Source of the DNA: Acidimicrobiales bacterium
GTDB taxonomy: Bacteria; Actinomycetota; Acidimicrobiia; Acidimicrobiales; Iamiaceae
Assembly: GCA_035547835.1 (NCBI GenBank)
Contig: DASZTW010000012.1
Coordinates: forward strand, 1-64,000
Direction: 5' to 3'
DNA length: 64,000 nucleotides
A program made the translations under genes and the position numbers. The notes beneath the pieces were generated by a model that saw only the letters and a list, made by a program, of their open reading frames with translations, had not been told where the DNA came from and ran no database searches. This document shows positions 1-64,000 of this stretch, one piece after another. The stretch's first letter is position 1, and each line of letters begins with the position of its first letter.

Positions 1-45
1 GCTGTGCGCGCTGGACCACCTCCACGGTGGTCGAGCGCGCACAGC
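1..45. repeat. 45-bp palindrome, family B copy 1
   Basis: Two 20-base arms flank a 5-base loop (21-25). The left arm begins GCTGTGCGCGC and the right arm ends GCGCGCACAGC; 19 of 20 positions pair. It lies just downstream of the signal peptidase stop codon at 63. The same 20-5-20 layout recurs at 35166-35210 with different but still paired bases, so the fold rather than the sequence seems conserved. It may act as a terminator or as a REP-like element. Confidence 0.8.
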
Positions 46-62
46 AGGAGGTCGGGGGGTCG

Positions 63-602
63 TCACCGGGCGTCCTGGAGGTCGTCGTGGTGCTCGTGGT
101 CGACCCAGATCGACCACAGGATCGAGCCGACCAGGAGGCCCGGGAGGATCCACCGCAGCGCGAGCTGCACGGGCGGGCGGCGCAGCCACACGATGGCGTC
201 GCCGAGGTGGGGGATCGTCGCCCGCACCGTCCACACGTGCCTGGTGCGCACGACGGCGGTCCACGGGTCGTTCCCGTTGTTGGCGTCACCTTTGGTCTGG
301 ACCTCGTACGCCGTGCCGTGCGAGCCCGGCAGCGGCCGCACCCACACCACGCGGTGGGAGATCACCCGGTGGTCTGCCACCGGGATGTGGTACGTGAACA
401 CATCGCCGGCCCGGAGGCTGCTGGTGGGCTTGGTGGTGCCGACGACCACGGACCCCGGTGGGATGCCGGGGCGCATCGAACCGGTCAGCATCACCATCGT
501 CCGGTAGTCGAAGAGGCGTGGGCCGATGGCCAAGAAGAACAGAAGGGCGGCGGCCACGATGACCGCCGCCCACTCTGCGAACGCCCCGATCTTTCGGACC
601 AT
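63..602 (-). CDS. SipW-type signal peptidase I
   Basis: A 179-residue membrane serine peptidase that should remove signal peptides on the outer face of the membrane. One membrane segment lies near residues 11-28 and a second near 147-167. The nucleophile is probably Ser42 in LTGSMRPG. The next conserved box, DHRVISHRV (residues 77-85), carries His where the ordinary bacterial family has Lys, which marks the ER/archaeal/SipW subtype. TKGDANNGNDP (103-113) is the third family box. The start ATG lies 8 bases after the stop of the TasA-like gene, so the two are almost surely one transcript with enzyme and substrate paired. The pairing is inferred from the known SipW-TasA arrangement. Confidence 0.88.
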   Translation of the reverse strand: MVRKIGAFAEWAAVIVAAALLFFLAIGPRLFDYRTMVMLTGSMRPGIPPGSVVVGTTKPTSSLRAGDVFTYHIPVADHRVISHRVVWVRPLPGSHGTAYEVQTKGDANNGNDPWTAVVRTRHVWTVRATIPHLGDAIVWLRRPPVQLALRWILPGLLVGSILWSIWVDHEHHDDLQDAR

Positions 603-610
603 CGTTCAGG

Positions 611-1285
611 TCACTTGTTGGTCGCAGCCCGCTGGGTGCCGGTGAAGGCGACGTTCAGCGTGGTGCTCAGGCCCTGGAACGTGTTGTCGGCCGTCTGCGG
701 GAGCGTGAACGTCGCCCGCAGGTAGTCCGAGGAGCCGGCGGTCAGCGAGCTGAGCCCGCTGAGTGCAGTGTTGGTGGTGAGGTTCGCCACCGGGGTCGAT
801 GCCAGCGCCGATGTGGTCGTGCCACCGCAGGTGTACGTGTACGCCGGCGCGGTCCCCGCTTCGACCCACGCCTGGCTGCACTTGTCGATCTGCAGCTGCA
901 GGCCGTTGACGGCATCGGTGTCGAGCTTGCTGCTGGTGCCGGCTGACGGCGTGACGGTTGCCGTCACGGACGCCATGTCCAGCGTGCCGGTGTTGTCGAG
1001 CTCGAAGCCTCGCTGGAACGTGTCGCCGGCAGCCAGGTTGGTGGCGCCGACGGCCAAGCGGTTGTTCGCCCCGAAGGTCAGCACGACGGTGCCCGAGCTG
1101 TCGGCTTGGGGACCGGCCGTGGTGGTGGAGGTGAACGTGCCGAAGGTCCCGAGTCCTGCGACCGCAGCCGCGGTCGCGAGGGTCGCGACGGTGGCGAGGA
1201 TCTTCCCGCGGCGGCTGAGGCCACGCCGCTTCCGGGCTCCGGGGTGGCCTCCACCGATGGTGTTGGATGCTTGGTGCACTGCCAT
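611..1285 (-). CDS. TasA/camelysin-like secreted protein with SipW-type signal
   Basis: A 224-residue exported protein. The chosen ATG at 1285 has an AAAGGA ribosome site 8 bases upstream; longer versions of the frame lack one and read as low-complexity Pro/Arg. The N-terminus holds a twin-Arg-like basic stretch (RRGK), a hydrophobic run and GTFGTFTST, the pattern of SipW-processed precursors. The remainder is Thr/Ser/Ala-rich beta-type sequence with two Cys, probably disulfide-bonded. In Bacillus such proteins form extracellular fibres or surface coats, but the role here is unknown. The signal peptidase follows after 8 bases. DosR-like boxes lie 206-294 bases upstream of the start. Confidence 0.75.
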   Translation of the reverse strand: MAVHQASNTIGGGHPGARKRRGLSRRGKILATVATLATAAAVAGLGTFGTFTSTTTAGPQADSSGTVVLTFGANNRLAVGATNLAAGDTFQRGFELDNTGTLDMASVTATVTPSAGTSSKLDTDAVNGLQLQIDKCSQAWVEAGTAPAYTYTCGGTTTSALASTPVANLTTNTALSGLSSLTAGSSDYLRATFTLPQTADNTFQGLSTTLNVAFTGTQRAATNK

Positions 1286-1711
1286 GGTTCGTGTCCTTTG
1301 CTTGGCAAGTAGGTCGCCCGGTCTGTCTTGCCGGACATCTCGATCGTCGGGGGTTTTCGGGGCGCGGCAAATGGCCCGCTCGGGTGGGGGCGGGTGGTGG
1401 GCCGGGTCCGCTGCCGGGCCGCCCGGCGGCCGGCGGGCTTCGATCCGCGGTCGGGCGTTCACCGCCCTCGCCTGGTGGGATCAGCCGTCAGGGACGGAAG
1501 TCCCGAGCCGACCCGGGACTTTCGTCCCGGTCGCTGCTGGCCCGTTCGGGCGCTGGGCACCACCCGGGACCTTTGACCCTTTTCGGTCCGTGTGACGGGG
1601 GAGTGCGCGGGTCGGCGGTGGCGAGCCAGCAGAGGTGTCCCGCGGTGGGACGATGTCGCTCCGGCGGCGCGGCGCGGACGCGGACCGCCCGGCGTCCCGG
1701 CAGCGGAGCGG
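1286..1711. other. 426-bp gene-free stretch upstream of the TasA-like gene
   Basis: No credible gene is seen between the TasA-like start (1285) and the cofE stop (1712). It holds the TasA-like ribosome site (rc of 1294-1299), a G-rich stretch around 1375-1440 and the DosR-like boxes listed separately. It should contain the promoter of the TasA-like/signal peptidase pair. Confidence 0.6.
1491..1579. promoter_or_regulatory. Three DosR/DevR-box-like sites
   Basis: Three 14-base sites follow the pattern GGGAC-N4-GTCCC: GGGACGGAAGTCCC (1491-1504), GGGACTTTCGTCCC (1515-1528) and the weaker GGGACCTTTGACCC (1566-1579). The known DosR/DevR core is GGGACTWWAGTCCC, and the middle site differs from it at one position. 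The first two also pair with each other as a 15-base inverted repeat (14 of 15) around an 8-base loop, so a plain hairpin is an alternative reading. They precede the TasA-like/signal peptidase pair and follow cofE. Control by hypoxia or redox state would be an inference. Confidence 0.5.
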
Positions 1712-2407
1712 TCAGCGGAAGAGGTCTTCGGCCGGTGGGCGGACGATCTCGTCGCGCACGTCGCCGCGCCGGAACCAGCCGGTGTCGACGCCGCGCACGA
1801 TGGCGACCGGCACGCCCGACGCCTTGCCCATCACCAAGTCGGCCGCGCCGGCGATCTCGTCGACGACGGCGACTTCGGTGGCCTGCAGCTCCCGGCCGCG
1901 GTCGTCGACCGAGCCGCGCAAGTCGAGGATGGGACCGATGCCGGCCGAGCCGATGGCGATGTCGGTGACGCCACGACGCCACGTGCGGCCGAACGTGTCG
2001 CTCACGATCACCGCGACCTCGACGCCCGCTGCTGCGCGGAGGCCGTCGCGGATGCGCCGGGCCGAGCGATCGGGATCGACGGGCAGCAACGCAGCCCATC
2101 CCTCGTCGACGTTGGACAGGTCGACGCCCGCGTTGGCGCACACGAAACCGTGTCTCGTCTCGACGATCACGAGGTCGCCGCGGCGTCGCAGCACCCGCAC
2201 GGACTCGGCCTCGATCACCGCGAGGCGCGACGCGGGGTCGTCGGGATCGACCGGCACCAGGCGGCCTTCGGCCTTCGACACGACCTTCTGGGTGACGACC
2301 ACCACGTCGCCGCCGCGGAGGTCGGCGGCGGCCGCGATGATCGCCGCCAGGTCGTCACCGGGGTGGATCTCCCCGATGCCGGTGACCGCGATGACCTCGA
2401 TCGTCAC
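1712..2407 (-). CDS. cofE: Coenzyme F420-0:L-glutamate ligase
   Basis: A 231-residue enzyme that adds gamma-linked glutamate to F420-0 using GTP. Family hallmarks visible include ITGIGEI-like VTGIGEIHPGDDL near the N-terminus, VVVTQKVVSKAEGR, FVCANAGVDLSN and VSDTFGRTWRRG. The GTG at 2407 is chosen because its bases overlap the cofD stop as GTGA and the conserved sequence starts there. The protein ends after the ligase domain; the C-terminal nitroreductase-like domain of mycobacterial FbiB is absent. It forms a two-gene unit with cofD and serves the F420-type LLM enzymes seen elsewhere in the window. Confidence 0.93.
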   Translation of the reverse strand: MTIEVIAVTGIGEIHPGDDLAAIIAAAADLRGGDVVVVTQKVVSKAEGRLVPVDPDDPASRLAVIEAESVRVLRRRGDLVIVETRHGFVCANAGVDLSNVDEGWAALLPVDPDRSARRIRDGLRAAAGVEVAVIVSDTFGRTWRRGVTDIAIGSAGIGPILDLRGSVDDRGRELQATEVAVVDEIAGAADLVMGKASGVPVAIVRGVDTGWFRRGDVRDEIVRPPAEDLFR

Positions 2408-3336
2408 GCCGCGTCCAACACGGTGCGGGCGAGGGTCGCAGCGGCTGCGGGGCTCGACATGATCGTGGGCGCCGCCACGCACTCGATGCCGGCGGCTTCG
2501 ACGTGAGGTGCCAGGGCGGCGTCGGCCTCGTCGATCACCAACGTGCGCGCCAGCGGGGCGTACAGGCGGGCGATGCCGACGACGGTGGGCTCGTGGCCGA
2601 GCTCGCGCAGCATGCGATCGGCGGGGCCTTTCAACGCCGCGCCGGCCACGATCGGCGACACCGCCACCGTGTCGGCGCGGCGGGCTTCGATGGCGGCACG
2701 GACCCCGTCGACGGCGAGCAGCGGGCCGATCGACACGATCGGGTTCGACGGCGCGATCACCACGCGATCGGCGGCGGCGATCGCGGCCAGCACGTCGGGG
2801 CCGGGCTTGGCGACATCGGCACCGTCGAAGCGCACCGCTGTGATGGGAACCTCGTGGCGGTGCTCGACGAAGTACTCCTGGAACGCCAGCTCGGTGGCCC
2901 CGCGGTCGAGGGTGACGGTGAGCGTCGTGCGCAGCGGGTCGTCGGTGACGGGCAGCAAGCGGAACCCGAGTTCCCAGGCCCGAGTGATCTCGGCGGTGAC
3001 CTCGGTGAGCGTGGCGCCCTCGGCGAGACGCCGGGTGCGGAACAGGTGCGTGGCGAGGTCGCGGTCGCCGAGGTTGAACCAGGTGGGCCCGCCGTAGCGG
3101 CCGAGCGCATCCATGGCCTGCCAGGTCTCGCCGGCGAGGCCCCAGCCGCGGTCGGGGTCGATGGCCCCGGCGACGGTGTACGTGACCGTGTCGAGGTCGG
3201 GGCTGATGTGCAGACCGTGGAGCTCGAGGTCGTCACCGACGTTGCCGATCACGGTCACGTCGCCGGCGGGGTGGACCTGCACCACCCCTGCCAGCAGCCG
3301 GGCCGCGCCCACACCACCGGCAAGCACACAGATCAT
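2404..3336 (-). CDS. cofD: 2-phospho-L-lactate (or phosphoenolpyruvate) transferase for F420
   Basis: A 310-residue CofD/FbiA enzyme joining the phosphoester side chain to the deazaflavin FO, giving F420-0 or its dehydro form. The N-terminal AGGVGAARLLAG nucleotide loop, GNVGDDLELHGLHISPDLDT and PSNPIVSIGPLL are characteristic, and the length is typical. It is the upstream member of the cofD-cofE pair, whose start and stop codons overlap by four bases. Whether it uses lactyl-GDP or the PEP-derived donor cannot be read from the sequence. Actinobacterial FbiA proteins generally use PEP. Confidence 0.94.
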   Translation of the reverse strand: MICVLAGGVGAARLLAGVVQVHPAGDVTVIGNVGDDLELHGLHISPDLDTVTYTVAGAIDPDRGWGLAGETWQAMDALGRYGGPTWFNLGDRDLATHLFRTRRLAEGATLTEVTAEITRAWELGFRLLPVTDDPLRTTLTVTLDRGATELAFQEYFVEHRHEVPITAVRFDGADVAKPGPDVLAAIAAADRVVIAPSNPIVSIGPLLAVDGVRAAIEARRADTVAVSPIVAGAALKGPADRMLRELGHEPTVVGIARLYAPLARTLVIDEADAALAPHVEAAGIECVAAPTIMSSPAAAATLARTVLDAA

Positions 3337-3390
3337 CCGCCGACGCTATCCCCGCGCCGACCCCCCGACCCCTCCCGACCCGCTTCTCCT

Positions 3391-3444
3391 CCATTCTGGG
3401 CTGCTTTTTACGCGTTGGGACGCGTCGTTTTCAGCCCAGAACGG
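3391..3444. repeat. 54-bp palindrome, family A copy 1
   Basis: Arms of 13 bases (left CCATTCTGGGCTG, right CAGCCCAGAACGG, 12 of 13 paired) enclose a 28-base loop that itself holds ACGCGT-TGGG-ACGCGT. It lies between the cofD start and the 3' end of the Ig-like gene. Three more copies with the same 13-28-13 spacing are at 28527, 48728 and 60415. Confidence 0.88.
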
Positions 3445-3445
3445 T

Positions 3446-3487
3446 GGGTCAGGCGGTGACGGGGGTCAGGCGTCAGGCGTCAGGCGT
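3446..3487. repeat. GTCAGGC short repeat running into a stop codon
   Basis: Four GTCAGGC heptamers occur here, three of them back to back. The TCA at 3480-3482, inside the last one, is the stop codon of the minus-strand Ig-like gene. Similar GTCAG arrays end other minus-strand genes near 31429, 46949 and 51111. Confidence 0.7.
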
Positions 3488-3986
3488 TGGCGCGCTTGCG
3501 GCTGGCCAGGATGATCAGGCCGCCGAGGGCGAGCAGCAGGGCTGCGCCACCGGTCATCATGCCGATCTCGGCACCGGTGAAGGCGAGGCCGCCGCCGGTG
3601 GACGTGCTGCCGGTGGCCGAAGCCGGCACCGTGATCGCGAAGCTGGCGGTGTTGCCGGCGGAGTCGGTGGCGGTGATCGTGTGGGCGCCGGGGGCGACGT
3701 TCGGGACCGTGACCGGGGCAGTGAACGCACCGGTGGCGTCAGACGTGACCGTTCCGACAGTGACGGCCTGGGAGTGGAAGTCGATCGTGATCGTGAGGCT
3801 GTGCCCGAAGCCCGAGCCGGTGCAGGTGATGGTGACACCCGTTGACGCGACGCTGGCGGAGCAGGTGAGCGACGGGGCGCCCGGGGGCGGGCCGTAGCCC
3901 GGACCCGTTGGTGGTGTCTGGGCGAACGCGGGGGCAGCCGTGAACGCGACCAGTGCTGCTGCGACGATCAGCACACGCTTGATCAT
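3480..3986 (-). CDS. Secreted Ig-like protein with LAFTG sorting-type tail
   Basis: A 168-residue surface protein. The ATG at 3986 is preceded by a GGAGGG ribosome site and opens a clear signal peptide (MIKRVLIVAAALVAFTAAPAFA). A Pro/Gly stretch leads into one beta-sandwich, Ig/IPT-like domain (about residues 38-125), then a Ser/Thr/Gly spacer, LAFTG, a hydrophobic helix and RKRANA. LAxTG followed by a helix and basic end is the signal used by class E sortases in actinobacteria, so covalent wall attachment is likely. No sortase gene is in this window. Its partner or ligand is unknown. Confidence 0.78.
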   Translation of the reverse strand: MIKRVLIVAAALVAFTAAPAFAQTPPTGPGYGPPPGAPSLTCSASVASTGVTITCTGSGFGHSLTITIDFHSQAVTVGTVTSDATGAFTAPVTVPNVAPGAHTITATDSAGNTASFAITVPASATGSTSTGGGLAFTGAEIGMMTGGAALLLALGGLIILASRKRANA

Positions 3987-4152
3987 GGACGTTCCCTCCA
4001 GGGATGGACGGCCGGGCGACCGTGCCGGGGTTCTCTGTTCCGCCTTGGCACGCAGCCATGAATGACTACCAATGACCACGCAGGTTAGACGCGTGCGCGC
4101 GGTGCGTGCCAGTTATTCGTTTATCTGGCGTTTCACCAGCCCTTTTGCACCC

Positions 4153-6654
4153 TCAGTGGTCGACGTCAGCTGTCCAAGTGCGTTCGGTGGTCAGCACGCC
4201 GCGGAGGGTCGCCGTGGGGTCGGCGTGCCATCCGGGCGGGAGGCTCAGCCGCACCTCGACCTGGTCGGGCAGCACCATCGGCTGGGGGTGAAGGATCAGC
4301 GCGTAGCGGGTCGCGGCGCGGTGAGCGCCGCCGGGAAGCCGCCGGTCCGGGGCCGGGGGGAGGACACCGGACAGGTGGTACGTGATCGTGCGCGTGCCGC
4401 CGGGCGGGATCTGCACCGACAGGCCGTAGGCGTTGGCGCCGGCCTCGACGTTGGAGTCGAAGGACTTGTCGGTGCCGTCGACGTCGACCGCCTCGAGCTC
4501 GAGCCCCGAGTACAAGGTGGCGTAGGTGGCGTTGGTGCCTTCGGGCAACCCGAAGTTGTTGCCGATCAGGTAGGGCGGCAGGCCGGTCGACGGTGCCGTG
4601 TTGTGGAGGCGGACGGTGGCGGTGGCGGTGGTGGCGCCGCTGTCGGGATCGGTGCGCACGTCGTACGTGATCGATCGCTGCAAGAAGTTGTCGATCTTGG
4701 ACTGGCCCTCGTTCTGGGTGGTCAGCGCGAGGAGGTCGCTGCCCTCGGCGCGGGCGCGGGCCCCGGGGAAGGTGCCGTCGAGCCCGATCGTCTTCATCAG
4801 CGCCTGCTCGTCGGCGTGGCGGCTCCAGAACAGCAGCCGGCCCTGGTGCATCGAGGGGCTCAGCAGGTCGGCAAGTGACCGAGGCCCTGGCAGGGTGCCG
4901 TTGGTGAGCTTGTCGAAGGTGGCGCGCATCACGTCTTGGAGGTAGTCGTGACGGTCCCGTTGCTGGATGCCCGGCTGCGGGAACTCGACGTACTGGTCGT
5001 GGAGGAGGAACTGCTCGACGTTCTTCGACGTGAGGGGGCTCGTCCGGCCCTCGACCTGGATGGGCCCGGTGATCTGGAGCAGCGCGGCCATCGCCTTGGG
5101 GTCGAGCGCGAGCACGCCGTCGACCGGCACGCCGCCGGACTGCGGGTAGAGCTCGGCCAGCACGTGGGCGTCGGTGGGGAAGTCGGGGGAGAAGAACGCG
5201 TCGCCCGGCGAGTTCTGGGCGCCGAAGCGGTAGTAGCGGGCGAGGTAGTCGGCCGGCCCGGAGATGTGGCGGGTGCCGTCGGGTGCCGCGCGCCGCAGGG
5301 TTCCGGCGTCGCCGGAGCGGACGAGCTGCAAGTGACCGTGGTCGGCCACGACCTCGCCCCAGGCGCCGACGAACCCGCCCAACCCCCGCTGCTCGGTGGG
5401 GGTCATGAACGCAACGAGGTAGTGGCGGGGGCCGTCGGCGCCGAGCAGCGCCGGTGCGACGCTCGACGCCTCGGTGGCGAGCCGTGCTTCGGGCAACGCC
5501 TTGTCGATCTGGTGGGTGAAGCTGCGCAGCCGGCTGCGCACCGGACCCACGAGCCACGGGTCGTCGACGTTGGCGGTGGCCTTCTCGGCGCTGCGGAGCG
5601 CGGCCGTCAGGCGCTCGAGCGGCGGGGTCATTGCGGCGAGCTTGGTGGTGTCGAGGTGGCCGGCCCGGTAACGAAGCTGGTTGTAGTCGGCTTCGCTGGC
5701 CGACTTGGATGCCACGGCCGTCACGTCGACCGCGGTGCTGGTGGTGCTCGCCAGCGCGGTGCGGTGCTGGCTCACCACGGGCACGAGGCCCGAGACGAGC
5801 GTGAACGGATTGGCTGACTTTCGATGCGCGCGTTGGAAGGCGATGTGCGCCCGGTTCAAGGCGGCCACGGCGGTGGCCTGGTTGGCGTTGCTGGCGGAGT
5901 TGAAGGCGAGGTTGGTGTTGGCCACGCCGGTCTGGATGTCGGCGCGGGCGAGCAAGGCGCCGATCACGGCCGGGATCGACAGCACCACGAGCGCGGCGAC
6001 GAAACTGATCGCGACACGGCGGCAGACCTTCTGGGTGCTGCTCCGTGCTGCCCGGTAAGCCGAGACGACCACGGGTGCCACGGCCACGCAGGTGATGAGG
6101 GCGGTGAGCCCGTGGAAGCCGATGGCGTGGAGGTGCAACAGCACTTGCGCGGCGACGGCCCCCACCGCGGCCCCGACGCGGCGCAACCTGCGTGGTTGGA
6201 GGGTGCCGGCGAACGCCACCACGATGGCCAGCGCGGCGGGGGCGATCCACCAGCCGCGGCTGAAGGCCAGCGCAAGCGCGCACATCACCAGGGTGGGTCC
6301 GCGGCGTGACCGGCCGGCGGCCAGCGCGACCAACGCGCCGAAGCCGGCGCGGTAGAGCGCGTCGACCACGGTGTGGCCGGTGGGGTGTGCCGACGCGAAC
6401 ACCGCGAGGATCGCCGAGAGCGCGACGAACACCAGGGCTTGTTGGCGAGCTGCGGACTGGCGGGCGTCGCGATGGCGCCGGCGGGCTTCGGCTCGCGCTT
6501 GGTGCAGTTCAACGCTCAAAGTGCGTGGACGGTAGCCGATAGGACCAGCATCGTTGAGCACGCGGGAGCGATGCTCGCGGCCTGCCGGTGCTTGGTCGGG
6601 TGCGTCGAGCTCGAGGTGACGCGGCGCGAGCGCGCCCGCGCTCACCGCGCACAC
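4153..6654 (-). CDS. DUF4012 membrane protein
   Basis: A large membrane-anchored protein, 833 residues in the longest form. An Arg-rich cytoplasmic N-terminus (QARAEARRRHRDARQ) is followed by several membrane segments between about residues 71 and 245. A long extracytoplasmic part matches the DUF4012 family (for example YLVAFMTPTEQRGLGGFVGAWGE and VDGVLALDPKAMAALLQITGPI). Members commonly sit beside capsule or polysaccharide genes, as here, but their activity is not established. Resemblance to LytR-type assembly proteins has been suggested by context only. The start is uncertain: GTG 6654, GTG 6561 and TTG 6519 are all possible, and the conserved part begins only after the last. Confidence 0.75.
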   Translation of the reverse strand: MCAVSAGALAPRHLELDAPDQAPAGREHRSRVLNDAGPIGYRPRTLSVELHQARAEARRRHRDARQSAARQQALVFVALSAILAVFASAHPTGHTVVDALYRAGFGALVALAAGRSRRGPTLVMCALALAFSRGWWIAPAALAIVVAFAGTLQPRRLRRVGAAVGAVAAQVLLHLHAIGFHGLTALITCVAVAPVVVSAYRAARSSTQKVCRRVAISFVAALVVLSIPAVIGALLARADIQTGVANTNLAFNSASNANQATAVAALNRAHIAFQRAHRKSANPFTLVSGLVPVVSQHRTALASTTSTAVDVTAVASKSASEADYNQLRYRAGHLDTTKLAAMTPPLERLTAALRSAEKATANVDDPWLVGPVRSRLRSFTHQIDKALPEARLATEASSVAPALLGADGPRHYLVAFMTPTEQRGLGGFVGAWGEVVADHGHLQLVRSGDAGTLRRAAPDGTRHISGPADYLARYYRFGAQNSPGDAFFSPDFPTDAHVLAELYPQSGGVPVDGVLALDPKAMAALLQITGPIQVEGRTSPLTSKNVEQFLLHDQYVEFPQPGIQQRDRHDYLQDVMRATFDKLTNGTLPGPRSLADLLSPSMHQGRLLFWSRHADEQALMKTIGLDGTFPGARARAEGSDLLALTTQNEGQSKIDNFLQRSITYDVRTDPDSGATTATATVRLHNTAPSTGLPPYLIGNNFGLPEGTNATYATLYSGLELEAVDVDGTDKSFDSNVEAGANAYGLSVQIPPGGTRTITYHLSGVLPPAPDRRLPGGAHRAATRYALILHPQPMVLPDQVEVRLSLPPGWHADPTATLRGVLTTERTWTADVDH

Positions 6655-6966
6655 GCAGGCGGCGGTGGTTGTCGACGGGACATCGAATCGCTACCTAGAG
6701 TGCTTCGATGAGCGCGAAGCGCGTTTTGACAGCTAACGTCCGCGTCGCGGCACTCGGTGGTTCGCTCACCGGGTTCTGCGGTCGTTGGCTCCGGCCACTC
6801 GGCTGCCAGAGCGAACAGGCTCCTCGGCGGGTGAGTCCGGTCGTGCGCGCGGTTGGACACAGGCTTGGGCGCCTCTCGGGTGCGCTCCGGGGTTCTGCAG
6901 TGCTCAGAAGCGAAAGCAGGGTCGATTTGCACTCGAGCGTGGCGGACGTCTCGTTGGGTTGCGGCA
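6655..6966. other. Divergent spacer between the DUF4012 gene and the glycan operon
   Basis: About 310 bases with no supported gene. A TTGACA hexamer sits at 6726-6731, but no convincing -10 follows at normal spacing. A short open frame from 6708 has no ribosome site and no recognisable sequence. The promoters of the DUF4012 gene and the 16-kb glycan operon should lie here. Confidence 0.45.
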
Positions 6967-8841
6967 ATGGGTGTTGACTCGCGCGGGTTCGATCCTGCCC
7001 GCATGTCGCCGTTGCCGCGTGTGTTCGTGATCGCGTCACGGCAGCGGGCGGTGTTGCAGCCCGTGCTCGACGCGCTGGCCTGGATCGTGGCCGTGGTGCT
7101 CGCGGTGTGGTCGCGCTACGACTTCGAGTCGAATCGTGTGCACTGGGGACACCTGTTCGTCATCGCGGTGGGCGCGGCGATCCTGCAGCTCGTCGTGGGC
7201 TGGGCGATCGGCCTGTACCGCGGTCGTTGGCGGTTCGGCTCGTTCGAGGAGGTGGCGGCGCTCGCCGAGGCCGTGGCGATCACCGGCGCGGTCGGCGCGC
7301 TGGTCGACCTCGAGCCGCTCGACCGCTGGGTCCCGGCATCGGCGATGATCATGGCCACCGCTGCCGCGCTCGTGCTGGCCAGCGCCATCCGCTACCTGTG
7401 GCGTCTCAACCTCGAGCGCTACCGCCGCGACGGGCGCGACCCCGACGAGCGGGTGATCGTGTTCGGCGCGGGCGAAGGCGGGCTGCAGGCGCTCGACGTG
7501 TTGCTGCGCAGCCCCGACGGCTCGATGCTGCCCGTGGCGCTGCTCGATGACGACCCCGGCAAGGCGCGCGCTCGCCTGCGGCACTTGAAAGTGCTCGGCG
7601 GGCGCGACCGCATCGGCGAGGCGGCCGAAGAGGTCGAGGCCACCACGTTGCTGATCGCCATCCCGAGCGCGGGCTCCACGCTGATCCGCGAGCTGAGCGA
7701 GCTCGCCGGCGAGGCGGGGCTCAACGTGAAGGTGCTGCCGTCAGTACCCGAGCTGCTCGGCGGCGAGATCGGCGCGGGCGACATCCGGCCGTTGAGCGAC
7801 GCCGACCTGCTCGGCCGCCACGTGATCGACACCGAGATCGATTCGATCGCTGGCTACATCGCCGGCAAACGGGTCCTGGTGACCGGTGCCGGCGGATCGA
7901 TCGGCTCGGAACTGTGCCGCCAGATCCACCGCTTCGCGCCCGAGTTGCTGATCATGTTGGATCGCGACGAGTCGGCGCTGCACCAGGTGCAGATGTCGAT
8001 CGAGGGCCGGGCGATGCTCGACACCCGCAACCTGGTGGTGTGCGACATCCGTGACCGCGAGGCGCTCGACGCGGTGTTCGCCGAGCATGTGCCGCAGGTG
8101 GTGTTCCACGCCGCCGCGCTCAAGCACCTGCCGCTGCTCGAGATGTGGCCCGCCGAGGCGGTGAAGACCAACGTGTGGGGCACAAACCACGTCCTCGATG
8201 CGGCCCAGGCGGTGGGCGTCGAGCGGTTCGTGAACATCTCCACCGACAAGGCCGCCGACCCGCAGAGCGTGCTCGGCTACACCAAGCGGTTGGCCGAGCA
8301 ACTGACGGCGGCGATCGCTGCCACGGCCGAGGGTACGTATCTGTCGGTGCGGTTCGGCAACGTGTTGGGCAGCCGGGGTTCGGTGCTCACGGCGTTTCGC
8401 GCCCAGATCGAGGCGGGCGGGCCGGTCACCGTCACCCATCCCGACGTGGAGCGCTACTTCATGACGGTCGAGGAAGCCGTGCAGCTCGTGGTGCAAGCAG
8501 GGGCGCTGGGCGAATCGGGTGAGGTGCTGGTGCTCGACATGGGCGAGCCGGTGAAGATCGCCGATGTGGCCCAACGCCTGGTCGAGCAGAGCAAGCGCCC
8601 GGTACGGGTCGTGTACACGGGCCTGCGCCCCGGCGAGAAGCTGAGCGAGGTGCTGTTCAGCCCCGACGAGGTCGACCGGCGCCCGAAGCACCCGATGATC
8701 TCCCACGTCGACGTGCCGCCGATGCCGGGCCATGGCATCGGCGACCTGCTCGTCCAAGCGGGGCGCGAAGCCTTGGTCCAAGCCCTCGCGGCCCGCTGCC
8801 GGGCGGGCTCGCCGGCAAGCGCCGACGCAGGTCAGGCATGA
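6967..8841 (+). CDS. Membrane nucleotide-sugar 4,6-dehydratase (FlaA1/CapD/PglF-like)
   Basis: A 624-residue inner-membrane enzyme with four predicted membrane helices in the first ~130 residues, a first nucleotide-binding domain (VIVFGAGEGGLQAL) and a second Rossmann domain starting VLVTGAGGSIGSELC near residue 300. ISTDKAADPQS and VLGYTKRLAE form the catalytic region. Relatives convert UDP-GlcNAc to UDP-2-acetamido-2,6-dideoxy-4-hexulose, the precursor of bacillosamine-type amino sugars, so the two downstream aminotransferases are logical partners. Starts at 6967 or 7003 are both ATG with weak ribosome sites. It is the first gene of the plus-strand operon. Confidence 0.87.
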   Translation: MGVDSRGFDPARMSPLPRVFVIASRQRAVLQPVLDALAWIVAVVLAVWSRYDFESNRVHWGHLFVIAVGAAILQLVVGWAIGLYRGRWRFGSFEEVAALAEAVAITGAVGALVDLEPLDRWVPASAMIMATAAALVLASAIRYLWRLNLERYRRDGRDPDERVIVFGAGEGGLQALDVLLRSPDGSMLPVALLDDDPGKARARLRHLKVLGGRDRIGEAAEEVEATTLLIAIPSAGSTLIRELSELAGEAGLNVKVLPSVPELLGGEIGAGDIRPLSDADLLGRHVIDTEIDSIAGYIAGKRVLVTGAGGSIGSELCRQIHRFAPELLIMLDRDESALHQVQMSIEGRAMLDTRNLVVCDIRDREALDAVFAEHVPQVVFHAAALKHLPLLEMWPAEAVKTNVWGTNHVLDAAQAVGVERFVNISTDKAADPQSVLGYTKRLAEQLTAAIAATAEGTYLSVRFGNVLGSRGSVLTAFRAQIEAGGPVTVTHPDVERYFMTVEEAVQLVVQAGALGESGEVLVLDMGEPVKIADVAQRLVEQSKRPVRVVYTGLRPGEKLSEVLFSPDEVDRRPKHPMISHVDVPPMPGHGIGDLLVQAGREALVQALAARCRAGSPASADAGQA

Positions 8842-8914
8842 GGAAGCTCACCGACCGCGTGCGGCAAGATCGTCACGTTCGGTCACTCGGCGCGACACGA
8901 CCGGTCAGGACCCG

Positions 8915-9952
8915 ATGACCCCCAGCTACACCGGCAAGACCATCCTCATCACCGGTGGCACCGGCTCGTTCGGTTCCACCGTGGTGCACGGCCTGCTCGG
9001 TCGCGACCACAAAGAGATCCGGGTGCTGAGCCGCGACGAAGCCAAGCAGGATGCGATGCGCACCAGCCTCCCGCCTGGACACCGCGTGCGCTTCTACATC
9101 GGTGACGTGCGCGACGCCCGCAGCGTCGCAGCGGCGATGCGGGGGGTCGACCTGGTGTTCCACGCCGCCGCGCTCAAGCAGGTGCCGTCGTGTGAGTTCT
9201 TCCCGTTGGAGGCGGTGGCCACCAACGTGGCAGGCAGCGCCAACGTGGTGCGCGCCGCAGACGAGGCGTCGGTGGAGTCGGTGGTGTTGTTGAGCACCGA
9301 CAAGGCCGTCTACCCGATCAACGCGATGGGGATGAGCAAGGCGCTCATGGAGAAGGTGGGCCAAGCCGCAGCGCGGGAGCTCGCTGGATCTGGCACCACG
9401 GTGTCGACGGTGCGCTACGGCAACGTGATGTACAGCCGGGGCTCGGTGATCCCGCTGTTCGTGCAGCAGATCAGGGCCGGCCAGCCGCTCACGATCACGG
9501 TGCCCGGCATGACACGGTTCCTCATGCCGCTCGCCCACGCGGTGGATCTGGTGGAGTTCGCGCTCTTGCACGCGGAGCCTGGCGACGTGTTCATTCGCAA
9601 GGCGCCGGCGGCCACGATCGCGGACGTCGCCACCGCGGTGCAGAACGTGTTCGGCGCATCCGTGGGCACCAAACAGATCGGCATCCGCCACGGCGAGAAG
9701 CTGTACGAGACGCTCGCCACCGCACACGAGCTGCGCCGGGGCGAAGACTACGGCGACTACCTGCGCGTGCCGCTCGACGATCGCAACCTCGACTACGCCA
9801 AGTACTTCAGCGAAGGTGACCAAGACGAAGACCCACTCGACGACTTCCACTCGCACAACACCCGGCGCCTGTCCGTGCCGGAAGTGGAGAAGCTGCTGCG
9901 TTCCCTGCCCGAGATCGAAGCGGAGCTCGCTGCCTGGGACGGGCCGGCATGA
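8915..9952 (+). CDS. capE: UDP-GlcNAc 4,6-dehydratase/5-epimerase
   Basis: A 345-residue soluble SDR enzyme. ILITGGTGSFGSTVV is the NAD(P) loop, LKQVPSCEFFPLEA and LLSTDKAVYPINAMGMSK carry the family-specific CapE/FnlA active site with Met in place of the usual Tyr, and RHGEKLYETL is a late CapE box. It makes the first intermediate towards UDP-N-acetyl-L-fucosamine. The ATG at 8915 has AGGA just upstream. Its stop overlaps the capF ATG as ATGA, so the pair should be translationally coupled. Confidence 0.92.
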   Translation: MTPSYTGKTILITGGTGSFGSTVVHGLLGRDHKEIRVLSRDEAKQDAMRTSLPPGHRVRFYIGDVRDARSVAAAMRGVDLVFHAAALKQVPSCEFFPLEAVATNVAGSANVVRAADEASVESVVLLSTDKAVYPINAMGMSKALMEKVGQAAARELAGSGTTVSTVRYGNVMYSRGSVIPLFVQQIRAGQPLTITVPGMTRFLMPLAHAVDLVEFALLHAEPGDVFIRKAPAATIADVATAVQNVFGASVGTKQIGIRHGEKLYETLATAHELRRGEDYGDYLRVPLDDRNLDYAKYFSEGDQDEDPLDDFHSHNTRRLSVPEVEKLLRSLPEIEAELAAWDGPA

Positions 9953-11097
9953 GCGCGGCGGAGCGCATCGTGATCACCGGTGCCGACGGTTTCTTCGGCT
10001 GGCACCTGCGGGCGCGCCTGCTCGCGCTACGGCCTGAGGCACAGGTTCGGTCGCTCGATCCGGACTCGTTCGCCGACGACGCCACGCTCGCCACCGCGCT
10101 GGCAGGTGCCACCGCTGTGGTGCACCTCGCCGGGGTGAACCGGGGCACCGACGAAGAAGTGGCAACGATCAACCCCGCGCTCGCCGAGCGGCTCACCGAC
10201 GCGCTCGACCGCGCGTGCGTCACCCCGGTGGTCGTCTACGCGGATTCCATCCACGCGGCTCGCGACACCACGTACGGATCGGCCAAGCGCGCGGCCGGCG
10301 AGCGCTTGTTGGCGTGGGGTGAGCGCACCGGCGCCGCCGTGGCCGACCTGCGTTTCCCGAACCTCTTCGGCGAGTGCGGCCGTCCCAACTACAACTCCGC
10401 GGTCGCCACGTTCTGCCACGACCTGGTCGCCGGTCGCCCGTCGGAGGTGAACCCCGAGGGCAGCACCGAGCTGTTCCACGTGCAGGACGCCGCCGCGTCG
10501 GTGCTGGAGGCCATCGACCGGCGCGCCAGCGGCACGGTCACGCTGGCCGGCGAGCGCGTCGCGATCCCCGAGCTGCACGCGCGGCTCCGGCGACTCCACG
10601 ATTCGTACGGTCAAGCCCACTTTCCCGACCTCGACGACCGGCTCGATCTGCGGCTGTTCAACCAGTTGCGCGCCGCCGGGTTCCCCGGCAACACGCCTCA
10701 GCAACTCACCGCGCACCGTGACACGCGTGGCATGTTCGTGGAGGTCGCCCGCGGCTTCGGCGCCACCCAGACCTCCTTTTCGGCCACCGCCCCGGGCATC
10801 ACTCGTGGCGACCACTTCCACCTCGACAAGGTCGAGCGGTTCGTGGTGCTGCACGGCACCGCGGTGATCCGCTTGCGGCGCCTGTTCACCGACGATGTTC
10901 ACGAGTGGGTGGTGCGCGGCGACGAACCGGTGGCGATCGACATGCCCCCGCTGCACACGCACAACATCACGAACACCGGCGACGACGAGCTGCTCACCAT
11001 CTTCTGGGCGAACGACCACTTCGACCCCGCCGCCCCTGACACGTTCGTCGAGCCGGTCGGCCAACCCACGTCGCCGGCCGTGGGGGTGGCGCCGTGA
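9949..11097 (+). CDS. capF: CapF bifunctional epimerase/reductase for UDP-FucNAc
   Basis: A 382-residue, two-domain enzyme. The N-terminal SDR domain has IVITGADGFFGWHL and a Tyr-x3-Lys at YGSAKR. The C-terminal cupin (from about residue 255) has ITRGDHFHLDKVERF and LHTHNITN, whose His residues should bind a metal. In Staphylococcus and E. coli (FnlB) this enzyme epimerises and reduces the CapE product to UDP-N-acetyl-L-talosamine. It overlaps capE by four bases and capG by four (GTGA). Confidence 0.92.
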   Translation: MSAAERIVITGADGFFGWHLRARLLALRPEAQVRSLDPDSFADDATLATALAGATAVVHLAGVNRGTDEEVATINPALAERLTDALDRACVTPVVVYADSIHAARDTTYGSAKRAAGERLLAWGERTGAAVADLRFPNLFGECGRPNYNSAVATFCHDLVAGRPSEVNPEGSTELFHVQDAAASVLEAIDRRASGTVTLAGERVAIPELHARLRRLHDSYGQAHFPDLDDRLDLRLFNQLRAAGFPGNTPQQLTAHRDTRGMFVEVARGFGATQTSFSATAPGITRGDHFHLDKVERFVVLHGTAVIRLRRLFTDDVHEWVVRGDEPVAIDMPPLHTHNITNTGDDELLTIFWANDHFDPAAPDTFVEPVGQPTSPAVGVAP

Positions 11098-12233
11098 AGG
11101 TGGTGACCGTGGTGGGCACCCGACCGGAGATCATCCGGTTGTCGCGCGTGATCCACCGGCTGGAGCTCGACTGCGAACACGTCCTGGTGCACACCGGCCA
11201 GAACTGGGATCCGCAGCTCAGCGACGTGTTCTTCAAGGAGCTGGCGATCCGCCAGCCGGACCACTGGCTCGAAGTGCCGGTGACGTCGCTCGGCGCGGTG
11301 CTCGGCGGCGTGCTGTCGAGGATCGAGCCGGTGCTCGTGGCCGAGCGGCCCGACGCGGTGCTGGTGTTGGGTGACACGAACAGCTGCATCGCCGCGGTGA
11401 TGGCGAAGCGGATGGGCATCCCGGTGTTCCACATGGAAGCGGGCAACCGCTGCTTCGACGAGAACGTGCCGGAGGAGACGAACCGCCGGCTCATCGACCA
11501 CGTCGCCGATTTCAACCTCTGCTACACCGAGCACGCCCGTCGCAACCTGCTGGCCGAAGGGCTGCCGACGCGGCGGATCTTCGTGACCGGTTCCCCGATG
11601 GCCGAGGTGATCGCCGCGTACGACGCCCGGATCGCCGAGTCCGACGTGCTGGAACGGCTCGGGCTGAAGCCGGGTGGCTACTACCTGGTGTCGATGCACC
11701 GCGAGGAGAACGTCGACGACCCCGCCCAGCTCGACGTGCTGGTGGAGGCCATCTCGGGGCTCGCCGAGCGCGACGGCAAGCGGGTGGTGGTGTCGACCCA
11801 CCCTCGGCTGCGCAAGCGGCTCGAAGGTCGAGCGGGCGAGGCTGGAGACCGCCTGGAGTGGCTCGAACCGTTCGGCTACTTCGATTACAACCAGCTCCAG
11901 CGCAACGCCCGCTGCGTGCTGTCGGACAGCGGAACCATCAGCGAGGAGTCGGCGATCTCAGGGTTCCCAGCCGTCACGATCCGCAACGCCATCGAACGCC
12001 CCGAGGCGCTCGACACCGGCTCGATCGTGATCACCGGTATCGACGCCGAAGCCATCGCCCGGGCCGTCGACCTGGTGGTCGCGCAGTGGGCCGAAGGCAT
12101 CCGCCCATCGGTGCCTGCCGACTACCAGATCACCGACACGTCCATCAGGGTGAGCCGCCTCGTGTGCGGCCTCGCCGGAGTGCACGGCAACTGGCTCGGG
12201 CTCCGCTCCAAGCAACGGCTGAGCGACGCCTGA
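11094..12233 (+). CDS. capG: UDP-N-acetyl-L-talosamine 2-epimerase (CapG/FnlC-type)
   Basis: A 379-residue member of the WecB-type 2-epimerase family, with the N-terminal VVGTRPEIIRLS, HTGQNWDPQLSDVFF, LGDTNSC, HMEAGNRCFDENVPEETNR and the C-terminal SDSGTISEE motifs. Coming straight after capE and capF, it should complete UDP-N-acetyl-L-fucosamine rather than make UDP-ManNAc. Translation begins at GTG 11094, overlapping the capF stop, and ends one base into the next gene (TGATG). Confidence 0.92.
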   Translation: MKVVTVVGTRPEIIRLSRVIHRLELDCEHVLVHTGQNWDPQLSDVFFKELAIRQPDHWLEVPVTSLGAVLGGVLSRIEPVLVAERPDAVLVLGDTNSCIAAVMAKRMGIPVFHMEAGNRCFDENVPEETNRRLIDHVADFNLCYTEHARRNLLAEGLPTRRIFVTGSPMAEVIAAYDARIAESDVLERLGLKPGGYYLVSMHREENVDDPAQLDVLVEAISGLAERDGKRVVVSTHPRLRKRLEGRAGEAGDRLEWLEPFGYFDYNQLQRNARCVLSDSGTISEESAISGFPAVTIRNAIERPEALDTGSIVITGIDAEAIARAVDLVVAQWAEGIRPSVPADYQITDTSIRVSRLVCGLAGVHGNWLGLRSKQRLSDA

Positions 12234-13453
12234 TGCGCATCGTGCTCATCCACCGCTACTTCGCGCCCGACACCCCGCCGTATGCACACATCCTGCGCGA
12301 CATCGCCCTCCGGCTCGGCGAGGATGGCCACGAGGTCACGGTGCTCACGTGTCAGCCCTCGTACAACCGTGCCGTCGTCGACCGCGCGCCGAAGGTCGAG
12401 CGGCTCGCTGACAACGTCACGGTGCGGCGATGGCCGGTGTTCGATGATCGGACGTCGGCACCGTTGAAGGCCCTCAACCTCGCCACCTTCTGCGTGCGGC
12501 TGTTGGCCAGCCGGGCCCGTCTCGGCAGGGTCGAGGTGATCATGGCCGCCTCGACGCCGCCGGTTGCGCCGGCGAAGGCGGCGTCCTGGTTGGCTCGCCT
12601 CTGTGGCGCGAAGTTCGTGTACCACAAGCAGGACATCTACCCGGAGGTCGTCACCGCCCCCGGGATGTTGCGGGCGGGGCGACTGGCCGACCTGCTGCGG
12701 CGGATCGACGCGCGCACGGAGCGGGCCGCCGCCGAGGTCGTCGTCTTGTCGAAGGACATGGCGGCGACGGTTCGGTCTCGGGGTGCCGGCGCTGAGCGAG
12801 TCGCGGTGATCAACAACTTCGATCCGTGGACCGGCGCGTCGCCGGCCGGCTCGGCCCGGCGCGAGCAGGGACGCGCACCGCTTCGCGTGGTGTTCGCTGG
12901 GAACCTCGGGCGCTTCCAGAACATCGAGGCGGTGCTCGACGCCATGGTGAAGGTCGGCGCCGATGACCGCGTGCGCCTCGACTTCCTGGGGGACGGAGCG
13001 TTGCGCAGTGAGCTGGAGGCCACCGTGGAGGCCCGCGGGCTGACGAACGTTTCCTTCCGCGGTTACCAGGCTCCGGAGGAGGTCGCCCGGGTGCTGCGGG
13101 AGGAGGCTGACCTCGGCGTTGTGTCCCTCGTCGCGGGGGTCATCCGCGCGGCATATCCGAGCAAGACGATGTCGTACCTGCGCAACGGCTGTCCGGTGCT
13201 CGCCCTCGTCGAGGCGGACTCCGAGCTGGCTCGAGCAGTTGTGGCCGCGGGTGCCGGCGTTCAGCACGATCCAGCCGACGCGGGTGGGCTGGCCGACCTG
13301 CTGCTGGAGCTGGCCGGGCGGCGCGACGAGTTGGCGGTGATGCGCGACCACGCGTTGGCCTTGTACCGCACCCAGTTCGACCCGCAGCTGCAGCTCGCGA
13401 AGTGGGCCGAGCTGTTCGCGTCACTCGACGGCGAGCGGGTTGGTGCGCCATGA
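12233..13453 (+). CDS. Family 4 glycosyltransferase (WbuB-like)
   Basis: A 406-residue GT-B fold retaining glycosyltransferase. The N-terminal MRIVLIHRYFAPDTPPYAHILR is typical of WbuB/GT4 enzymes, with YHKQDIYPEV and FAGNLGRFQNIE further on, and the donor-binding lobe near VLREEADLGVVSLV. In E. coli and Staphylococcus the gene after capEFG/fnlABC codes for the L-FucNAc transferase, so that is the most likely job. Acceptor and linkage cannot be read. Its start overlaps the capG stop by one base. Confidence 0.83.
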   Translation: MRIVLIHRYFAPDTPPYAHILRDIALRLGEDGHEVTVLTCQPSYNRAVVDRAPKVERLADNVTVRRWPVFDDRTSAPLKALNLATFCVRLLASRARLGRVEVIMAASTPPVAPAKAASWLARLCGAKFVYHKQDIYPEVVTAPGMLRAGRLADLLRRIDARTERAAAEVVVLSKDMAATVRSRGAGAERVAVINNFDPWTGASPAGSARREQGRAPLRVVFAGNLGRFQNIEAVLDAMVKVGADDRVRLDFLGDGALRSELEATVEARGLTNVSFRGYQAPEEVARVLREEADLGVVSLVAGVIRAAYPSKTMSYLRNGCPVLALVEADSELARAVVAAGAGVQHDPADAGGLADLLLELAGRRDELAVMRDHALALYRTQFDPQLQLAKWAELFASLDGERVGAP

Positions 13454-14169
13454 GGCCGGGCCGGGAGCACCGCACATTCGGTCGGGTCGTGGCCGGCGCG
13501 GCGCTGGTCGTGTCGAGCCCCGTGCTCGCGGCCGCCGCCGTTGCGGTGAAGTTGTCGAGTCGTGGCCCTGCGATCTATCGGGCCAAGCGCGTTGGACGCG
13601 GTGGCTCGGAGTTCACGATGTTCAAGTTCCGGACGATGCGCACCGCGCCGGCGGGCAGCGGCGGCCGCATCACCAGTGGTGTCGACCCCCGGATCTTCCC
13701 GGTTGGGCGCTGGCTGCGACGCCTCAAGCTCGACGAGTTGCCCCAGCTCGCCAACGTGGTCCGCGGTGAGATGGCCATCGTCGGGCCGCGCCCCGAGGAT
13801 CCAACGATCGTTGCCGACCACTACGCCCCGTTCATGCTCGAGACCCTCGAGGTGCTCCCCGGCCTCACGAGCCCGGGGAGTCTCCAGTACTACGCCGAGG
13901 AGGAAGGCGACATCCCATCGGACCCCGACCTGGCGGAGCGGCACTACGCAGAGGTACTGCTGCCGCGCAAGATCGCGCTCGACCTCGTGTTCGTGCGCAA
14001 TCGCTCGTGGCGTTACGAAATGGAGCTGATCGTGCGCACGGTCGCCTCGCTGTTCGGCATCCGGCGGCCGTTCGCCCGTCGCGCGTCGTGGGAGCGAGCG
14101 GAGGCCGACGCGATCTTGCGAGGCGTCAGCTCCGGCCCCGCCCCTTGGCCTGCGGCGGTGGGCGCGTGA
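13450..14169 (+). CDS. Initiating sugar-phosphate transferase (PglC-like, monotopic)
   Basis: A 239-residue enzyme that should transfer a sugar-1-phosphate from a UDP-sugar to undecaprenyl phosphate, starting each repeat unit. It has one N-terminal membrane helix (VVAGAALVVSSPVLAAAAV) and the core boxes FTMFKFRTM, FPVGRWLRRLKLDELPQL with the Asp-Glu catalytic pair, and VGPRPEDP. The size matches the minimal PglC form, lacking the extra helices of WbaP. The likely substrate is one of the UDP-amino sugars made upstream. Start overlaps the preceding stop as ATGA. Confidence 0.88.
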   Translation: MRPGREHRTFGRVVAGAALVVSSPVLAAAAVAVKLSSRGPAIYRAKRVGRGGSEFTMFKFRTMRTAPAGSGGRITSGVDPRIFPVGRWLRRLKLDELPQLANVVRGEMAIVGPRPEDPTIVADHYAPFMLETLEVLPGLTSPGSLQYYAEEEGDIPSDPDLAERHYAEVLLPRKIALDLVFVRNRSWRYEMELIVRTVASLFGIRRPFARRASWERAEADAILRGVSSGPAPWPAAVGA

Positions 14170-15047
14170 GCCCGCGACACGTGATCTTGATCGGCGCAGC
14201 CCGATCCGGGACGAAGATCGTTCGTGACACGCTGGCCGTCGCGACCGGCGCAGGAACCGTTCCATACGACATCGGTTACGTCTGGCGGGCCGGCAACGAG
14301 TCCGCACCCGATGACGTGCTGGAGCCGTCGCAGCTCTCCTCGAAGGCGCAGCAGTTCGTGGCGGGCTTCGTGGACGGCTATGCCGCGGGCGTCGTGCCGA
14401 CGGTGATCGAAAAGACCGTCGGCAACTCGCTTCGGGTGCCGTATGTCGCCAGCGCGTTTCCCGATGCGGTGTTCATCCACCTCATCCGCGACGGGGTCGA
14501 CGTCGCGGAGTCCACCCGGCGACAGTGGATCGCGCCCACCGACTGGCGTTACCTTGCGCGCAAGGCCCGCCACTTCCCGTTCCGTCTCGTTCCGGGCTAT
14601 GGCGTGCGCTACGCGCAGTCGCTGGCGAGTCGCGTACGCCGAACCGACCGCCGTGTCGGCTCGTGGGGGCCGCGGTACCCCGGCATCGACGAGGACTTGG
14701 CGAGCGAGGACTTGCTGGTGGTGTGCGGGCGCCAATGGAAGGCCTCGGTGCTGCATGCCCGCCAGGCCTTCGCCTCGCTCGACGTTCCGGTGCTCGAGGT
14801 CCGCTACGAGACGCTGGTGCGCGACCCCATGTCGACCATCAAGGAAGTCGCCGAGTTCGCGGAGTTGGCAGTCGGGTCCGACTCGTTGGGTCAGGCGGCG
14901 GCGAGCGTGACCAGCGCGCGCGTCGGCGCAGGTCGCCGTGCGCTCGAGGTGTCAGAGCGGGCGGCGCTCGGACGGGAGCTCGACCAGCTGCTCGACGTGT
15001 GCGGCTATGCCCGGTGCGGCGACGCCATGCAGAATGGCGTCGGATGA
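14166..15047 (+). CDS. Sulfotransferase family protein 1
   Basis: A 293-residue putative PAPS-dependent sulfotransferase. The 5'-phosphosulfate loop is VILIGAARSGTKIVRD (residues 5-20) and the 3'-phosphate box is FIHLIRDGVDVAESTRR (about 100-116). The presumed substrate is a hydroxyl or amine on the locus glycan. GTG 14166 overlaps the previous stop as GTGA. It is one of three unrelated-looking sulfotransferases in this operon. Substrate is unknown. Confidence 0.78.
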   Translation: MSPRHVILIGAARSGTKIVRDTLAVATGAGTVPYDIGYVWRAGNESAPDDVLEPSQLSSKAQQFVAGFVDGYAAGVVPTVIEKTVGNSLRVPYVASAFPDAVFIHLIRDGVDVAESTRRQWIAPTDWRYLARKARHFPFRLVPGYGVRYAQSLASRVRRTDRRVGSWGPRYPGIDEDLASEDLLVVCGRQWKASVLHARQAFASLDVPVLEVRYETLVRDPMSTIKEVAEFAELAVGSDSLGQAAASVTSARVGAGRRALEVSERAALGRELDQLLDVCGYARCGDAMQNGVG

Positions 15048-15784
15048 GCAGCGCTCCGGGGGCTCGGACCAAGTTGCGTTATCGCTGGTCGCACCGGAAT
15101 CCGGTCCACCGCGCCGTGGTGAGGAGCGCGAACCGGGTCTTGCCGCACGTTCCGTTCCGGGTGAAGTACGGGCTGACGGATGCGATCCGTCGGCGAAACC
15201 CGCCGTACAGCCTGCTGACCCCGACGTCGTCGGTCGTACAGGTGGGCGCGCCTCGGGACACCCTGCTCGCAGGGCGGTCGCGGGCGATGGGGTTCGCGCT
15301 CCGCACCCGCCCGTCCGGCCGGGTGCTCGTCGTCGAGCCCGACGCCACCAGCGTCGCCGAGTTTCGGCGGGTGGCAGCCGCTCAACGCCTCTCGCACGTC
15401 GAAATCGTGCAAGCCGGTGCTTGGTCCGAGCGTGGCACGATCACCCTCGAGGTCGACCCCGAGCACCCGGCGACGAACTTCACCGATGGCACGGCCGATT
15501 ACACCGCGGAGGAGCGCGCCCGCTTCACGACCGTGGAAGTTCCGGCCGCGCCGCTCGACGAGCTCATCGCGGAGGCCGGGCTCGAGCATGTCGATCTGGT
15601 GAGCATCACGACGAACGGGGCCGAAGAGCCGGGATTGCGGGGACTGGAGCACACGATCGAGCGCGATCATCCGTACATCTGCCTCGCCCGGACAGAGGAT
15701 TCGTACGAGGAAGTGATGGCTGGTCGGGGCTACGAGCTGCTCGCTTCCGACGACCGGGGCTTCACGTTCCGACACCGGCCATGA
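15044..15784 (+). CDS. FkbM-like methyltransferase
   Basis: A 246-residue protein resembling SAM-dependent FkbM methyltransferases. A basic N-terminus precedes a Rossmann-like core with VVQVGAPRDT in the motif I position, VLVVEPDATSVAEFRR as the acidic second strand, the AAPLDELIAEAG segment and GLRGLEHTI near the end. The first motif is less Gly-rich than in typical members, so activity is not assured. In glycan loci such enzymes usually O-methylate a sugar. It overlaps both neighbours by four bases. Confidence 0.68.
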   Translation: MSSAPGARTKLRYRWSHRNPVHRAVVRSANRVLPHVPFRVKYGLTDAIRRRNPPYSLLTPTSSVVQVGAPRDTLLAGRSRAMGFALRTRPSGRVLVVEPDATSVAEFRRVAAAQRLSHVEIVQAGAWSERGTITLEVDPEHPATNFTDGTADYTAEERARFTTVEVPAAPLDELIAEAGLEHVDLVSITTNGAEEPGLRGLEHTIERDHPYICLARTEDSYEEVMAGRGYELLASDDRGFTFRHRP

Positions 15785-16984
15785 TGCGTACCCATTCCCA
15801 CGCCCCCGTGCCCTTCGCGCTGCCCGACATCGGCCAGGAGGAGATCGACGCCGTCACCGAGGTGCTGCGGTCCCGTTGGCTCACGACCGGGAAGCGGTGC
15901 CAACAGTTCGAGGCGGCCTTTGCGGAGGCCGTCGGTGCCGACCATGCGGTTGCGTTGAACTCGTGCACGGCTGCCCTCCATCTCAGCCTGGAGGCCTACA
16001 GAGTCCGCGAAGGCGACCTGGTCTTCATGTCGCCTTACACCTTCGCCGCGTCGGCCGAGGTGGTCCGCTACCTCCGCGCCACCCCCGTCTTCGTCGACAT
16101 CGATCCAGCGACGTTGAACATCGACGTCGAGCGCTTGCGGACCGCCGTGGTGGCCAGCGCCGAGGCAGGGCTCGGGCGACCGAAGGCCGTCATGCCAGTG
16201 CACCTCGGCGGGGTGCCGTGTGACATGCCTGCCATCCGAACGCTGGCCGCCGAGCACGGTATGCACGTGATCGAGGACGCCGCCCATGCCTTTCCCGCCG
16301 CCCGCGATGGGGCGGCGGTGGGCGGGTTGCGCGAGGGGGAGCCCGGTACCGCCTGTTTCTCCTTCTACGCGACCAAGACCATCACGACCGGCGAGGGAGG
16401 GATGCTGACCACCGGCGATGCCGAGATCGCTGCCAGAGCGCGCATGATGAGCCTGCACGGGCTCAGCCGCCAGGCGTGGACCCGCTACGAGGACGGCGGT
16501 TCGTGGGTGTACGACATCGTCGCCCCTGGGTTCAAGTACAACTTGACCGACCTCGCTGCTGCGTTGGGTCTCGTGCAGCTCCAGCGCGCCGAGCAGATGC
16601 GGCTCCGCCGGGAAGCGATCGCGGCGCGGTACTCGTCGGCCTTCGCCGATCTGCCCGGCCTCGCCGTGCCGACCGTGCCGGCCGGAGTGACGTCGGCCTG
16701 GCACCTCTACGTGCTGCGCGTTGGGGACGGCCGTTCTTCGCGCCCGCGCGACGAGCTCGCCGCGAATCTCACGAGATCGGGAATCGGCTGCAGCGTTCAC
16801 TTCATCCCTCTGCACCTGCACTCGTACTACGCAGAGACGTACGGCTACCGCCCGGGCGATTTCCCGCTCGCCCTCCGCGAGTCCCAGCGGTCGGTGTCGC
16901 TCCCGTTGGCGAGCAGTCTCACTGACGACCAAGTCGGATCGGTCATCGCCGCTGTCCGCTCCTCCGTCACGGAGTCCGCACGCC

Positions 16985-16992
<8 letters not shown>
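15781..16992 (+). CDS. DegT/DnrJ/EryC1-family PLP aminotransferase 1
   Basis: A 403-residue sugar aminotransferase. ALNSCTAALHLSLEA binds PLP phosphate, VIEDAAHAFPA supplies the ring-binding Asp, and the Schiff-base Lys is in FYATKTITTGEGGM (about residue 198). GFKYNLTDLAAALG is the usual C-terminal box. It would aminate a UDP-4-keto sugar, most simply the product of the 4,6-dehydratase at the head of the operon. ATG 15781 overlaps the FkbM stop; its own stop lies 8 bases inside the next gene. Confidence 0.88.
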
Positions 16993-18126
<1,134 letters not shown>

Positions 18127-18130
<4 letters not shown>

Positions 18131-19002
18131 GCCCGGCACGCGCCGCTGTCGCCCCCCACCCCTTTGTCGTGGTCGGCGCGATGAAGTCGGGAACCACGAG
18201 CCTGTACACCTTGTTGCAGCTGCACCCGGCGGTCCGTGTGGTCGGCGACAAGGAGGCCGACCAGCTGTTCCGTGACGAGGGCGTGGCAGCGCTCGCGCGG
18301 GAAGTTGCTGCTCATCCGGAACATGCCTGTGGCGAAGTGTCGACCGCCTACATGCAACGACCGCTCAGAGAACCGCCGGTGGCGGCCGCACGGCGGGCGC
18401 TCAGCGACGGTGTTCGCGTCGTCGCGGTGCTGCGAGACCCGTTCGAACGGGCGGTGAGCCACTGGCGTCACTGGCGCCAGCTGGGCACCGAAGGTTCGGC
18501 GGCGTTCGAGCGGGCGGTCCTCGACCCCGCTGGCGAGTATGTCGCGTTCAGCAGGTATCACCACCAGCTGGCCCCGTGGATCGACGAGTTCGGGTCGGGC
18601 GCGGTGCATTGCATCCGGCTGGAGGACTACCAGTCCGATCCGGTCGCCATCGTCCGCAACCTGTGCGCGTTCCTCGGCGTTGATCCGGCGCCGCTCGTCG
18701 GCCTGGAGTCCCAGCGGGTCAATGCGGCGGAGTCTCGCTTGGTGGCGCGCGGGCCGGCCAGAGCCTTGTCCCGGTCGCCGTTGTATCGACGGGTGATCCG
18801 GCCCGTGGTGCCAGCTGCCGCCAAGCGTGCCGTCCTCCGGGTGGCTGGCGGTGCCGGCGGTCGGGAGGGGGCCCCGCATCCGGTCCCCGACACGAGGGTC
18901 CGGTTCTTCGAGCTCGTCGCCGACGATCTCGCCGAGTTGCACGCGCGTTGGCCCCACTTGCAGTGGGCTGCACCCGGAGGGCAAGGCGGGACAGGGCGGT
19001 GA
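18127..19002 (+). CDS. Sulfotransferase family protein 2 (heparan/GlcNAc type)
   Basis: A 291-residue sulfotransferase and the clearest of the three. VVVGAMKSGTTSLYTLL is a textbook 5'-PSB loop with Lys and Ser-Gly-Thr, and VVAVLRDPFERAVSHWRHW is the 3'-PB motif with the conserved Arg and Ser. CGEVSTAYM matches the NDST/Stf0-like middle region. These features favour carbohydrate sulfation. GTG 18127 overlaps the aminotransferase stop as GTGA. No cysteine/PAPS synthesis genes are in the window, so the donor must come from elsewhere. Confidence 0.85.
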
Positions 19003-20009
19003 GGCTCGAGTTCCTGTCGGCCACCGACGCCCTTCGCCGACCACCCGACGTGCCGGACATCTATTACACGGCGGGGTACGGGCTGACCGCGGAGCTCATC
19101 GACCGCGGCGTGTGGGAGTGCGCGGTCTCAGACGATGGGATGGTGTCCATGCCGTACCTCCGCCGCGACATTTGCGGCGGGCCGGAGTACGACATCGTGA
19201 GCCCCTACGGCTACGCCGGGGTAGCGGTGGCGTCGGCAGATCAGGCGGGGAGGCGCCGCGAGTTCCGTGCGCGCTTTCTCGACGCCTCACGCGAGCGCGG
19301 GCTCGTGGCCGAGTTCGTGCGGACCAACCCGCTGGATGTCGCCGAGCCCGACCTCGCCGACCTGGACGTCGGCACCGCGCGGCGTCACCGCACCTTTGCC
19401 GTGAAGGTGGGTGCGCATCCAGCCGCCTATTGGGACGAGACCGAGGGCCGCCATCGCACGGCCGTGCGCAAGGCCGAGCGGTCGGGTGTGGAAGTGATGG
19501 CGGGTCAGACAGACGAGCTGCTCGACGAGACGAGCGGCTTTCGGAGGATGTATCGCCACACGATGGAGCGCGTCGCCGCGGGGCGTCATCTTCGGCTGGG
19601 CACGCCGTACTTCCGGCGGATGGTCGACCACCTGCGCGACGACGTCCACCTGCTCGAGGCCCGCTTCGACGGGGAAGTGTGTGCGGCAGCGCTGTTCCTG
19701 AGTTGGAACGACCGCTTGCACTACCACTTGTCCGGCTCCACCGAACCCGGTCTCCGCCTGGGAGCGACGAATGCGATCCTCGACCGGGCAGTCCGCACGC
19801 TGCTGCGTCCGGGCGGCGTCCTCCACCTCGGTGGCGGGCTGCAACCCGACGATGGCCTCGAGCGGTTCAAGCGCTCGATCGCGACGGAGCAATGCTCGGT
19901 GTTCTTCTGCCAGACGGTGGTGAACGAGCGGCGCTACCGCGAGTTGGTCGAAGCGTCGGGCGCGCCCGAGAGCGGCTACTTCCCCGCGTATCGAGCCGAA
20001 GGGCGCTGA
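18999..20009 (+). CDS. FemAB/GNAT-like acyl- or aminoacyltransferase
   Basis: A 336-residue protein with the double-GNAT layout of FemAB/BioF2-like enzymes. The N-terminal half contains YYTAGYGL and a Tyr-rich loop; the second half has LLEARFDGEVCAAALFLSW, YHLSGSTEPGLRLGATN and LHLGGGLQPDDGLERFKRS, which match the C-terminal acceptor-binding part. In polysaccharide loci such proteins add an acyl or aminoacyl group to an amino sugar, which fits the adjacent aminotransferases. The true donor (acyl-CoA or aminoacyl-tRNA) is unknown. GTG start overlaps the previous stop. Confidence 0.72.
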   Translation: MRLEFLSATDALRRPPDVPDIYYTAGYGLTAELIDRGVWECAVSDDGMVSMPYLRRDICGGPEYDIVSPYGYAGVAVASADQAGRRREFRARFLDASRERGLVAEFVRTNPLDVAEPDLADLDVGTARRHRTFAVKVGAHPAAYWDETEGRHRTAVRKAERSGVEVMAGQTDELLDETSGFRRMYRHTMERVAAGRHLRLGTPYFRRMVDHLRDDVHLLEARFDGEVCAAALFLSWNDRLHYHLSGSTEPGLRLGATNAILDRAVRTLLRPGGVLHLGGGLQPDDGLERFKRSIATEQCSVFFCQTVVNERRYRELVEASGAPESGYFPAYRAEGR

Positions 20010-20011
20010 CG

Positions 20012-20950
20012 GTGTCCTTCCTCGACAAGTCCGACGACTTCGAGTCGTTCCTGAGTCTGTTGAACGACACCCTCGAGCCGGTGTTCGGTACCGCAGGCCC
20101 GACCGGCGACTCGCACACGTCGGTGCAGATCACCGGCCTGCCACGGACCGGCACGACGATCCTGTATCAGCTCCTCGCGCGAACCGGCTGCGTCGGCTAC
20201 GTCTCGAACCTCATGGCCTTCTTCTGGCGGGTACCGACTGTGGGCGCCACCCTGCAGCGCCAGCTGACCACCGGCGAAGTGACCCTGTCGACGTCGTCGA
20301 TGGCGGGTCGCACGGTCGAGCCCCTTGATCCGCACGAGTTCGGCTACTTCTGGCGCGCGGTGCTCGGCCATTCGGCGAACTCGATGGTCCGCGATTTGGA
20401 GCCGTGGCCCATCGATCGACTGCAGCAGGTGCTGGACGACGTGTCGAAGGTGTTCGGTGCACCGACGGTGTACAAGAACTTCCTGGTGCTGGCGCACCCC
20501 GACGAGATGTTCACCCTTCCGTCGGCGCGGTTCTTGGTCCTCGAGCGGCCAGCGATCGATGTGGCAGCCTCGCTGGTCGCGCTCGATCGGCGGGTCGGTG
20601 GTGCGGCGCCTGCCCGGCTGGGGCTGCAACCGGCGCCGGCCGAGCAGGTCCGTGACGGATCGTTGGTCGAACAAGTGGCACGCCAGGTCGCGGTGCTCGA
20701 ACGGGCGCGACGCCGTGCCGGTTTCGAGCGCCACCCGGCAGCGCTGGTCGTCCCTTACCGGAAGCTCTGCGAATCGCCACGCGAAACGGTCGGCGAGGTG
20801 CTCGAGTTCATCGGCGGAGACCTGCGCCAGCTCGACCCTGGCCGGTTGCCGGCATCGCTGACCCCCGGTGCGGGCGCCACCGACTTGGCCCCGGCCGAGC
20901 GGCGCGTGCTGCAACGGCTGCTCGACGAAGAGCTCGAAGGGGCGATGTGA
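20012..20950 (+). CDS. Sulfotransferase family protein 3
   Basis: A 312-residue sulfotransferase-family protein. VQITGLPRTGTTILYQLL (about residues 35-52) is the PAPS loop and RFLVLERPAIDVAASLVALD is the second box, with Glu-Arg-Pro in place of the usual Arg-Asp-Pro. The long insert between them resembles sulfotransferase_3-type proteins. GTG 20012 begins two bases after the upstream stop; the gene overlaps the following glycosyltransferase by four bases. The target is unknown but presumably the same glycan as for the other two. Confidence 0.75.
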   Translation: MSFLDKSDDFESFLSLLNDTLEPVFGTAGPTGDSHTSVQITGLPRTGTTILYQLLARTGCVGYVSNLMAFFWRVPTVGATLQRQLTTGEVTLSTSSMAGRTVEPLDPHEFGYFWRAVLGHSANSMVRDLEPWPIDRLQQVLDDVSKVFGAPTVYKNFLVLAHPDEMFTLPSARFLVLERPAIDVAASLVALDRRVGGAAPARLGLQPAPAEQVRDGSLVEQVARQVAVLERARRRAGFERHPAALVVPYRKLCESPRETVGEVLEFIGGDLRQLDPGRLPASLTPGAGATDLAPAERRVLQRLLDEELEGAM

Positions 20951-21996
20951 AGCGCCGCCGCGACATCAACTTGCTGGTGGTGGCGCCGGGCCTGACGAGC
21001 TCGGGTGGGATCGCTTTCGGCGAACGCCTCGTGAGCGAGCTCGAGGTGCAGCTCGGCCGCGAGGTCGGGCGGGCGGAGACGCCACGGCTCGGCCGTCTGC
21101 AGCTCGATCGGCACTCGGCCGGCGCCACGCATGTGCTGTTCCTCGGCTCCCGGGCGATCGAAGTGGCCGGAGCCCGCACCGTGCTCTGGCCGTTGAACGT
21201 GGCCCCCTTCGACGCGCGAACGGTCCACGCTCCGTCGTCGAGCGTGCAGAACCGGGCTCGGCACCGCCTGTTGCTCCACCGTCTGCGCCGCTCGGTCGGA
21301 TGTGTGGACGGCCTGGTGTTCGGCTCGCATTACGCACGGTCGCTGTACTTGGCGCGGTTCGCGGATGCCGCGACGATGCCATATCGCGTGATCCGCGGTG
21401 GCGCCCGCTCACTCGAGGTCGCCGACGGGACTGAGGGCCGACGCGACGGGGGCCTGATCCTGTGTGTGTCGCACCTCTATCCCTACAAGGGCATCTTGGA
21501 GCTGGTCGAGGCCGTTGCGATCGTCGACGCCGAGCTCCCGCCGGCGGTGACCGTTCGAATCGCGGGGGCGGATCGCGACCGTCGCTACGCCGCGGCCGTG
21601 CGCAAGCGGATCATGGACCGCGGGCTCGATCACCGCATCGAGGTGCGGGCGGCAACTGGTCCAGAGCTGCAGTCCCTCTATGCCGAAGCAGAGGTCGCGG
21701 TGTTCATGTCGACTTGCGAGAACGCGGGTTCGTTCGCGCTCTACGACGGGCTGCACGCGGGCTGCCCCACGATCTGCTCGGATCGATCGTCGATGCCGGA
21801 GATGGTCGAGGGGGCGGTTCGGCTCGTCAACCCGTTCGAGCCGCATGCGGTGGGCTCCGCCATCGTCGGGCTGCTGCGCGACCCGAGCGAGCGCCAGGTG
21901 CTCGCGGCCCGGGCGCAGGCCTGGTCGGCGAAGGTGCCGTCATGGGGCGATCGAGCCGCAGAGCTCATCGAGTTCTTCGAGGAGCTCGACGCGTGA
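20947..21996 (+). CDS. GT-B glycosyltransferase
   Basis: A 349-residue glycosyltransferase of the GT1/GT4 type. LLVVAPGLTSSGGIAFGERL is the N-terminal Gly-rich acceptor loop, LILCVSHLYPYKGILELVEAV the start of the donor lobe, and FMSTCENAGSFALYDGLHAGCP holds the usual EX7E-like nucleotide-sugar site. Together with the WbuB-like enzyme and the initiating transferase it gives only three visible sugar-transfer steps, so the repeat unit is short or further transferases lie elsewhere. GTG start, GTGA overlap on both sides. Confidence 0.82.
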   Translation: MKRRRDINLLVVAPGLTSSGGIAFGERLVSELEVQLGREVGRAETPRLGRLQLDRHSAGATHVLFLGSRAIEVAGARTVLWPLNVAPFDARTVHAPSSSVQNRARHRLLLHRLRRSVGCVDGLVFGSHYARSLYLARFADAATMPYRVIRGGARSLEVADGTEGRRDGGLILCVSHLYPYKGILELVEAVAIVDAELPPAVTVRIAGADRDRRYAAAVRKRIMDRGLDHRIEVRAATGPELQSLYAEAEVAVFMSTCENAGSFALYDGLHAGCPTICSDRSSMPEMVEGAVRLVNPFEPHAVGSAIVGLLRDPSERQVLAARAQAWSAKVPSWGDRAAELIEFFEELDA

Positions 21997-22778
21997 CCGC
22001 CCGGTCGAGGGCGCGGGCGTTCGGCCGGGGCATGGCGTTGGAAGCCGCGAGCGCTGCGTACCTGGTCGGCGGGCGCCACCGTCGTTCGCTCCGGGAGCCG
22101 GGTGCCATGGTGGTCCTGGTTCACGACACGCCGCCGCGCTCGCTCGCGTCGTTGGAACGGTTCGTTGTGCGACAGCGGGAGCGGATCGTCGACTACGCCG
22201 TGGCCGTGAACGCGGCGAACGGGTCTGGCTCGGCGGGGGCAGGGTCGATCGCACTCAGCTTCGACGACGGGTTCCTGAGCAACCGCGGCGCGGCCGAGAT
22301 GTTGGCGAGCCACGGTGTGTCGGCGGCCTTCTTCGTGCCGACCGGGGTCATCGGCGCGGCACCAGATGAAGTCGACCGGTTCTACCGGCGCCCCCAGCGC
22401 GAAGGTGTGATGGGTTGGGCCGACCTCGACCGGCTCGTCGAGCTCGGCCATGTGGTCGGCAGCCACTCCCGCGAGCACCGGCCGCTGGCGCAGATGAGCC
22501 TGGCCGAGGCCGAGGCACAGGTCTGCGAGTCGGTGGAACTGCTGCGCCGGCGCCTGGGCCGAGCTGACCACTTCGCCTGGCCGTACGGATCGCTCGCCAG
22601 CGCGCCGGTCGACCAGATCGTTCGCTGGTGTGGCGCTCTCGGCGTCACGCCGGCCTCGGGGGTGCGCGGCCGCAACGTCGCCGAGCGCTTCGCGCGAGAG
22701 GGCTACCTGCGGCGAGATCCCGTCGACCCGCTCCACTTGGCACGCGACCTGCGCGTCTTCATGAGTCGGTCTCGCTAG
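21993..22778 (+). CDS. NodB-fold polysaccharide deacetylase
   Basis: A 261-residue carbohydrate esterase family 4 protein. LSFDDGFLSNRG carries the catalytic Asp and metal-binding Asp, GSHSREHRPL the two metal His residues (HSxxH), and FAWPYGS the following family motif. It should remove N- or O-acetyl groups from the glycan. There is no clear signal peptide, though residues 20-35 are mildly hydrophobic. It is the last gene of the plus-strand operon, and its 3' end overlaps the convergent polymerase-flippase gene by 20 bases. Confidence 0.87.
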   Translation: MTARSRARAFGRGMALEAASAAYLVGGRHRRSLREPGAMVVLVHDTPPRSLASLERFVVRQRERIVDYAVAVNAANGSGSAGAGSIALSFDDGFLSNRGAAEMLASHGVSAAFFVPTGVIGAAPDEVDRFYRRPQREGVMGWADLDRLVELGHVVGSHSREHRPLAQMSLAEAEAQVCESVELLRRRLGRADHFAWPYGSLASAPVDQIVRWCGALGVTPASGVRGRNVAERFAREGYLRRDPVDPLHLARDLRVFMSRSR

Positions 22779-25700
22779 CGCGGCGGGCCCGAGGATTGGC
22801 TCGCCGGTAGGCGATCTGCCACGGCACCTGCCCGAAGGCGCTCACCAGGCCGAAGCCCCACGCCGCGCCTTCTGCTCCTGCGGTCACCGCGCCGATGGTG
22901 GTGCCGACCAGGAGGCAGACGCCGAGGAAGGACGCGACCCGGAGGATCAACTTGGGTTGCTGCACGGCCCGGAGGCCCACCCGTGGTCCCTGGTTCGCAC
23001 CCATGCCGGCCGCCCACAGCGCCGTAGGTATCAGCAGCTTCTTCGAGATGCCCCAGTTCTTGCCGGCGAGCAGGTGCCCGAGACGGGCGGGGAGGAAGTA
23101 GAGGCCCGCCGTGAACACGACGACGGTGGCGACGAGCGCGATGCTCAGGCCGGTGACGTACAGGTCCAACTGCCGGCCGCTGCGAGCCCGCAGCCGTACG
23201 GCCTCGGGCACCGCGAAGGCGATCGTCGCTGCGATCAACGTCGTCAACGGGGTCATGAGCGTTCGCGAGGCGCTGAGCTCGCCGAGCGCGCCGACGCTCA
23301 CGATGCCGCTCAACATGATGAGCGACAGGCGGCCCGCTGCCTGCTGGGCGAGCGTCTCCCCGGCAAGCCTCAGGCCGAGATCCTTGTGAGAGGTCAGCCA
23401 CCGCCACGCGCTTCGAGCGCCCGGGAGCACGCCGATCTGCACGATCCCCGCGATCAGACCAGCGCCAGTGCCCACCCCCCAGACGATCATGAGCACCGGG
23501 ACGGTCGGGTGGCCGTGGTGTACCACTGCGAGCGTCACCAGCCCGGTTGCGATCAGGCAGATGCCGTCGTTCGCGGCAGCGGCCCATGCTCGGCCTGACG
23601 CGAAGAGGTGGAAGCGCCAGGCGTCTTGCACGAGCAGCAGCGGCATGATCGCGGCGGCTGCAAGCACGATGAGGGCGGCGTGACGGGGAAGCAGTGGGAA
23701 GGCGAGCAGCGCCAGCGCGGTGGTGAGCAGCCCGAGTAGCAAGGACGCACCCGAGGCGCTCGCGGTGGCGCTCCGCCGGTCACGGTCGCCAGCCGCCGAG
23801 AACCGGATGGTGATCGGCTCGAGGACCAGCGACCGGACGGTCGAGAGCGCCAGCAAGCTGATCGTGTAAGCGAGCGTGAACTCGCCGATGCCGCCGACCG
23901 ACAGGTAGTGCAGCGCGGCGAACAGCACGACGAAGTTCTGCAGGCTGGAAAGCGCCTGGTCGACGATCGCGCCGGCGGCCCGGACGCCTGCCCCTCGCAG
24001 CATTCGCACCCCGCGCGCACGACGTGAGGGCTGCTGTCGGGACAAGCCGAGCTCCGGCGGCGGTCCGGTCGTGAAGTCGTCGAAGGACGCGATGGGCGCC
24101 ACGATCTCGTCCGGGATCGCGTCCGGCTCGTGCGGGAGGACCCGAACCTGCGGTTCCAGCCTGGGGCGGCGCGCCGCTCCGGCCGGTCGGTGCGGCCGGC
24201 CGCGGAACATGACGGGTTCGAGGGTGACGCCTTCTGGTGTCGCCGCCGGGCCGGAGGGCGCAGGGCGAAGCGCCGGCGGCTCGCGGTGCGGGGCCCGCGT
24301 CCGCGCACCGCCCGCGCGTTGGCGTCGCCGCTCGAGCGCGCGGGCACGGCGGCCGAGGAGGTACAGCGGTACGAGCAGCACCCAGGTCTGGAGGGCTTCG
24401 GTGAGCGCTTGACCGACGGAAACCCCGACGACGGCTTTGGCGAGCGTCAAGATGACCAGCGAGTAGAAGACGAGCGACGTCAGGTCGGTCGGATCGCGTG
24501 GGTACCACCGTCGTTCGGAGCGGCCGAGCAGGTAGCCGACGAGGATCGACAAGATCACCGCCGCTGGTACGCCGAAGTTCCAAACCAGCTCGCCGCTGAT
24601 ACCAGGGGGAACACCGCTCCGCCCCAGGTTGTACAAACGTTGGCCAATGATCGGCCCGGGAGTGATTACGGGTTTATTGGGCCAGATTGCCCGAGGGATT
24701 GGTGCGATGACGAGCGCCGCGATGGTCTTCCCATATTCATATGGGAGCGTAGATGGGACTGCATCAATGATTTTCAGCGTCTTGCTGAGGTCGTACGCAT
24801 TGCGATTGAGCAGTGCGCTGTCTAGCCCATACAGCACACCGGGATTGGAGTCGGCGGTACCTTTGCGTTGGGCGGTAAGGAAGCCGATTCCCAGTATGCC
24901 GACAAACAACACGGCGAGCACCGTCGTGGTTCGCAGGCGACCCCGAATCAGCACAATGACCACGACCACCGCAGCACCCACGTCGACCAAGTCGGCACGC
25001 GTGGTTGTGATGAGGTTGATCCCGAACCCATTGAGGAACAGGGCGCCCAGGATCATGCCTCGCATCATCCCAATCCGGGGCCGTGTCTGGAGCCAGTACG
25101 CGAACAACAGGATCGCGCCGATGGCGCCAGCCTTCGCCAGGAACTCCCAATGTCCGTACGACTGGATTCCGGCTTGCGCGGCTGTTGCATTTATGACCGT
25201 TCGACGGTTGCTGATCGACGCGCCGAGCCCGCCCACGCTGCGGTCGTAGGCGAGCGTGGCGGCGAGGCCGACGACCGCGTAGAGGCCGGCGATGAACAAG
25301 ATGGTTGGCTCGCTCAGGTCGCGCGCGTGCAACGACCACTTCCTTGGCGGTGGTGGGTCGGCGGTGCTCGAGCCGCGCGGAAGCGGCGGTCGGGACGCTA
25401 TCGACGCGACATAGCCGAATACGAGGGCGGCGATAGTCGCAATGGCGACGAAGGCCGGCCAAGCGAGACTCCCAAATGACGACCCCAACAGAAAGAGAGA
25501 ATCGATGACGTCACTGTTGGGGTAGTGGATTGCGATCATGACACCCCGGACGCCAGACCCGATGGTGATGACAAAACTGGCCAAGCCCCACATCGACAAG
25601 ATGGCCTGCTGTGGCAGCAGGAACGGAACTTGGGAAAGGGCGGTGCAGACGAGCCCGACTGCGGCGAACCCCCAGAGGTCTCCCCCCATGAGATAGGTGA

Positions 25701-25836
25701 TGAAGCAGCCAAGTGCTGCGAGCACCTCGACGGCGATGAGGCCAGCGACCCATTCGCGGGGGCGGTTGAGGGTGGGGCCCGGGGTGCTGGTTGAGGCGCG
25801 TCCCGTGGGCGGACTTGCCGAGAGGACGCTGGCCAT
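22759..25836 (-). CDS. Fused O-antigen-type polymerase and flippase
   Basis: A 1025-residue membrane protein in one uninterrupted frame. Residues ~30-485 hold about ten membrane segments and loops of the oligosaccharide repeat-unit polymerase type (LLNRNAYDLSKTLKIIDAVP, APIPRAIWPNKPVITPG). Residues ~485-610 are an Arg/Pro-rich, probably disordered linker. Residues ~615-1015 hold about twelve segments of a Wzx/MurJ-like flippase (LSSLQNFVVLFAALHYLSVGGIGEF, GRLSLIMLSGIVSVGALGELSAS). The two activities are normally separate proteins. The polymerase part is visibly less GC-rich than its surroundings. It is convergent with the glycan operon and divergent from the lipoprotein gene. Confidence 0.8.
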   Translation of the reverse strand: MASVLSASPPTGRASTSTPGPTLNRPREWVAGLIAVEVLAALGCFITYLMGGDLWGFAAVGLVCTALSQVPFLLPQQAILSMWGLASFVITIGSGVRGVMIAIHYPNSDVIDSLFLLGSSFGSLAWPAFVAIATIAALVFGYVASIASRPPLPRGSSTADPPPPRKWSLHARDLSEPTILFIAGLYAVVGLAATLAYDRSVGGLGASISNRRTVINATAAQAGIQSYGHWEFLAKAGAIGAILLFAYWLQTRPRIGMMRGMILGALFLNGFGINLITTTRADLVDVGAAVVVVIVLIRGRLRTTTVLAVLFVGILGIGFLTAQRKGTADSNPGVLYGLDSALLNRNAYDLSKTLKIIDAVPSTLPYEYGKTIAALVIAPIPRAIWPNKPVITPGPIIGQRLYNLGRSGVPPGISGELVWNFGVPAAVILSILVGYLLGRSERRWYPRDPTDLTSLVFYSLVILTLAKAVVGVSVGQALTEALQTWVLLVPLYLLGRRARALERRRQRAGGARTRAPHREPPALRPAPSGPAATPEGVTLEPVMFRGRPHRPAGAARRPRLEPQVRVLPHEPDAIPDEIVAPIASFDDFTTGPPPELGLSRQQPSRRARGVRMLRGAGVRAAGAIVDQALSSLQNFVVLFAALHYLSVGGIGEFTLAYTISLLALSTVRSLVLEPITIRFSAAGDRDRRSATASASGASLLLGLLTTALALLAFPLLPRHAALIVLAAAAIMPLLLVQDAWRFHLFASGRAWAAAANDGICLIATGLVTLAVVHHGHPTVPVLMIVWGVGTGAGLIAGIVQIGVLPGARSAWRWLTSHKDLGLRLAGETLAQQAAGRLSLIMLSGIVSVGALGELSASRTLMTPLTTLIAATIAFAVPEAVRLRARSGRQLDLYVTGLSIALVATVVVFTAGLYFLPARLGHLLAGKNWGISKKLLIPTALWAAGMGANQGPRVGLRAVQQPKLILRVASFLGVCLLVGTTIGAVTAGAEGAAWGFGLVSAFGQVPWQIAYRRANPRARRASETDS

Positions 25837-25960
25837 CCAGACAACTTACGCCTCTGCCAGGGCGCCGGGCCCGAGTTCTGTCTATCCGGGGTCAGGTGGC
25901 CGCCCCGCTGCCGGCGTGAACGAGGCTCGTCGCCGTGGGCCGGCGTGTACCGTCGTCGAG

Positions 25961-26734
25961 GTGTTCAGACGGTGCCCGCGCTCGCTGTGTGGTCGCCGCC
26001 GTTGGGTTGCATGCACAGGTGTGTTGGCGCTCATGCTGCTCGCCGCAGCGTGTGGGGAAGGGGGGCGTGGAGCCACGACCTCGACGGGTCCGACGGAGTC
26101 GTCGTCGACAGTGGACGAGGCGCTTGGCAGCGAGGCGGCATTGGGGTTTCCTCTGCTCGCGCTGGCCGACTTCGCCAAGTGGCCCGACGGTCCGGTCGCG
26201 CGGTTCGCGGGCGACGGCCACTACTCGGTGGCGGGGCCGTCGAAGATGAAGGTGGAGGGCGGGCGACTGGTCCTCCGCGACGCCGGGACGGTGCCGGCCT
26301 CGGCGTTCCTCGAGCACCGCGAGACCGTCGTGCCCCGTGTCGTGGCCGGCGACGCTGTCTTCTCCGGCGGTCGCACGTCTGCGGAGGAGTTCGTGCTGGT
26401 CAGCAGCCAGGCGAGCATCTCGGTGGCGTCGGTCCAGTTCTTCATCACACCGGACCGGTGGGCCCTGCTCACCGTCACGCGCGGCAAGCGGCACCGCGTG
26501 GCCCACGGCAAGTTTCGAGCCGTCTTGAAGCGCGACGGATCGACTCCCAACCGGATCGTCATGCGGATCGACCCTTCGACGTCCGTCGTGACGGTTCAGT
26601 ACCCAGGCGGTCAGGGCCACTGGCACGATGCCGACTTCGCCCGCTACTGGGGATCGCTGTTCAGCGTGCAGATCATCCGGCCCCACACCTCCGACGGCAC
26701 GGTCGCGATCTTGGGGACCGCCTCGGGTGCCTGA
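25961..26734 (+). CDS. Lipoprotein of the glycan locus, unknown function
   Basis: A 257-residue predicted lipoprotein. An Arg-rich start and hydrophobic run end in LLAAAC (lipobox, Cys about residue 31), then a Ser/Thr spacer and a single beta-rich domain (LADFAKWPDGPVARFAGDGHY; FFITPDRWALLTVT) reminiscent of a carbohydrate-binding jelly roll. GTG 25961 is chosen because the signal sequence starts there; the frame is open much further upstream without sense. It lies between the polymerase-flippase and the kinase, so a part in glycan export or display is plausible. Confidence 0.65.
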   Translation: MFRRCPRSLCGRRRWVACTGVLALMLLAAACGEGGRGATTSTGPTESSSTVDEALGSEAALGFPLLALADFAKWPDGPVARFAGDGHYSVAGPSKMKVEGGRLVLRDAGTVPASAFLEHRETVVPRVVAGDAVFSGGRTSAEEFVLVSSQASISVASVQFFITPDRWALLTVTRGKRHRVAHGKFRAVLKRDGSTPNRIVMRIDPSTSVVTVQYPGGQGHWHDADFARYWGSLFSVQIIRPHTSDGTVAILGTASGA

Positions 26735-26865
26735 GGTCGGGTGGTCGGGTCGGCCGCGGGCGACCGAGCGGCCTGTGAGGGTGCACCCGACACGACGCGA
26801 CTACCATCCGGGGGTCCTGAACAGGCGGGCGCCAAGCCATCAAGCTCAGGACAACTGGTTAGTCC

Positions 26866-28521
26866 GTGGACCACACTGACGATTTCGACCTCCGCGAGTA
26901 CCTGCGCGTACTGCGGCGGCGCCTGTGGGTGGCGGTTGTCTCCGTCATCGCGCTCGGCGTGCTCGCCGGCGGTCTGTCGAAGATGCAGACGCCCGTGTAC
27001 ACCGCGTCAGCGGACGTGCTCGTTCCCCAGCAGACAGCAGTGAGCCAGATCACCGCCGGCAATCAGGCCTCGCCGAACCCGCAGTACTTGCAGCGCAACA
27101 TCGACAACGCGCAGAAGTTCGCTTCGAGCGATGTGGTCAAGCGCGCGGCGGCCAAGGCCCTCGGCTACTCGGCGACGGCCAGCGTGACCGCGTCATCGAG
27201 CGCCGATCTGCTGACCTTCAAGGCCCACAGCACCAACAAGAAGAAGGCAGCGGCAGTTGCGAACGCGTACGCCAAGGCGTACATCGATGCCGACCGCCAG
27301 CGGCAGGTCGACGGTTACGCCGCGCAGAGCCAGGCCGTCAGCGCGACCATCACCCGGCTGCAGCAGCAGGCGGCGCCGCTACCTCCGGGCAGTGGCCCCT
27401 ACGAGAGCATCTCCAGTCAGATCACCCAGCTCCAACAGCTCCAGTCGAACCTCCAGGCCGCGCAACAGTTCAGTGCCGCAAACGGTGGCCAGGTGATCAA
27501 CGACGCCAAGGTGCCGCAGAACCCGTCGTCGCCCAAGGTGTTCCGCAACACGTTGCTCGGCGTTGCGCTCGGCGTGCTGCTCGGCATCGGTCTGGCGTTC
27601 CTCGTCGACCGCATGGACGATTCGCTCAAGTCGAAGGCCGACGTCGACGAGATCGCCGGCGACGTGCCACTGGTCGGCATGATCCCCGAGCTCCAAGGTT
27701 GGCGTGCCCGCTCCGACACCCACATCGCCACGCTCGAGAGCCCGCAGTCGGTCGTGGCCGAGTCGTACCGCACGCTGCGCACCTCGGTGCAGTTTCTCGG
27801 CATCGAGCACCCGTTGAACGTCATCGGCATCACCAGCCCCAACCCTGGCGAGGGCAAGACCACCACGCTCGCCAACCTGGCTGTCTCGGCCGCCAAAGCC
27901 GGTCTGCAGGTCGTGATCGTCGACTGCGACCTCCGCCGTCCCCGGGTGCACGAGTTCTTCGGGCTGCGCAACGACGTCGGATTCACCTCGGTGCTGCTGG
28001 GCGAGACGTCGCTCGGCGCCGCCTTGCAAGACGTCGAGGAGCAACCCCGGCTCCGGCTGCTCGCCTCCGGGCCCACGCCGCCGAACCCGGCCGAGCTGCT
28101 CAACGTCAGCCGGGTCGAACAAGTGGTGCGCGCCCTGGAGAAGACGGCCGACCTGGTGCTCATCGACTGCCCGCCGGTCGTGCCCGTCACCGACGCGCTG
28201 CTCATCTCCCACCTGGTCGACGGGATGCTGCTCGTGGGCTACGCGGGTCGGACCAACAAGCGCGAGTTCCACCGTGCACTCGAGCTGTTCGCCAGCGTCG
28301 ACGCCCCGCTGGCCGGCACCGTGCTCAACGCGGTGCCGAACAAGGGCGGCTACGGCTACGGCTACGGATATGGCTACGGCTACACGTACGGTTCCGAGCT
28401 CGACGAGAGCCGCCGCGCCCGCCGCCGGGCCCGCCGCCAGGCCTTCGAGGACGTCGTGGGCGACACCAAGTCCAACGGGAACGGTCAGCCCGAGGACGCC
28501 CGGCCCGTCTCGCGCACCTGA
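26866..28521 (+). CDS. Chain-length regulator and tyrosine kinase (Wzc/CapAB-like)
   Basis: A 551-residue polysaccharide co-polymerase. A Wzz domain opens with DLREYLRVLRRRLWVAV and the first membrane helix (~20-38); a second helix lies near residues 225-245. The BY-kinase domain has Walker A NPGEGKTTTLAN (~325), Walker A' VVIVDCDLRRP (~350) and Walker B LVLIDCPP (~430). The tail has a run of alternating Gly and Tyr (~495-510), the expected autophosphorylation cluster, then an Arg-rich end. The kinase and Wzz parts are joined as in Proteobacteria rather than split as in Firmicutes. GTG start. Confidence 0.9.
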   Translation: MDHTDDFDLREYLRVLRRRLWVAVVSVIALGVLAGGLSKMQTPVYTASADVLVPQQTAVSQITAGNQASPNPQYLQRNIDNAQKFASSDVVKRAAAKALGYSATASVTASSSADLLTFKAHSTNKKKAAAVANAYAKAYIDADRQRQVDGYAAQSQAVSATITRLQQQAAPLPPGSGPYESISSQITQLQQLQSNLQAAQQFSAANGGQVINDAKVPQNPSSPKVFRNTLLGVALGVLLGIGLAFLVDRMDDSLKSKADVDEIAGDVPLVGMIPELQGWRARSDTHIATLESPQSVVAESYRTLRTSVQFLGIEHPLNVIGITSPNPGEGKTTTLANLAVSAAKAGLQVVIVDCDLRRPRVHEFFGLRNDVGFTSVLLGETSLGAALQDVEEQPRLRLLASGPTPPNPAELLNVSRVEQVVRALEKTADLVLIDCPPVVPVTDALLISHLVDGMLLVGYAGRTNKREFHRALELFASVDAPLAGTVLNAVPNKGGYGYGYGYGYGYTYGSELDESRRARRRARRQAFEDVVGDTKSNGNGQPEDARPVSRT

Positions 28522-28526
28522 CCATT

Positions 28527-28605
28527 CCGTTCTGGGCTGCTTTTTACGCGTTGGGACGCGTCATTTTCAGCCCAGAACGGAGGTTTCGGCTTCAGCCCAG
28601 AACGG
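28527..28605. repeat. 54-bp palindrome, family A copy 2, plus a solo right arm
   Basis: CCGTTCTGGGCTG (28527-28539) and CAGCCCAGAACGG (28568-28580) pair perfectly around a 28-base loop with an ACGCGT-TGGG-ACGCGT core. An extra copy of the right arm follows at 28593-28605 as part of a short direct duplication ending in the stop codon of the minus-strand LLM gene. The element fills the gap between two convergent genes and could stop transcription from both sides. Confidence 0.88.
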
Positions 28606-28612
28606 AGAGGTT

Positions 28613-29509
28613 TCAGCTGGTCGCCAGCTCGTCGAGCACCGCCGCGTAGCGCTCGATGAACGGGCGCGCCGACGCGGCGTCGGTCCATCCCTTGCGCCCG
28701 GCGCCGAGCAGCACCCGGTGCACCCCCAAGTCCCGGTAGGCGCGCAACGTGTCGGGCGTCGGGTCGCCCCACGTCACCATCGAGATCGGCAGCTCGCCGC
28801 GGCCGGCGTCGGCCGCAGCGGCACGGAACCGGTCGATCTTGTTGGCGAGGCTGCTGGCGTGCACGCCGCCGTGGGCACCTTCGAGGTCGCCGAGGGCCAA
28901 GTCCATCGGCATCCAGCCGTCGGCCCAACGGACCGCATGCGCAGTGCCGAGGCGGCCCGACATCCCACAGACCACTGGCGGCCCGTGGGGTCGCTCGGGC
29001 TTGGGGAGCGACCAGACCGGGTCGAAGTCGAAGAACTCGCCGTGGAACTCGGCCTGCTCGTCGGTCCACAACGCCCGTAACGCACCGACGCACTCCTCGA
29101 GGGCCCGGTAGCGCGCCGTCCACGGGATCGGCCGGTGGTTGGCGAGCTCCTCCTCGTTCCAGCCGACCCCCACGCCGAGCTCGAACCGGCCACCGGTGTG
29201 ACGGTCGAGCGTGGCCACGGTCTTGGCGAGGTCGAACACGTCGTGCTCGAGGGGGAGTGCCACCGACGTGCCGACCACCAGGCGCTCGGTCGCGCCCGCT
29301 GCGACCAGCAGGCTGAGGAACGGGTTCATCATCTCGAGGTACGGCGCCGGGAGCTCGCCACCGGCGGGGTACGGCGTGCGCCGCTCGACGGGGATCTGTG
29401 GGTGCTCGCCCGTCCACAGCGACTCGTAACCCGCGTCCTCCAACAGCCGTCCGAGCTCGGCCGGCGCGATGTCGTCGAGGGTGTTCATCGACGTGAACCC
29501 GACGTGCAT
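28613..29509 (-). CDS. LLM-class F420-dependent oxidoreductase
   Basis: A 298-residue TIM-barrel luciferase-like oxidoreductase. The N-terminal MHVGFTSMNT strand, EHPQIP, VGTSVALPLEHDVFDLAKTVATLDRHTGGRFELGVG (conserved barrel segment, quoted in part) and the PVVCGMSG strand are typical of the F420-using actinobacterial branch. Substrate is unknown. The ATG at 29509 starts the family sequence. The gene is divergent from the acyl-CoA ligase with a 43-base spacer, so the two may share control. Confidence 0.83.
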   Translation of the reverse strand: MHVGFTSMNTLDDIAPAELGRLLEDAGYESLWTGEHPQIPVERRTPYPAGGELPAPYLEMMNPFLSLLVAAGATERLVVGTSVALPLEHDVFDLAKTVATLDRHTGGRFELGVGVGWNEEELANHRPIPWTARYRALEECVGALRALWTDEQAEFHGEFFDFDPVWSLPKPERPHGPPVVCGMSGRLGTAHAVRWADGWMPMDLALGDLEGAHGGVHASSLANKIDRFRAAAADAGRGELPISMVTWGDPTPDTLRAYRDLGVHRVLLGAGRKGWTDAASARPFIERYAAVLDELATS

Positions 29510-29552
29510 GCCGGTGAAGGTAGGCGATGGGACGCCAAGTACTGTCGCAGCG

Positions 29553-31037
29553 ATGAACATCGTCATGCTGCTCGAGATGGCGGCCGAAGGGATGGGGGAC
29601 CGCCTCGCGGTCGGCACGCGCGACCAGGCCCTCACGTACGCGCAACTGCTCGACGAGGCCCGCCGGGGCGCCGGCGCGCTGCAGGCGGCCGGCGTCGAGC
29701 GGTCGGGCGTGGTCGCGGTCAACTCCGCGTCGATCCCCGTGCAGCTGTTCGCCAGCGCCATCGCCGGGGTGCCGTTCTCGCCGATCAACTACCGCCTTGC
29801 CGACGACCGGCTCCGCGCCATCGTCGGGCGGCTCGCGCCGGCGGTCGTCGAAGCCGACGACGACGCCGTCGCCCGCATCGCCGGCATCGACGGTGTCGAG
29901 GTGCTCAGCCACGACCAAGCCGCCGCGCGCCTGGCCACCGCCGAACCGGTCGAGGACGCCCACACCGACCCCGACGCGGTGGCCATCTGGCTGTTCACCA
30001 GTGGCACCACCGGCGACCCGAAAGTGGCTCTGCTGCGCCACCGCCACCTGGTGGCATACGTGCTGTCGACCGTGGAGTACATGGCCGCCGGCGAGCACGA
30101 AGCCAGCTTGGTGAGCGTGCCGCCGTACCACATCGCCGGGATGATGGCGATCTTGTCGGCCACGTACTCGGGCCGCCGCATCGTGTACCTCCCGCAGTTC
30201 GACCCCGACGAGTGGGTGCGGATCGCACAAGAGGAGGACATCACCCACGCGATGGTCGTGCCCACCATGCTCGGGCGGGTGCTCGACGCAATCGAACGGC
30301 GCGGCACGACGCTGCCGGCGCTGGCGCACCTCTCCTACGGTGGCGGGCGCATGCCCGTGTCGATCGTCAGCCGGGCCATGGACCTGTTGCCGCACGTCGG
30401 ATTCGTCAACGCATATGGCCTCACCGAGACCTCGAGCACGATCGCCGTGCTCGGGCCGGCGGACCACCGCGAGGCCCACGACAGCAACGACCCGTCGGTC
30501 GTCGCGCGGCTCGGTTCGGTCGGGCGTCCCTTGCCGATCCTCGAGCTCGAGATCCGCGACCCCGACGGCAAGGAGGTGGCCACCGGCGAGACCGGCGAGA
30601 TATGGGTGCGGGGCGAGCAGATCGCCGGCGAGTACCTCGAGCGCAACGCCCTCACCGACGACGGTTGGTTCCCCACCAACGACGCCGGTTACCTCGACGC
30701 GGCCGGGTTCTTGTTCGTCGAAGGTCGCCTCGACGACGTGATCGTGCGGGGCGGCGAGAACATCTCGCCGGGTGAGGTCGAAGACGTGCTGCTGCAGCAC
30801 GAAGCCGTCGCCGAAGTCGCGGTCGTGGGTGTGCCCGACGACGAGTGGGGCGAGGTCGTGGCCGCGGCGGTGGTGCTCACCGACGGGGGCCGCGCCGACG
30901 AAGCCGAGCTGCAGGAGTGGGTGCGGACGCAGTTGCGCTCGTCGCGGGTGCCGGCCCGCGTCGACATCCGCCGCGACCTGCCGTACAACGAGACCGGCAA
31001 GCTGCTGCGCCGGGTCTTGAAAGGCGAGCTGTCGTGA
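29553..31037 (+). CDS. Acyl-CoA synthetase (AMP-forming)
   Basis: A 494-residue ANL-superfamily ligase that activates a carboxylic acid with ATP and CoA. Visible motifs: LFTSGTTGDPK (A3 P-loop), NAYGLTETSS (A5), TNDAGYLDAAGFLFVEGRLD (A7-A8), RGGENISPGEVE and the catalytic Lys in LPYNETGKLL. The small size suggests a medium-chain or aromatic acid rather than a very-long-chain acid. ATG 29553. It overlaps the ferredoxin gene by four bases, an unusual tie that hints at an oxidative step in the same pathway. Confidence 0.87.
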   Translation: MNIVMLLEMAAEGMGDRLAVGTRDQALTYAQLLDEARRGAGALQAAGVERSGVVAVNSASIPVQLFASAIAGVPFSPINYRLADDRLRAIVGRLAPAVVEADDDAVARIAGIDGVEVLSHDQAAARLATAEPVEDAHTDPDAVAIWLFTSGTTGDPKVALLRHRHLVAYVLSTVEYMAAGEHEASLVSVPPYHIAGMMAILSATYSGRRIVYLPQFDPDEWVRIAQEEDITHAMVVPTMLGRVLDAIERRGTTLPALAHLSYGGGRMPVSIVSRAMDLLPHVGFVNAYGLTETSSTIAVLGPADHREAHDSNDPSVVARLGSVGRPLPILELEIRDPDGKEVATGETGEIWVRGEQIAGEYLERNALTDDGWFPTNDAGYLDAAGFLFVEGRLDDVIVRGGENISPGEVEDVLLQHEAVAEVAVVGVPDDEWGEVVAAAVVLTDGGRADEAELQEWVRTQLRSSRVPARVDIRRDLPYNETGKLLRRVLKGELS

Positions 31038-31228
31038 AAGTGCGGATCGACCCGGAGGTCTGCACCGGGCACGGTCGCTGCTACGCCTTGGAACCAGCCT
31101 TGTTCACCGACGACGAGTCAGGCTACGGGCAAGTGATCGGCGACGGCACCGTCGAATCAGACGACGACATCTCGGCGGCCGAGCGAGCCGTCCGCAACTG
31201 CCCCGAGCGCGCCATCACGTTGGAGTGA
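31034..31228 (+). CDS. Small 3Fe-4S-type ferredoxin
   Basis: A 64-residue ferredoxin. The cluster ligands are in CTGHGRC (CxxHxxC, residues 10-16) and the distal CPERAI, the arrangement of single-cluster ferredoxins that feed electrons to cytochrome P450s in actinobacteria; the His replaces the fourth Cys. No P450 or ferredoxin reductase gene is in the window. GTG 31034 overlaps the ligase stop as GTGA. Confidence 0.85.
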   Translation: MKVRIDPEVCTGHGRCYALEPALFTDDESGYGQVIGDGTVESDDDISAAERAVRNCPERAITLE

Positions 31229-31428
31229 GCTCCGCGGCCCGTCCGTCCGGTGGGGCCGTCAGGGGGGCGTCGCCTGAGGCTGGCGGGCAGGTCGAGCGGC
31301 TGGCCGGCAGGTGCCGCGGCGTCACGTGAGGCTGGCGGGCAGGTGGGTGCCGCCGAGCGCGCCGGCCGTCAGGTGAGGCCGGCAGGTGCCGCGCGCCGCC
31401 CGTCACGTGGCGGGGCGCCGCCGGGCCG
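31229..31428. repeat. Degenerate GC-rich repeat between two convergent genes
   Basis: About 200 bases made of diverged units containing GTCAGGTGAGG and GGCTGGCGGGCAGGT. Clear unit starts fall near 31257, 31319, 31367, 31400 and 31426. The last unit contains the TCA at 31429-31431, the stop codon of the minus-strand amidohydrolase. Nothing protein-coding is seen. Confidence 0.7.
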
Positions 31429-32814
31429 TCAGGTCGGGGGCGCGCAGAAGGTTCGCACCACACGCTCCTTGCGAGGGTCGGCGAGGACCTCGGCGAGTGG
31501 GGCGTCGAGCAGGACCAGGCCAGCGGGCGCCGCAGGCGGCGGGGCGTACAAGGCCAGCGCCTGGTCAGGCCGCAACGCTTCGCCCGGTCCGATCGGCACG
31601 CCCGACCCGGTGCGCCGCTCGACCGCCGCGCGGATCGCGATCCACGGGTCCTCGGGGCCGTACGGCGCGTCGCTGCTGCCGAGCACCGGCGCCCCCGCGG
31701 CGAGCAGGGTGGCGCAGCGGTACAAGTCGGGCCGGTCGACCGGGTCGACGGTGGCCAGGTAGCGGTCGCCACGAGCCGCCACGAACGCGGGTTGCGTTGC
31801 GACCGTCAGGCCGTGTTCGTGCAGGCGGATGGCGAGATCGGGTGAGGTGACCGACGCGTGCTCCACGCGATCGCCGGGGAGCGAGCCGACCTCGTCCCAC
31901 GCCGCGACCGCGAGCGCGAGCGCCACCCGGGTCACACAGTGGACGGCGACGGGGCGCCCCGCCCGGTGGGCGCGACGGAACCACTGCTCGAGGTCGGCCA
32001 GCGGCGGAAGCGCATGGTCCGCGATGACCACTTTCACCGGGCCCTTGGTGAGCGGCGGCGGCGGGTCGGCCTCGGCCAGCGGCGGGCCGCCCATGACGAT
32101 CACCTGTTGCGGCAGCGCACCGCTGCGCACCGCGTCGGCCAGAAGTCGGTGGTGCGCCGGGTCGGCGGTGGGGGTTGCATCGGTGACGCCGGTGATGCCA
32201 TACGACGCAAGACGCCGGCCGACTGCAGCGAGATCGGGCGGCGGTGGCGGCGGTAGGCGATCCCGCAGCCACTCGTCACTGCGGAACAGCCGCCCGTCCG
32301 CGAGGTCGTCGGCCTCCGGGTGGGGGAGTCCCGGCGGACCGGGTCGGTCGGGTCGGCCGGGAAAGCCGGGGTGCCCGGGCCGGTCGGCGTCCACCCCGAG
32401 TTCGGTGAGCGCCCGGCTGTTGAGGACCCACAACGCGCCCGAACGGTGTTGGACACGAACCGGCCGGTCCGGCGCGAGGTGGTCGAGACGGCGCCGATCG
32501 AGGGGGCCGTGGACCTGGTCGTCGTAGCCCACTGCCCGCAGCCAGCCGCCTCCCGCGAGCGTGCCAGGGCGGATGGCGAGTGCCTCGTCGAACGAGGCTG
32601 GGTCCGTCGCAGTTGCCAGGTCGAGCGAGTGGTCGGCCGCGGCCATTGCCAGGAGGTGCAGGTGGTGGTCGTGCAGCCCACCGATGAGCGCGCCGCCGCC
32701 CGCGTCGATCACCTCGTCGGGGGCCGCAGACGGGCGGGCCACGATGCGGCCGTGGCGGATCGTGACGTCGACCGTGGCGCCGTCGACCTCGGCGCCCCTG
32801 AGCAGGATCTGCAT
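31429..32814 (-). CDS. Amidohydrolase, YtcJ-like (amidohydrolase_3)
   Basis: A 461-residue metal-dependent hydrolase. GGLHDHHLHLLAMA holds the first metal His pair, KVVIADHALPP and PVAVHCVTR the later ligands, RVEHASV another, and GSSDAPYG the metal Asp. The second half is Pro-rich between residues ~165 and 210. Substrates of the family include N-acyl or formamide compounds, and this one is not predictable. The ATG at 32814 overlaps the CoA-transferase stop as ATGA, so they form a unit. Its stop lies in a GTCAG repeat. Confidence 0.8.
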   Translation of the reverse strand: MQILLRGAEVDGATVDVTIRHGRIVARPSAAPDEVIDAGGGALIGGLHDHHLHLLAMAAADHSLDLATATDPASFDEALAIRPGTLAGGGWLRAVGYDDQVHGPLDRRRLDHLAPDRPVRVQHRSGALWVLNSRALTELGVDADRPGHPGFPGRPDRPGPPGLPHPEADDLADGRLFRSDEWLRDRLPPPPPPDLAAVGRRLASYGITGVTDATPTADPAHHRLLADAVRSGALPQQVIVMGGPPLAEADPPPPLTKGPVKVVIADHALPPLADLEQWFRRAHRAGRPVAVHCVTRVALALAVAAWDEVGSLPGDRVEHASVTSPDLAIRLHEHGLTVATQPAFVAARGDRYLATVDPVDRPDLYRCATLLAAGAPVLGSSDAPYGPEDPWIAIRAAVERRTGSGVPIGPGEALRPDQALALYAPPPAAPAGLVLLDAPLAEVLADPRKERVVRTFCAPPT

Positions 32815-34124
32815 CAGCGTCCGGGCTCTGCGGGCAGGTCGATCGGCACGGGTTCGCCGGCGACGTGGGCCGAAACGCCGGCCATCGCCACGTCGAGCAG
32901 CCAACGTCCACCGCTGCGCAGGGTGGCGAGCGTGGCGGCCGCGGCGACCATCCCCGAAACGGGGTCGGCGACCGCGTCGGCCACGAAACACGGGCCCCGG
33001 TCGTCGTAGACCACCAAGCCCCCGGCCACCGCCGCCACGTCGCCGAACGCCACCCGGTTGCGCCACGGCTCGGCCCGCCCGAAGCCGGTGATCGACACCC
33101 ACACGGTGGGGCCGTCGGCAGCCTCGAGGAGCTCGGCGGCCACGATGCCGAGGTGCTCCAACGCCCGGGGGCGCGAGCCCTCGATCACGACATCGGCCCG
33201 GCGGAGGAGGTCGTGCAACTCGGCGCGGCCGTCGGCCGTCGTGAAGTCGACCCGGACGTGTTGCTTGGCACCGTTCAAGCGCTCGTAGAACTCGGTCGGC
33301 CCTCGGCGGGCGCCGTCGGGCCGTTGCACCGACTCGACTTTGAGGACCCGCGGTCCGGCCTCGCCGAGCAGGCGCCCGGCGAGCGGACCCGCCCACAACG
33401 ACGACAGGTCGACCACGGTCAGGTCCCGCAGCGGTTCGCCGGGAGACCCGCTCGATCGGCGGGGCCGGCCCTCGAACGGTGTCGCCCTGACGGGCAGGCC
33501 GAACGCCGTCGCCACCGGTTCGGCCGCCACGCGGGCGGTCCCGGTGGTTGTCGGTTCGGCTGCCACGCGGGCGGTCCTGGTGGTTGTCGGTTGGGCTGCC
33601 ACGCGGGCGGTCCCGGTGGTTGTCGGTTGGGCTCCCACGCGGGCGGTCCCGGTGGTTGTCGGTTCGGCTGCCACGCCGAGCGCCGCGGCAGGGAGGCCGA
33701 ACTCGGCCGCTCGCTCATCGAGGTCGGCAGCTCGGCGCGAAGCCACGAGCGCGGCGACCGCCCCGAACGGTGCTGGCTGCTCCGGGGCCACGGCGTCGAA
33801 CGAGAGTGCCCCGGGCAGGGAGTCGAGCTCGAGCCATGCCGGGATGAGCTCGACGTCCTCGGGGCGAGCGAGGGTGAGGGCCAGCCAACCATCGGCCGTG
33901 GACAACAAGCGTGTGCCGCCACCGCAACTGATCGGACTGCGACGCCGCAGACCCGCGATGGCGGCCCGCTCGGCGAGCAAGGCCGCGCTGTCGACGCCCA
34001 GCTGCTCGTCGAGCAGGTCGAGCAGGTCGAGCAGCGGCCGGGGAGGCCCGATCGGTGGGCCGTCGGCCCGTCCGGTCAGCTCCAGCGCACCGCTGGCCGC
34101 CCACCGGGCGATCTGAGGATCCAC
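32814..34124 (-). CDS. Family III CoA-transferase (CaiB/BaiF) with 12-residue repeats
   Basis: A 436-residue CoA-transferase. The first ~200 residues resemble the C-terminal lobe of the family (GTRLLSTADGWLALTLARPEDVE). Four tandem 12-residue repeats related to AAEPTTTGTARV then form a linker, and the catalytic lobe follows (LTVVDLSSLWAGPLAGRLLGEAG, RRADVVIEGSRPRALEHLG, and FGDVAAVAGGL with the likely nucleophilic Asp). GTG 34124 is divergent from the enoyl-CoA hydratase with almost no spacer, so one of the two starts may be misplaced. It shares a transcript with the amidohydrolase. Confidence 0.78.
   Translation of the reverse strand: MDPQIARWAASGALELTGRADGPPIGPPRPLLDLLDLLDEQLGVDSAALLAERAAIAGLRRRSPISCGGGTRLLSTADGWLALTLARPEDVELIPAWLELDSLPGALSFDAVAPEQPAPFGAVAALVASRRAADLDERAAEFGLPAAALGVAAEPTTTGTARVGAQPTTTGTARVAAQPTTTRTARVAAEPTTTGTARVAAEPVATAFGLPVRATPFEGRPRRSSGSPGEPLRDLTVVDLSSLWAGPLAGRLLGEAGPRVLKVESVQRPDGARRGPTEFYERLNGAKQHVRVDFTTADGRAELHDLLRRADVVIEGSRPRALEHLGIVAAELLEAADGPTVWVSITGFGRAEPWRNRVAFGDVAAVAGGLVVYDDRGPCFVADAVADPVSGMVAAAATLATLRSGGRWLLDVAMAGVSAHVAGEPVPIDLPAEPGR
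33517..33676 (-). repeat. 36-bp in-frame tandem repeat inside the CoA-transferase gene
   Basis: Four 36-base units (33517-33552, 33553-33588, 33589-33624, 33625-33660) and a 16-base partial unit differ from each other at one to three positions. Because 36 is a multiple of three, the frame is kept and each unit adds twelve residues (Thr/Ala/Pro-rich). This looks like a replication-slippage VNTR in a domain linker. Confidence 0.93.
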
Positions 34125-34131
34125 GCCCTGA

Positions 34132-35172
34132 TTGTGCCAAGGGCGGTCGCCCGCCGCGTACAGTCCCGCTATCCGAGCGATCGACCTGTCCGACGGCGAG
34201 CTCGCCGAGTTGCTGGCCTCCCCGTTCGCGGCGGAGGAGCTGTCCGACCCGTCCGGGCTGCTGGTCACCGTGCGACCCGAGGCCGGTGCGTTCGTCGACC
34301 ACCGGCTGCTCACCAGCCTGCCGTGCGTGGTGGTCGGGGTAGACCGTCCGGCCTTCGACACACCCCCGTGGTGCGACGCCGTGGTCGACCCCGCCGTCAC
34401 CACCATCGGGGCCATCGAGGCGACGGTCGAGGCCACGCCGTTGGCCGCCACCGCCTTCGTGCTGCTGTTGCGGTCCGCCCGTGCCACAGTCGACGTGGAG
34501 GCGGGCTTGGTGGCCGAGTCGGCCGTGTACTCGATGTTGCAGGGCGGCCCGGAGTTCGCCCGTTGGCGTGCCAGCCACCCGGCGCGGGAGCGCGCCGTGA
34601 GCGACGGCCTGCCCGTGCGCGTCGAACGGTCAGGTGGCCGCGTCGACGTGATCCTCGACCGACCAGAGGTCCGCAACGCGCTCGATCGCACGCTGCGCGA
34701 CGGATGGCTCGCGGCGCTGGCGGTGGCGCTGGCCGACCCGTCGGTCTCCGAGGTGGTCGTGCGCGGCGAGGGGCCGAGCTTCTGCAGCGGCGGCGACCTC
34801 GACGAGTTCGGATCGTTCGGCGACCCCGCGTCAGCCCACTTGGTGCGACTCACGGCGAGCATCGGCCGGGCGCTCGATCAGCTCGGGGCGAGACTTGGGC
34901 CGGGCCTCCGCTTCGAGGTGCACGGTCCGTGCGCCGGATCGGGCATCGAGCTCCCGGCTTTCGCGGCCCTCGTCGAAGCCCGGTCGGACTTCACTGCGAT
35001 CCTGCCCGAGGTCCGCCTCGGCCTCATCCCGGGCGCCGGCGGCACGGTGAGCCTGAGCCGGCGGATGGGGCGTCACCGCACCGCCCTGCTCGGCTTGTCC
35101 GGCGCCACCCTCGACGCCTCCACCGCCCTCGCCTGGGGCCTCGTCAACCACGTCCACCCCCCCGTGCTGTGA
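34132..35172 (+). CDS. Enoyl-CoA hydratase/isomerase-like protein with N-terminal extension
   Basis: 346 residues in the longest form. The crotonase core occupies residues ~155-346: VDVILDRPEVRNALDRTLRDG, GPSFCSGGDLDEFGSFG (oxyanion hole), VHGPCAGSGIELPAFA and VRLGLIPGAGGTVSLSRRMG, which keeps the Glu-like family signature. The first ~150 residues (AIDLSDGELAELLASPF...) are a second, weakly similar alpha/beta segment seen in some actinobacterial crotonases. The start is uncertain: TTG 34132 lies eight bases from the divergent CoA-transferase start. The stop codon sits inside the family B palindrome. Confidence 0.75.
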   Translation: MCQGRSPAAYSPAIRAIDLSDGELAELLASPFAAEELSDPSGLLVTVRPEAGAFVDHRLLTSLPCVVVGVDRPAFDTPPWCDAVVDPAVTTIGAIEATVEATPLAATAFVLLLRSARATVDVEAGLVAESAVYSMLQGGPEFARWRASHPARERAVSDGLPVRVERSGGRVDVILDRPEVRNALDRTLRDGWLAALAVALADPSVSEVVVRGEGPSFCSGGDLDEFGSFGDPASAHLVRLTASIGRALDQLGARLGPGLRFEVHGPCAGSGIELPAFAALVEARSDFTAILPEVRLGLIPGAGGTVSLSRRMGRHRTALLGLSGATLDASTALAWGLVNHVHPPVL

Positions 35173-35210
35173 GCACTTGGCCACCTGGTGGGTTGGTAAG
35201 TGCTCACAGC
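35166..35210. repeat. 45-bp palindrome, family B copy 2
   Basis: A left arm beginning GCTGTGAGCACTT (35166-35185) and a right arm ending AAGTGCTCACAGC (35191-35210) pair at 17 of 20 positions around a 5-base loop. It overlaps the stop codon of the crotonase-like gene (TGA 35170-35172). Compared with copy 1 at 1-45 the outer stem has changed on both sides so pairing is kept. Confidence 0.85.
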
Positions 35211-35228
35211 AGGTGGGTTGGTGGGGAC

Positions 35229-35244
35229 CTGACGTGGGTGTCAG
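35229..35244. promoter_or_regulatory. TGAC-N6-GTCA operator-like site before the amidohydrolase
   Basis: CTGACGTGGGTGTCAG ends 16 bases before the GTG start at 35261, and a TAGACT (35248-35253) that could serve as -10 lies between. The TGAC/GTCA half sites have the same spacing as TGACACGCGTGTCA before hyuA and TGACACTAGCGTCA in the hyuB/ligase spacer. A TetR- or GntR-type regulator would suit such a site; no regulator gene is present here. Confidence 0.5.
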
Positions 35245-35260
35245 GTTTAGACTTCGGCGG

Positions 35261-36412
35261 GTGCCCGCCATCATCTCGGTCGACGATCACCTGATCGAGC
35301 CGCCTGACCTGTTCGACGGCCGCATGCCGGCGTCGCTGGCCGATCGGGCGCCGGCCGTCCACGAGGCTGACGACGGCACGCAGTACTGGCAGTTCGACGG
35401 CCAGCAGTACCCGAACGTCGGGCTCAACGCCGTGGTCGGCCGTCCCCGCGACCAGTGGAGCATGGACCCGGCCCGCTTCGACGAGATGCGGCCCGGCTGC
35501 TTCGACATCGACGCCCGTGTGGCCGACATGGACCAGGCCGGCATCTGGGCATCCGTGTGCTTCCCATCGCTGATCGCCGGGTTTGCCGGCACCGTGTTCT
35601 CGCGGTGCTCGGACCCGGAGCTCGGCCTGGCATGTGTGCGGGCGTGGAACGACTGGCACGCCGAGGTGTGGGCCGGCACGCACCCCGAGCGGATCGTCCC
35701 GCTGCAGATTCCCTGGTTGGCCGACCCGGCTGTCGCCGCGGTCGAGGTGCGAGCCAACGCCGCTCGGGGGTTCAAAGCTGTGAGCTTCCCCGAGTTCCCC
35801 ACCAGAGTCGGCTGCCCGAGCCTGCGCACCGGCGCATGGGACCCGTTCTTCGCGGCGTGCGCGGAGACGGGCACGGTGCTGTGCCTCCACACGGGATCGG
35901 CGGGCTGGGCGCCGCTGTCGTCCGACGACTTGCCGTTCGAGGCGTTCCCGACCCTGTTCCCGGCCAACGCCTACCTCGCGGCCAACGAGTGGTTGTGGTC
36001 GGGCGTGCCGATCCGCCACCCCGAGTTGCGGATCGCGCTGAGCGAAGGCGGCATCGGCTGGGTGCCGATGTTCTACGACCGGGTCGACTACGTGCTCGAC
36101 CACTCGGCGTCGGGCGCCGAGAGCCAGGCCTGGTCCGGCGACCTGCGACCCAGCGAGGTGGCGGCCCGCAGCTTCTGGTACTGCACGATCGACGACCCGT
36201 CGGTGATGGCCCTGCGCGAGCGGATCGGCGTCGACCACATCTGCCTGGAGACCGATTACCCCCACGCCGACTCCACGTGGCCCGACAGCCAAGCGGTCGT
36301 CGCCGCCACGCTCGGTCACTTGCCCGGAGCGGAGCGGACCGCGATCTGCGCCGGCAACGCGGCCGCGCTGTTCGGCCACCCGCTTCCTCCCGCCGGTTGG
36401 GGGACCGACTGA
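35261..36412 (+). CDS. Amidohydrolase_2-family metal-dependent hydrolase
   Basis: A 383-residue TIM-barrel hydrolase or decarboxylase of the ACMSD/amidohydrolase_2 type. SVDDHLIEPPDLFDGRMP gives the first metal site, CLHTGSAG a His ligand, and CLETDYPHADSTWPDS the metal Asp and following His. In actinobacteria such genes accompany acyl-CoA and aromatic acid breakdown. GTG 35261 is favoured because conserved sequence begins there and a promoter-like element lies directly upstream, implying a very short leader. It overlaps the next gene by one base (TGATG). Confidence 0.82.
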   Translation: MPAIISVDDHLIEPPDLFDGRMPASLADRAPAVHEADDGTQYWQFDGQQYPNVGLNAVVGRPRDQWSMDPARFDEMRPGCFDIDARVADMDQAGIWASVCFPSLIAGFAGTVFSRCSDPELGLACVRAWNDWHAEVWAGTHPERIVPLQIPWLADPAVAAVEVRANAARGFKAVSFPEFPTRVGCPSLRTGAWDPFFAACAETGTVLCLHTGSAGWAPLSSDDLPFEAFPTLFPANAYLAANEWLWSGVPIRHPELRIALSEGGIGWVPMFYDRVDYVLDHSASGAESQAWSGDLRPSEVAARSFWYCTIDDPSVMALRERIGVDHICLETDYPHADSTWPDSQAVVAATLGHLPGAERTAICAGNAAALFGHPLPPAGWGTD

Positions 36413-38121
36413 TGCTCGATGTGCGGTTCGCGGGTGCGACGTTGGTCGACGGCACCGGCGCGCCCGCCCGGCTGGCCGACGTCGGTGTGCGCCACGGGCG
36501 CGTGGTCGCGATCCGCGACCCCGGCGCCCTCGACGAACCGGCGGTGCAGCACGTCGATGCGACCGGGCTCGTGTTGGCGCCCGGCTTCGTCGACCTGCAC
36601 ACGCACTACGACGCGCAGCTCTGCTGGGACCCCACCGCCAGCCCATCGCCGTTGCACGGGGTGACGACGGTGCTCGGCGGCAACTGCGGTTTCACGATCG
36701 CGCCGGCCGGCCCCGACCACGCCGACTACCTCATGCGGATGCTCGCCCGCGTCGAGGGCATGCCGATCGAGGCGCTGTCGGCCGGGCTCGCATGGGACTG
36801 GAACAGCTTCGGCGACTGGTTGGGTGGCCTCGAGGGATCGATCGCGGTGAACGCCGGGTTCCTGGTCGGCCACTCCGCGCTGCGGCGGGTGGTGATGGGC
36901 GACGACGCCATCGGCTCGCCGGCGACCCCTGAGCAGGTGGCGGCCATGGTCGCCTTGCTGCGCCGGTCGCTGAACGAAGGCGGCCTCGGCTTGTCGACGT
37001 CGCAAGCAGGCACCCACCGCGACCGCGACGGGAACCCTGTGCCGTCGCGGGCCGCTGGCCGCGACGAGCTGCTCGCGCTGGCCGGCGTGCTGGCGGACGT
37101 GCCGGGCATGTCGGTGTCGCTCGTGCCGGCCGGGAGCCTCGGCCAGTTCAGCGACGACGAGGTGCGACTCCTCACCGACCTGTCGCTCGCCTCCCGCGCG
37201 GCCGTCAACTGGAACGTGCTCGGGGTGTCGGCCGGGAACCCGGCGCAACACGAGCACCAGCTCGCCGCGTCGGACCACGCGACCGCGCACGGCGCGACCG
37301 TGGTGGCGCTCACGCTCCCGCACCGGATGCAGATGCGGCTGAGCTTGCGCTCCGGCTTCCTGTTCGACTCCTTGCCGGGCTGGGCCGAGTTCATCGGCCT
37401 ACCCGTTCCCGAACGGATCGCGGCGTTGGGCGACCCCGGCGTCCGCCGGCGGCTCGACGCTGGCGCACGGTCCGACGAAGCCGGGTTGCTCAGAGCGCTG
37501 GCCGACTGGGGACGGTTCGCGATCGTCGAGACGTTCGACCCGGCCAACGCGGGGCTGGAAGGTCGCACCCTCCGCGACGTCGCAGCGGAGCGGGGCGGCG
37601 ACCCGTTCGACGTGCTGTGCGACGTGGTGGTCGCCGACGACCTCCGCACCGGTCTCGATCCCCGGTTCATGGTCGACCAACCCGGCGACGCCGAAGCACG
37701 CGCCGCGGTGTGGGCCGATCCGCGCACGGTCATCGGCGGGTCCGACGCCGGTGCCCACCTCGACATGATGTGCGGCGCGGTGGCCACCACGTCGTTGCTG
37801 GCAGAAGGGGTGCGCGACCACCAGGTCATCTCGCTGGAGGAAGCCGTCCGCCAGCTCACCGACGTGCCGGCGCGGCTGTACGGACTCGATGGCAGAGGCC
37901 AAGTGCGCGAGGGGTGGCACGCCGACCTCGTCCTGTTCGACCCCGACACGGTGGCGCCCGGGCCGGTCCGCACCCGCGACGACCTGCCCGGAGGAGCCGC
38001 ACGCCTCTACGCCGAATCTGAGGGGATCCAATCGGTGTGGGTGAACGGCTCGGCCATCGTGCGCGACGGGGCGTTCACGGGCTCGACGCCCGGGACCGTG
38101 TTGCGATCAGGGGGAACGTGA
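36412..38121 (+). CDS. N-acyl-D-amino-acid deacylase-like amidohydrolase
   Basis: A 569-residue member of the D-aminoacylase branch. VLAPGFVDLHTHYDAQLCWD carries the HxH metal pair, GVTTVLGGNCGFTIAP is the branch signature (metal Cys region), GHSALR follows, and GGSDAGAHLDMM supplies the catalytic Asp. WHADLVLFDPDTV and VWVNGSAIVRDG are the C-terminal beta-domain. It would release an acid from an N-acyl D-amino acid or related amide. ATG 36412 shares a base with the upstream stop. Confidence 0.88.
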   Translation: MLDVRFAGATLVDGTGAPARLADVGVRHGRVVAIRDPGALDEPAVQHVDATGLVLAPGFVDLHTHYDAQLCWDPTASPSPLHGVTTVLGGNCGFTIAPAGPDHADYLMRMLARVEGMPIEALSAGLAWDWNSFGDWLGGLEGSIAVNAGFLVGHSALRRVVMGDDAIGSPATPEQVAAMVALLRRSLNEGGLGLSTSQAGTHRDRDGNPVPSRAAGRDELLALAGVLADVPGMSVSLVPAGSLGQFSDDEVRLLTDLSLASRAAVNWNVLGVSAGNPAQHEHQLAASDHATAHGATVVALTLPHRMQMRLSLRSGFLFDSLPGWAEFIGLPVPERIAALGDPGVRRRLDAGARSDEAGLLRALADWGRFAIVETFDPANAGLEGRTLRDVAAERGGDPFDVLCDVVVADDLRTGLDPRFMVDQPGDAEARAAVWADPRTVIGGSDAGAHLDMMCGAVATTSLLAEGVRDHQVISLEEAVRQLTDVPARLYGLDGRGQVREGWHADLVLFDPDTVAPGPVRTRDDLPGGAARLYAESEGIQSVWVNGSAIVRDGAFTGSTPGTVLRSGGT

Positions 38122-38813
38122 TGGGGATCGTCGACCGGCTGAGGACCGAGGACGTCACCATCGACGCCCTGCCGCCACCGCCGACGGTGCGGTCGGTCCT
38201 CGAACGCTTCGGTCGCAAGTTCGTGACCGACTCGATCATCCCGTTCGCGCTGTTCCTCGGCCTCAACAGCTGGGTTGGGCTCGGCTGGGCGATGGTGGCC
38301 GGCACGATCTGGTCGATCGGGCTGATCGTGGTGCGACGCCGCCGCGGCGAAGCAGCTGGCGCGCTGGTGTGGATCAGCCTCTGCTTCGTGCTGGTCCGCG
38401 GCGCCGCCGGCCTGTTGACCTCGTCGGGCACCGTCTACTTCGGCCCGGGTGTGGCCACGAACTTCCTCGTGGCGCTGGCGTTCGTCGTGTCGGTGCTCGT
38501 GCGGCGCCCGCTCGTCGGCTACATCGCCCTGGTCTTCTATCCGTTCCCCGACGAGATCCGCTCGCACGACGCGTACCGCCGGGCGTTCTCCCGCCTGTCG
38601 CTGGCGTGGGCCGCGCTGCTGGTGGCCACGGGAACGGCGCAAGGCGTCGCGCTGCTCACCGCGTCGACCAACCAGTTCCTGCTGGTGCGGTCGGCCGGCT
38701 GGCCGTTCACGGCGGGGCTGTTCGTGTTCTCGCTCGGCTACCCGCGCCGCTGCTTCAAGCGGGACCCCGAGCTCGGACCGTGGGTGCTGGCCGCCGAAGG
38801 CGCGGGCGGCTGA
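38121..38813 (+). CDS. VC0807/DUF3159-type membrane protein
   Basis: A 230-residue integral membrane protein with about six helices between residues 40 and 215. FALFLGLNSWVGLGWAMVAG, WSIGLIVVRRRRGE, TNFLVALAFVVSVLVRRPLVGY and RRAFSRLSLAWAALL match the VC0807/DUF3159 pattern. Function is unknown. GTG 38118 is an alternative start, but the ATG at 38121 has a GGGGA ribosome site at good distance. It is the last gene of the three-gene amidohydrolase operon. Confidence 0.72.
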   Translation: MGIVDRLRTEDVTIDALPPPPTVRSVLERFGRKFVTDSIIPFALFLGLNSWVGLGWAMVAGTIWSIGLIVVRRRRGEAAGALVWISLCFVLVRGAAGLLTSSGTVYFGPGVATNFLVALAFVVSVLVRRPLVGYIALVFYPFPDEIRSHDAYRRAFSRLSLAWAALLVATGTAQGVALLTASTNQFLLVRSAGWPFTAGLFVFSLGYPRRCFKRDPELGPWVLAAEGAGG

Positions 38814-38825
38814 GCCGGGGACCGG

Positions 38826-45071
<6,246 letters not shown>

Positions 45072-45075
<4 letters not shown>

Positions 45076-45875
45076 GCCGTCGCCCAGATGAGGTGGTCGA
45101 CCAACGCTTGCTCCCATTCGGCGCGGTGGGTGAGCTGGGGGGAGTGGTACGCGCCGTCGATGATGACCACGCGGCCGTTGGCGACACCCTTGCCCATGGC
45201 GTCGGCGTGGTCCACCAGCGGGTGGTCCTTGCTGCCGGCGAGCACGGTGGTGGGGCAGGTGATCTCGCCGAGTCGGCCGTCGACCTCCGTCCGCTCGTCG
45301 AACAAGTCGACGCCGAGACCCTTGTACGCGTACGGGTCGACCGCCGCGTCCATGACGGCCTTGCGGGCCTGCCAATCGGCGGGCGTGCGGGCGTCGATGA
45401 GGCTGCGCTCGTCGCTCGGGAGGTCCGGTCGGCCGTCGGTGGCCGGGTCGAACTTGGCGAAGTGGTCGCGGACGATGCCGACGATGTCGTCGCTCCCGAA
45501 GCCGGCCGATGTGGTGTCCATCAAGACGAGCGAATGGACGAGGTCGGGTCGGGCGAGCGTGACGCCGAGGACCACGCGACCGCCCATCGAGTGGCCGAGC
45601 AGGTCAACCGGGGGATGGGCCACCGCCTCCAGCCAGGCGATGAAGTCGGCCACCAGTTGGTCGATCGTGTAGCCGTCGAGCCGGCCGGTCTTGGTGGACT
45701 CGCCGTGGCCGCGGTGGTCGACGGTGAGCACGGGCCGGGTCGCTGCCAGCGAGGGGACCGACAGGGCGAAATCGTGCGAGGAGCCGGTGAAGCCGTGGCA
45801 CAGCACCAGCTCGCGCCCCTCGTCGGGGCCGGCGCGACCGCCGGCCAAGTCGACGCCGTTGACCGTCGTGACCAT
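45072..45875 (-). CDS. Alpha/beta-hydrolase
   Basis: A 267-residue alpha/beta-hydrolase. LCHGFTGSSHDF is the oxyanion loop, VDHRGHGEST the following strand-turn, LLGHSMGGRV the nucleophile elbow, SKDHPLVD the acid region and GAYHSPQ the catalytic His. ATG 45875 has a GGGGGAG ribosome site. It is the first gene of the operon that continues with GH3, beta-galactosidase and galT. It might cleave an ester on the imported sugar; this is only inferred from position. Confidence 0.8.
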
Positions 45876-45903
45876 GTGTCCGCTCCCCCGGTGGGACAAA
45901 ATT

Positions 45904-45917
45904 CTAGCGATCGATAG
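45904..45917. promoter_or_regulatory. Near-palindrome in a divergent promoter
   Basis: CTAGCGATCGATAG (12 of 14 positions symmetric) lies in an AT-richer stretch between the galactoside operon start (45875) and the crotonase start (45959). The position would suit an operator shared by both directions, but this is a single site with no second copy found. Confidence 0.35.
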
Positions 45918-45958
45918 GTTTCTTTACGGGCGGGCGCCTGTCAAGCAGAGTGACCGCC

Positions 45959-46765
45959 ATGACCGATCTGTACGCCGACTTCCCCGACCTCCGCTTCGAC
46001 CGTCCCGCCGACGGTGTGCTGCGCATCACCTTGGAGGGCCCCGGGCTGAACTCGGTGAACCCGGCCATGCACGGCCAGATCGCCGACGTGTGGCGCACCG
46101 TAGACCGCGACCCCGACACGCGCGTCGCGCTGCTGCGAGGCGCCGGCAAGGCGTTCTCGGCCGGCGGCAGCTTCGACCTGATCGACTCGATCACCGACGA
46201 CTACGCCGCCCGCCTCCGCGTGCTGCGCGAGGCGCGTGACCTCGTGTTCAACGTGATCGACTGCTCCAAGCCGATCGTGTCGGCGATGCACGGACCCGCT
46301 GTCGGCGCCGGCCTGGTGGCGGGGCTGCTGGCCGATGTGTCGGTGGTGGGACGGACCGCCCGCATCATCGACGGCCACACCCGTCTCGGCGTCGCCGCCG
46401 GCGACCATGCAGCCATCTGTTGGCCGCTGCTGTGCGGGATGGCGAAGGCGAAGTACTACCTGCTCACGTGCGACACGCTCACCGGCGAGGAGGCCGAACG
46501 CATCGGGTTGGTGTCGATCTGCGTCGACGACGACCAGGTCCAGGAGCGAGCGTTGGCGGTGGCCGTCCAGCTCGCCGGCGGCGCCCAGGCCGCGATCCGT
46601 TGGACCAAGCACACGCTCAACCACTGGTACCGGTCCCAAGGCGCCGTCTTCGACGCGTCGGTGGCGTACGAGTTCCTCGGCTTCGGCGGCCCCGACGCCC
46701 GCGAAGGCCTCGCCAGCCACGTCGACAAGCGCGACCCCCACTTCACCGGCCCCACCTCCGAATGA
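45959..46765 (+). CDS. Enoyl-CoA hydratase/isomerase family protein
   Basis: A 268-residue crotonase. [34 protein letters not shown] (oxyanion hole, with Ser-Ala-Gly-Gly) and [21 protein letters not shown] are family boxes; [20 protein letters not shown] replaces the usual Gly-rich helix with a His-containing variant, so the reaction may not be plain hydration. ATG 45959 is favoured over GTG 45950. It is divergent from the galactoside operon and stands alone. Confidence 0.85.
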
Positions 46766-46817
46766 GGAGGTCGGCCTCCGCCCCGATCGTGGGGGGCCTG
46801 GCCTCCACCCCGATCGT

Positions 46818-46865
46818 GCTGTGAGCACTTCGCCACGTCCTGGGTGGTCAACTGCTCACAACAGC
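46818..46865. repeat. 45-bp palindrome family B copy 3, degenerate
   Basis: It opens with GCTGTGAGCACTTCGCCAC and closes with GTGGTCAACTGCTCACAACA. Fourteen of 17 inner positions pair, and a 2-base insertion disrupts the outer stem. It lies downstream of the crotonase gene and upstream of a GTCAGGTG tandem repeat. Just before it, GGCCTCC-N-CCCCGATCGTG is duplicated (46772-46816). Confidence 0.72.
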
Positions 46866-46917
46866 GGTTGTTGTTGTGGGTGGGATGGGTGGGAGATGGG
46901 TGAGGTGGGTGGGCGGC

Positions 46918-46962
46918 GTCAGGTGCGGTGGCGACAGGTGCGGTGGCGTCAGGTGAGGTGGG
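46918..46962. repeat. 15-bp tandem repeat running into a stop codon
   Basis: Three units of GTCAGGTGCGGTGGC type (46918-46932, 46933-46947, 46948-46962). The third contains the TCA that is the stop codon of the minus-strand LLM gene (46949-46951). The bases before it (46866-46917) are GGGT-rich and carry no gene. Confidence 0.85.
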
Positions 46963-47821
46963 GGATGACGTCGCGGCCGAAGCCGTCGAGGGTGGCGACG
47001 TCGGCGAAGTCGGTGAACCAGGCGTACGTCCGCTCGACGCCTCGCGCGGCGAGCGACTGGAGCTGGTCGACGAGCTCGGGGCCGGTGCCGGACAGCCGTC
47101 CCCGGCCCATGTCGGCGAACCGTGCCGCGGCCTTGCCCTCGACGTCGGCCCGCTGGGTCTCGCTCGGGATGTACGTGACCATCTGCTGGACCGACACCCG
47201 TGCGGAGCCGGCGAGCGGGCGCCGTTCGTCGAGCCGCCTGACCTCGTGGATCGGCAGGTTCCACCACGTGGCGTGCTGGGCGACGAGCTGCATCATGCGA
47301 GGCCCGGCCGCGCCGATGACGATCGGCACCGGCGCGGTGGGGACGGGGAGCTGGTGGCCGTGGTGGATGTGGTGGAACGTGCCGTCGTAATCGAACGGCT
47401 CGCCCGACCACAGGCCCTTCAGGACGTCGAGGGTCTCGCCGAGGCGGGTCACCCGGTCGCCGGCCGACCTCGGCGTGATGCCGTACAGCCCGAACTCGGT
47501 GGGCACCGACCCGGCGCCGATGCCGAGCTCGAAGCGTCCGCCGGACGCGTGGTCGAGGGCCACCACCTGCTGGGCCAGCACCGCGGGTTGGCGGAAGGCG
47601 TCGCACAGCACGAGGTGGCCGACCTTCAGCGTGGCCGTGTGGGCGATGAGCCACTGGGCCGTGAACATCGCCTCGTACATCGGGTGGCCCGACGCGAGCG
47701 GCGGCTCGAGGTGGTCCATCAGCGCGATCCCGGCGAACCCGGCGGCCTCGGCGGCGCGTGCTCTGTCGGCCAGATCGTCGAGCGACATCCGCATCTGCGG
47801 CAGGAAGACCCACACCTCCAT
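46949..47821 (-). CDS. LLM-class F420-dependent oxidoreductase
   Basis: A 290-residue luciferase-like TIM barrel. MEVWVFLPQMRMS, MDHLEPPLASGHPMYEAMF, KVGHLVLCDAFRQPAVLAQQ and DHASGGRFELGIGAGSVPTEF are the family segments; the last is typical of F420 users. The substrate is unknown. The ATG overlaps the upstream hydrolase stop by one base, so the two are cotranscribed. It is only distantly like the LLM protein at 28613. Confidence 0.85.
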   Translation of the reverse strand: MEVWVFLPQMRMSLDDLADRARAAEAAGFAGIALMDHLEPPLASGHPMYEAMFTAQWLIAHTATLKVGHLVLCDAFRQPAVLAQQVVALDHASGGRFELGIGAGSVPTEFGLYGITPRSAGDRVTRLGETLDVLKGLWSGEPFDYDGTFHHIHHGHQLPVPTAPVPIVIGAAGPRMMQLVAQHATWWNLPIHEVRRLDERRPLAGSARVSVQQMVTYIPSETQRADVEGKAAARFADMGRGRLSGTGPELVDQLQSLAARGVERTYAWFTDFADVATLDGFGRDVIPHLT

Positions 47822-48705
47822 CAGCTGCTCCGCTCGCCAGACCGGACTCGCTCGAGGAACGACACGACGGCATCGTTGAACGAGTCGTTGCGGTCACCGG
47901 CCACCATGTGCCCCGCGCCGGCGACGTCGGCGAACTCGGCGTGCGGGACGAGCTCCAGCAGCTCCTTCGCCCCTTGTTCTGACAGCAGGTCGCTCATGCG
48001 GCCGCGCACCAACAGCGTGGGGACGGTGAGGTTGCGAGCGGCTTGCTGGAGGCGGTCGGGCCGCAGCATCGACGACCGGGTCTCATCGTCGGAGCCGAGC
48101 GGGCCGCGGATGAAGCGTGGGTCCCAGTGCCACACCCAGCGCCCGTCCTTGCGTTGGCGCAAGTTCTTGCGGAGCCCGCTCAGGTCGTTGGGGCGGGGGC
48201 GGTGCGGGTTGTACGCGGCCACCGCGTCGGCTGCTTGTTCCAGCGTGGCGAAACCGTCCGGCGCGCCGTTCATGAAGTCCTTGATGCGGTCGACCCCGGC
48301 CGGCTCCACTCGCGGGGCCACGTCGACCAGAACCAGCCCGGCCGCCAGCGGTCCGTCGTCGGGCGACGCCTCGCCGATGGCCACCAGCGACGACAGGCCG
48401 CCGAGCGACGCACCCACCAGCACCGGTGGCGTGGCGAACGATCGGGCCACCGTGGCGACGTCGCCCGAGAAGGCGTCGATCGAGTAGTCGCCGTCCTCGA
48501 CCCAGTCGCTCTCGCCGTGGCCGCGGAGGTCCATCGTGTAGGCGTGCCACCCGTTGGACGCCAACGTGGCGAGGGTGGTGCCCCACGCATGGCGGGTCTG
48601 GCCCCCACCGTGGAGCAGCACCACCGGGTGGCCGGCCGGGTCACCTGCGACGTCGGCCACGAGACGGTTCCCGTCCCGGCCGGTGAGTTCGGTCTTCTGC
48701 GTCAC
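47821..48705 (-). CDS. Alpha/beta-hydrolase
   Basis: A 294-residue alpha/beta-hydrolase with LLHGGGQTRHAWG, MDLRGHGESDWVEDGDYS, VGASLGGLSSL (nucleophile Ser in GASLGG), RGRMSDLLSE (acid region) and GAGHMVAGDRN (His). The cap region contains WHWDPRFIRGP, common in the actinobacterial peroxidase/esterase branch. It heads a two-gene unit with the LLM oxidoreductase and is divergent from hyuA across a family A palindrome. Confidence 0.83.
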   Translation of the reverse strand: MTQKTELTGRDGNRLVADVAGDPAGHPVVLLHGGGQTRHAWGTTLATLASNGWHAYTMDLRGHGESDWVEDGDYSIDAFSGDVATVARSFATPPVLVGASLGGLSSLVAIGEASPDDGPLAAGLVLVDVAPRVEPAGVDRIKDFMNGAPDGFATLEQAADAVAAYNPHRPRPNDLSGLRKNLRQRKDGRWVWHWDPRFIRGPLGSDDETRSSMLRPDRLQQAARNLTVPTLLVRGRMSDLLSEQGAKELLELVPHAEFADVAGAGHMVAGDRNDSFNDAVVSFLERVRSGERSS

Positions 48706-48727
48706 CAGACCGTTTTAGTGGCCCCTT

Positions 48728-48781
48728 CCGTTCTGGGCTGCTTTCTACGCGTCCCAACGCGTCGTTTTCAGCCCAGAACGG
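48728..48781. repeat. 54-bp palindrome, family A copy 3 (core inverted)
   Basis: Arms CCGTTCTGGGCTG (48728-48740) and CAGCCCAGAACGG (48769-48781) pair perfectly around 28 bases. The core reads ACGCGT-CCCA-ACGCGT, which is the reverse complement of the core in copies 1 and 2, while the rest of the loop keeps their orientation. It lies between two divergent genes, so it is not simply a terminator. Confidence 0.88.
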
Positions 48782-48807
48782 GTGAGCGTACGATGGCGGG
48801 GCGTACA

Positions 48808-48821
48808 TGACACGCGTGTCA
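48808..48821. promoter_or_regulatory. Perfect 14-bp palindrome before hyuA
   Basis: TGACACGCGTGTCA is fully symmetric and ends 24 bases before the hyuA ATG. The TGAC-N6-GTCA frame recurs in the hyuB/ligase spacer and before the amidohydrolase at 35261. This is the best copy and the likely high-affinity operator of a dimeric repressor. Confidence 0.62.
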
Positions 48822-48845
48822 GCATTGGCTTCGGGGGAGACGACG

Positions 48846-50903
48846 ATGGCCTACCGGATCGGGATCGATGTCGGCGGGACCTTCACCGACTGCGTCCTGT
48901 GCCGCGACGACGGCTCCGTGGTGCTCGAGAAGGCTCCCACCACACCGGCCGACCAGAGCGACGGGGTGCTCGCCGGGCTCGGACAGCTCGCGGCGGTCGA
49001 AGGGCTGTCGGTTGCCGAGCTGCTCGACCGCACGCACACGATCGTCCACGGCACGACCACGGGCGACAACACGATGATCCAGATGTCGGGCGCGCCGGTC
49101 GGCTTGCTGGTCACCGAAGGGTTCCGTGACGAGATCGAGTTCCGCCGCTGCTACAAGGAGGACATCTGGGACCCTTCGCTGCCGCCGCCTGATCCCATTG
49201 CCCGGCGTCGCGTGCGGCTCGAGATCCCCGAGCGGATGACGGCCGAGGGCGACATCGAGACGCCGCTCGACGAGGGGGCGGTGCGCAAGGCCACCGTGCG
49301 GCTGCGCGACTTCGGCGTCACCTCGATCGCGGTGAGCTTCCTGCACAGCTACCTCAACCCTGCGCACGAGCGGCGCGCCCGAGAGCTCGTGCTCGACGAG
49401 TTCCCCGATGTCGAGATGATCTCGCTCTCGCACGAGGTGCTGCCCAAGCCGCCGGAGTTCGAGCGCACGTCCACCACGCTGGTGAACGCCTACGTCGGCC
49501 CGCCCATCGCCAAGTACCTCGGCCGGTTGGCCGCCCGGCTGCGGGAAGCGGGTTACCGCGCGGAGCTGCTGATCGCCACGTCGGCCGGCGGCGTGACCAC
49601 CGCGGAGCAGGCCTCGGCGCGTGCCGTCGCCACGATCGGGTCGGGACCGACCGGCGGCGTCACGGCCGCGGCCCGATCCGCGCGCGAGGCCGGCCTCGGC
49701 GACGTGGTCAGCGTCGACATGGGCGGTACCAGCTACGACCTGTGCCTGATCCGCGCCGGCCATCCCGAGGTGAAGCTCGACTGGAACTGGCGACACCGGT
49801 ACTGCATCGCCATCCCGATGGTCGACATCGCAGCCATCGGCGCGGGCGGCGGGTCGATCGCCTGGGAGGAAGGCGGCGTGCAGCACGTGGGCCCGCAGTC
49901 GGCGGGCAGCGAGCCCGGCCCGGTCTGCTACGGCCGGGGCGGCACCGAGCCCACCGTCACCGACGCCGACCTCGTGCTCGGCCGGCTCGACCCGTCGTCG
50001 TTCGCCAACTCCCGCATGACGCTCGACGTCGGCGCAGCACGCGCGGCGCTGGCGAAGCTGGGCGAGCAGTTGGGGCTCGACGGGCTCGGCGCCGCGCAGG
50101 CCACTGTCCGGCTCGTCGACGCGCTGATGGCCGACGCGGTCCGCCGCGAGCTCTCCCTCGCCGGTGCCGATCCGCGTGACTTGTCGCTGGTCGCGTTCGG
50201 CGGGATGGGCGCGGTCCACGCCACGACGCAAGCCGCGCTGCTCGGCATGCGCCAGGTGCTGGTCCCGCGCGGCGCGGCCGGCCTGTCCGCTGCGGGGCTC
50301 CTGTCGGCCGATCATGTCGTCGACGACCAGCGCGGCCACGTCACCCCGTGGCGCGAAGCCGACCTCTCCGTGCTCACCGCGCTCGCCGACGAGCTGCGCG
50401 CCGGTGCCACCGAGGAGCTGCGCACTGCGGGGGTGCCCGACGAGCGCATGCGGTTCAACTGGTCGCTGCTGCTCGTGTACCCGGGCCAGACGTTCGACGT
50501 CCCGATCCCCGTCGATGACCCGTTCGACGTCGAGGGTGCGGTCACCGAGTTCCACCGCCGCAACGAGGAGGCCCGGCTGATCGAAGCCCGCGCCCAAGAA
50601 CCGATCCTGCGCGGGGTGCGCCTCACCGCCGTCGGCGAGGTCGACAAGCCTGCCACGCCCGCAGTCCCGCCGGCCGCCACCTCGCTGGAGCCGATCGCCC
50701 GGCGCGACATCTGGCTCGAGGGCGAGTGGCGCCGAGACGCGCCGGTCTACGACGAGGCCGCCATGGCGCCGGGTTCCGCCGTGACGGGTCCGGCCGCGGT
50801 CCAAGGCCCGTTCACCACCGTGATCCTCCGCCCCGGCGACCGCGCGGAGGCCACCGCGGCTGGCGACCTGTTGATCGACGTCGCCCCGCTCGTCACCGCG
50901 TAA
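48846..50903 (+). CDS. hyuA: Hydantoinase/oxoprolinase family subunit A
   Basis: A 685-residue ATP-binding subunit of the N-methylhydantoinase, 5-oxoprolinase and acetone/acetophenone-carboxylase superfamily. YRIGIDVGGTFTDCVL is the N-terminal phosphate loop, HGTTTGDNTMIQ the next, SGPTGGVTAAA and VDMGGTSYDLCLI the second half of the actin-like fold, and FGGMGAVHA a late family box. ATG 48846 has a GGGGGAG ribosome site. Its partner hyuB is on the opposite strand, converging from 53903. The substrate is unknown; acyl-CoA neighbours suggest catabolism of a ketone, lactam or similar compound. Confidence 0.9.
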   Translation: MAYRIGIDVGGTFTDCVLCRDDGSVVLEKAPTTPADQSDGVLAGLGQLAAVEGLSVAELLDRTHTIVHGTTTGDNTMIQMSGAPVGLLVTEGFRDEIEFRRCYKEDIWDPSLPPPDPIARRRVRLEIPERMTAEGDIETPLDEGAVRKATVRLRDFGVTSIAVSFLHSYLNPAHERRARELVLDEFPDVEMISLSHEVLPKPPEFERTSTTLVNAYVGPPIAKYLGRLAARLREAGYRAELLIATSAGGVTTAEQASARAVATIGSGPTGGVTAAARSAREAGLGDVVSVDMGGTSYDLCLIRAGHPEVKLDWNWRHRYCIAIPMVDIAAIGAGGGSIAWEEGGVQHVGPQSAGSEPGPVCYGRGGTEPTVTDADLVLGRLDPSSFANSRMTLDVGAARAALAKLGEQLGLDGLGAAQATVRLVDALMADAVRRELSLAGADPRDLSLVAFGGMGAVHATTQAALLGMRQVLVPRGAAGLSAAGLLSADHVVDDQRGHVTPWREADLSVLTALADELRAGATEELRTAGVPDERMRFNWSLLLVYPGQTFDVPIPVDDPFDVEGAVTEFHRRNEEARLIEARAQEPILRGVRLTAVGEVDKPATPAVPPAATSLEPIARRDIWLEGEWRRDAPVYDEAAMAPGSAVTGPAAVQGPFTTVILRPGDRAEATAAGDLLIDVAPLVTA

Positions 50904-50926
50904 GGCGGCCTCACGCCGGTCCTGCG

Positions 50927-51113
50927 GTCAGCCCCGGCCCCGGCAGTCAGCCCCGGTCCCGGCAGTCAGCCCCGTCCCGGCAGTCAGCCCCGTCCCGGCG
51001 GTCAGCCCCGGTCCCGGTGGTCAGTCCCGGTCCCGGTGGTCAGTCCCGGTCCCCGCAGTCAGGCGGTCCCGGTGGTCCGGCGGCCAGCCCCGGTCCCGGT
51101 GGTCCGGCGATCA
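50927..51113. repeat. 18/19-bp minisatellite ending in a stop codon
   Basis: Seven units of GTCAGCCCCGGTCCCGGCA type (50927-51057, 18 or 19 bases each) are followed by more diverged copies to 51113. The TCA at 51111-51113 is the stop codon of the minus-strand crotonase. The array fills the whole gap between convergent hyuA and that gene. Confidence 0.92.
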
Positions 51114-52004
51114 GGGCTCGGACTTGGCGGCGTCGAGCACCGGCGGCGCGTTGCGCCAGTCGTCGAGACCGTCCTCGGGGAGGCCGACGGGGTAGCGGTG
51201 GTCGTGCACCCATGCCCAGTGCGCGTGGTTCAGCTCGTGCAGCGTGAAGCACGCGTTGAGCGCGTTGTGGAAGCCCATGTTGTCGACGGTCTGGTTGACC
51301 GACTCCTTGACCAGCAAGGCGGCCATGGTGGGCATCTTGGCGATGCGCCGGGCGAAGTCGAGCGTCTTGTCGGCGAGCTGGTCCTCCGGGAAGATCTTCG
51401 AGACCATGCCGAGCTGGTACGCCTCTTCGACGTCCATGGAGTCGCCGGTCAGCAGCAGCTCCTTGGTCTTGCGGGGACCGAACTCCCACGGGTGGGCGAA
51501 GTACTCGACGCCGCACATGCCGAGACGGGTGCCCACGACGTCGGCGAACTTCACCCCTTCGGCCGCGCAGATCAGGTCACATGCCCACATCAACATCAAG
51601 CCGGCGGCGAACACCGTGCCGTGCACCTGGGCGATGGTGATCTTGCGCAGGTTCCGCCAGCGTCGGGTGTTGTCGAAGAAGTAGTGCCACTCCTGCAACA
51701 TCAGCCGCTCTGCGCCATCGCGGGTGCCGCCGTTGATCTGGTACGAGGGGTGCTGGTTCGGTCCCGGTGCGCCCTCTTCGCGCGACACCGACGAGCCGAC
51801 GTCGTGGCCCGACGTGAACATCGGGCCCATGCCGCCGAAGATCACGACGCGCACGGTGTCGTCGGCCTCGGCACGCAAGAAGGCGTCGTTGAGCTCGACG
51901 AGCATCCCCCGGTTCTGCGCGTTGCGGGCCTCGGGTCGGTTCAACATGATCCGGGCGATCGTGCCCTCGTCGAGGGTCTCGTACGTGACGAACTTGTCAG
52001 ACAT
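51111..52004 (-). CDS. Enoyl-CoA hydratase/isomerase family protein
   Basis: A 297-residue crotonase. ARIMLNRPEARNAQNRGML, GPMFTSGHDVGSSVS (oxyanion hole), VHGTVFAAGLMLMWACDLICA and VEYFAHPWEFGPRKTKELLLTG are conserved. The last box, with the Pro-Trp-Glu triplet, is shared with the crotonase at 58325, so the two are close paralogues of one branch. The ribosome site GAGGA lies just upstream. Separated by 18 bases from hyuB, it is probably in the same transcript. Confidence 0.86.
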   Translation of the reverse strand: MSDKFVTYETLDEGTIARIMLNRPEARNAQNRGMLVELNDAFLRAEADDTVRVVIFGGMGPMFTSGHDVGSSVSREEGAPGPNQHPSYQINGGTRDGAERLMLQEWHYFFDNTRRWRNLRKITIAQVHGTVFAAGLMLMWACDLICAAEGVKFADVVGTRLGMCGVEYFAHPWEFGPRKTKELLLTGDSMDVEEAYQLGMVSKIFPEDQLADKTLDFARRIAKMPTMAALLVKESVNQTVDNMGFHNALNACFTLHELNHAHWAWVHDHRYPVGLPEDGLDDWRNAPPVLDAAKSEP

Positions 52005-52023
52005 CAGGGTCCTCGTCAGACAT
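51997..52023 (-). other. Duplicated start region with an 8-codon minicistron
   Basis: GTCAGACATCAGG occurs at 51996-52008 and 52015-52027. On the minus strand this gives two ATGTCTGAC starts 19 bases apart. The first opens after the hyuB stop (TGATG) and reads eight codons before stopping inside the start region of the crotonase. It could couple translation of the two genes or be an accident of duplication. Confidence 0.4.
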
Positions 52024-53903
52024 CAGGAACGGCGTTGCTTGCGGAGTAGCTCGGTTGCTTCGGTATCGACCGCGAGGTCCATGGCATCGAGCGTGCCGAT
52101 TACTACGACACCGTAGTCACGGCGCGCGCCCTCCACGGAGACGTACTCGTCCCACACGTCGTCGAGCACCGCCGCCGGATCGCGGTCGAGCGGGTCGCCC
52201 CAACCGCCGCCGCCGCCGAACTCATAGACGAGTTGCTCGCCGGTCTCGAGCAGCACGTTCGCCACGGCCGGCGCCACTTCCAGGTCGCCTTTCAGCACGC
52301 ACTTGTCGGGCGTGCCCGGCGCGCCGCCCGCAATGCCCGGATGGAGGTGTTTGCGGTTCACCACGTACTGGTTGACGTACGTGGGCGTGCGGGCTTCCTT
52401 GATGAACAGCGACCCGCAGCCTCCGCGCCACTGCCCGGCACCGCCCGAGTCGGTGCGGAAGTTGCGGCCGCGCAGGATGTGGGGGAACAGGCCCTCGTTG
52501 ATCTCGGCGCTGGCCTTGATGAGGTTGCCCATCGAGGCCACCATCGCGCCCCACCCGTCGACGCCTTTGACCCCATTGACCCAACCGGCCGCGATTTCGC
52601 CGCCGTGGTCGAAGAACGGCTTGCCGGTCCGGGGGTCGAGGTCGCCCCACATCTGGCGCGGGCTGCCGAACTTGTACGTCTGCGGGCAGCAGCGCTCCGG
52701 GATGATCTGCGACAGGGCCACCGCGATGATGTCGCTCACCTCGACGCCGGGATGGTGCGTGCCGCTCGACACCGGTTTGCCCTCGGGCGGGTTGACGCAC
52801 GTGCCCTTCGGCGCGCGGATCTCGATGCGGTCGAAGAAGCCCTCGTTCTTGGGGATGGCCGGGTCGACCATGCTGGCGATCTGCGAGATCACGTTGCCGC
52901 GGGTGTTGCCGTACGTCGACCACGCCTGGATGTGGGGACGGTCGTCGGACCCGGTGAAGTCGACGATCAAGTGGTCGCCCTCCACCGTGACCGCCACGTG
53001 CACGTGGATGTCCTCGTTGCCCGCAGGATCGGCGTCGACGTAGACGTCGGCTTCGTAGACCCCGTCGGGCCAACGGGCGATCTCCGCGCCGAGGCGACGG
53101 CTGGCGTCCGCGATCGTCCAGTCGACGGTGGCGCGCACCGCGTCGGCGCCGTAGCGGTTGACCACGTCGGTGAGCCGCTCGACGCTGAGCTGCGCGGCGC
53201 CCACTTGCGACCGCAGGTCGCCGATGAACCCGCCGAGGCGGTTGTTCGCCCGCATCATGTCGATGACGTCGCGCCGCTCTCTGCCGCCGTCGATGATCTT
53301 CATGGCGGGGTAGCGGGTGCCCTCGGACCAGATGTCCTTGGCGAAGACGTTGTAGCCGCCGGCCATGGCCCCGCCCGTGTCGCCGTGGTGGCACTGGATC
53401 GACGCGAACAACAGCAGCTCGCCGCTGTCGTCGAACACCGGCGCGAACACGTTGAAGTCAGGGAGGTGGCCGCCGCCGTGATACGGGTCGTTGGCGACGA
53501 GCACGTCGCCCGGCACGATCTCGTCGCCCAGGAGCTCGAGCGCGTACCGCACCGGCAACGTGCTCGACAGCATGAACTGCGGGATCCCCACCGACAGCGC
53601 CGCCAGGCGTCCCGTCGCGTCGAGAATCGTGGCGTTGCGCTCATTGGACTGATTGAGGATCGGCGTCGTGGCCGTACGCGACACGTACGTCGCCATCTCG
53701 AAGCACACGGTCTCCATGGCCGAGCGGATGACCTGCATGGTGACCGGGTCGTTGCCCGCGCCCTGCGCGACTGCCGGGCCGGTGGCGGGGTTGGTGTCGG
53801 CGGTGTGAGGGGTGGCGTGGGTGGGGCCGGTGGCGGGTCCGGGCGCGTTGGCGGCGTGCCTTGCGCCGGTGTTCTGGCCCGTTCCGCGGTCGGTGTCGGT
53901 CAT
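52023..53903 (-). CDS. hyuB: Hydantoinase/oxoprolinase family subunit B
   Basis: A 626-residue HyuB subunit. After a low-complexity Ala/Thr/Pro start (~residues 1-50) come DPVTMQVIRSAMETVCFEM, LPVRYALELLGDEI, GDVLVANDPYHGGGHLPDF (metal-binding box), FASIQCHHGDTGG and the C-terminal GGGGGWGDPLDRDP. It pairs with HyuA for ATP-dependent ring opening or carboxylation. The genes are normally adjacent and co-directional; here hyuA converges on this gene. ATG 53903 faces the acyl-CoA ligase across a 53-base spacer containing an operator-like site. Confidence 0.9.
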   Translation of the reverse strand: MTDTDRGTGQNTGARHAANAPGPATGPTHATPHTADTNPATGPAVAQGAGNDPVTMQVIRSAMETVCFEMATYVSRTATTPILNQSNERNATILDATGRLAALSVGIPQFMLSSTLPVRYALELLGDEIVPGDVLVANDPYHGGGHLPDFNVFAPVFDDSGELLLFASIQCHHGDTGGAMAGGYNVFAKDIWSEGTRYPAMKIIDGGRERRDVIDMMRANNRLGGFIGDLRSQVGAAQLSVERLTDVVNRYGADAVRATVDWTIADASRRLGAEIARWPDGVYEADVYVDADPAGNEDIHVHVAVTVEGDHLIVDFTGSDDRPHIQAWSTYGNTRGNVISQIASMVDPAIPKNEGFFDRIEIRAPKGTCVNPPEGKPVSSGTHHPGVEVSDIIAVALSQIIPERCCPQTYKFGSPRQMWGDLDPRTGKPFFDHGGEIAAGWVNGVKGVDGWGAMVASMGNLIKASAEINEGLFPHILRGRNFRTDSGGAGQWRGGCGSLFIKEARTPTYVNQYVVNRKHLHPGIAGGAPGTPDKCVLKGDLEVAPAVANVLLETGEQLVYEFGGGGGWGDPLDRDPAAVLDDVWDEYVSVEGARRDYGVVVIGTLDAMDLAVDTEATELLRKQRRS

Positions 53904-53937
53904 GCGGGCGCCCCCTTTTGGCCCTCGATCCCGTGTC

Positions 53938-53951
53938 TGACACTAGCGTCA
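53938..53951. promoter_or_regulatory. Operator-like site between hyuB and acyl-CoA ligase
   Basis: TGACACTAGCGTCA (12 of 14 symmetric) lies in the 53-base spacer of the two divergent genes, ending 5 bases before the ligase GTG and 35 bases from the hyuB ATG. It has the same TGAC-N6-GTCA layout as the hyuA site, so one regulator could act on both subunit genes. Confidence 0.55.
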
Positions 53952-53956
53952 GCTTT

Positions 53957-55414
53957 GTGACCCTGGACGAGCTCATGGCCGCCGCGCCCCGCAGCGATGG
54001 ACCCGTCCTGGTCGATCGCGACCATGCCCTCACCCGTGACGACCTCGACGCCGCGGTGGCCAGCGCGGCTGCGGACCTGGTGGACCGTGGCGTCGGACGA
54101 GGCGACCGGGTGGCCTGGCAACTGCCCAACTGCGTCGACGCCGTGATCTGGACCCGAGCGTGCTGGCGGATCGGCGCGATCGCCGCACCCCTTCACCACC
54201 TGGCCGGCGCGAGCGAGATCGAACACCACCTGGCCGTCCTCGACCCCACCGCGATCCTCGGCCCGCCACCGCCGAAATCCTCCGATTCGTGCAGAAGTGG
54301 CGGAATAGCAGCCATTTCTGCACGAAGAGTCGCGGGCGAAGGCGGGTCGCCGGAGGACGACCTGGCCGTGGTGCTGTTCACGTCGGGCTCGACAGGCTCG
54401 GCCAAAGCGGTGCTCCACACCCATCGGGCACTCGTCTACAAGTCGCAGCTCATGTGCGACGTGCACACGCTCGGCCCGACCGACGCGGCCCTCGTGCCGT
54501 CGCCGATCGCCCACATCTCCGGGATGCTCAACGCCATCTTGGTGCCCGGTGCGGCGGGGATGCGGGTGGTGCTCATGGAGAAGTGGGAGCCAGGGCGAGC
54601 CCTCGACCTCATCGAGGAGCACCAGATCACGTTCATGATCGGTCCGCCCACACAGTTCATCGGCCTGATGGACCATCGCGCCTTCACCCCCGAGCGGGTG
54701 GCGTCGATGCGGGTGATCTCGACCGGTGCAATGGGGGTGAGCCCGTCGTTCGTCGAGCGGGCGAGCGACGCGTTCGGCGCCCACGTGAAGCGGGCGTACG
54801 GCTCGACCGAAGCCCCCACGGTCACCACGTGCCACGCCGACGACCCGCCCGAGCGATCGGCGACCTCCGACGGCCGAGCGATCGGCGACGCCGAGGTGCG
54901 CATTGTCGACGGTGAGGTCTGGGTGCGCGGGCCCGAACTGTTCGCCGGCTACGCGGACCCCGCCCAGACAGCCGAGGTCATGCGCGACGGCTGGTTCCGC
55001 ACCGGCGACCTCGGCGTGCTCGACGACGGTCGCTGGCTGCGCATCACCGGTCGGGTCAAGGACCTCATCATCCGGGCCGGCGAGAACATCGCACCTGCCG
55101 AGGTCGAGGCCGTGCTCGAGCTGCACCCGTCGGTCGCCCAGGCCGTGGCGGTCGGCTACCCCGACGACACGTACGGCGAGCGGGTGGCCGCCTTCGTGGT
55201 CCTTGCCACCACCGCCGAGCCCGCCGCCGACGCAGCCGGTGGGTCGGGGGTGTTCGACGTCGCGGCGTGCCGCGAGTGGTTCGCCGAGCAAGGCGTCGCC
55301 AGATTCAAGACGCCCGAGCGGGTGATCGTCCTCGACGAACTGCCCGTGCTCGGCATCGGCAAGCCCGACCGCGCCCGTCTCCGTCGCCTCGCCGCCGACC
55401 TGTCGACCGGCTGA
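53957..55414 (+). CDS. Acyl-CoA synthetase (AMP-forming) carrying a palindromic insertion
   Basis: A 485-residue ANL ligase. VVLFTSGSTGSAKAVLHTH is the P-loop, RAYGSTEAPT motif A5, TGDLGVLDDGRWLRITGRVKD A7-A8 (quoted in part), RAGENIAPAEVE the hinge and IGKPDRARL the catalytic Lys. Residues ~109-125, before the P-loop, are encoded by a 41-base palindrome and read as a Ser/Arg/Ala-rich stretch. GTG 53957 is chosen because the family sequence starts there; the leader would be only a few bases long. It is divergent from hyuB. Confidence 0.86.
   Translation: MTLDELMAAAPRSDGPVLVDRDHALTRDDLDAAVASAAADLVDRGVGRGDRVAWQLPNCVDAVIWTRACWRIGAIAAPLHHLAGASEIEHHLAVLDPTAILGPPPPKSSDSCRSGGIAAISARRVAGEGGSPEDDLAVVLFTSGSTGSAKAVLHTHRALVYKSQLMCDVHTLGPTDAALVPSPIAHISGMLNAILVPGAAGMRVVLMEKWEPGRALDLIEEHQITFMIGPPTQFIGLMDHRAFTPERVASMRVISTGAMGVSPSFVERASDAFGAHVKRAYGSTEAPTVTTCHADDPPERSATSDGRAIGDAEVRIVDGEVWVRGPELFAGYADPAQTAEVMRDGWFRTGDLGVLDDGRWLRITGRVKDLIIRAGENIAPAEVEAVLELHPSVAQAVAVGYPDDTYGERVAAFVVLATTAEPAADAAGGSGVFDVAACREWFAEQGVARFKTPERVIVLDELPVLGIGKPDRARLRRLAADLSTG
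54286..54326. repeat. 41-bp palindrome inside a coding sequence
   Basis: TTCGTGCAGAAGTGGC (54286-54301) and GCCATTTCTGCACGAA (54311-54326) pair at 15 of 16 positions around a 9-base loop. It lies in the acyl-CoA ligase gene without breaking the frame, in the variable segment ahead of the P-loop, and is clearly lower in GC than its surroundings. No second copy was recognised in this window. Confidence 0.8.
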
Positions 55415-55525
55415 CAGCCAGTCCGCCCTTCGTCTGTCGCCGGGTCGCCGCCCTTCGCCGGTCGCCGGTCGCCGCCATTCGTGTGTCGTCGGGTCGCCGC
55501 TGTCCGGCGGGCGAAACGCTCGCAT
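55415..55525. other. Degenerate GTCGCCG repeats after the acyl-CoA ligase
   Basis: About 110 bases hold imperfect units containing GGTCGCCGCC and TTCGTCTGTC, at roughly 15-30-base spacing. No gene is seen. The family C palindrome follows directly. Confidence 0.5.
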
Positions 55526-55568
55526 GATTGGCTCTTTTCTTTCGGATTCCGACACCAACGAGCCAATC
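55526..55568. repeat. Family C palindrome, copy 1
   Basis: GATTGGCTC (55526-55534) and GAGCCAATC (55560-55568) pair perfectly. Between them TCGGA-T-TCCGA forms a second small hairpin. It shares most of its inner sequence with the copy at 56612-56660. It lies between the convergent ligase and DUF559 genes. Confidence 0.82.
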
Positions 55569-55577
55569 TGCCGGCCG

Positions 55578-55650
55578 TGGGGCGGCGGGGCGGCGGCCGC
55601 GGGGCCGCGGGGCCGCGGGGCCGCGGGGCCGCGGGGCGGTGGGCGCGGGG
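55578..55650. repeat. GGGGCCGC simple repeat
   Basis: Runs of GGGG separated by CCGC or CGGC, with five consecutive GGGGCCGC units, end five bases before the DUF559 stop. The sequence is both self-complementary and able to form a G-quadruplex. No coding sense is seen. Confidence 0.8.
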
Positions 55651-55654
55651 CCGG

Positions 55655-56566
55655 TCAGGCGGCGGGCACGCGCAGGCGGCGAAGGTCGCGCACGGTGGCG
55701 GCTCGTAGGCGGGTCACCATCGTCCAGGTCAGGCGGACGACCCGGTAGCCGTGCAGTGCGGCGAGGTTGTCGCGGCGACGGTCGTTCTCGAAGTCGGCGA
55801 CCCGCTGATGCCAGGCTCGCCCGTCGCCCTCGACGATCACCCGCTCGACCTCGAGCAGCACATCGACCCGCTCCGGCCCCTCCGGCCACCAGGGTGGTGC
55901 CGCCTCGAACCGTGCGTCGTGGAATCCCGCGAGCCGCAACACCTCCCGCAGTCGACGTTCGAGCGCGCTCATCGACGGGGCTTCCGCCTCGAGCAACTGC
56001 GTGACGACACGCTGCAAGGTGGCGGCCCCTCGCAGGCGTCGCACTCCCGCGAGTTGGGCACGGCGCTGCAGCTCGCCGGGGTCGAGGCCGTGGTGCAGCA
56101 GCGCCGTCTCCACCGTGCCCAGGAGGCGAGGCGCGGGGAGCACACCGGCGAGGTCGACGACCGTCTGCGGAAGGTCGGTGACGCGAATGTGGTCGATGAC
56201 CGTCGAGGTGACCTCGTCCCGGCGGCGCACGGTGGCCCGCGGTGTGCGGTGGTGGCAGCCACGTGGGACGGTGATCTCGGGTCGCCCGGGACCGAACCCG
56301 AGGCCATGCAGGCTTGCCGACGGGCGGCCCGACACCATGGCCTCGGGATGGCCGAGCTCCGCGATCTTCAGCTGCCGTTCCCACGTGGGGTCACTTCCGG
56401 CGAAGACCAGCACACCCCGGTCGACGGGAAGCCACAGCCCCGCGTTCACGCGCCGGCGGAGCAGGCTGTTGCTGGCACCCATCGCCACCACCTGCCGGGT
56501 GGCGAATGCGCCATGTTGCCGGCGCGCCAAGGACGCCACCTCGTGGTCGACCTCTCGCTTCGTCAT
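55655..56566 (-). CDS. Orphan AbiEi-like/DUF559 protein
   Basis: A 303-residue two-part protein. The N-terminus (EVASLARRQHGAFATRQVVA) is a winged-helix of the AbiEi antitoxin type with LRRRVNAGLWLPVDRGVLVF. The C-terminus is DUF559, a restriction-endonuclease-like fold with the RVDVLLEVERVIVEGDG strand pair (Asp, Glu-x-Asp) and HQRVADFENDRRRDNLAALHGYRV (quoted in part as conserved). It is common and poorly understood in actinobacteria. No AbiEii toxin gene is adjacent. It is bracketed by two family C palindromes, which may indicate acquisition as a unit. ATG 56566. Confidence 0.75.
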   Translation of the reverse strand: MTKREVDHEVASLARRQHGAFATRQVVAMGASNSLLRRRVNAGLWLPVDRGVLVFAGSDPTWERQLKIAELGHPEAMVSGRPSASLHGLGFGPGRPEITVPRGCHHRTPRATVRRRDEVTSTVIDHIRVTDLPQTVVDLAGVLPAPRLLGTVETALLHHGLDPGELQRRAQLAGVRRLRGAATLQRVVTQLLEAEAPSMSALERRLREVLRLAGFHDARFEAAPPWWPEGPERVDVLLEVERVIVEGDGRAWHQRVADFENDRRRDNLAALHGYRVVRLTWTMVTRLRAATVRDLRRLRVPAA

Positions 56567-56611
56567 CGGCCCACCCTGCCCGCCACCTGTGACAGTCGGC
56601 GGTCTCCCGGC

Positions 56612-56660
56612 GATGTTTGGCTCGTTCCTTTCGGATTCCGACACCAACGAGCCAAACATC
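56612..56660. repeat. Family C palindrome, copy 2
   Basis: GATGTTTGGCTCGTT (56612-56626) and AACGAGCCAAACATC (56646-56660) are a perfect 15-base inverted repeat around 19 bases containing TCGGA-T-TCCGA. The inner 25 or so bases match copy 1, while the outer stem differs on both sides and stays paired. It lies upstream of the DUF559 gene and downstream of the CoA-transferase. Confidence 0.88.
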
Positions 56661-56817
56661 TGGAGGACGAGCGGCCGGCGGGCTCGGCCGGGTGGCCGGG
56701 GCGGGACGCGGCGCGAGGACGAACGGGGACGCGGCGCGGGCCGGGCGGCCGGACGGGGCGGGGCGCTGCAGTGTGGCCGGGTGGCCGGACGGGGCGGGCG
56801 GCCGGGCCAGGTTGCCC
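56661..56817. repeat. GC-rich spacer with duplicated GGCCGGACGGGGCGGG
   Basis: The 16-base sequence GGCCGGACGGGGCGGG occurs twice (about 56749 and 56784) and GGACGCGGCGCG twice (about 56704 and 56729). Nothing coding is seen. The spacer separates the CoA-transferase stop from the family C palindrome. Confidence 0.55.
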
Positions 56818-58332
56818 TCAGATGACGCCGGTGGACTGATGGGTGGCGAGCTCGTCGGATGACAGGCCGACCAGGTCGCACCAGACCTCGTGGTTGTGTT
56901 GGCCGAGCGTCGGGGCGGGTGCCGGGGCGACCGGCGGGCGACCGTCGAGGCGCGGGTACGGAGCCTGCTGGCGGTGCGGGCCCGCGACCGGGTCGTCGAC
57001 CGTGACGAAGTCGCCGCGGGCGGCCATGTGGGGGTCGGCCAACATGTCCTCGGCCGTGTACGCCGTGGCCACGGGCACGCCGTTCGCGATGCACCGTTCC
57101 TCGACGTCGGCAGCCGACCGGGACAGCGTCCAGTCGGTGACGATCCCGTTGATCTCGTCGGCGTGCTCGGCCCGCGAGGCGAGCGTGGCCCAGCGGGGGT
57201 CGTCGAGCAGGTCGGGTCGGTCCATGGCCTGGCACAGCCGGGCGAAGTTGGCGTCGGACCCGGCCACCACGCACACGTACGCGCCATCGGCCGTGGGGTA
57301 GTTGTCGAGCGGTGCGGACGTGGGCACGCGGTTGCCGTGGCGCCCCCGCACGAGCCCGAGCCGGTCGTAGCCTGCGACCGTCCACTCCATGACCCGCAGG
57401 ATCGAGCCGTACAGCGGCGCGTCGACCACCCCGCCCCGGCCGGTGCCGCCGGGCCGGTCGCGGCGGTACAGCCCGGCGACGACGGCCTCGGCCGCGAACG
57501 CGCCGGTGAGGTAGTCGGAGATCGTGATGCCGGGACGCACAGGCGGGCGGTCGTCGAACCCCGTCACCTGCAACAGCCCGCCGTACGCGATGCCCATGCG
57601 ATCGAGACCGGGCCGGGGGGCGTACGGGCCGTCCTGGCCGAAGACGCTGATCCGGGCCCAGACCAGGCGCGGGTCGCAGTCGTCCGGGCCGACGTGCCAC
57701 CGCTCGACGGTGCCGGGCCGGAAGTTCTCGCACACGACGTCGGCCGTGGCGGCGAGGCGACGGAACAGCGCTTGACCTGCGGGCTCGCGCAAGTTCAGCG
57801 TGACGCCCTTGCGGCCGCGTCCCTCGACGGCCCACCACAACGAGTACCCCACCTCGCCCGCGCCGGCCGTCTTGCTCGCATCGCCTGCGTCACCGGACGC
57901 GGAGTCGGTCGCCGGCCGGTCGCCAGGGGTGACGAACGGGCCGATCGTGCGCATGAAGTCGCCGCCGGACGGGTCTTCGACCTTGATCACCTCGGCGCCC
58001 ATCTCGCCGAGCAGGCCGGCGCAGAACGGCGCGCCGATGCGCGTGCCCACGTCGATGACCCGCAAGCCCGCCAGCGGCAACTCGCCGCCGGCCGTTGCCG
58101 CGCCGCCGGCCGTCGCCGCCGGCCGCGCGCCGGACGCCGGGCCCGGGCCTGGGCCGGACGCGGTTGGTGCGCCGGACGCGGTTGGTGCGCTGGACGCCGG
58201 CCCCGGGCCCGGGCCGGACGCGGTTGGTGCGGCGGACGCGGACCCCTCGCCGCCGGCCGTTGCCGCGCCGCTTGGCGTTGCCGCCGACGCGATTGGTGCG
58301 CCGGACGCCGGGCCTGGCTGTGGCTCAGCCAT
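56818..58332 (-). CDS. Family III CoA-transferase with repetitive N-terminal extension
   Basis: A 504-residue CaiB/BaiF enzyme. Catalytic domain from about residue 90: LAGLRVIDVGTRIGAPFCAG, GAEVIKVEDPSGGD, LNLREPAGQALFRRL, CENFRPGTVERW, YGGLLQVTGF and TISDYLTGAFAAEAVVAGL. The first ~85 residues are repeats of SGAPTASGPGPGPAS type, encoded by imperfect 30-39-base units (58090-58320). The ATG at 58332 overlaps the upstream crotonase stop by eight bases, supporting translation from there, but an internal start near the catalytic domain is possible. Substrate unknown. Confidence 0.85.
   Translation of the reverse strand: MAEPQPGPASGAPIASAATPSGAATAGGEGSASAAPTASGPGPGPASSAPTASGAPTASGPGPGPASGARPAATAGGAATAGGELPLAGLRVIDVGTRIGAPFCAGLLGEMGAEVIKVEDPSGGDFMRTIGPFVTPGDRPATDSASGDAGDASKTAGAGEVGYSLWWAVEGRGRKGVTLNLREPAGQALFRRLAATADVVCENFRPGTVERWHVGPDDCDPRLVWARISVFGQDGPYAPRPGLDRMGIAYGGLLQVTGFDDRPPVRPGITISDYLTGAFAAEAVVAGLYRRDRPGGTGRGGVVDAPLYGSILRVMEWTVAGYDRLGLVRGRHGNRVPTSAPLDNYPTADGAYVCVVAGSDANFARLCQAMDRPDLLDDPRWATLASRAEHADEINGIVTDWTLSRSAADVEERCIANGVPVATAYTAEDMLADPHMAARGDFVTVDDPVAGPHRQQAPYPRLDGRPPVAPAPAPTLGQHNHEVWCDLVGLSSDELATHQSTGVI
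58090..58320 (-). repeat. Ala/Gly/Pro-coding repeat at the CoA-transferase N-terminus
   Basis: Imperfect repeats built from GGACGCGGTTGGTGCG and GCCGGGCCCGGGCC-like units give an Ala/Gly/Pro/Ser-rich extension. The frame is open throughout. It resembles the VNTR linker in the other CoA-transferase (33517-33676) in kind but not in sequence. Confidence 0.75.
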
Positions 58333-59152
58333 CGCGGTGCTCGGCGAACACGTCCTTCATCGACGTCTTCGCCTTGCGGGCCTCGAGCGCCTGCAAGGCG
58401 GTCGACGTGTTGTGCATCCAGTGATGCGCCATGAAGTGGTACTTCCACGACGCTTCTTTGCCCATCAGCGTGGCGGTCTGGTTGATGGTGTCCTTCACGA
58501 CCTGCGCAGTGGTGGGCGGCACCAGGGCCACCCGCTCGGCCAGCTCCGCGGTGCGCTCGCGCAGCTCGGCTGCCGGCACCACCCGGTTCACGAGCCCGAG
58601 CCGCCAGGCCTCGGCGGCATCGATCTTCTCGCCGGTCCAGAGGAACTCCTTGGCCTTGCGGATGCCGAGCTCCCACGGCTCGACCAGCAGCTCCACCCCG
58701 GCGCCGGTCATCCGCAACACCGGGTTCTGGAAGACGGCGTCGTCGGCTGCGACGATCAGGTCGCACATGCAGGCGAGCATGAGGCCGGCCGCCACGCACG
58801 AGCCTTGCACCGCGGCGATGGTCGGTTTGCGGAAGTGGTACAGCCGCTGGCACCGCTCGAAGTACATGACCTGCTCGTGGCGGAACTTGCCTTCGGGTGT
58901 CTCGCGCAGCTTGCGCCACTCGTCGGGTTCGGTGTCGCCCACCAGCGCCTTGAGGTCGTGGCCTGACGAGAAGTGCCTCCCTTCCGCAGCCAGCACCACC
59001 ACGTGGATCTCGTCGTCGGCATCGGCGCGGTCGAGGCCGGCGTCGAGCTCGTTGATCAGGCCGGTGTCCTGCGCGTTGGCGACCTCGGGCCGGTTCAGCG
59101 TGAGCCAAGCGACGTTGCCGTCGACCTCGTAGCGCACTTTGGGATCGGTCAT
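58325..59152 (-). CDS. Enoyl-CoA hydratase/isomerase family protein
   Basis: A 275-residue crotonase, paralogue of the one at 51111 (VELLVEPWELGIRKAKEFLWTG matches its VEYFAHPWEFG box). NVAWLTLNRPEVANAQDTG, GRHFSSGHDLKALVG and VQGSCVAAGLMLACMCDLIVA are the other family segments. The ATG at 59152 is preferred because GGAGGG lies 7 bases upstream; GTG 59170 overlapping the dehydrogenase stop is an alternative. It is the middle gene of a dehydrogenase-crotonase-CoA-transferase operon, a coherent acyl-CoA degradation set. Confidence 0.88.
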   Translation of the reverse strand: MTDPKVRYEVDGNVAWLTLNRPEVANAQDTGLINELDAGLDRADADDEIHVVVLAAEGRHFSSGHDLKALVGDTEPDEWRKLRETPEGKFRHEQVMYFERCQRLYHFRKPTIAAVQGSCVAAGLMLACMCDLIVAADDAVFQNPVLRMTGAGVELLVEPWELGIRKAKEFLWTGEKIDAAEAWRLGLVNRVVPAAELRERTAELAERVALVPPTTAQVVKDTINQTATLMGKEASWKYHFMAHHWMHNTSTALQALEARKAKTSMKDVFAEHRDG

Positions 59153-59166
59153 GACAGGCCCTCCGG

Positions 59167-60348
59167 TCACTTCGGGGGTCGGGGCAGGCCCAGCACCCGC
59201 TCACCGATGATGGTCCGCTGGATCTCGTTGGTGCCGGCGAAGATCGACGACGCCTGGTAGTAGAGCCACGAGCGCTGCCACGTGCCGTCGGCCGGGTTGC
59301 CGTCGGCGCCCCGCCACAACGGTGCGGACGGGCCGAGCACCGACATGGCGGTGGCGTGCATCCGCTTCGACATCTCGCTCCAGTACAGCTTCAGCGCGCT
59401 GCCCTCGGGCCCGAGCGCGTCGCCCCTTGCCAAGCGGCTCACGCTGCGCAGGTTGTGCAGCTGGAACAGGCGCACTTCGGTGTACGCGTCGGCGAGCCGG
59501 GCGGCGAGCACCCTGTCGTAGAACGCGCCGTTCGACTCGGCCAGCGCCAGCAGCTCCTCGAGGAGCTGGATGTGGATCACGAGCTGCCGCGGGTTCATGC
59601 CCCGTTCGTGCGACAGCGTGGAGTTCGCCACCCGCCAACCCTCGTTCTCCGGCCCGACGAGCTGGTCGTGGGGGACGAACACGTCGGTGAAGAACACCTC
59701 GTTGAACTCGCGATCGCCGGTGAGCTGGCGCAGCGGCCGGACCTCCACGCCGGGCGCGTGCAAGTCGACCACCAGGTACGAGATGCCTTTGTGCTTCGGC
59801 GCGTCGGGGTCGGTGCGGGCGAGGCACACACCCCAGTCGGCGAACTGCGCGTAGGAGGTCCACACCTTCTGCCCGTTCAACAGCCAGCCGCCGTCGGTGG
59901 GGGTCGCGCGGGTGGTGACCGACGCGAGGTCGCTGCCCGCTCCCGGCTCGCTGAACAGCTGGCACCACAGCTGGTCGGCCCGCAGGATCCCGCCGAGCCA
60001 CCGGGACTGCTGCTCCGGCGTGCCGTGCGCCATGATCGTCGGCCCTGCCAGGTTCACCCCGATGCGCCCGACCAGCTCGGGTGCCCGTGCCCGGGCCAGC
60101 TCCTCTTGCACCAAGAAGTGCTCGACGGGCCCTGCGCCCCGACCGCCGTGCTCGGCGGGCCAGGCCACTCCAACCCATCGACCGGCCGCCAGCTTCGCCT
60201 GCCACTCGCGACCGAAGGCGACTTCCTCGGCCAAGTCGTCAAAGCGCGGCGGCAGCCCCTTGCCGTACTCCCAGGGCAGGTGCTCGTGCAGCCACGTGCG
60301 CAGCTCGTCGCGGAACGCCTGCTCATCGGCGGTGGGGCTCAGATCCAC
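59167..60348 (-). CDS. Acyl-CoA dehydrogenase
   Basis: A 393-residue flavin enzyme of the FadE26/FadE29-like actinobacterial branch. VAWPAEHGGRGAGPVEHFLVQEE, CQLFSEPGAGSDLASV (FAD contact), NGQKVWTSYAQ, and the end AGTNEIQRTIIGERVLGLPRP are characteristic. The medium-chain-type catalytic Glu before GTNEIQ is Ala here, as in that branch, where the base lies elsewhere. Such proteins usually pair with a second, shorter dehydrogenase, and the gene at 60536 is a good candidate. GTG 60348. First gene of its operon. Confidence 0.88.
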   Translation of the reverse strand: MDLSPTADEQAFRDELRTWLHEHLPWEYGKGLPPRFDDLAEEVAFGREWQAKLAAGRWVGVAWPAEHGGRGAGPVEHFLVQEELARARAPELVGRIGVNLAGPTIMAHGTPEQQSRWLGGILRADQLWCQLFSEPGAGSDLASVTTRATPTDGGWLLNGQKVWTSYAQFADWGVCLARTDPDAPKHKGISYLVVDLHAPGVEVRPLRQLTGDREFNEVFFTDVFVPHDQLVGPENEGWRVANSTLSHERGMNPRQLVIHIQLLEELLALAESNGAFYDRVLAARLADAYTEVRLFQLHNLRSVSRLARGDALGPEGSALKLYWSEMSKRMHATAMSVLGPSAPLWRGADGNPADGTWQRSWLYYQASSIFAGTNEIQRTIIGERVLGLPRPPK

Positions 60349-60414
60349 GGCCTCACGATAAGGGACCCGCTCACGGCCAGTCGGCGCCCCCACCTCAGGG
60401 GCGGCGCCAGAAGC

Positions 60415-60468
60415 CCGTTCTGGGCTGAGAATTACGCGCTCCAGCGCGTAAAAACCAGCCCAGAACGG
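60415..60468. repeat. 54-bp palindrome, family A copy 4 (inverted)
   Basis: CCGTTCTGGGCTG (60415-60427) and CAGCCCAGAACGG (60456-60468) pair perfectly around 28 bases. Read on the minus strand, its loop aligns with copies 1 and 2, and the core inner pair has changed from T-A to C-G on both sides. It lies between the divergent acyl-CoA dehydrogenase genes. Confidence 0.88.
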
Positions 60469-60535
60469 CGGGGAGGGGGGGTGGTGGGGTGACGCACCCG
60501 GTGGTGACGCGGTCGTCGTACAATGCGCCGCCGAC

Positions 60536-61627
60536 ATGGACTTCGCCCCCTCCGCCGCGCAAGACGAGCTGGCTGCCGCCGCTCGCCAACTGCTCGAGGG
60601 TCACGCGTCGCCCGCGCAGGTCCGGGCGCACGTCGAGTCGGGCGAGCCGTACGACGCCGGCCTGTGGGACGCCATGGTCCAACAGGGCTGGGTCGGGGTG
60701 GCGTTGCCCGAAGCGGCCGGCGGACTCGGCCTGGGGTGGGTCGAAGCCGCGTTGTTGCTCGAAGAAGTCGGGCGCGCCAACGCGCCGGCGCCGTACCTCC
60801 CCTCGCTGCTCGCGGCCGCCGCCCTCCATGAAGCCGGCGACCACCAGTCCGACGTCGACGCGCTGGTCGCCGGCGACAAAGTGGCTGCCATCGGTTGGTC
60901 GCCTGACCCGGGCGCGGTGGTGGCCCGGTCCGACGGCGACCGGTGGCACCTCCAGGGTCGGCCCGACCTGGCAGAAGGCGCGGCGGTCGCCGACTTGGCG
61001 GTCGTGGCGGCCGACGACCCCGACGGCGACCTCGGTCTGTTCGTGGTGGATCTCCACGCCAGCGGACGGCCAGCCGCGCAGCCCGCGATGGACCACACCC
61101 GCTCCGTCGCCTGGTTCGATTTCGCCGACACCCCGGCGGAGCGGATCGGCGGCTTCGACGAATGGGCCCGGCTCGCCGATCGCGGCGCGGTGGCGACGTC
61201 GGCGGAGCTGCTCGGCGGCGCGGCCCGAATGCTGGAGCTGGCCACCGCGTACGCCACCGATCGCGTGCAGTTCGGCCAGCCGATCGGGTCGTTCCAAGCG
61301 GTGAAGCATCGCTGCGCCGACATGCTCGTGGACGTCGAGGGCATGCGCTCCGCGGTCTGGCACGCAGCCTGGTCGCTCGACGCGGGCGACGACCCCGCCG
61401 TCGCGGCGTCCACGGCCAAGGTGTGGTGCGCCCCTGCCGCGGCCCGCACGATGGCGTCGGGCCTGCAGGTGCACGGCGGGATCGGCTTCACGTGGGAGCA
61501 CGACGTGCACCTGTACCTGAAGCGCTCGCAGCTCACCCAGCAGACGTTCGGCGACGCCGACCACCACCGGGCGCGCCTCGCCGCGCTGTTGCGGGCCAAG
61601 GTCCGCGACGGCGAGCGCGTCATCTGA
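60536..61627 (+). CDS. Acyl-CoA dehydrogenase, short partner type
   Basis: A 363-residue acyl-CoA dehydrogenase lacking the GTNEIQ ending. MDFAPSAAQDELAAAARQLLEG starts the helical domain, VGVALPEAAGGLGLGWVEAALLLEE follows, and the FAD-binding RVQFGQPIGSFQAVKHRCADM (quoted in part) and VHGGIGFTWEHDVHLYLKR close it. The middle domain is short. Proteins like this form alpha2-beta2 enzymes with a catalytic partner in steroid side-chain degradation. A TACAAT (60519-60524) twelve bases before the ATG could be a -10 box, leaving a very short leader. Confidence 0.86.
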   Translation: MDFAPSAAQDELAAAARQLLEGHASPAQVRAHVESGEPYDAGLWDAMVQQGWVGVALPEAAGGLGLGWVEAALLLEEVGRANAPAPYLPSLLAAAALHEAGDHQSDVDALVAGDKVAAIGWSPDPGAVVARSDGDRWHLQGRPDLAEGAAVADLAVVAADDPDGDLGLFVVDLHASGRPAAQPAMDHTRSVAWFDFADTPAERIGGFDEWARLADRGAVATSAELLGGAARMLELATAYATDRVQFGQPIGSFQAVKHRCADMLVDVEGMRSAVWHAAWSLDAGDDPAVAASTAKVWCAPAAARTMASGLQVHGGIGFTWEHDVHLYLKRSQLTQQTFGDADHHRARLAALLRAKVRDGERVI

Positions 61628-61799
61628 CGCCCCCCGCCCCGCCCCGCCCGGCCGGCGGCCCGCCAACCAGCCGCGCGCCCCCGAGTGTGACATCGGTCCC
61701 GTGCCGGTTAATGGGTGGGTCGCGAGACGGGGCCTTCCGTAGTGTGGTCCGTCGATCTGGCGCGATGAGATCAGCGGCTGGGGTCCGTCTCTGTCGAGG

Positions 61800-62810
61800 A
61801 TGAGCTCAATGACGAACTCGTACGGAATCGAAGCGCGCGGCCTCGTGAAGCGGTATGGCGGCAAGGTTGCGGTTGCCGGGATCGACGTCGTGGTCCCCAC
61901 CGGCACGGTCACCGCAGTGCTCGGTCCCAACGGGGCCGGCAAGACCACGGCCGTGCGGATGCTGACCACGCTGACCCGTCCCGACGAAGGCTCGGCCACC
62001 GTCGCGGGCTTCGACGTGCTCGCCCAACCCACCGAAGTGCGGCGGCGCATCGCGCTGGCCGCGCAGGACGCCACGGTCGACGAGCTGCTCACTGGCCGCG
62101 AGAACCTCGTGATGTTGGGCGAGCTGCACCAGCTGCGGCGCCGCGACGCCAAGCGCCGCGCCGGCGAGCTGCTCACCGAGTTCTCGCTCGACGACGCCGC
62201 CGACCGGGTGGTGTCCGGTTACTCGGGCGGCATGCGCCGCCGCCTCGACTTGGCGGCCACGTTGGTGGCTGGGCCCGAAGTGCTGTTCCTCGACGAGCCC
62301 ACCACCGGTCTCGACCCCCGGGCGCGAGCCGAGCTGTGGGGCGTGCTCGACCTGTTGGTCGACCGCGGCACCACGCTGCTGCTCACCACCCAGTACCTCG
62401 AGGAGGCCGACCGCCTCGCCGACGACATCTTGGTCGTCGACCACGGCCGGATCATCGCCCAAGGCGACGCCCGTGGCCTGAAGCGCCAAGTGGGCGGCGA
62501 TCACATCGCGGTGGTGGTCACCGACGCCAGCCGTCTTCCCGACGCGGCGTCGATCCTCGCGTCGGCCGGGTCCGCTGAGCCGACGGTCGACGTGGCCGCG
62601 CGCACCGCCGTGGTGCCGACCGCACTCGGCGTCGCTGCGCTCGGCGAGGTGGCGCGCGCAATGGAAGCGGCCGGCGTCGAGGTCGAGGACCTCGGCATGC
62701 GGCAGCCCACGCTCGACGAGGTGTTCCTCACCCTCACGGGCTCACCGCCCGACGACGAATCCATCGACGGGGCCTCGGTCGCGTCGCGGTTCGAGGAGGT
62801 GCCGGCGTGA
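61800..62810 (+). CDS. ABC transporter ATP-binding protein, DrrA-like
   Basis: A 336-residue ATPase of an ABC-2 exporter. Walker A is GPNGAGKTTAVRML, the signature VVSGYSGGMRRRLDLAATL, Walker B VLFLDEPTTGLDPRA, and the H-loop position reads TTQYLEEAD with Gln in place of His, normal for DrrA-type daunorubicin-resistance proteins. The C-terminal ~100 residues are the family's regulatory domain. It overlaps the permease gene by four bases (GTGA). Export of a lipid or hydrophobic compound is likely. Confidence 0.92.
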   Translation: MSSMTNSYGIEARGLVKRYGGKVAVAGIDVVVPTGTVTAVLGPNGAGKTTAVRMLTTLTRPDEGSATVAGFDVLAQPTEVRRRIALAAQDATVDELLTGRENLVMLGELHQLRRRDAKRRAGELLTEFSLDDAADRVVSGYSGGMRRRLDLAATLVAGPEVLFLDEPTTGLDPRARAELWGVLDLLVDRGTTLLLTTQYLEEADRLADDILVVDHGRIIAQGDARGLKRQVGGDHIAVVVTDASRLPDAASILASAGSAEPTVDVAARTAVVPTALGVAALGEVARAMEAAGVEVEDLGMRQPTLDEVFLTLTGSPPDDESIDGASVASRFEEVPA

Positions 62811-63595
62811 TCCACGACTCCTGGGTCCTCGCCCGGCGAGGTCTCATCCACATGCGGCGCCAGCCCGAGGCGCTGAGCGACGCCACCATCCAACCGATCA
62901 TGTTCGTGGTGATGTTCGGCTATGTGTTCGGCGGCGCCATCCACGCGCCCAACGGCGGCAACTACCGCGAGTTCCTGATGGGCGGCATCTTCGCCCAGAC
63001 CATCGTGTTCACGGCGTTCGGCGTGGCGATGGCGCTGGCCAACGACCGCAAGAACGGTGCGATCGACCGGTTCCGCTCGTTGCCGCTCGCCCGCGGCGCG
63101 GTGCTCGGCGGCCACGCCTTGGCCAACTTGCTCAAAGCCCTGCTGCCGATCGCGCTGATGTCGATCTGCGGGCTGCTGGTGGGTTGGCGGATCCGCGGCA
63201 ACGTGCTCGACACGTTCGGCGGCTACGTGCTGCTGGTCGCGTTCGCGTTCGCCATGATCTGGATCGGCGTGCTGCTCGGCAGCATCGTCGAGACGCCCGA
63301 AGGGGTGCAGGGCATCGCGTTCGTGGCGCTGTTCCCGATCACCTTCGTGGCGAGCACGTTCGTGCCGGTCAAGAGCATGCCGGCAGGACTGCGCACGATC
63401 GCCCAGTGGAACCCCGTCACCACGTTCTCCGACGCGGTGCGGATCCAGTTCGGCAACCCGACCACCGCCGTGGGACCCCATGCGCCCTGGCCGGCGGCGC
63501 ACCCGCTCGCCTACACACTCGTGTGGATCTTCGCCATCGTCGGCATCGCCGCGCCGCTGGCCGTGCGCGCGTACCAACGCTCGATCGATTCCTGA
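62807..63595 (+). CDS. ABC-2 type transporter permease, DrrB-like
   Basis: A 262-residue membrane permease with six predicted helices. ATIQPIMFVVMFGYVFGGAI, GGNYREFLMGGIFAQTIVF and DRKNGAIDRFRSLPLARGAV match the DrrB family, including the conserved E-loop-like segment GAIDRFRSLP. It forms the exporter with the upstream ATPase. GTG 62807. Confidence 0.9.
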   Translation: MIHDSWVLARRGLIHMRRQPEALSDATIQPIMFVVMFGYVFGGAIHAPNGGNYREFLMGGIFAQTIVFTAFGVAMALANDRKNGAIDRFRSLPLARGAVLGGHALANLLKALLPIALMSICGLLVGWRIRGNVLDTFGGYVLLVAFAFAMIWIGVLLGSIVETPEGVQGIAFVALFPITFVASTFVPVKSMPAGLRTIAQWNPVTTFSDAVRIQFGNPTTAVGPHAPWPAAHPLAYTLVWIFAIVGIAAPLAVRAYQRSIDS

Positions 63596-63664
63596 GGAGT
63601 CGGTCGGGTCCTGGTCCCCATCGATTGCTGAGGGAATGGGCGGGGGAGCTACGGTCCCCCGACG

Positions 63665-64000
63665 ATGGCAGAGCAGCTCGACCAGGTCGTCGCCACGCTC
63701 GACGTCGCGCCCGGCGCCGACGGCCGGTGCCTCGCCCAGAACCTGGCGTCGCCGGGCGCCGTGGTCTTCGGCGGCCAGATGATCGCCCAGGCAATTCTGG
63801 CCGCCACCCGCTCGTTGCCCGACAAGTCCGTGCGCTCGGTCCACACCGTGTTCGCGCGCGGGGCCGCGGTCGACACCCCGCTCGAGCTCACCGTCCAACC
63901 GCTCCACAGCGGCCGGGCGGTCGGCAGCGTCAACGTCACGTTCGCCCAAGGTGACCGGCTCTGCGCGCAGTCGCTGTTGTTGCTCAGCGCGGAGGAGCCC
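63665..64000 (+). CDS. TesB-like acyl-CoA thioesterase (cut by window end)
   Basis: The first 112 residues of a hotdog-fold thioesterase; the frame is open at the window edge. VFGGQMIAQAILAATRSL and SVHTVFARGAAVDTPLELTVQPLHSGR are the N-terminal segments of the TesB/thioesterase II family, whose full length is near 280 residues. The ATG at 63665 begins 69 bases after the permease. It would release free acid from an acyl-CoA. Confidence 0.85.
   Translation, partial: MAEQLDQVVATLDVAPGADGRCLAQNLASPGAVVFGGQMIAQAILAATRSLPDKSVRSVHTVFARGAAVDTPLELTVQPLHSGRAVGSVNVTFAQGDRLCAQSLLLLSAEEP

Follow-up and report, generated by a model that had tools for sequence, protein, structure and literature searches.

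A single reading frame joins a Wzy-type polymerase to a Wzx/MurJ-like flippase in an exopolysaccharide gene cluster of an Acidimicrobiales bacterium

A long membrane-protein gene in an exopolysaccharide cluster

The stretch of DNA analysed here (the window) comprises the first 64 kb of its contig. On its minus strand we found a gene of 1025 codons plus stop (22759..25836), which starts with an ATG at 25836, ends with a stop codon whose last base is 22759, and encodes 1025 amino acids in one uninterrupted frame. The original prediction had proposed a 1025-residue frame here, and it is indeed present, on the minus strand; the plus strand over the same interval is not open and has stops. Codon-usage log-odds favoured the frame nearly throughout (mostly +9 to +27 per 50 codons) and were clearly negative in the other two frames. 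A few segments scored low (residues 126–175 and 351–425), with this frame still ahead there. The gene is single copy in the whole genome (3.70 Mb, 22 contigs). At its 5' end the gene overlaps a predicted plus-strand ORF (25697–26734) that matches no Pfam family and probably has its true start further downstream.

The gene sits in an exopolysaccharide cluster. On the plus strand, an initiating sugar-phosphate transferase (Bac_transf, Pfam 5e-47) is located at 13402..14169, a group 1 glycosyltransferase (Pfam 7e-16) at 20947..21996, and a polysaccharide deacetylase (Pfam 1.6e-15) at 21462..22778; the 3' end of the deacetylase gene, whose true start is probably downstream of its first GTG, shares 20 bases with that of the fused gene. 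The divergent neighbour on the other side (26866..28521, plus strand) encodes a polysaccharide co-polymerase that combines a Wzz domain with a P-loop kinase-like one (Pfam Wzz 1e-11, CbiA, AAA_31). An initiating transferase, a glycosyltransferase and a Wzz/Wzc-type co-polymerase, the set by which a Wzx/Wzy-pathway cluster is recognised, are thus all present. Around the fused gene we also identified sugar dehydratases, a UDP-GlcNAc 2-epimerase, two DegT aminotransferases, a GNAT/FemAB-like protein and sulfotransferases. The three sulfotransferase-like genes (14007–15047, 17851–19002 and 18827–20950) suggest a sulfated polymer or a sulfated modification. No other TM-rich Wzx or Wzy candidate was found in the 64-kb window, although the contig begins not far from the cluster, and others could lie elsewhere.

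The two membrane domains and the linker

The N-terminal half (residues 1–495; 24352..25836, minus strand) is a Wzy-like protein with about 12 predicted TM segments and a large predicted outer loop. It matched TIGR04370 over residues 127–465 with an E-value of 2.9e-9 and 36.4 bits, below the curated cut-off of 40; across searches its scores were 36.4–38.5 bits (E 3e-9 to 7e-10). A Pfam search gave no match. The same family was matched by 10 of the 12 aligned relatives, and the closest of the relatives, a Wzy from a genome of the same order (G438; 29% identity over 353 residues), passes the cut-off with 69.6 bits. In the alignment, two motifs common to distant members (PxPRxxW and GExxxNFG) are intact as PIPRAIWPNKP and GELVWNFG, and both fall in the predicted outer loop (residues ~322–417). 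By an approximate hydropathy count, both termini and the linker would be inside and the conserved loop outside; the predicted inside position of the linker agrees with the start of the flippase. The TM borders are likewise approximate, being taken partly from a poor model: AlphaFold, run on a two-row alignment, gave a pLDDT of 37, unusable for testing a GT-C-type fold, and a profile search of solved structures with this half gave no relevant match. Taken on its sequence, the assignment of residues 1–495 to a Wzy-type repeat-unit polymerase is well supported, and the polymerase half of the original prediction finds its backing in the TIGR04370 match and in relatives of the same family.

The two halves differ in composition, with 63% G+C (GC3 0.77) in the polymerase half and 70% (GC3 0.88) in the flippase half, against 71% in the window. 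The lower G+C of the polymerase half may reflect foreign origin.

The C-terminal half (residues 612–1025; 22762..24003, minus strand) was modelled by AlphaFold from 37 sequences with a pLDDT of 91.7. WzxE, which flips lipid III, was its best structural neighbour (Z 33, rmsd 3.8, 391–393 residues), followed by a MATE transporter (Z 30; MATE proteins overall Z ~20–30) and MurJ (Z 23–26), so that the model and its structural matches give a MOP fold of 12 or more helices. No Pfam match was obtained for this half and no NCBIfam match for it or for any of 36 relatives; the clade is outside the coverage of the curated models of these collections. Since a profile of the clade also had no match among the sequences of solved structures, the identification is one of fold. 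On the strength of the model, a MOP-superfamily flippase of the Wzx/MurJ type, as originally proposed, is well supported for residues 612–1025. Judged by the fold alone, a MATE-type exporter may also be compatible; taking the predicted fold together with the gene cluster, the substrate would be an undecaprenyl-PP-linked sugar. WzxE depends on a group of clustered arginines within its C-terminal tail (PMC11706664). The fused protein has an Arg-rich C-terminal tail and ends in YRRANPRARRASETDS, which is basic like the tail of WzxE.

Between the two halves lies a linker (residues 496–611; 24004..24351, minus strand) that is Arg/Pro-rich (23 K+R, 12 D+E and 20 P), has 78% G+C and is predicted to be cytoplasmic. 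The original prediction had described an Arg/Pro-rich linker of ~125 residues, in agreement with the 116–130 or so found. By codon usage, residues ~501–550 appear non-coding in all three frames, and from residue ~551 the frame is coding-like through to the flippase. The non-coding-like stretch is what would be expected of a recent fusion that reads through the former polymerase end and an intergenic stretch, and also of an artefact. The linker is stop-free in all three frames; in frame +1 the closest stops on either side are codons 463 and 761, and in frame +2 they are codons 387 and 685. Since 57% of simulated linkers of the same composition were open in frame, an open linker by itself proves little at such a G+C. 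The fusion in the sequence is nevertheless confirmed as real, because two different, independently recognisable and coding-like membrane domains share one frame without a stop.

Separate, adjacent and fused relatives

In the search of the family, the flippase half was found in 8 of 24 genomes (its own included), and outside the present gene never in frame with a polymerase. The polymerase half occurs less often, in 5 of 397 genomes from the order, again including its own. We examined 125 distinct flippase relatives from larger draws from the order and the phylum and from 80 public-genome loci. None had a TM-rich part upstream in frame, and only one had such a part downstream in frame. The fusion of a polymerase followed by a flippase is therefore rare and, since no relative has the same fusion, conservation of the fused state cannot be demonstrated.

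The nearest flippase relative (G150, 47% identity) is a stand-alone gene; ~3 kb away, the opposite strand carries a distantly Wzy-like gene. The second closest, at 43% (L096, from Acidimicrobiia SJ788), directly follows a gene for a 12-TM protein with which it shares a TGATG overlap; the upstream protein has a weak Wzy_C match (E 1.6e-4, below the cut-off). In G438, the gene of the closest polymerase shares an ATGA overlap with the next gene, whose product is a flippase remotely homologous to the fused flippase half (hhalign 92.7%, E 4e-7). Five further flippases (L047, L048, L186, L195 and L205) have a TM-rich gene on the same strand ~17–285 bases upstream, and another (L170) has one at ~340 bases. 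Among these upstream genes, that of L048 alone passes the Wzy_C cut-off and that of L195 matches weakly; for L186, L205 and L047 there was no family match. Adjacent polymerase–flippase pairs are thus a minority arrangement among the relatives, yet they show the gene order that allows fusion.

Several other long frames were considered as fusions and rejected. Flippase frames of up to 1321 codons occur in Streptomyces, Amycolatopsis, Pseudonocardia, Frankia and others; these are not fusions, since the part upstream of the flippase shows no more than one predicted TM segment and those inspected were wrong-frame sequence. Wzy frames of 910–992 codons (L071, L074 and L077) were likewise rejected as flippase fusions. 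The L071 frame runs on into an extra C-terminal part. L074 (G041:C35) and L077 (G463:C11) are Wzy_C-type frames of 910–964 codons that look as if they run on into a Wzz/BY-kinase-like co-polymerase, Pfam confirming the Wzy_C part only.

The one downstream case, in G499 (L187 and L206; G499:C21, 5505–8909), has the two functions in the reversed order. Here a flippase of the same clade continues in frame into a tail of at least 500 residues, for which 13 TM segments are predicted and which matches the Wzy_C polymerase domain (PF04932, 7e-15, over the cut-off). The sequence GGAGGTG stands a few bases before the first Met of the tail, which may also be translated separately, and the other frames are stop-free at this junction as well. 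The reversed fusion is an independent event, so that, provided both assemblies are correct, polymerase and flippase have fused on at least two occasions, with each order represented. Two further members of the flippase clade are fused to glycosyltransferases: in L045 (G325, 1216–3462) the flippase C-terminus is joined to a WecG/TagA/CpsF glycosyltransferase (PF03808, 4e-60), and in L204 (G529:C70, 1150–3927) the partner is a group 1 glycosyltransferase. The clade is prone to fusing with pathway neighbours.

Interpretation and comparison with known systems

The explanation that we consider probable is that the gene encodes one functional protein in which a Wzy polymerase and a Wzx/MurJ-like flippase are tethered 1:1, derived by fusion of adjacent, co-oriented genes. 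Such a protein would have an N-terminal Wzy-family polymerase of about 12 TM segments, its two termini cytoplasmic, and a C-terminal MOP-fold flippase for lipid-linked oligosaccharides, with a flexible linker in the cytoplasm tethering the one to the other. The flippase half would turn over lipid-linked repeat units made by the glycosyltransferases of the cluster; the polymerase half, held alongside in a 1:1 ratio, would link them together on the outside, and the Wzz/kinase-like co-polymerase encoded next door would determine chain length. As to origin, a polymerase gene and a flippase gene next to it, downstream on the same strand and arranged as in the overlapping pairs of a few relatives, would have become one when the polymerase stop was lost and reading continued in frame into the flippase; the fusion would be recent. 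We infer a single polypeptide in the cell with both activities, as well as its substrate, an advantage in hand-over and the stop-loss route; fixed 1:1 stoichiometry of flipping and polymerisation, as originally suggested, would be a fair expectation.

Three other explanations were weighed. The frame could yield two products, with full-length protein and a free flippase, restarted at M612 or nearby, occurring as a mixture in the cell. The ATG of M612 (24001..24003, minus strand) aligns with the Met start of a stand-alone flippase (L009), a GGGG lies five bases upstream, and the predicted anti-SD pairing (-5.6) is comparable with that of some of the window's probable starts; moreover, the GGAGGTG of the reversed fusion makes internal starts plausible in such proteins. 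However, the GGGG is a weak to modest signal with no GGAGG, the pairing is similar to that of several other internal codons of the fused gene and weaker than that of the better starts of the window, and coding-like codon usage begins ahead of M612. A restart thus seems unlikely, and since no stop releases the polymerase half, that half would be fused whether or not M612 is used.

Alternatively, the two genes may be ordinary separate ones, with the fusion created by a sequencing or assembly artefact in the form of a miscalled linker stop. This would fit the separate genes of the relatives, the high G+C and partly non-coding-like sequence of the linker, and a fusion that lacks confirmation from a second genome. 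The original prediction had named a sequencing error hiding a stop or frameshift in the linker among the findings that would overturn it. A frameshift error is excluded: an indel cannot hide a polymerase stop there, because the alternative frames are stop-free too. A base substitution is the sole type of error that could mask one. The linker holds 21 single-base neighbours of stop codons, but a substitution error hitting exactly the stop codon is rare, and the same two functions are fused, independently, in G499; we regard an artefact as improbable. Hardly more probable, in our view, is a recent accident of stop loss, which would have left a fused protein that is produced with one half inactive, or a cluster in decay. 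The single genome with the fusion and the non-coding-like stretch agree with such an accident, whereas both halves retain coding-like codon usage and family motifs, and the window offers no other wzx or wzy candidate.

The wider meaning of a tethered, functional protein lies in the question of contact between Wzx and Wzy and of their ratio, which is unsettled for the commonest of the bacterial polysaccharide pathways. Contact between Wzy and Wzz is described in a 2025 review, which leaves the stoichiometric interplay among the proteins of the pathway to future work (PMC12004945), and a two-hybrid study in Rhizobium raised the speculation that flippase and polymerase are connected through the co-polymerase (PMC4182512). 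We found no published Wzx–Wzy fusion in the open-access literature, which does not prove that none exists. A natural fusion, together with a second one in which the order is turned round, provides genetic evidence that Wzx and Wzy are close to each other, and the two opposite orders suggest that the two machines work side by side. On balance we lean slightly towards a further reading, in which the protein is a bifunctional flippase–polymerase that hands each flipped unit directly to the polymerase, is one of at least two independent fusions of opposite order, and reflects Wzx–Wzy contact in ordinary systems. If this is true, Wzx and Wzy would be in direct contact there too. The fused protein would also provide both functions as a single construct, and its structure could reveal how a flipped lipid-linked unit is handed over.

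Among known proteins, the polymerase half resembles TIGR04370 members in its match over residues 127–465 and in the signature loop motifs, and differs in scoring slightly under the curated 40 bits (36–38) and in being fused to a flippase. The flippase half shares the MOP fold with MurJ (Z 23–26 over ~385–405 residues), but the match is poorer than that to WzxE, the domain has 415 residues against the longer chains of MurJ, it lies in an exopolysaccharide cluster, and it has no match to a MurJ family model. In L045 and L204 a neighbour in the pathway is likewise joined to a flippase of this family, there a glycosyltransferase and not a polymerase. The G499 fusion, from another family of the same bacterial order, also carries both functions in one frame; it differs in its opposite domain order, in a polymerase of another family (PF04932) and in a strong internal ribosome-binding site. 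With the Wzx/Wzy-dependent pathway (for example WzxE and WzyE of E. coli) the locus shares a MOP flippase, for which WzxE is the best fold match, and a repeat-unit polymerase, both in a cluster that also encodes an initiating transferase, glycosyltransferases and a Wzz-like co-polymerase. That the two are separate proteins in known systems, as originally stated, fits all our findings except the reversed fusion; in contrast to the known pair, the gene described here carries both in one frame of 1025 codons.

Follow-up and report, generated by a model that had tools for sequence, protein, structure and literature searches.

What accounts for a low-GC palindrome in the reading frame of a GC-rich enzyme gene: an inserted repeat that the host protein carries along, or ordinary coding sequence that folds back on itself? 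This question is raised by a 41-base inverted repeat at positions 54286-54326 of the window, by which we mean the whole 64,000-nucleotide stretch that was analysed (C12:1-64000; the genome comprises 3.70 Mb in 22 contigs and is 96.7% complete). The initial annotation regarded it as a palindromic element that sits in frame within an apparently intact gene, and this view is borne out by a dispersed repeat family and by the preserved motifs of the enzyme. We consider it very probable that the element is one copy from a REP-like family specific to the species or genus, of REPIN type when doubled, and that this copy was inserted into a linker of the ligase and is translated and tolerated there.

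The palindrome in the ligase gene

The core palindrome consists of two 16-base arms (54286-54301 and 54311-54326, forward strand), which form 15 Watson-Crick pairs and one G-T pair around a 9-base loop (54302-54310). Its GC content is 51%, compared to 71% for the ligase coding sequence, and just 0.4% of the 41-base stretches in the window are similarly AT-rich; arms, pairs, loop and low GC are thus as initially described. A 61-nt stretch folds as RNA with -33.0 kcal/mol, versus -15.4 +/- 2.9 for shuffled sequences (z -6.15; 0 of 200 shuffles as good), and as DNA with -18.4 (z about -5.5, precisely -5.46). The ligase frame runs across the palindrome with the codons TCG TGC AGA AGT GGC GGA ATA GCA GCC ATT TCT GCA CGA and yields the peptide SCRSGGIAAISAR, in good agreement with the earlier reading of about 14 residues. 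The repeat unit, however, extends beyond the arms. Its left tail of some 17 bases (54269-54285, forward strand), CCGCCGAAATCCTCCGA, matches the tail of the other copies, which reads about CCGCCAAAATCCTGCGA when 19 units with 20-base left flanks are compared; the right tail (54327-54333, forward strand), GAGTCGC, corresponds to the GAGT or GAAC found in most other units, which faces inward in doublets. With both tails, the window unit accounts for about 21-22 residues instead of 14 (ligase residues about 105-126). No Rfam family reaches its gathering score anywhere in the window, and no terminator-like site lies within 54150-54450. The right tails of the listed units also lack a T run, so that the combination of hairpin and T run typical of an intrinsic terminator does not occur there.

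The host gene (53957-55414, forward strand) encodes an acyl-CoA ligase of the ANL superfamily with 485 amino acids. The open frame and Pfam define the gene, and its GTG start was picked by orthologue alignment. Nearly the full length is covered by PF00501 (AMP-binding, E 9.5e-64) and PF13193 (AMP-binding_C, E 3e-12). Every residue found to be invariant in an alignment of 26 ligases is present, including T142, S143, G144, K150, D351, R366, K368 and K469, and the claim that the catalytic motifs are kept therefore stands. The motif TSGSTG (residues 142-147; 54380-54397, forward strand), which we take to be the P-loop, lies 15 residues downstream of the element.

The site in front of this motif is, in the alignment, a hypervariable linker. 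Between PLHH and LFTSG the window ligase has 62 residues, while the eight orthologues counted (47-53% identity) have 37, 50, 52, 65, 68, 70, 70 and 72; five of the eight linkers are longer than that of the window ligase. Another 21 more distant ligases in the same alignment, mostly with longer linkers, are unlikely to be orthologues and were left out of this count (one of them, L038, is incomplete). An equally long, conserved peptide in orthologues had been named initially as the observation that would argue against an insertion: the lengths are indeed similar, but the peptide is not conserved. Since the orthologue lengths bracket that of the window ligase, homology alone is no proof of an insertion at this site. 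The same follows from the solved ligase 8weu, which aligns across the segment with query gaps of just one residue and six residues. Among the relatives compared, which belong to other genera, no empty site was seen. An AlphaFold2 model based on the 26 sequences has a mean pLDDT of 83.7; the residues of the element fall in two stretches, 104-118 and 120-129, where the score drops under 50, and the low values are also due to the poor alignment there. The ligase by itself would not prove an insertion, and the argument is carried by the genome-wide family and by a second gene-internal copy in a TetR regulator gene.

The repeat family and its distribution

A blastn search with a 141-base query against the own genome gave 33 matches. 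A covariance model, R1, was built from 19 aligned units; it returns 53 rows at E<=10 and 45 rows at E<=0.01, and the latter, after merging of strands, correspond to 23 distinct units at 19 places, a count that includes the 19 units on which R1 was trained. The window copy ranks highest (79.1 bits, E 2.7e-21) and the TetR copy fourth (74.3 bits), which is consistent with recent copies, though both were part of the training set. A genome search for intergenic copies of a named 15-mer had been suggested at the outset, and intergenic copies that carry this 15-mer were found. The units are short, stem-loop-forming palindromes, dispersed in many copies through one genome and mainly extragenic, as is expected of REP-like sequences.

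In a common orientation, each unit comprises about CCGCCAAAATCCTGCGA, followed by a 41-base hairpin TTCGTGCAGAAGTGG-loop-CCACTTCTGCACGAA and mostly by GAGT or GAAC. Stems measure 15-16 bp and loops 9-11 bases; the loop is often CGACATAGCAA-like and may point either way with respect to the tails. Two copies (L009:1432-1490 and L017:1519-1577) form a sub-family with one and the same insert, about GCATCGACCGGYTGAGCCAGCC, which lengthens the loop. Four places hold two full units each, arranged as inverted doublets in which the CGA tails point outward and GAGT/GAAC (or GTTC) inward; the spacers measure 31, 31, 31 and 30 bases and differ in sequence. One half of a fifth doublet (C8:37822/37901) has decayed (E 0.054). 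This layout is REPIN-like. It escaped the initial annotation, which is incomplete in this respect.

The 19 listed units end in CGA and mostly in GAGT/GAAC; the unpaired end motif GTAG (or GTRG, GYAG) is absent, and so is the combination of CGTC (TGTC, CCTC) with an 8-9 bp stem and a 4-5 base loop. Within the alignment, no pair has changed on both sides and covariation does not exceed that of shuffles. These data give no evidence of selection on an RNA fold, and the hairpin need not be a selected RNA structure, a candidate explanation that we rejected for this reason. Of the 19 units, 17 or 18 are free of stops in each of five reading frames and 10 in the sixth, and therefore a unit of frame-keeping length is easily read through.

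As judged from the sequences searched, the family is found with confidence in its own genome only. At E<=1e-4, R1 detected it there and in no other of the 298 genomes of the order among the matches listed (strict filters, 18 candidates scored per genome). At E<=0.01, a search of 61 relatives returned the own genome and five others (G021, G020, G007, G014 and G049); the best matches of G021, G020 and G007 fall below 1e-4, though they lie outside the matches listed for the larger search. The match in G049 looks like chance. The other four genomes belong to other genera of the same family as the host genome, and their hairpins share a like core (GCAGAAGTGG...) with different outer stems: G021 (L135:129-253, where it is arranged as a direct tandem pair), G007 (L137:1501-1559), G020 (L136:1501-1559) and G014 (L139, L144). 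An exact-core pattern matches 7 of the 298 genomes including the own one, with one place in each of the other six, a result that says little because a reversed control pattern also matches some genomes. Phages, plasmids and viral contigs gave no match (the viral scan used one exact pattern), and spread by phage or plasmid was rejected on these grounds.

As to a mover, the Y1 (RAYT-type) transposase domain PF01797 has no match in the own genome at 96.7% completeness in 22 contigs, while 5 of 14 control genomes were positive; a strictly RAYT-driven REPIN was thus rejected. If a RAYT moved the family, the enzyme has been lost, is encoded in the small part of the genome that the assembly lacks, or is too diverged. 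PF01797 is present in 10 of the 61 related genomes, but in none of those with look-alike stem-loops (G007, G014, G020, G021). Some IS110 elements target REPs, and the genome holds a single match to the IS110-family transposase PF02371 (L015:405-1560, C18), which ends some 30 bases before the repeat unit at C18:21264-21346; the junction carries a tandem repeat of 16 bases, which is perfect. Element halves are found on one side only and the frame looks broken by eye, apparently frameshifted at the N-terminus; we therefore rejected IS110 as the mover and regard it as a neighbour.

Several other repeats were observed in the window. A second, larger palindromic family (TTCTGGGCTG...ACGCGT...CAGCCCAGAA, about 54 bases) occurs at 3390-3449, 28526-28585, 48727-48786 and 60414-60473, and genome-wide in 46 match rows at about 30 places (E<=0.001). 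Of these window copies, three are clear of coding-like ORFs, and the remaining one runs across the 5' part of an ORF for an acyl-CoA dehydrogenase, probably ahead of the real start. A third palindromic family (TTTGGCTCGTT...GGATTCCGACACCAACGAGCCAAA) lies at 55524-55570 and 56613-56660; for this family the genome gave 9 match rows, which fall on 7 places. Of the two window copies of a fourth palindrome (CTGTGAGCACTT...AAGTGCTCACAG), one lies at 46815-46864 and the other, at 35163-35212, overlaps the stop codon of the gene in front of it. A 36-base tandem repeat with about 5 copies occupies 33480-33695.

Gene context and competing explanations

The gene context of the 19 places was derived from ORFs scored by codon-position GC and from a Pfam comparison of 20 flanking or overlapping proteins, and thus rests on an ORF filter rather than on annotation. 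Ten places overlap no coding-like ORF. At five, the only overlap is with an over-extended 5' part of an ORF, ahead of its Pfam domain, and the true start is probably downstream of the repeat. At two places the repeat supplies the stop codon (TAA or TAG, formed at the loop) of the preceding gene, an apolipoprotein N-acyltransferase-like gene (C1:142357) and an ABC transporter gene (C1:65423). The remaining two lie inside genes and in frame, namely the ligase and the TetR copy (C5:139128). Compared to random insertion into a gene-dense genome, gene-internal copies would seem to be depleted.

In the TetR regulator gene (C5:138646-139431, minus strand; L013:1144-1932 including the stop codon), the frame passes through the unit on its other strand and gives SSCGSGDTATTSARIAG, after which comes a run rich in Gly, Ser and Ala. 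The latter is encoded by a GC-rich simple repeat (L013:1590-1690, C5), which follows the unit in the reading direction of the gene. Unit and simple repeat together make up about 40 extra residues. In alignments to relatives, two matches nearly abut in the subject and leave query residues of about 80-122 unmatched; the stretch of roughly 40 residues is absent from 14 of 14 aligned homologues. On the sequence comparison, TetR appears as a cleaner case of insertion than the ligase. Both in-frame copies use the same one of the palindrome's three frames, SCRSG...SAR in the ligase and SCGSG...SAR in TetR, which gives a slight hint, if any, of something beyond chance.

One competing explanation holds that no element was inserted and that an inverted repeat arose by chance in a variable linker of ordinary coding sequence. 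It would fit the similar linker lengths of the orthologues, and a search confined to the window, with a 15-mer and three mismatches allowed, indeed finds the two arms of the palindrome at 54286-54326 and nothing more. Genome-wide, however, the 41-base unit recurs with its tails at 19 places, mostly outside genes, and its fold departs far from that of shuffled sequences. The recurrence is the decisive evidence: it rules out a chance palindrome, and ordinary coding sequence becomes an exceedingly improbable reading. One may also think of sites under selection rather than selfish repeats, e.g., terminators, mRNA-end stabilisers, or gyrase or nucleoid-protein binding sites, with the ligase copy being incidental. 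Such sites could explain why stop codons are overlapped by two copies, why several copies are placed at gene ends, and why stem sequences are well kept while the spacers differ. Against this, the window copy has neither a T run nor a terminator-like site, intergenic copies are found between convergent, co-directional and divergent genes alike, compensatory changes are absent, and the family is not found with confidence in other genomes, so we judge a regulatory or structural role to be improbable.

A further possibility concerns only the ligase site, where the element may have replaced an older linker of similar length, e.g., by template switching or by gene conversion from another copy. The final linker of 62 residues falls within the orthologue range of 37-72, as a replacement would predict; yet removal of about 21 residues leaves about 41, a length that the orthologues with short linkers (37, 50, 52) still bracket, and the TetR case is a plain insertion. 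We regard replacement as unlikely, although it deserves to be kept in mind, and infer that the ligase copy is an insertion.

Insertion of a unit from a REP-like family thus remains our preferred explanation. By analogy to known systems, the family most probably spread by transposition, a hairpin-forming intermediate being moved by an enzyme that would no longer be present or is not recognised. Copies would have settled mainly between genes because most intragenic insertions would be lost. One unit may have entered the hypervariable linker before the P-loop of the ligase, where its translation would give a tolerated stretch rich in Ser, Ala and Gly (PPPKSSDSCRSGGIAAISARRVA); this is possible because five of the six frames are nearly always free of stops. 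The ligase protein is presumably made and active. In a more far-reaching interpretation, the REP-like family would act as a source of ready-made protein linkers, having spread with no RAYT in a high-GC lineage that is apparently actinobacterial, to judge from the nearest named hits of the ligase; copies would be retained where they lengthened flexible linkers. The nearly always stop-free frames and the same Ser/Gly/Ala-rich frame in both gene-internal copies led us to this idea, which we hold to be rather doubtful.

Comparison with known repeat systems

The following comparison draws on portions of the cited papers. REP and REPIN sequences (Bertels and Rainey 2011, PMC3116915) are described there as many-copy short palindromes, mostly intergenic, with REPINs tied to a resident RAYT transposase. 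Our family resembles them in its mostly intergenic short palindromes, in inverted doublets that are able to form one large hairpin, and in the presence of singlets beside doublets. It differs from REPINs in that a PF01797 match and a GTAG-type tag are missing here and that some two dozen units only are present.

In the CGTC-tagged REPs of Di Nocera et al. (2013, PMC3733652), which end in CGTC, stems measure 8-9 bp and loops 4-5 bases, head-to-head dimers predominate, and intragenic units include RPE-4 and RPE-6 of Rickettsia. These repeats share with our family the lack of a dedicated transposase and the existence of intragenic units, while stems of 15-16 bp, loops of 9-11 bases, and tails CGA and GAGT/GAAC set our family apart. 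As with the GTAG-tagged REPs in the same paper, units at gene ends give the neighbouring gene its stop codon (C1:142357, C1:65423), although the TAG of those repeats lies in the tag and the stop forms at the loop here. The RPEs (Ogata et al. 2000, reviewed in PMC2229807) are 105-146 bp long and are read in frame inside conserved protein genes. The likeness lies in the in-frame read-through of a conserved gene by a host protein that is apparently tolerant; our unit is much smaller, and sequence and host are unrelated. The feature that characterises an RPE, i.e., an in-frame stretch in a conserved gene that is absent from homologues, is seen in the TetR copy, with all 14 homologues lacking the stretch; in the ligase, linker length varies too strongly among orthologues for such a comparison to decide.

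The initial annotation held that in-frame palindromes are known mainly from Rickettsia, which is too strong, as intragenic REPs have been published in many species, with O. terrae ranking highest for GTAG repeats in the portions of Di Nocera et al. (2013, PMC3733652) used here. The word Actinobacteria is absent from the text of that paper. RepRanger (PMC12306157), in the part of the paper considered, gives REP predictions for Acidimicrobium ferrooxidans among others, from a search of intergenic regions. Among open-licence PMC papers, we found nothing closer on in-frame or intragenic REPs in actinobacteria. The family is new, REP-like and partly of REPIN type, and two of its copies are gene-internal and read in frame, which amounts to ordinary read-through and not to a new principle. 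It adds, to the elements of unsettled mobility, a case with neither REP tag and no recognisable transposase. With two translated insertions predicted in one genome, the one in TetR with clear evidence from homologues, the tolerance of proteins to REP insertions becomes testable.
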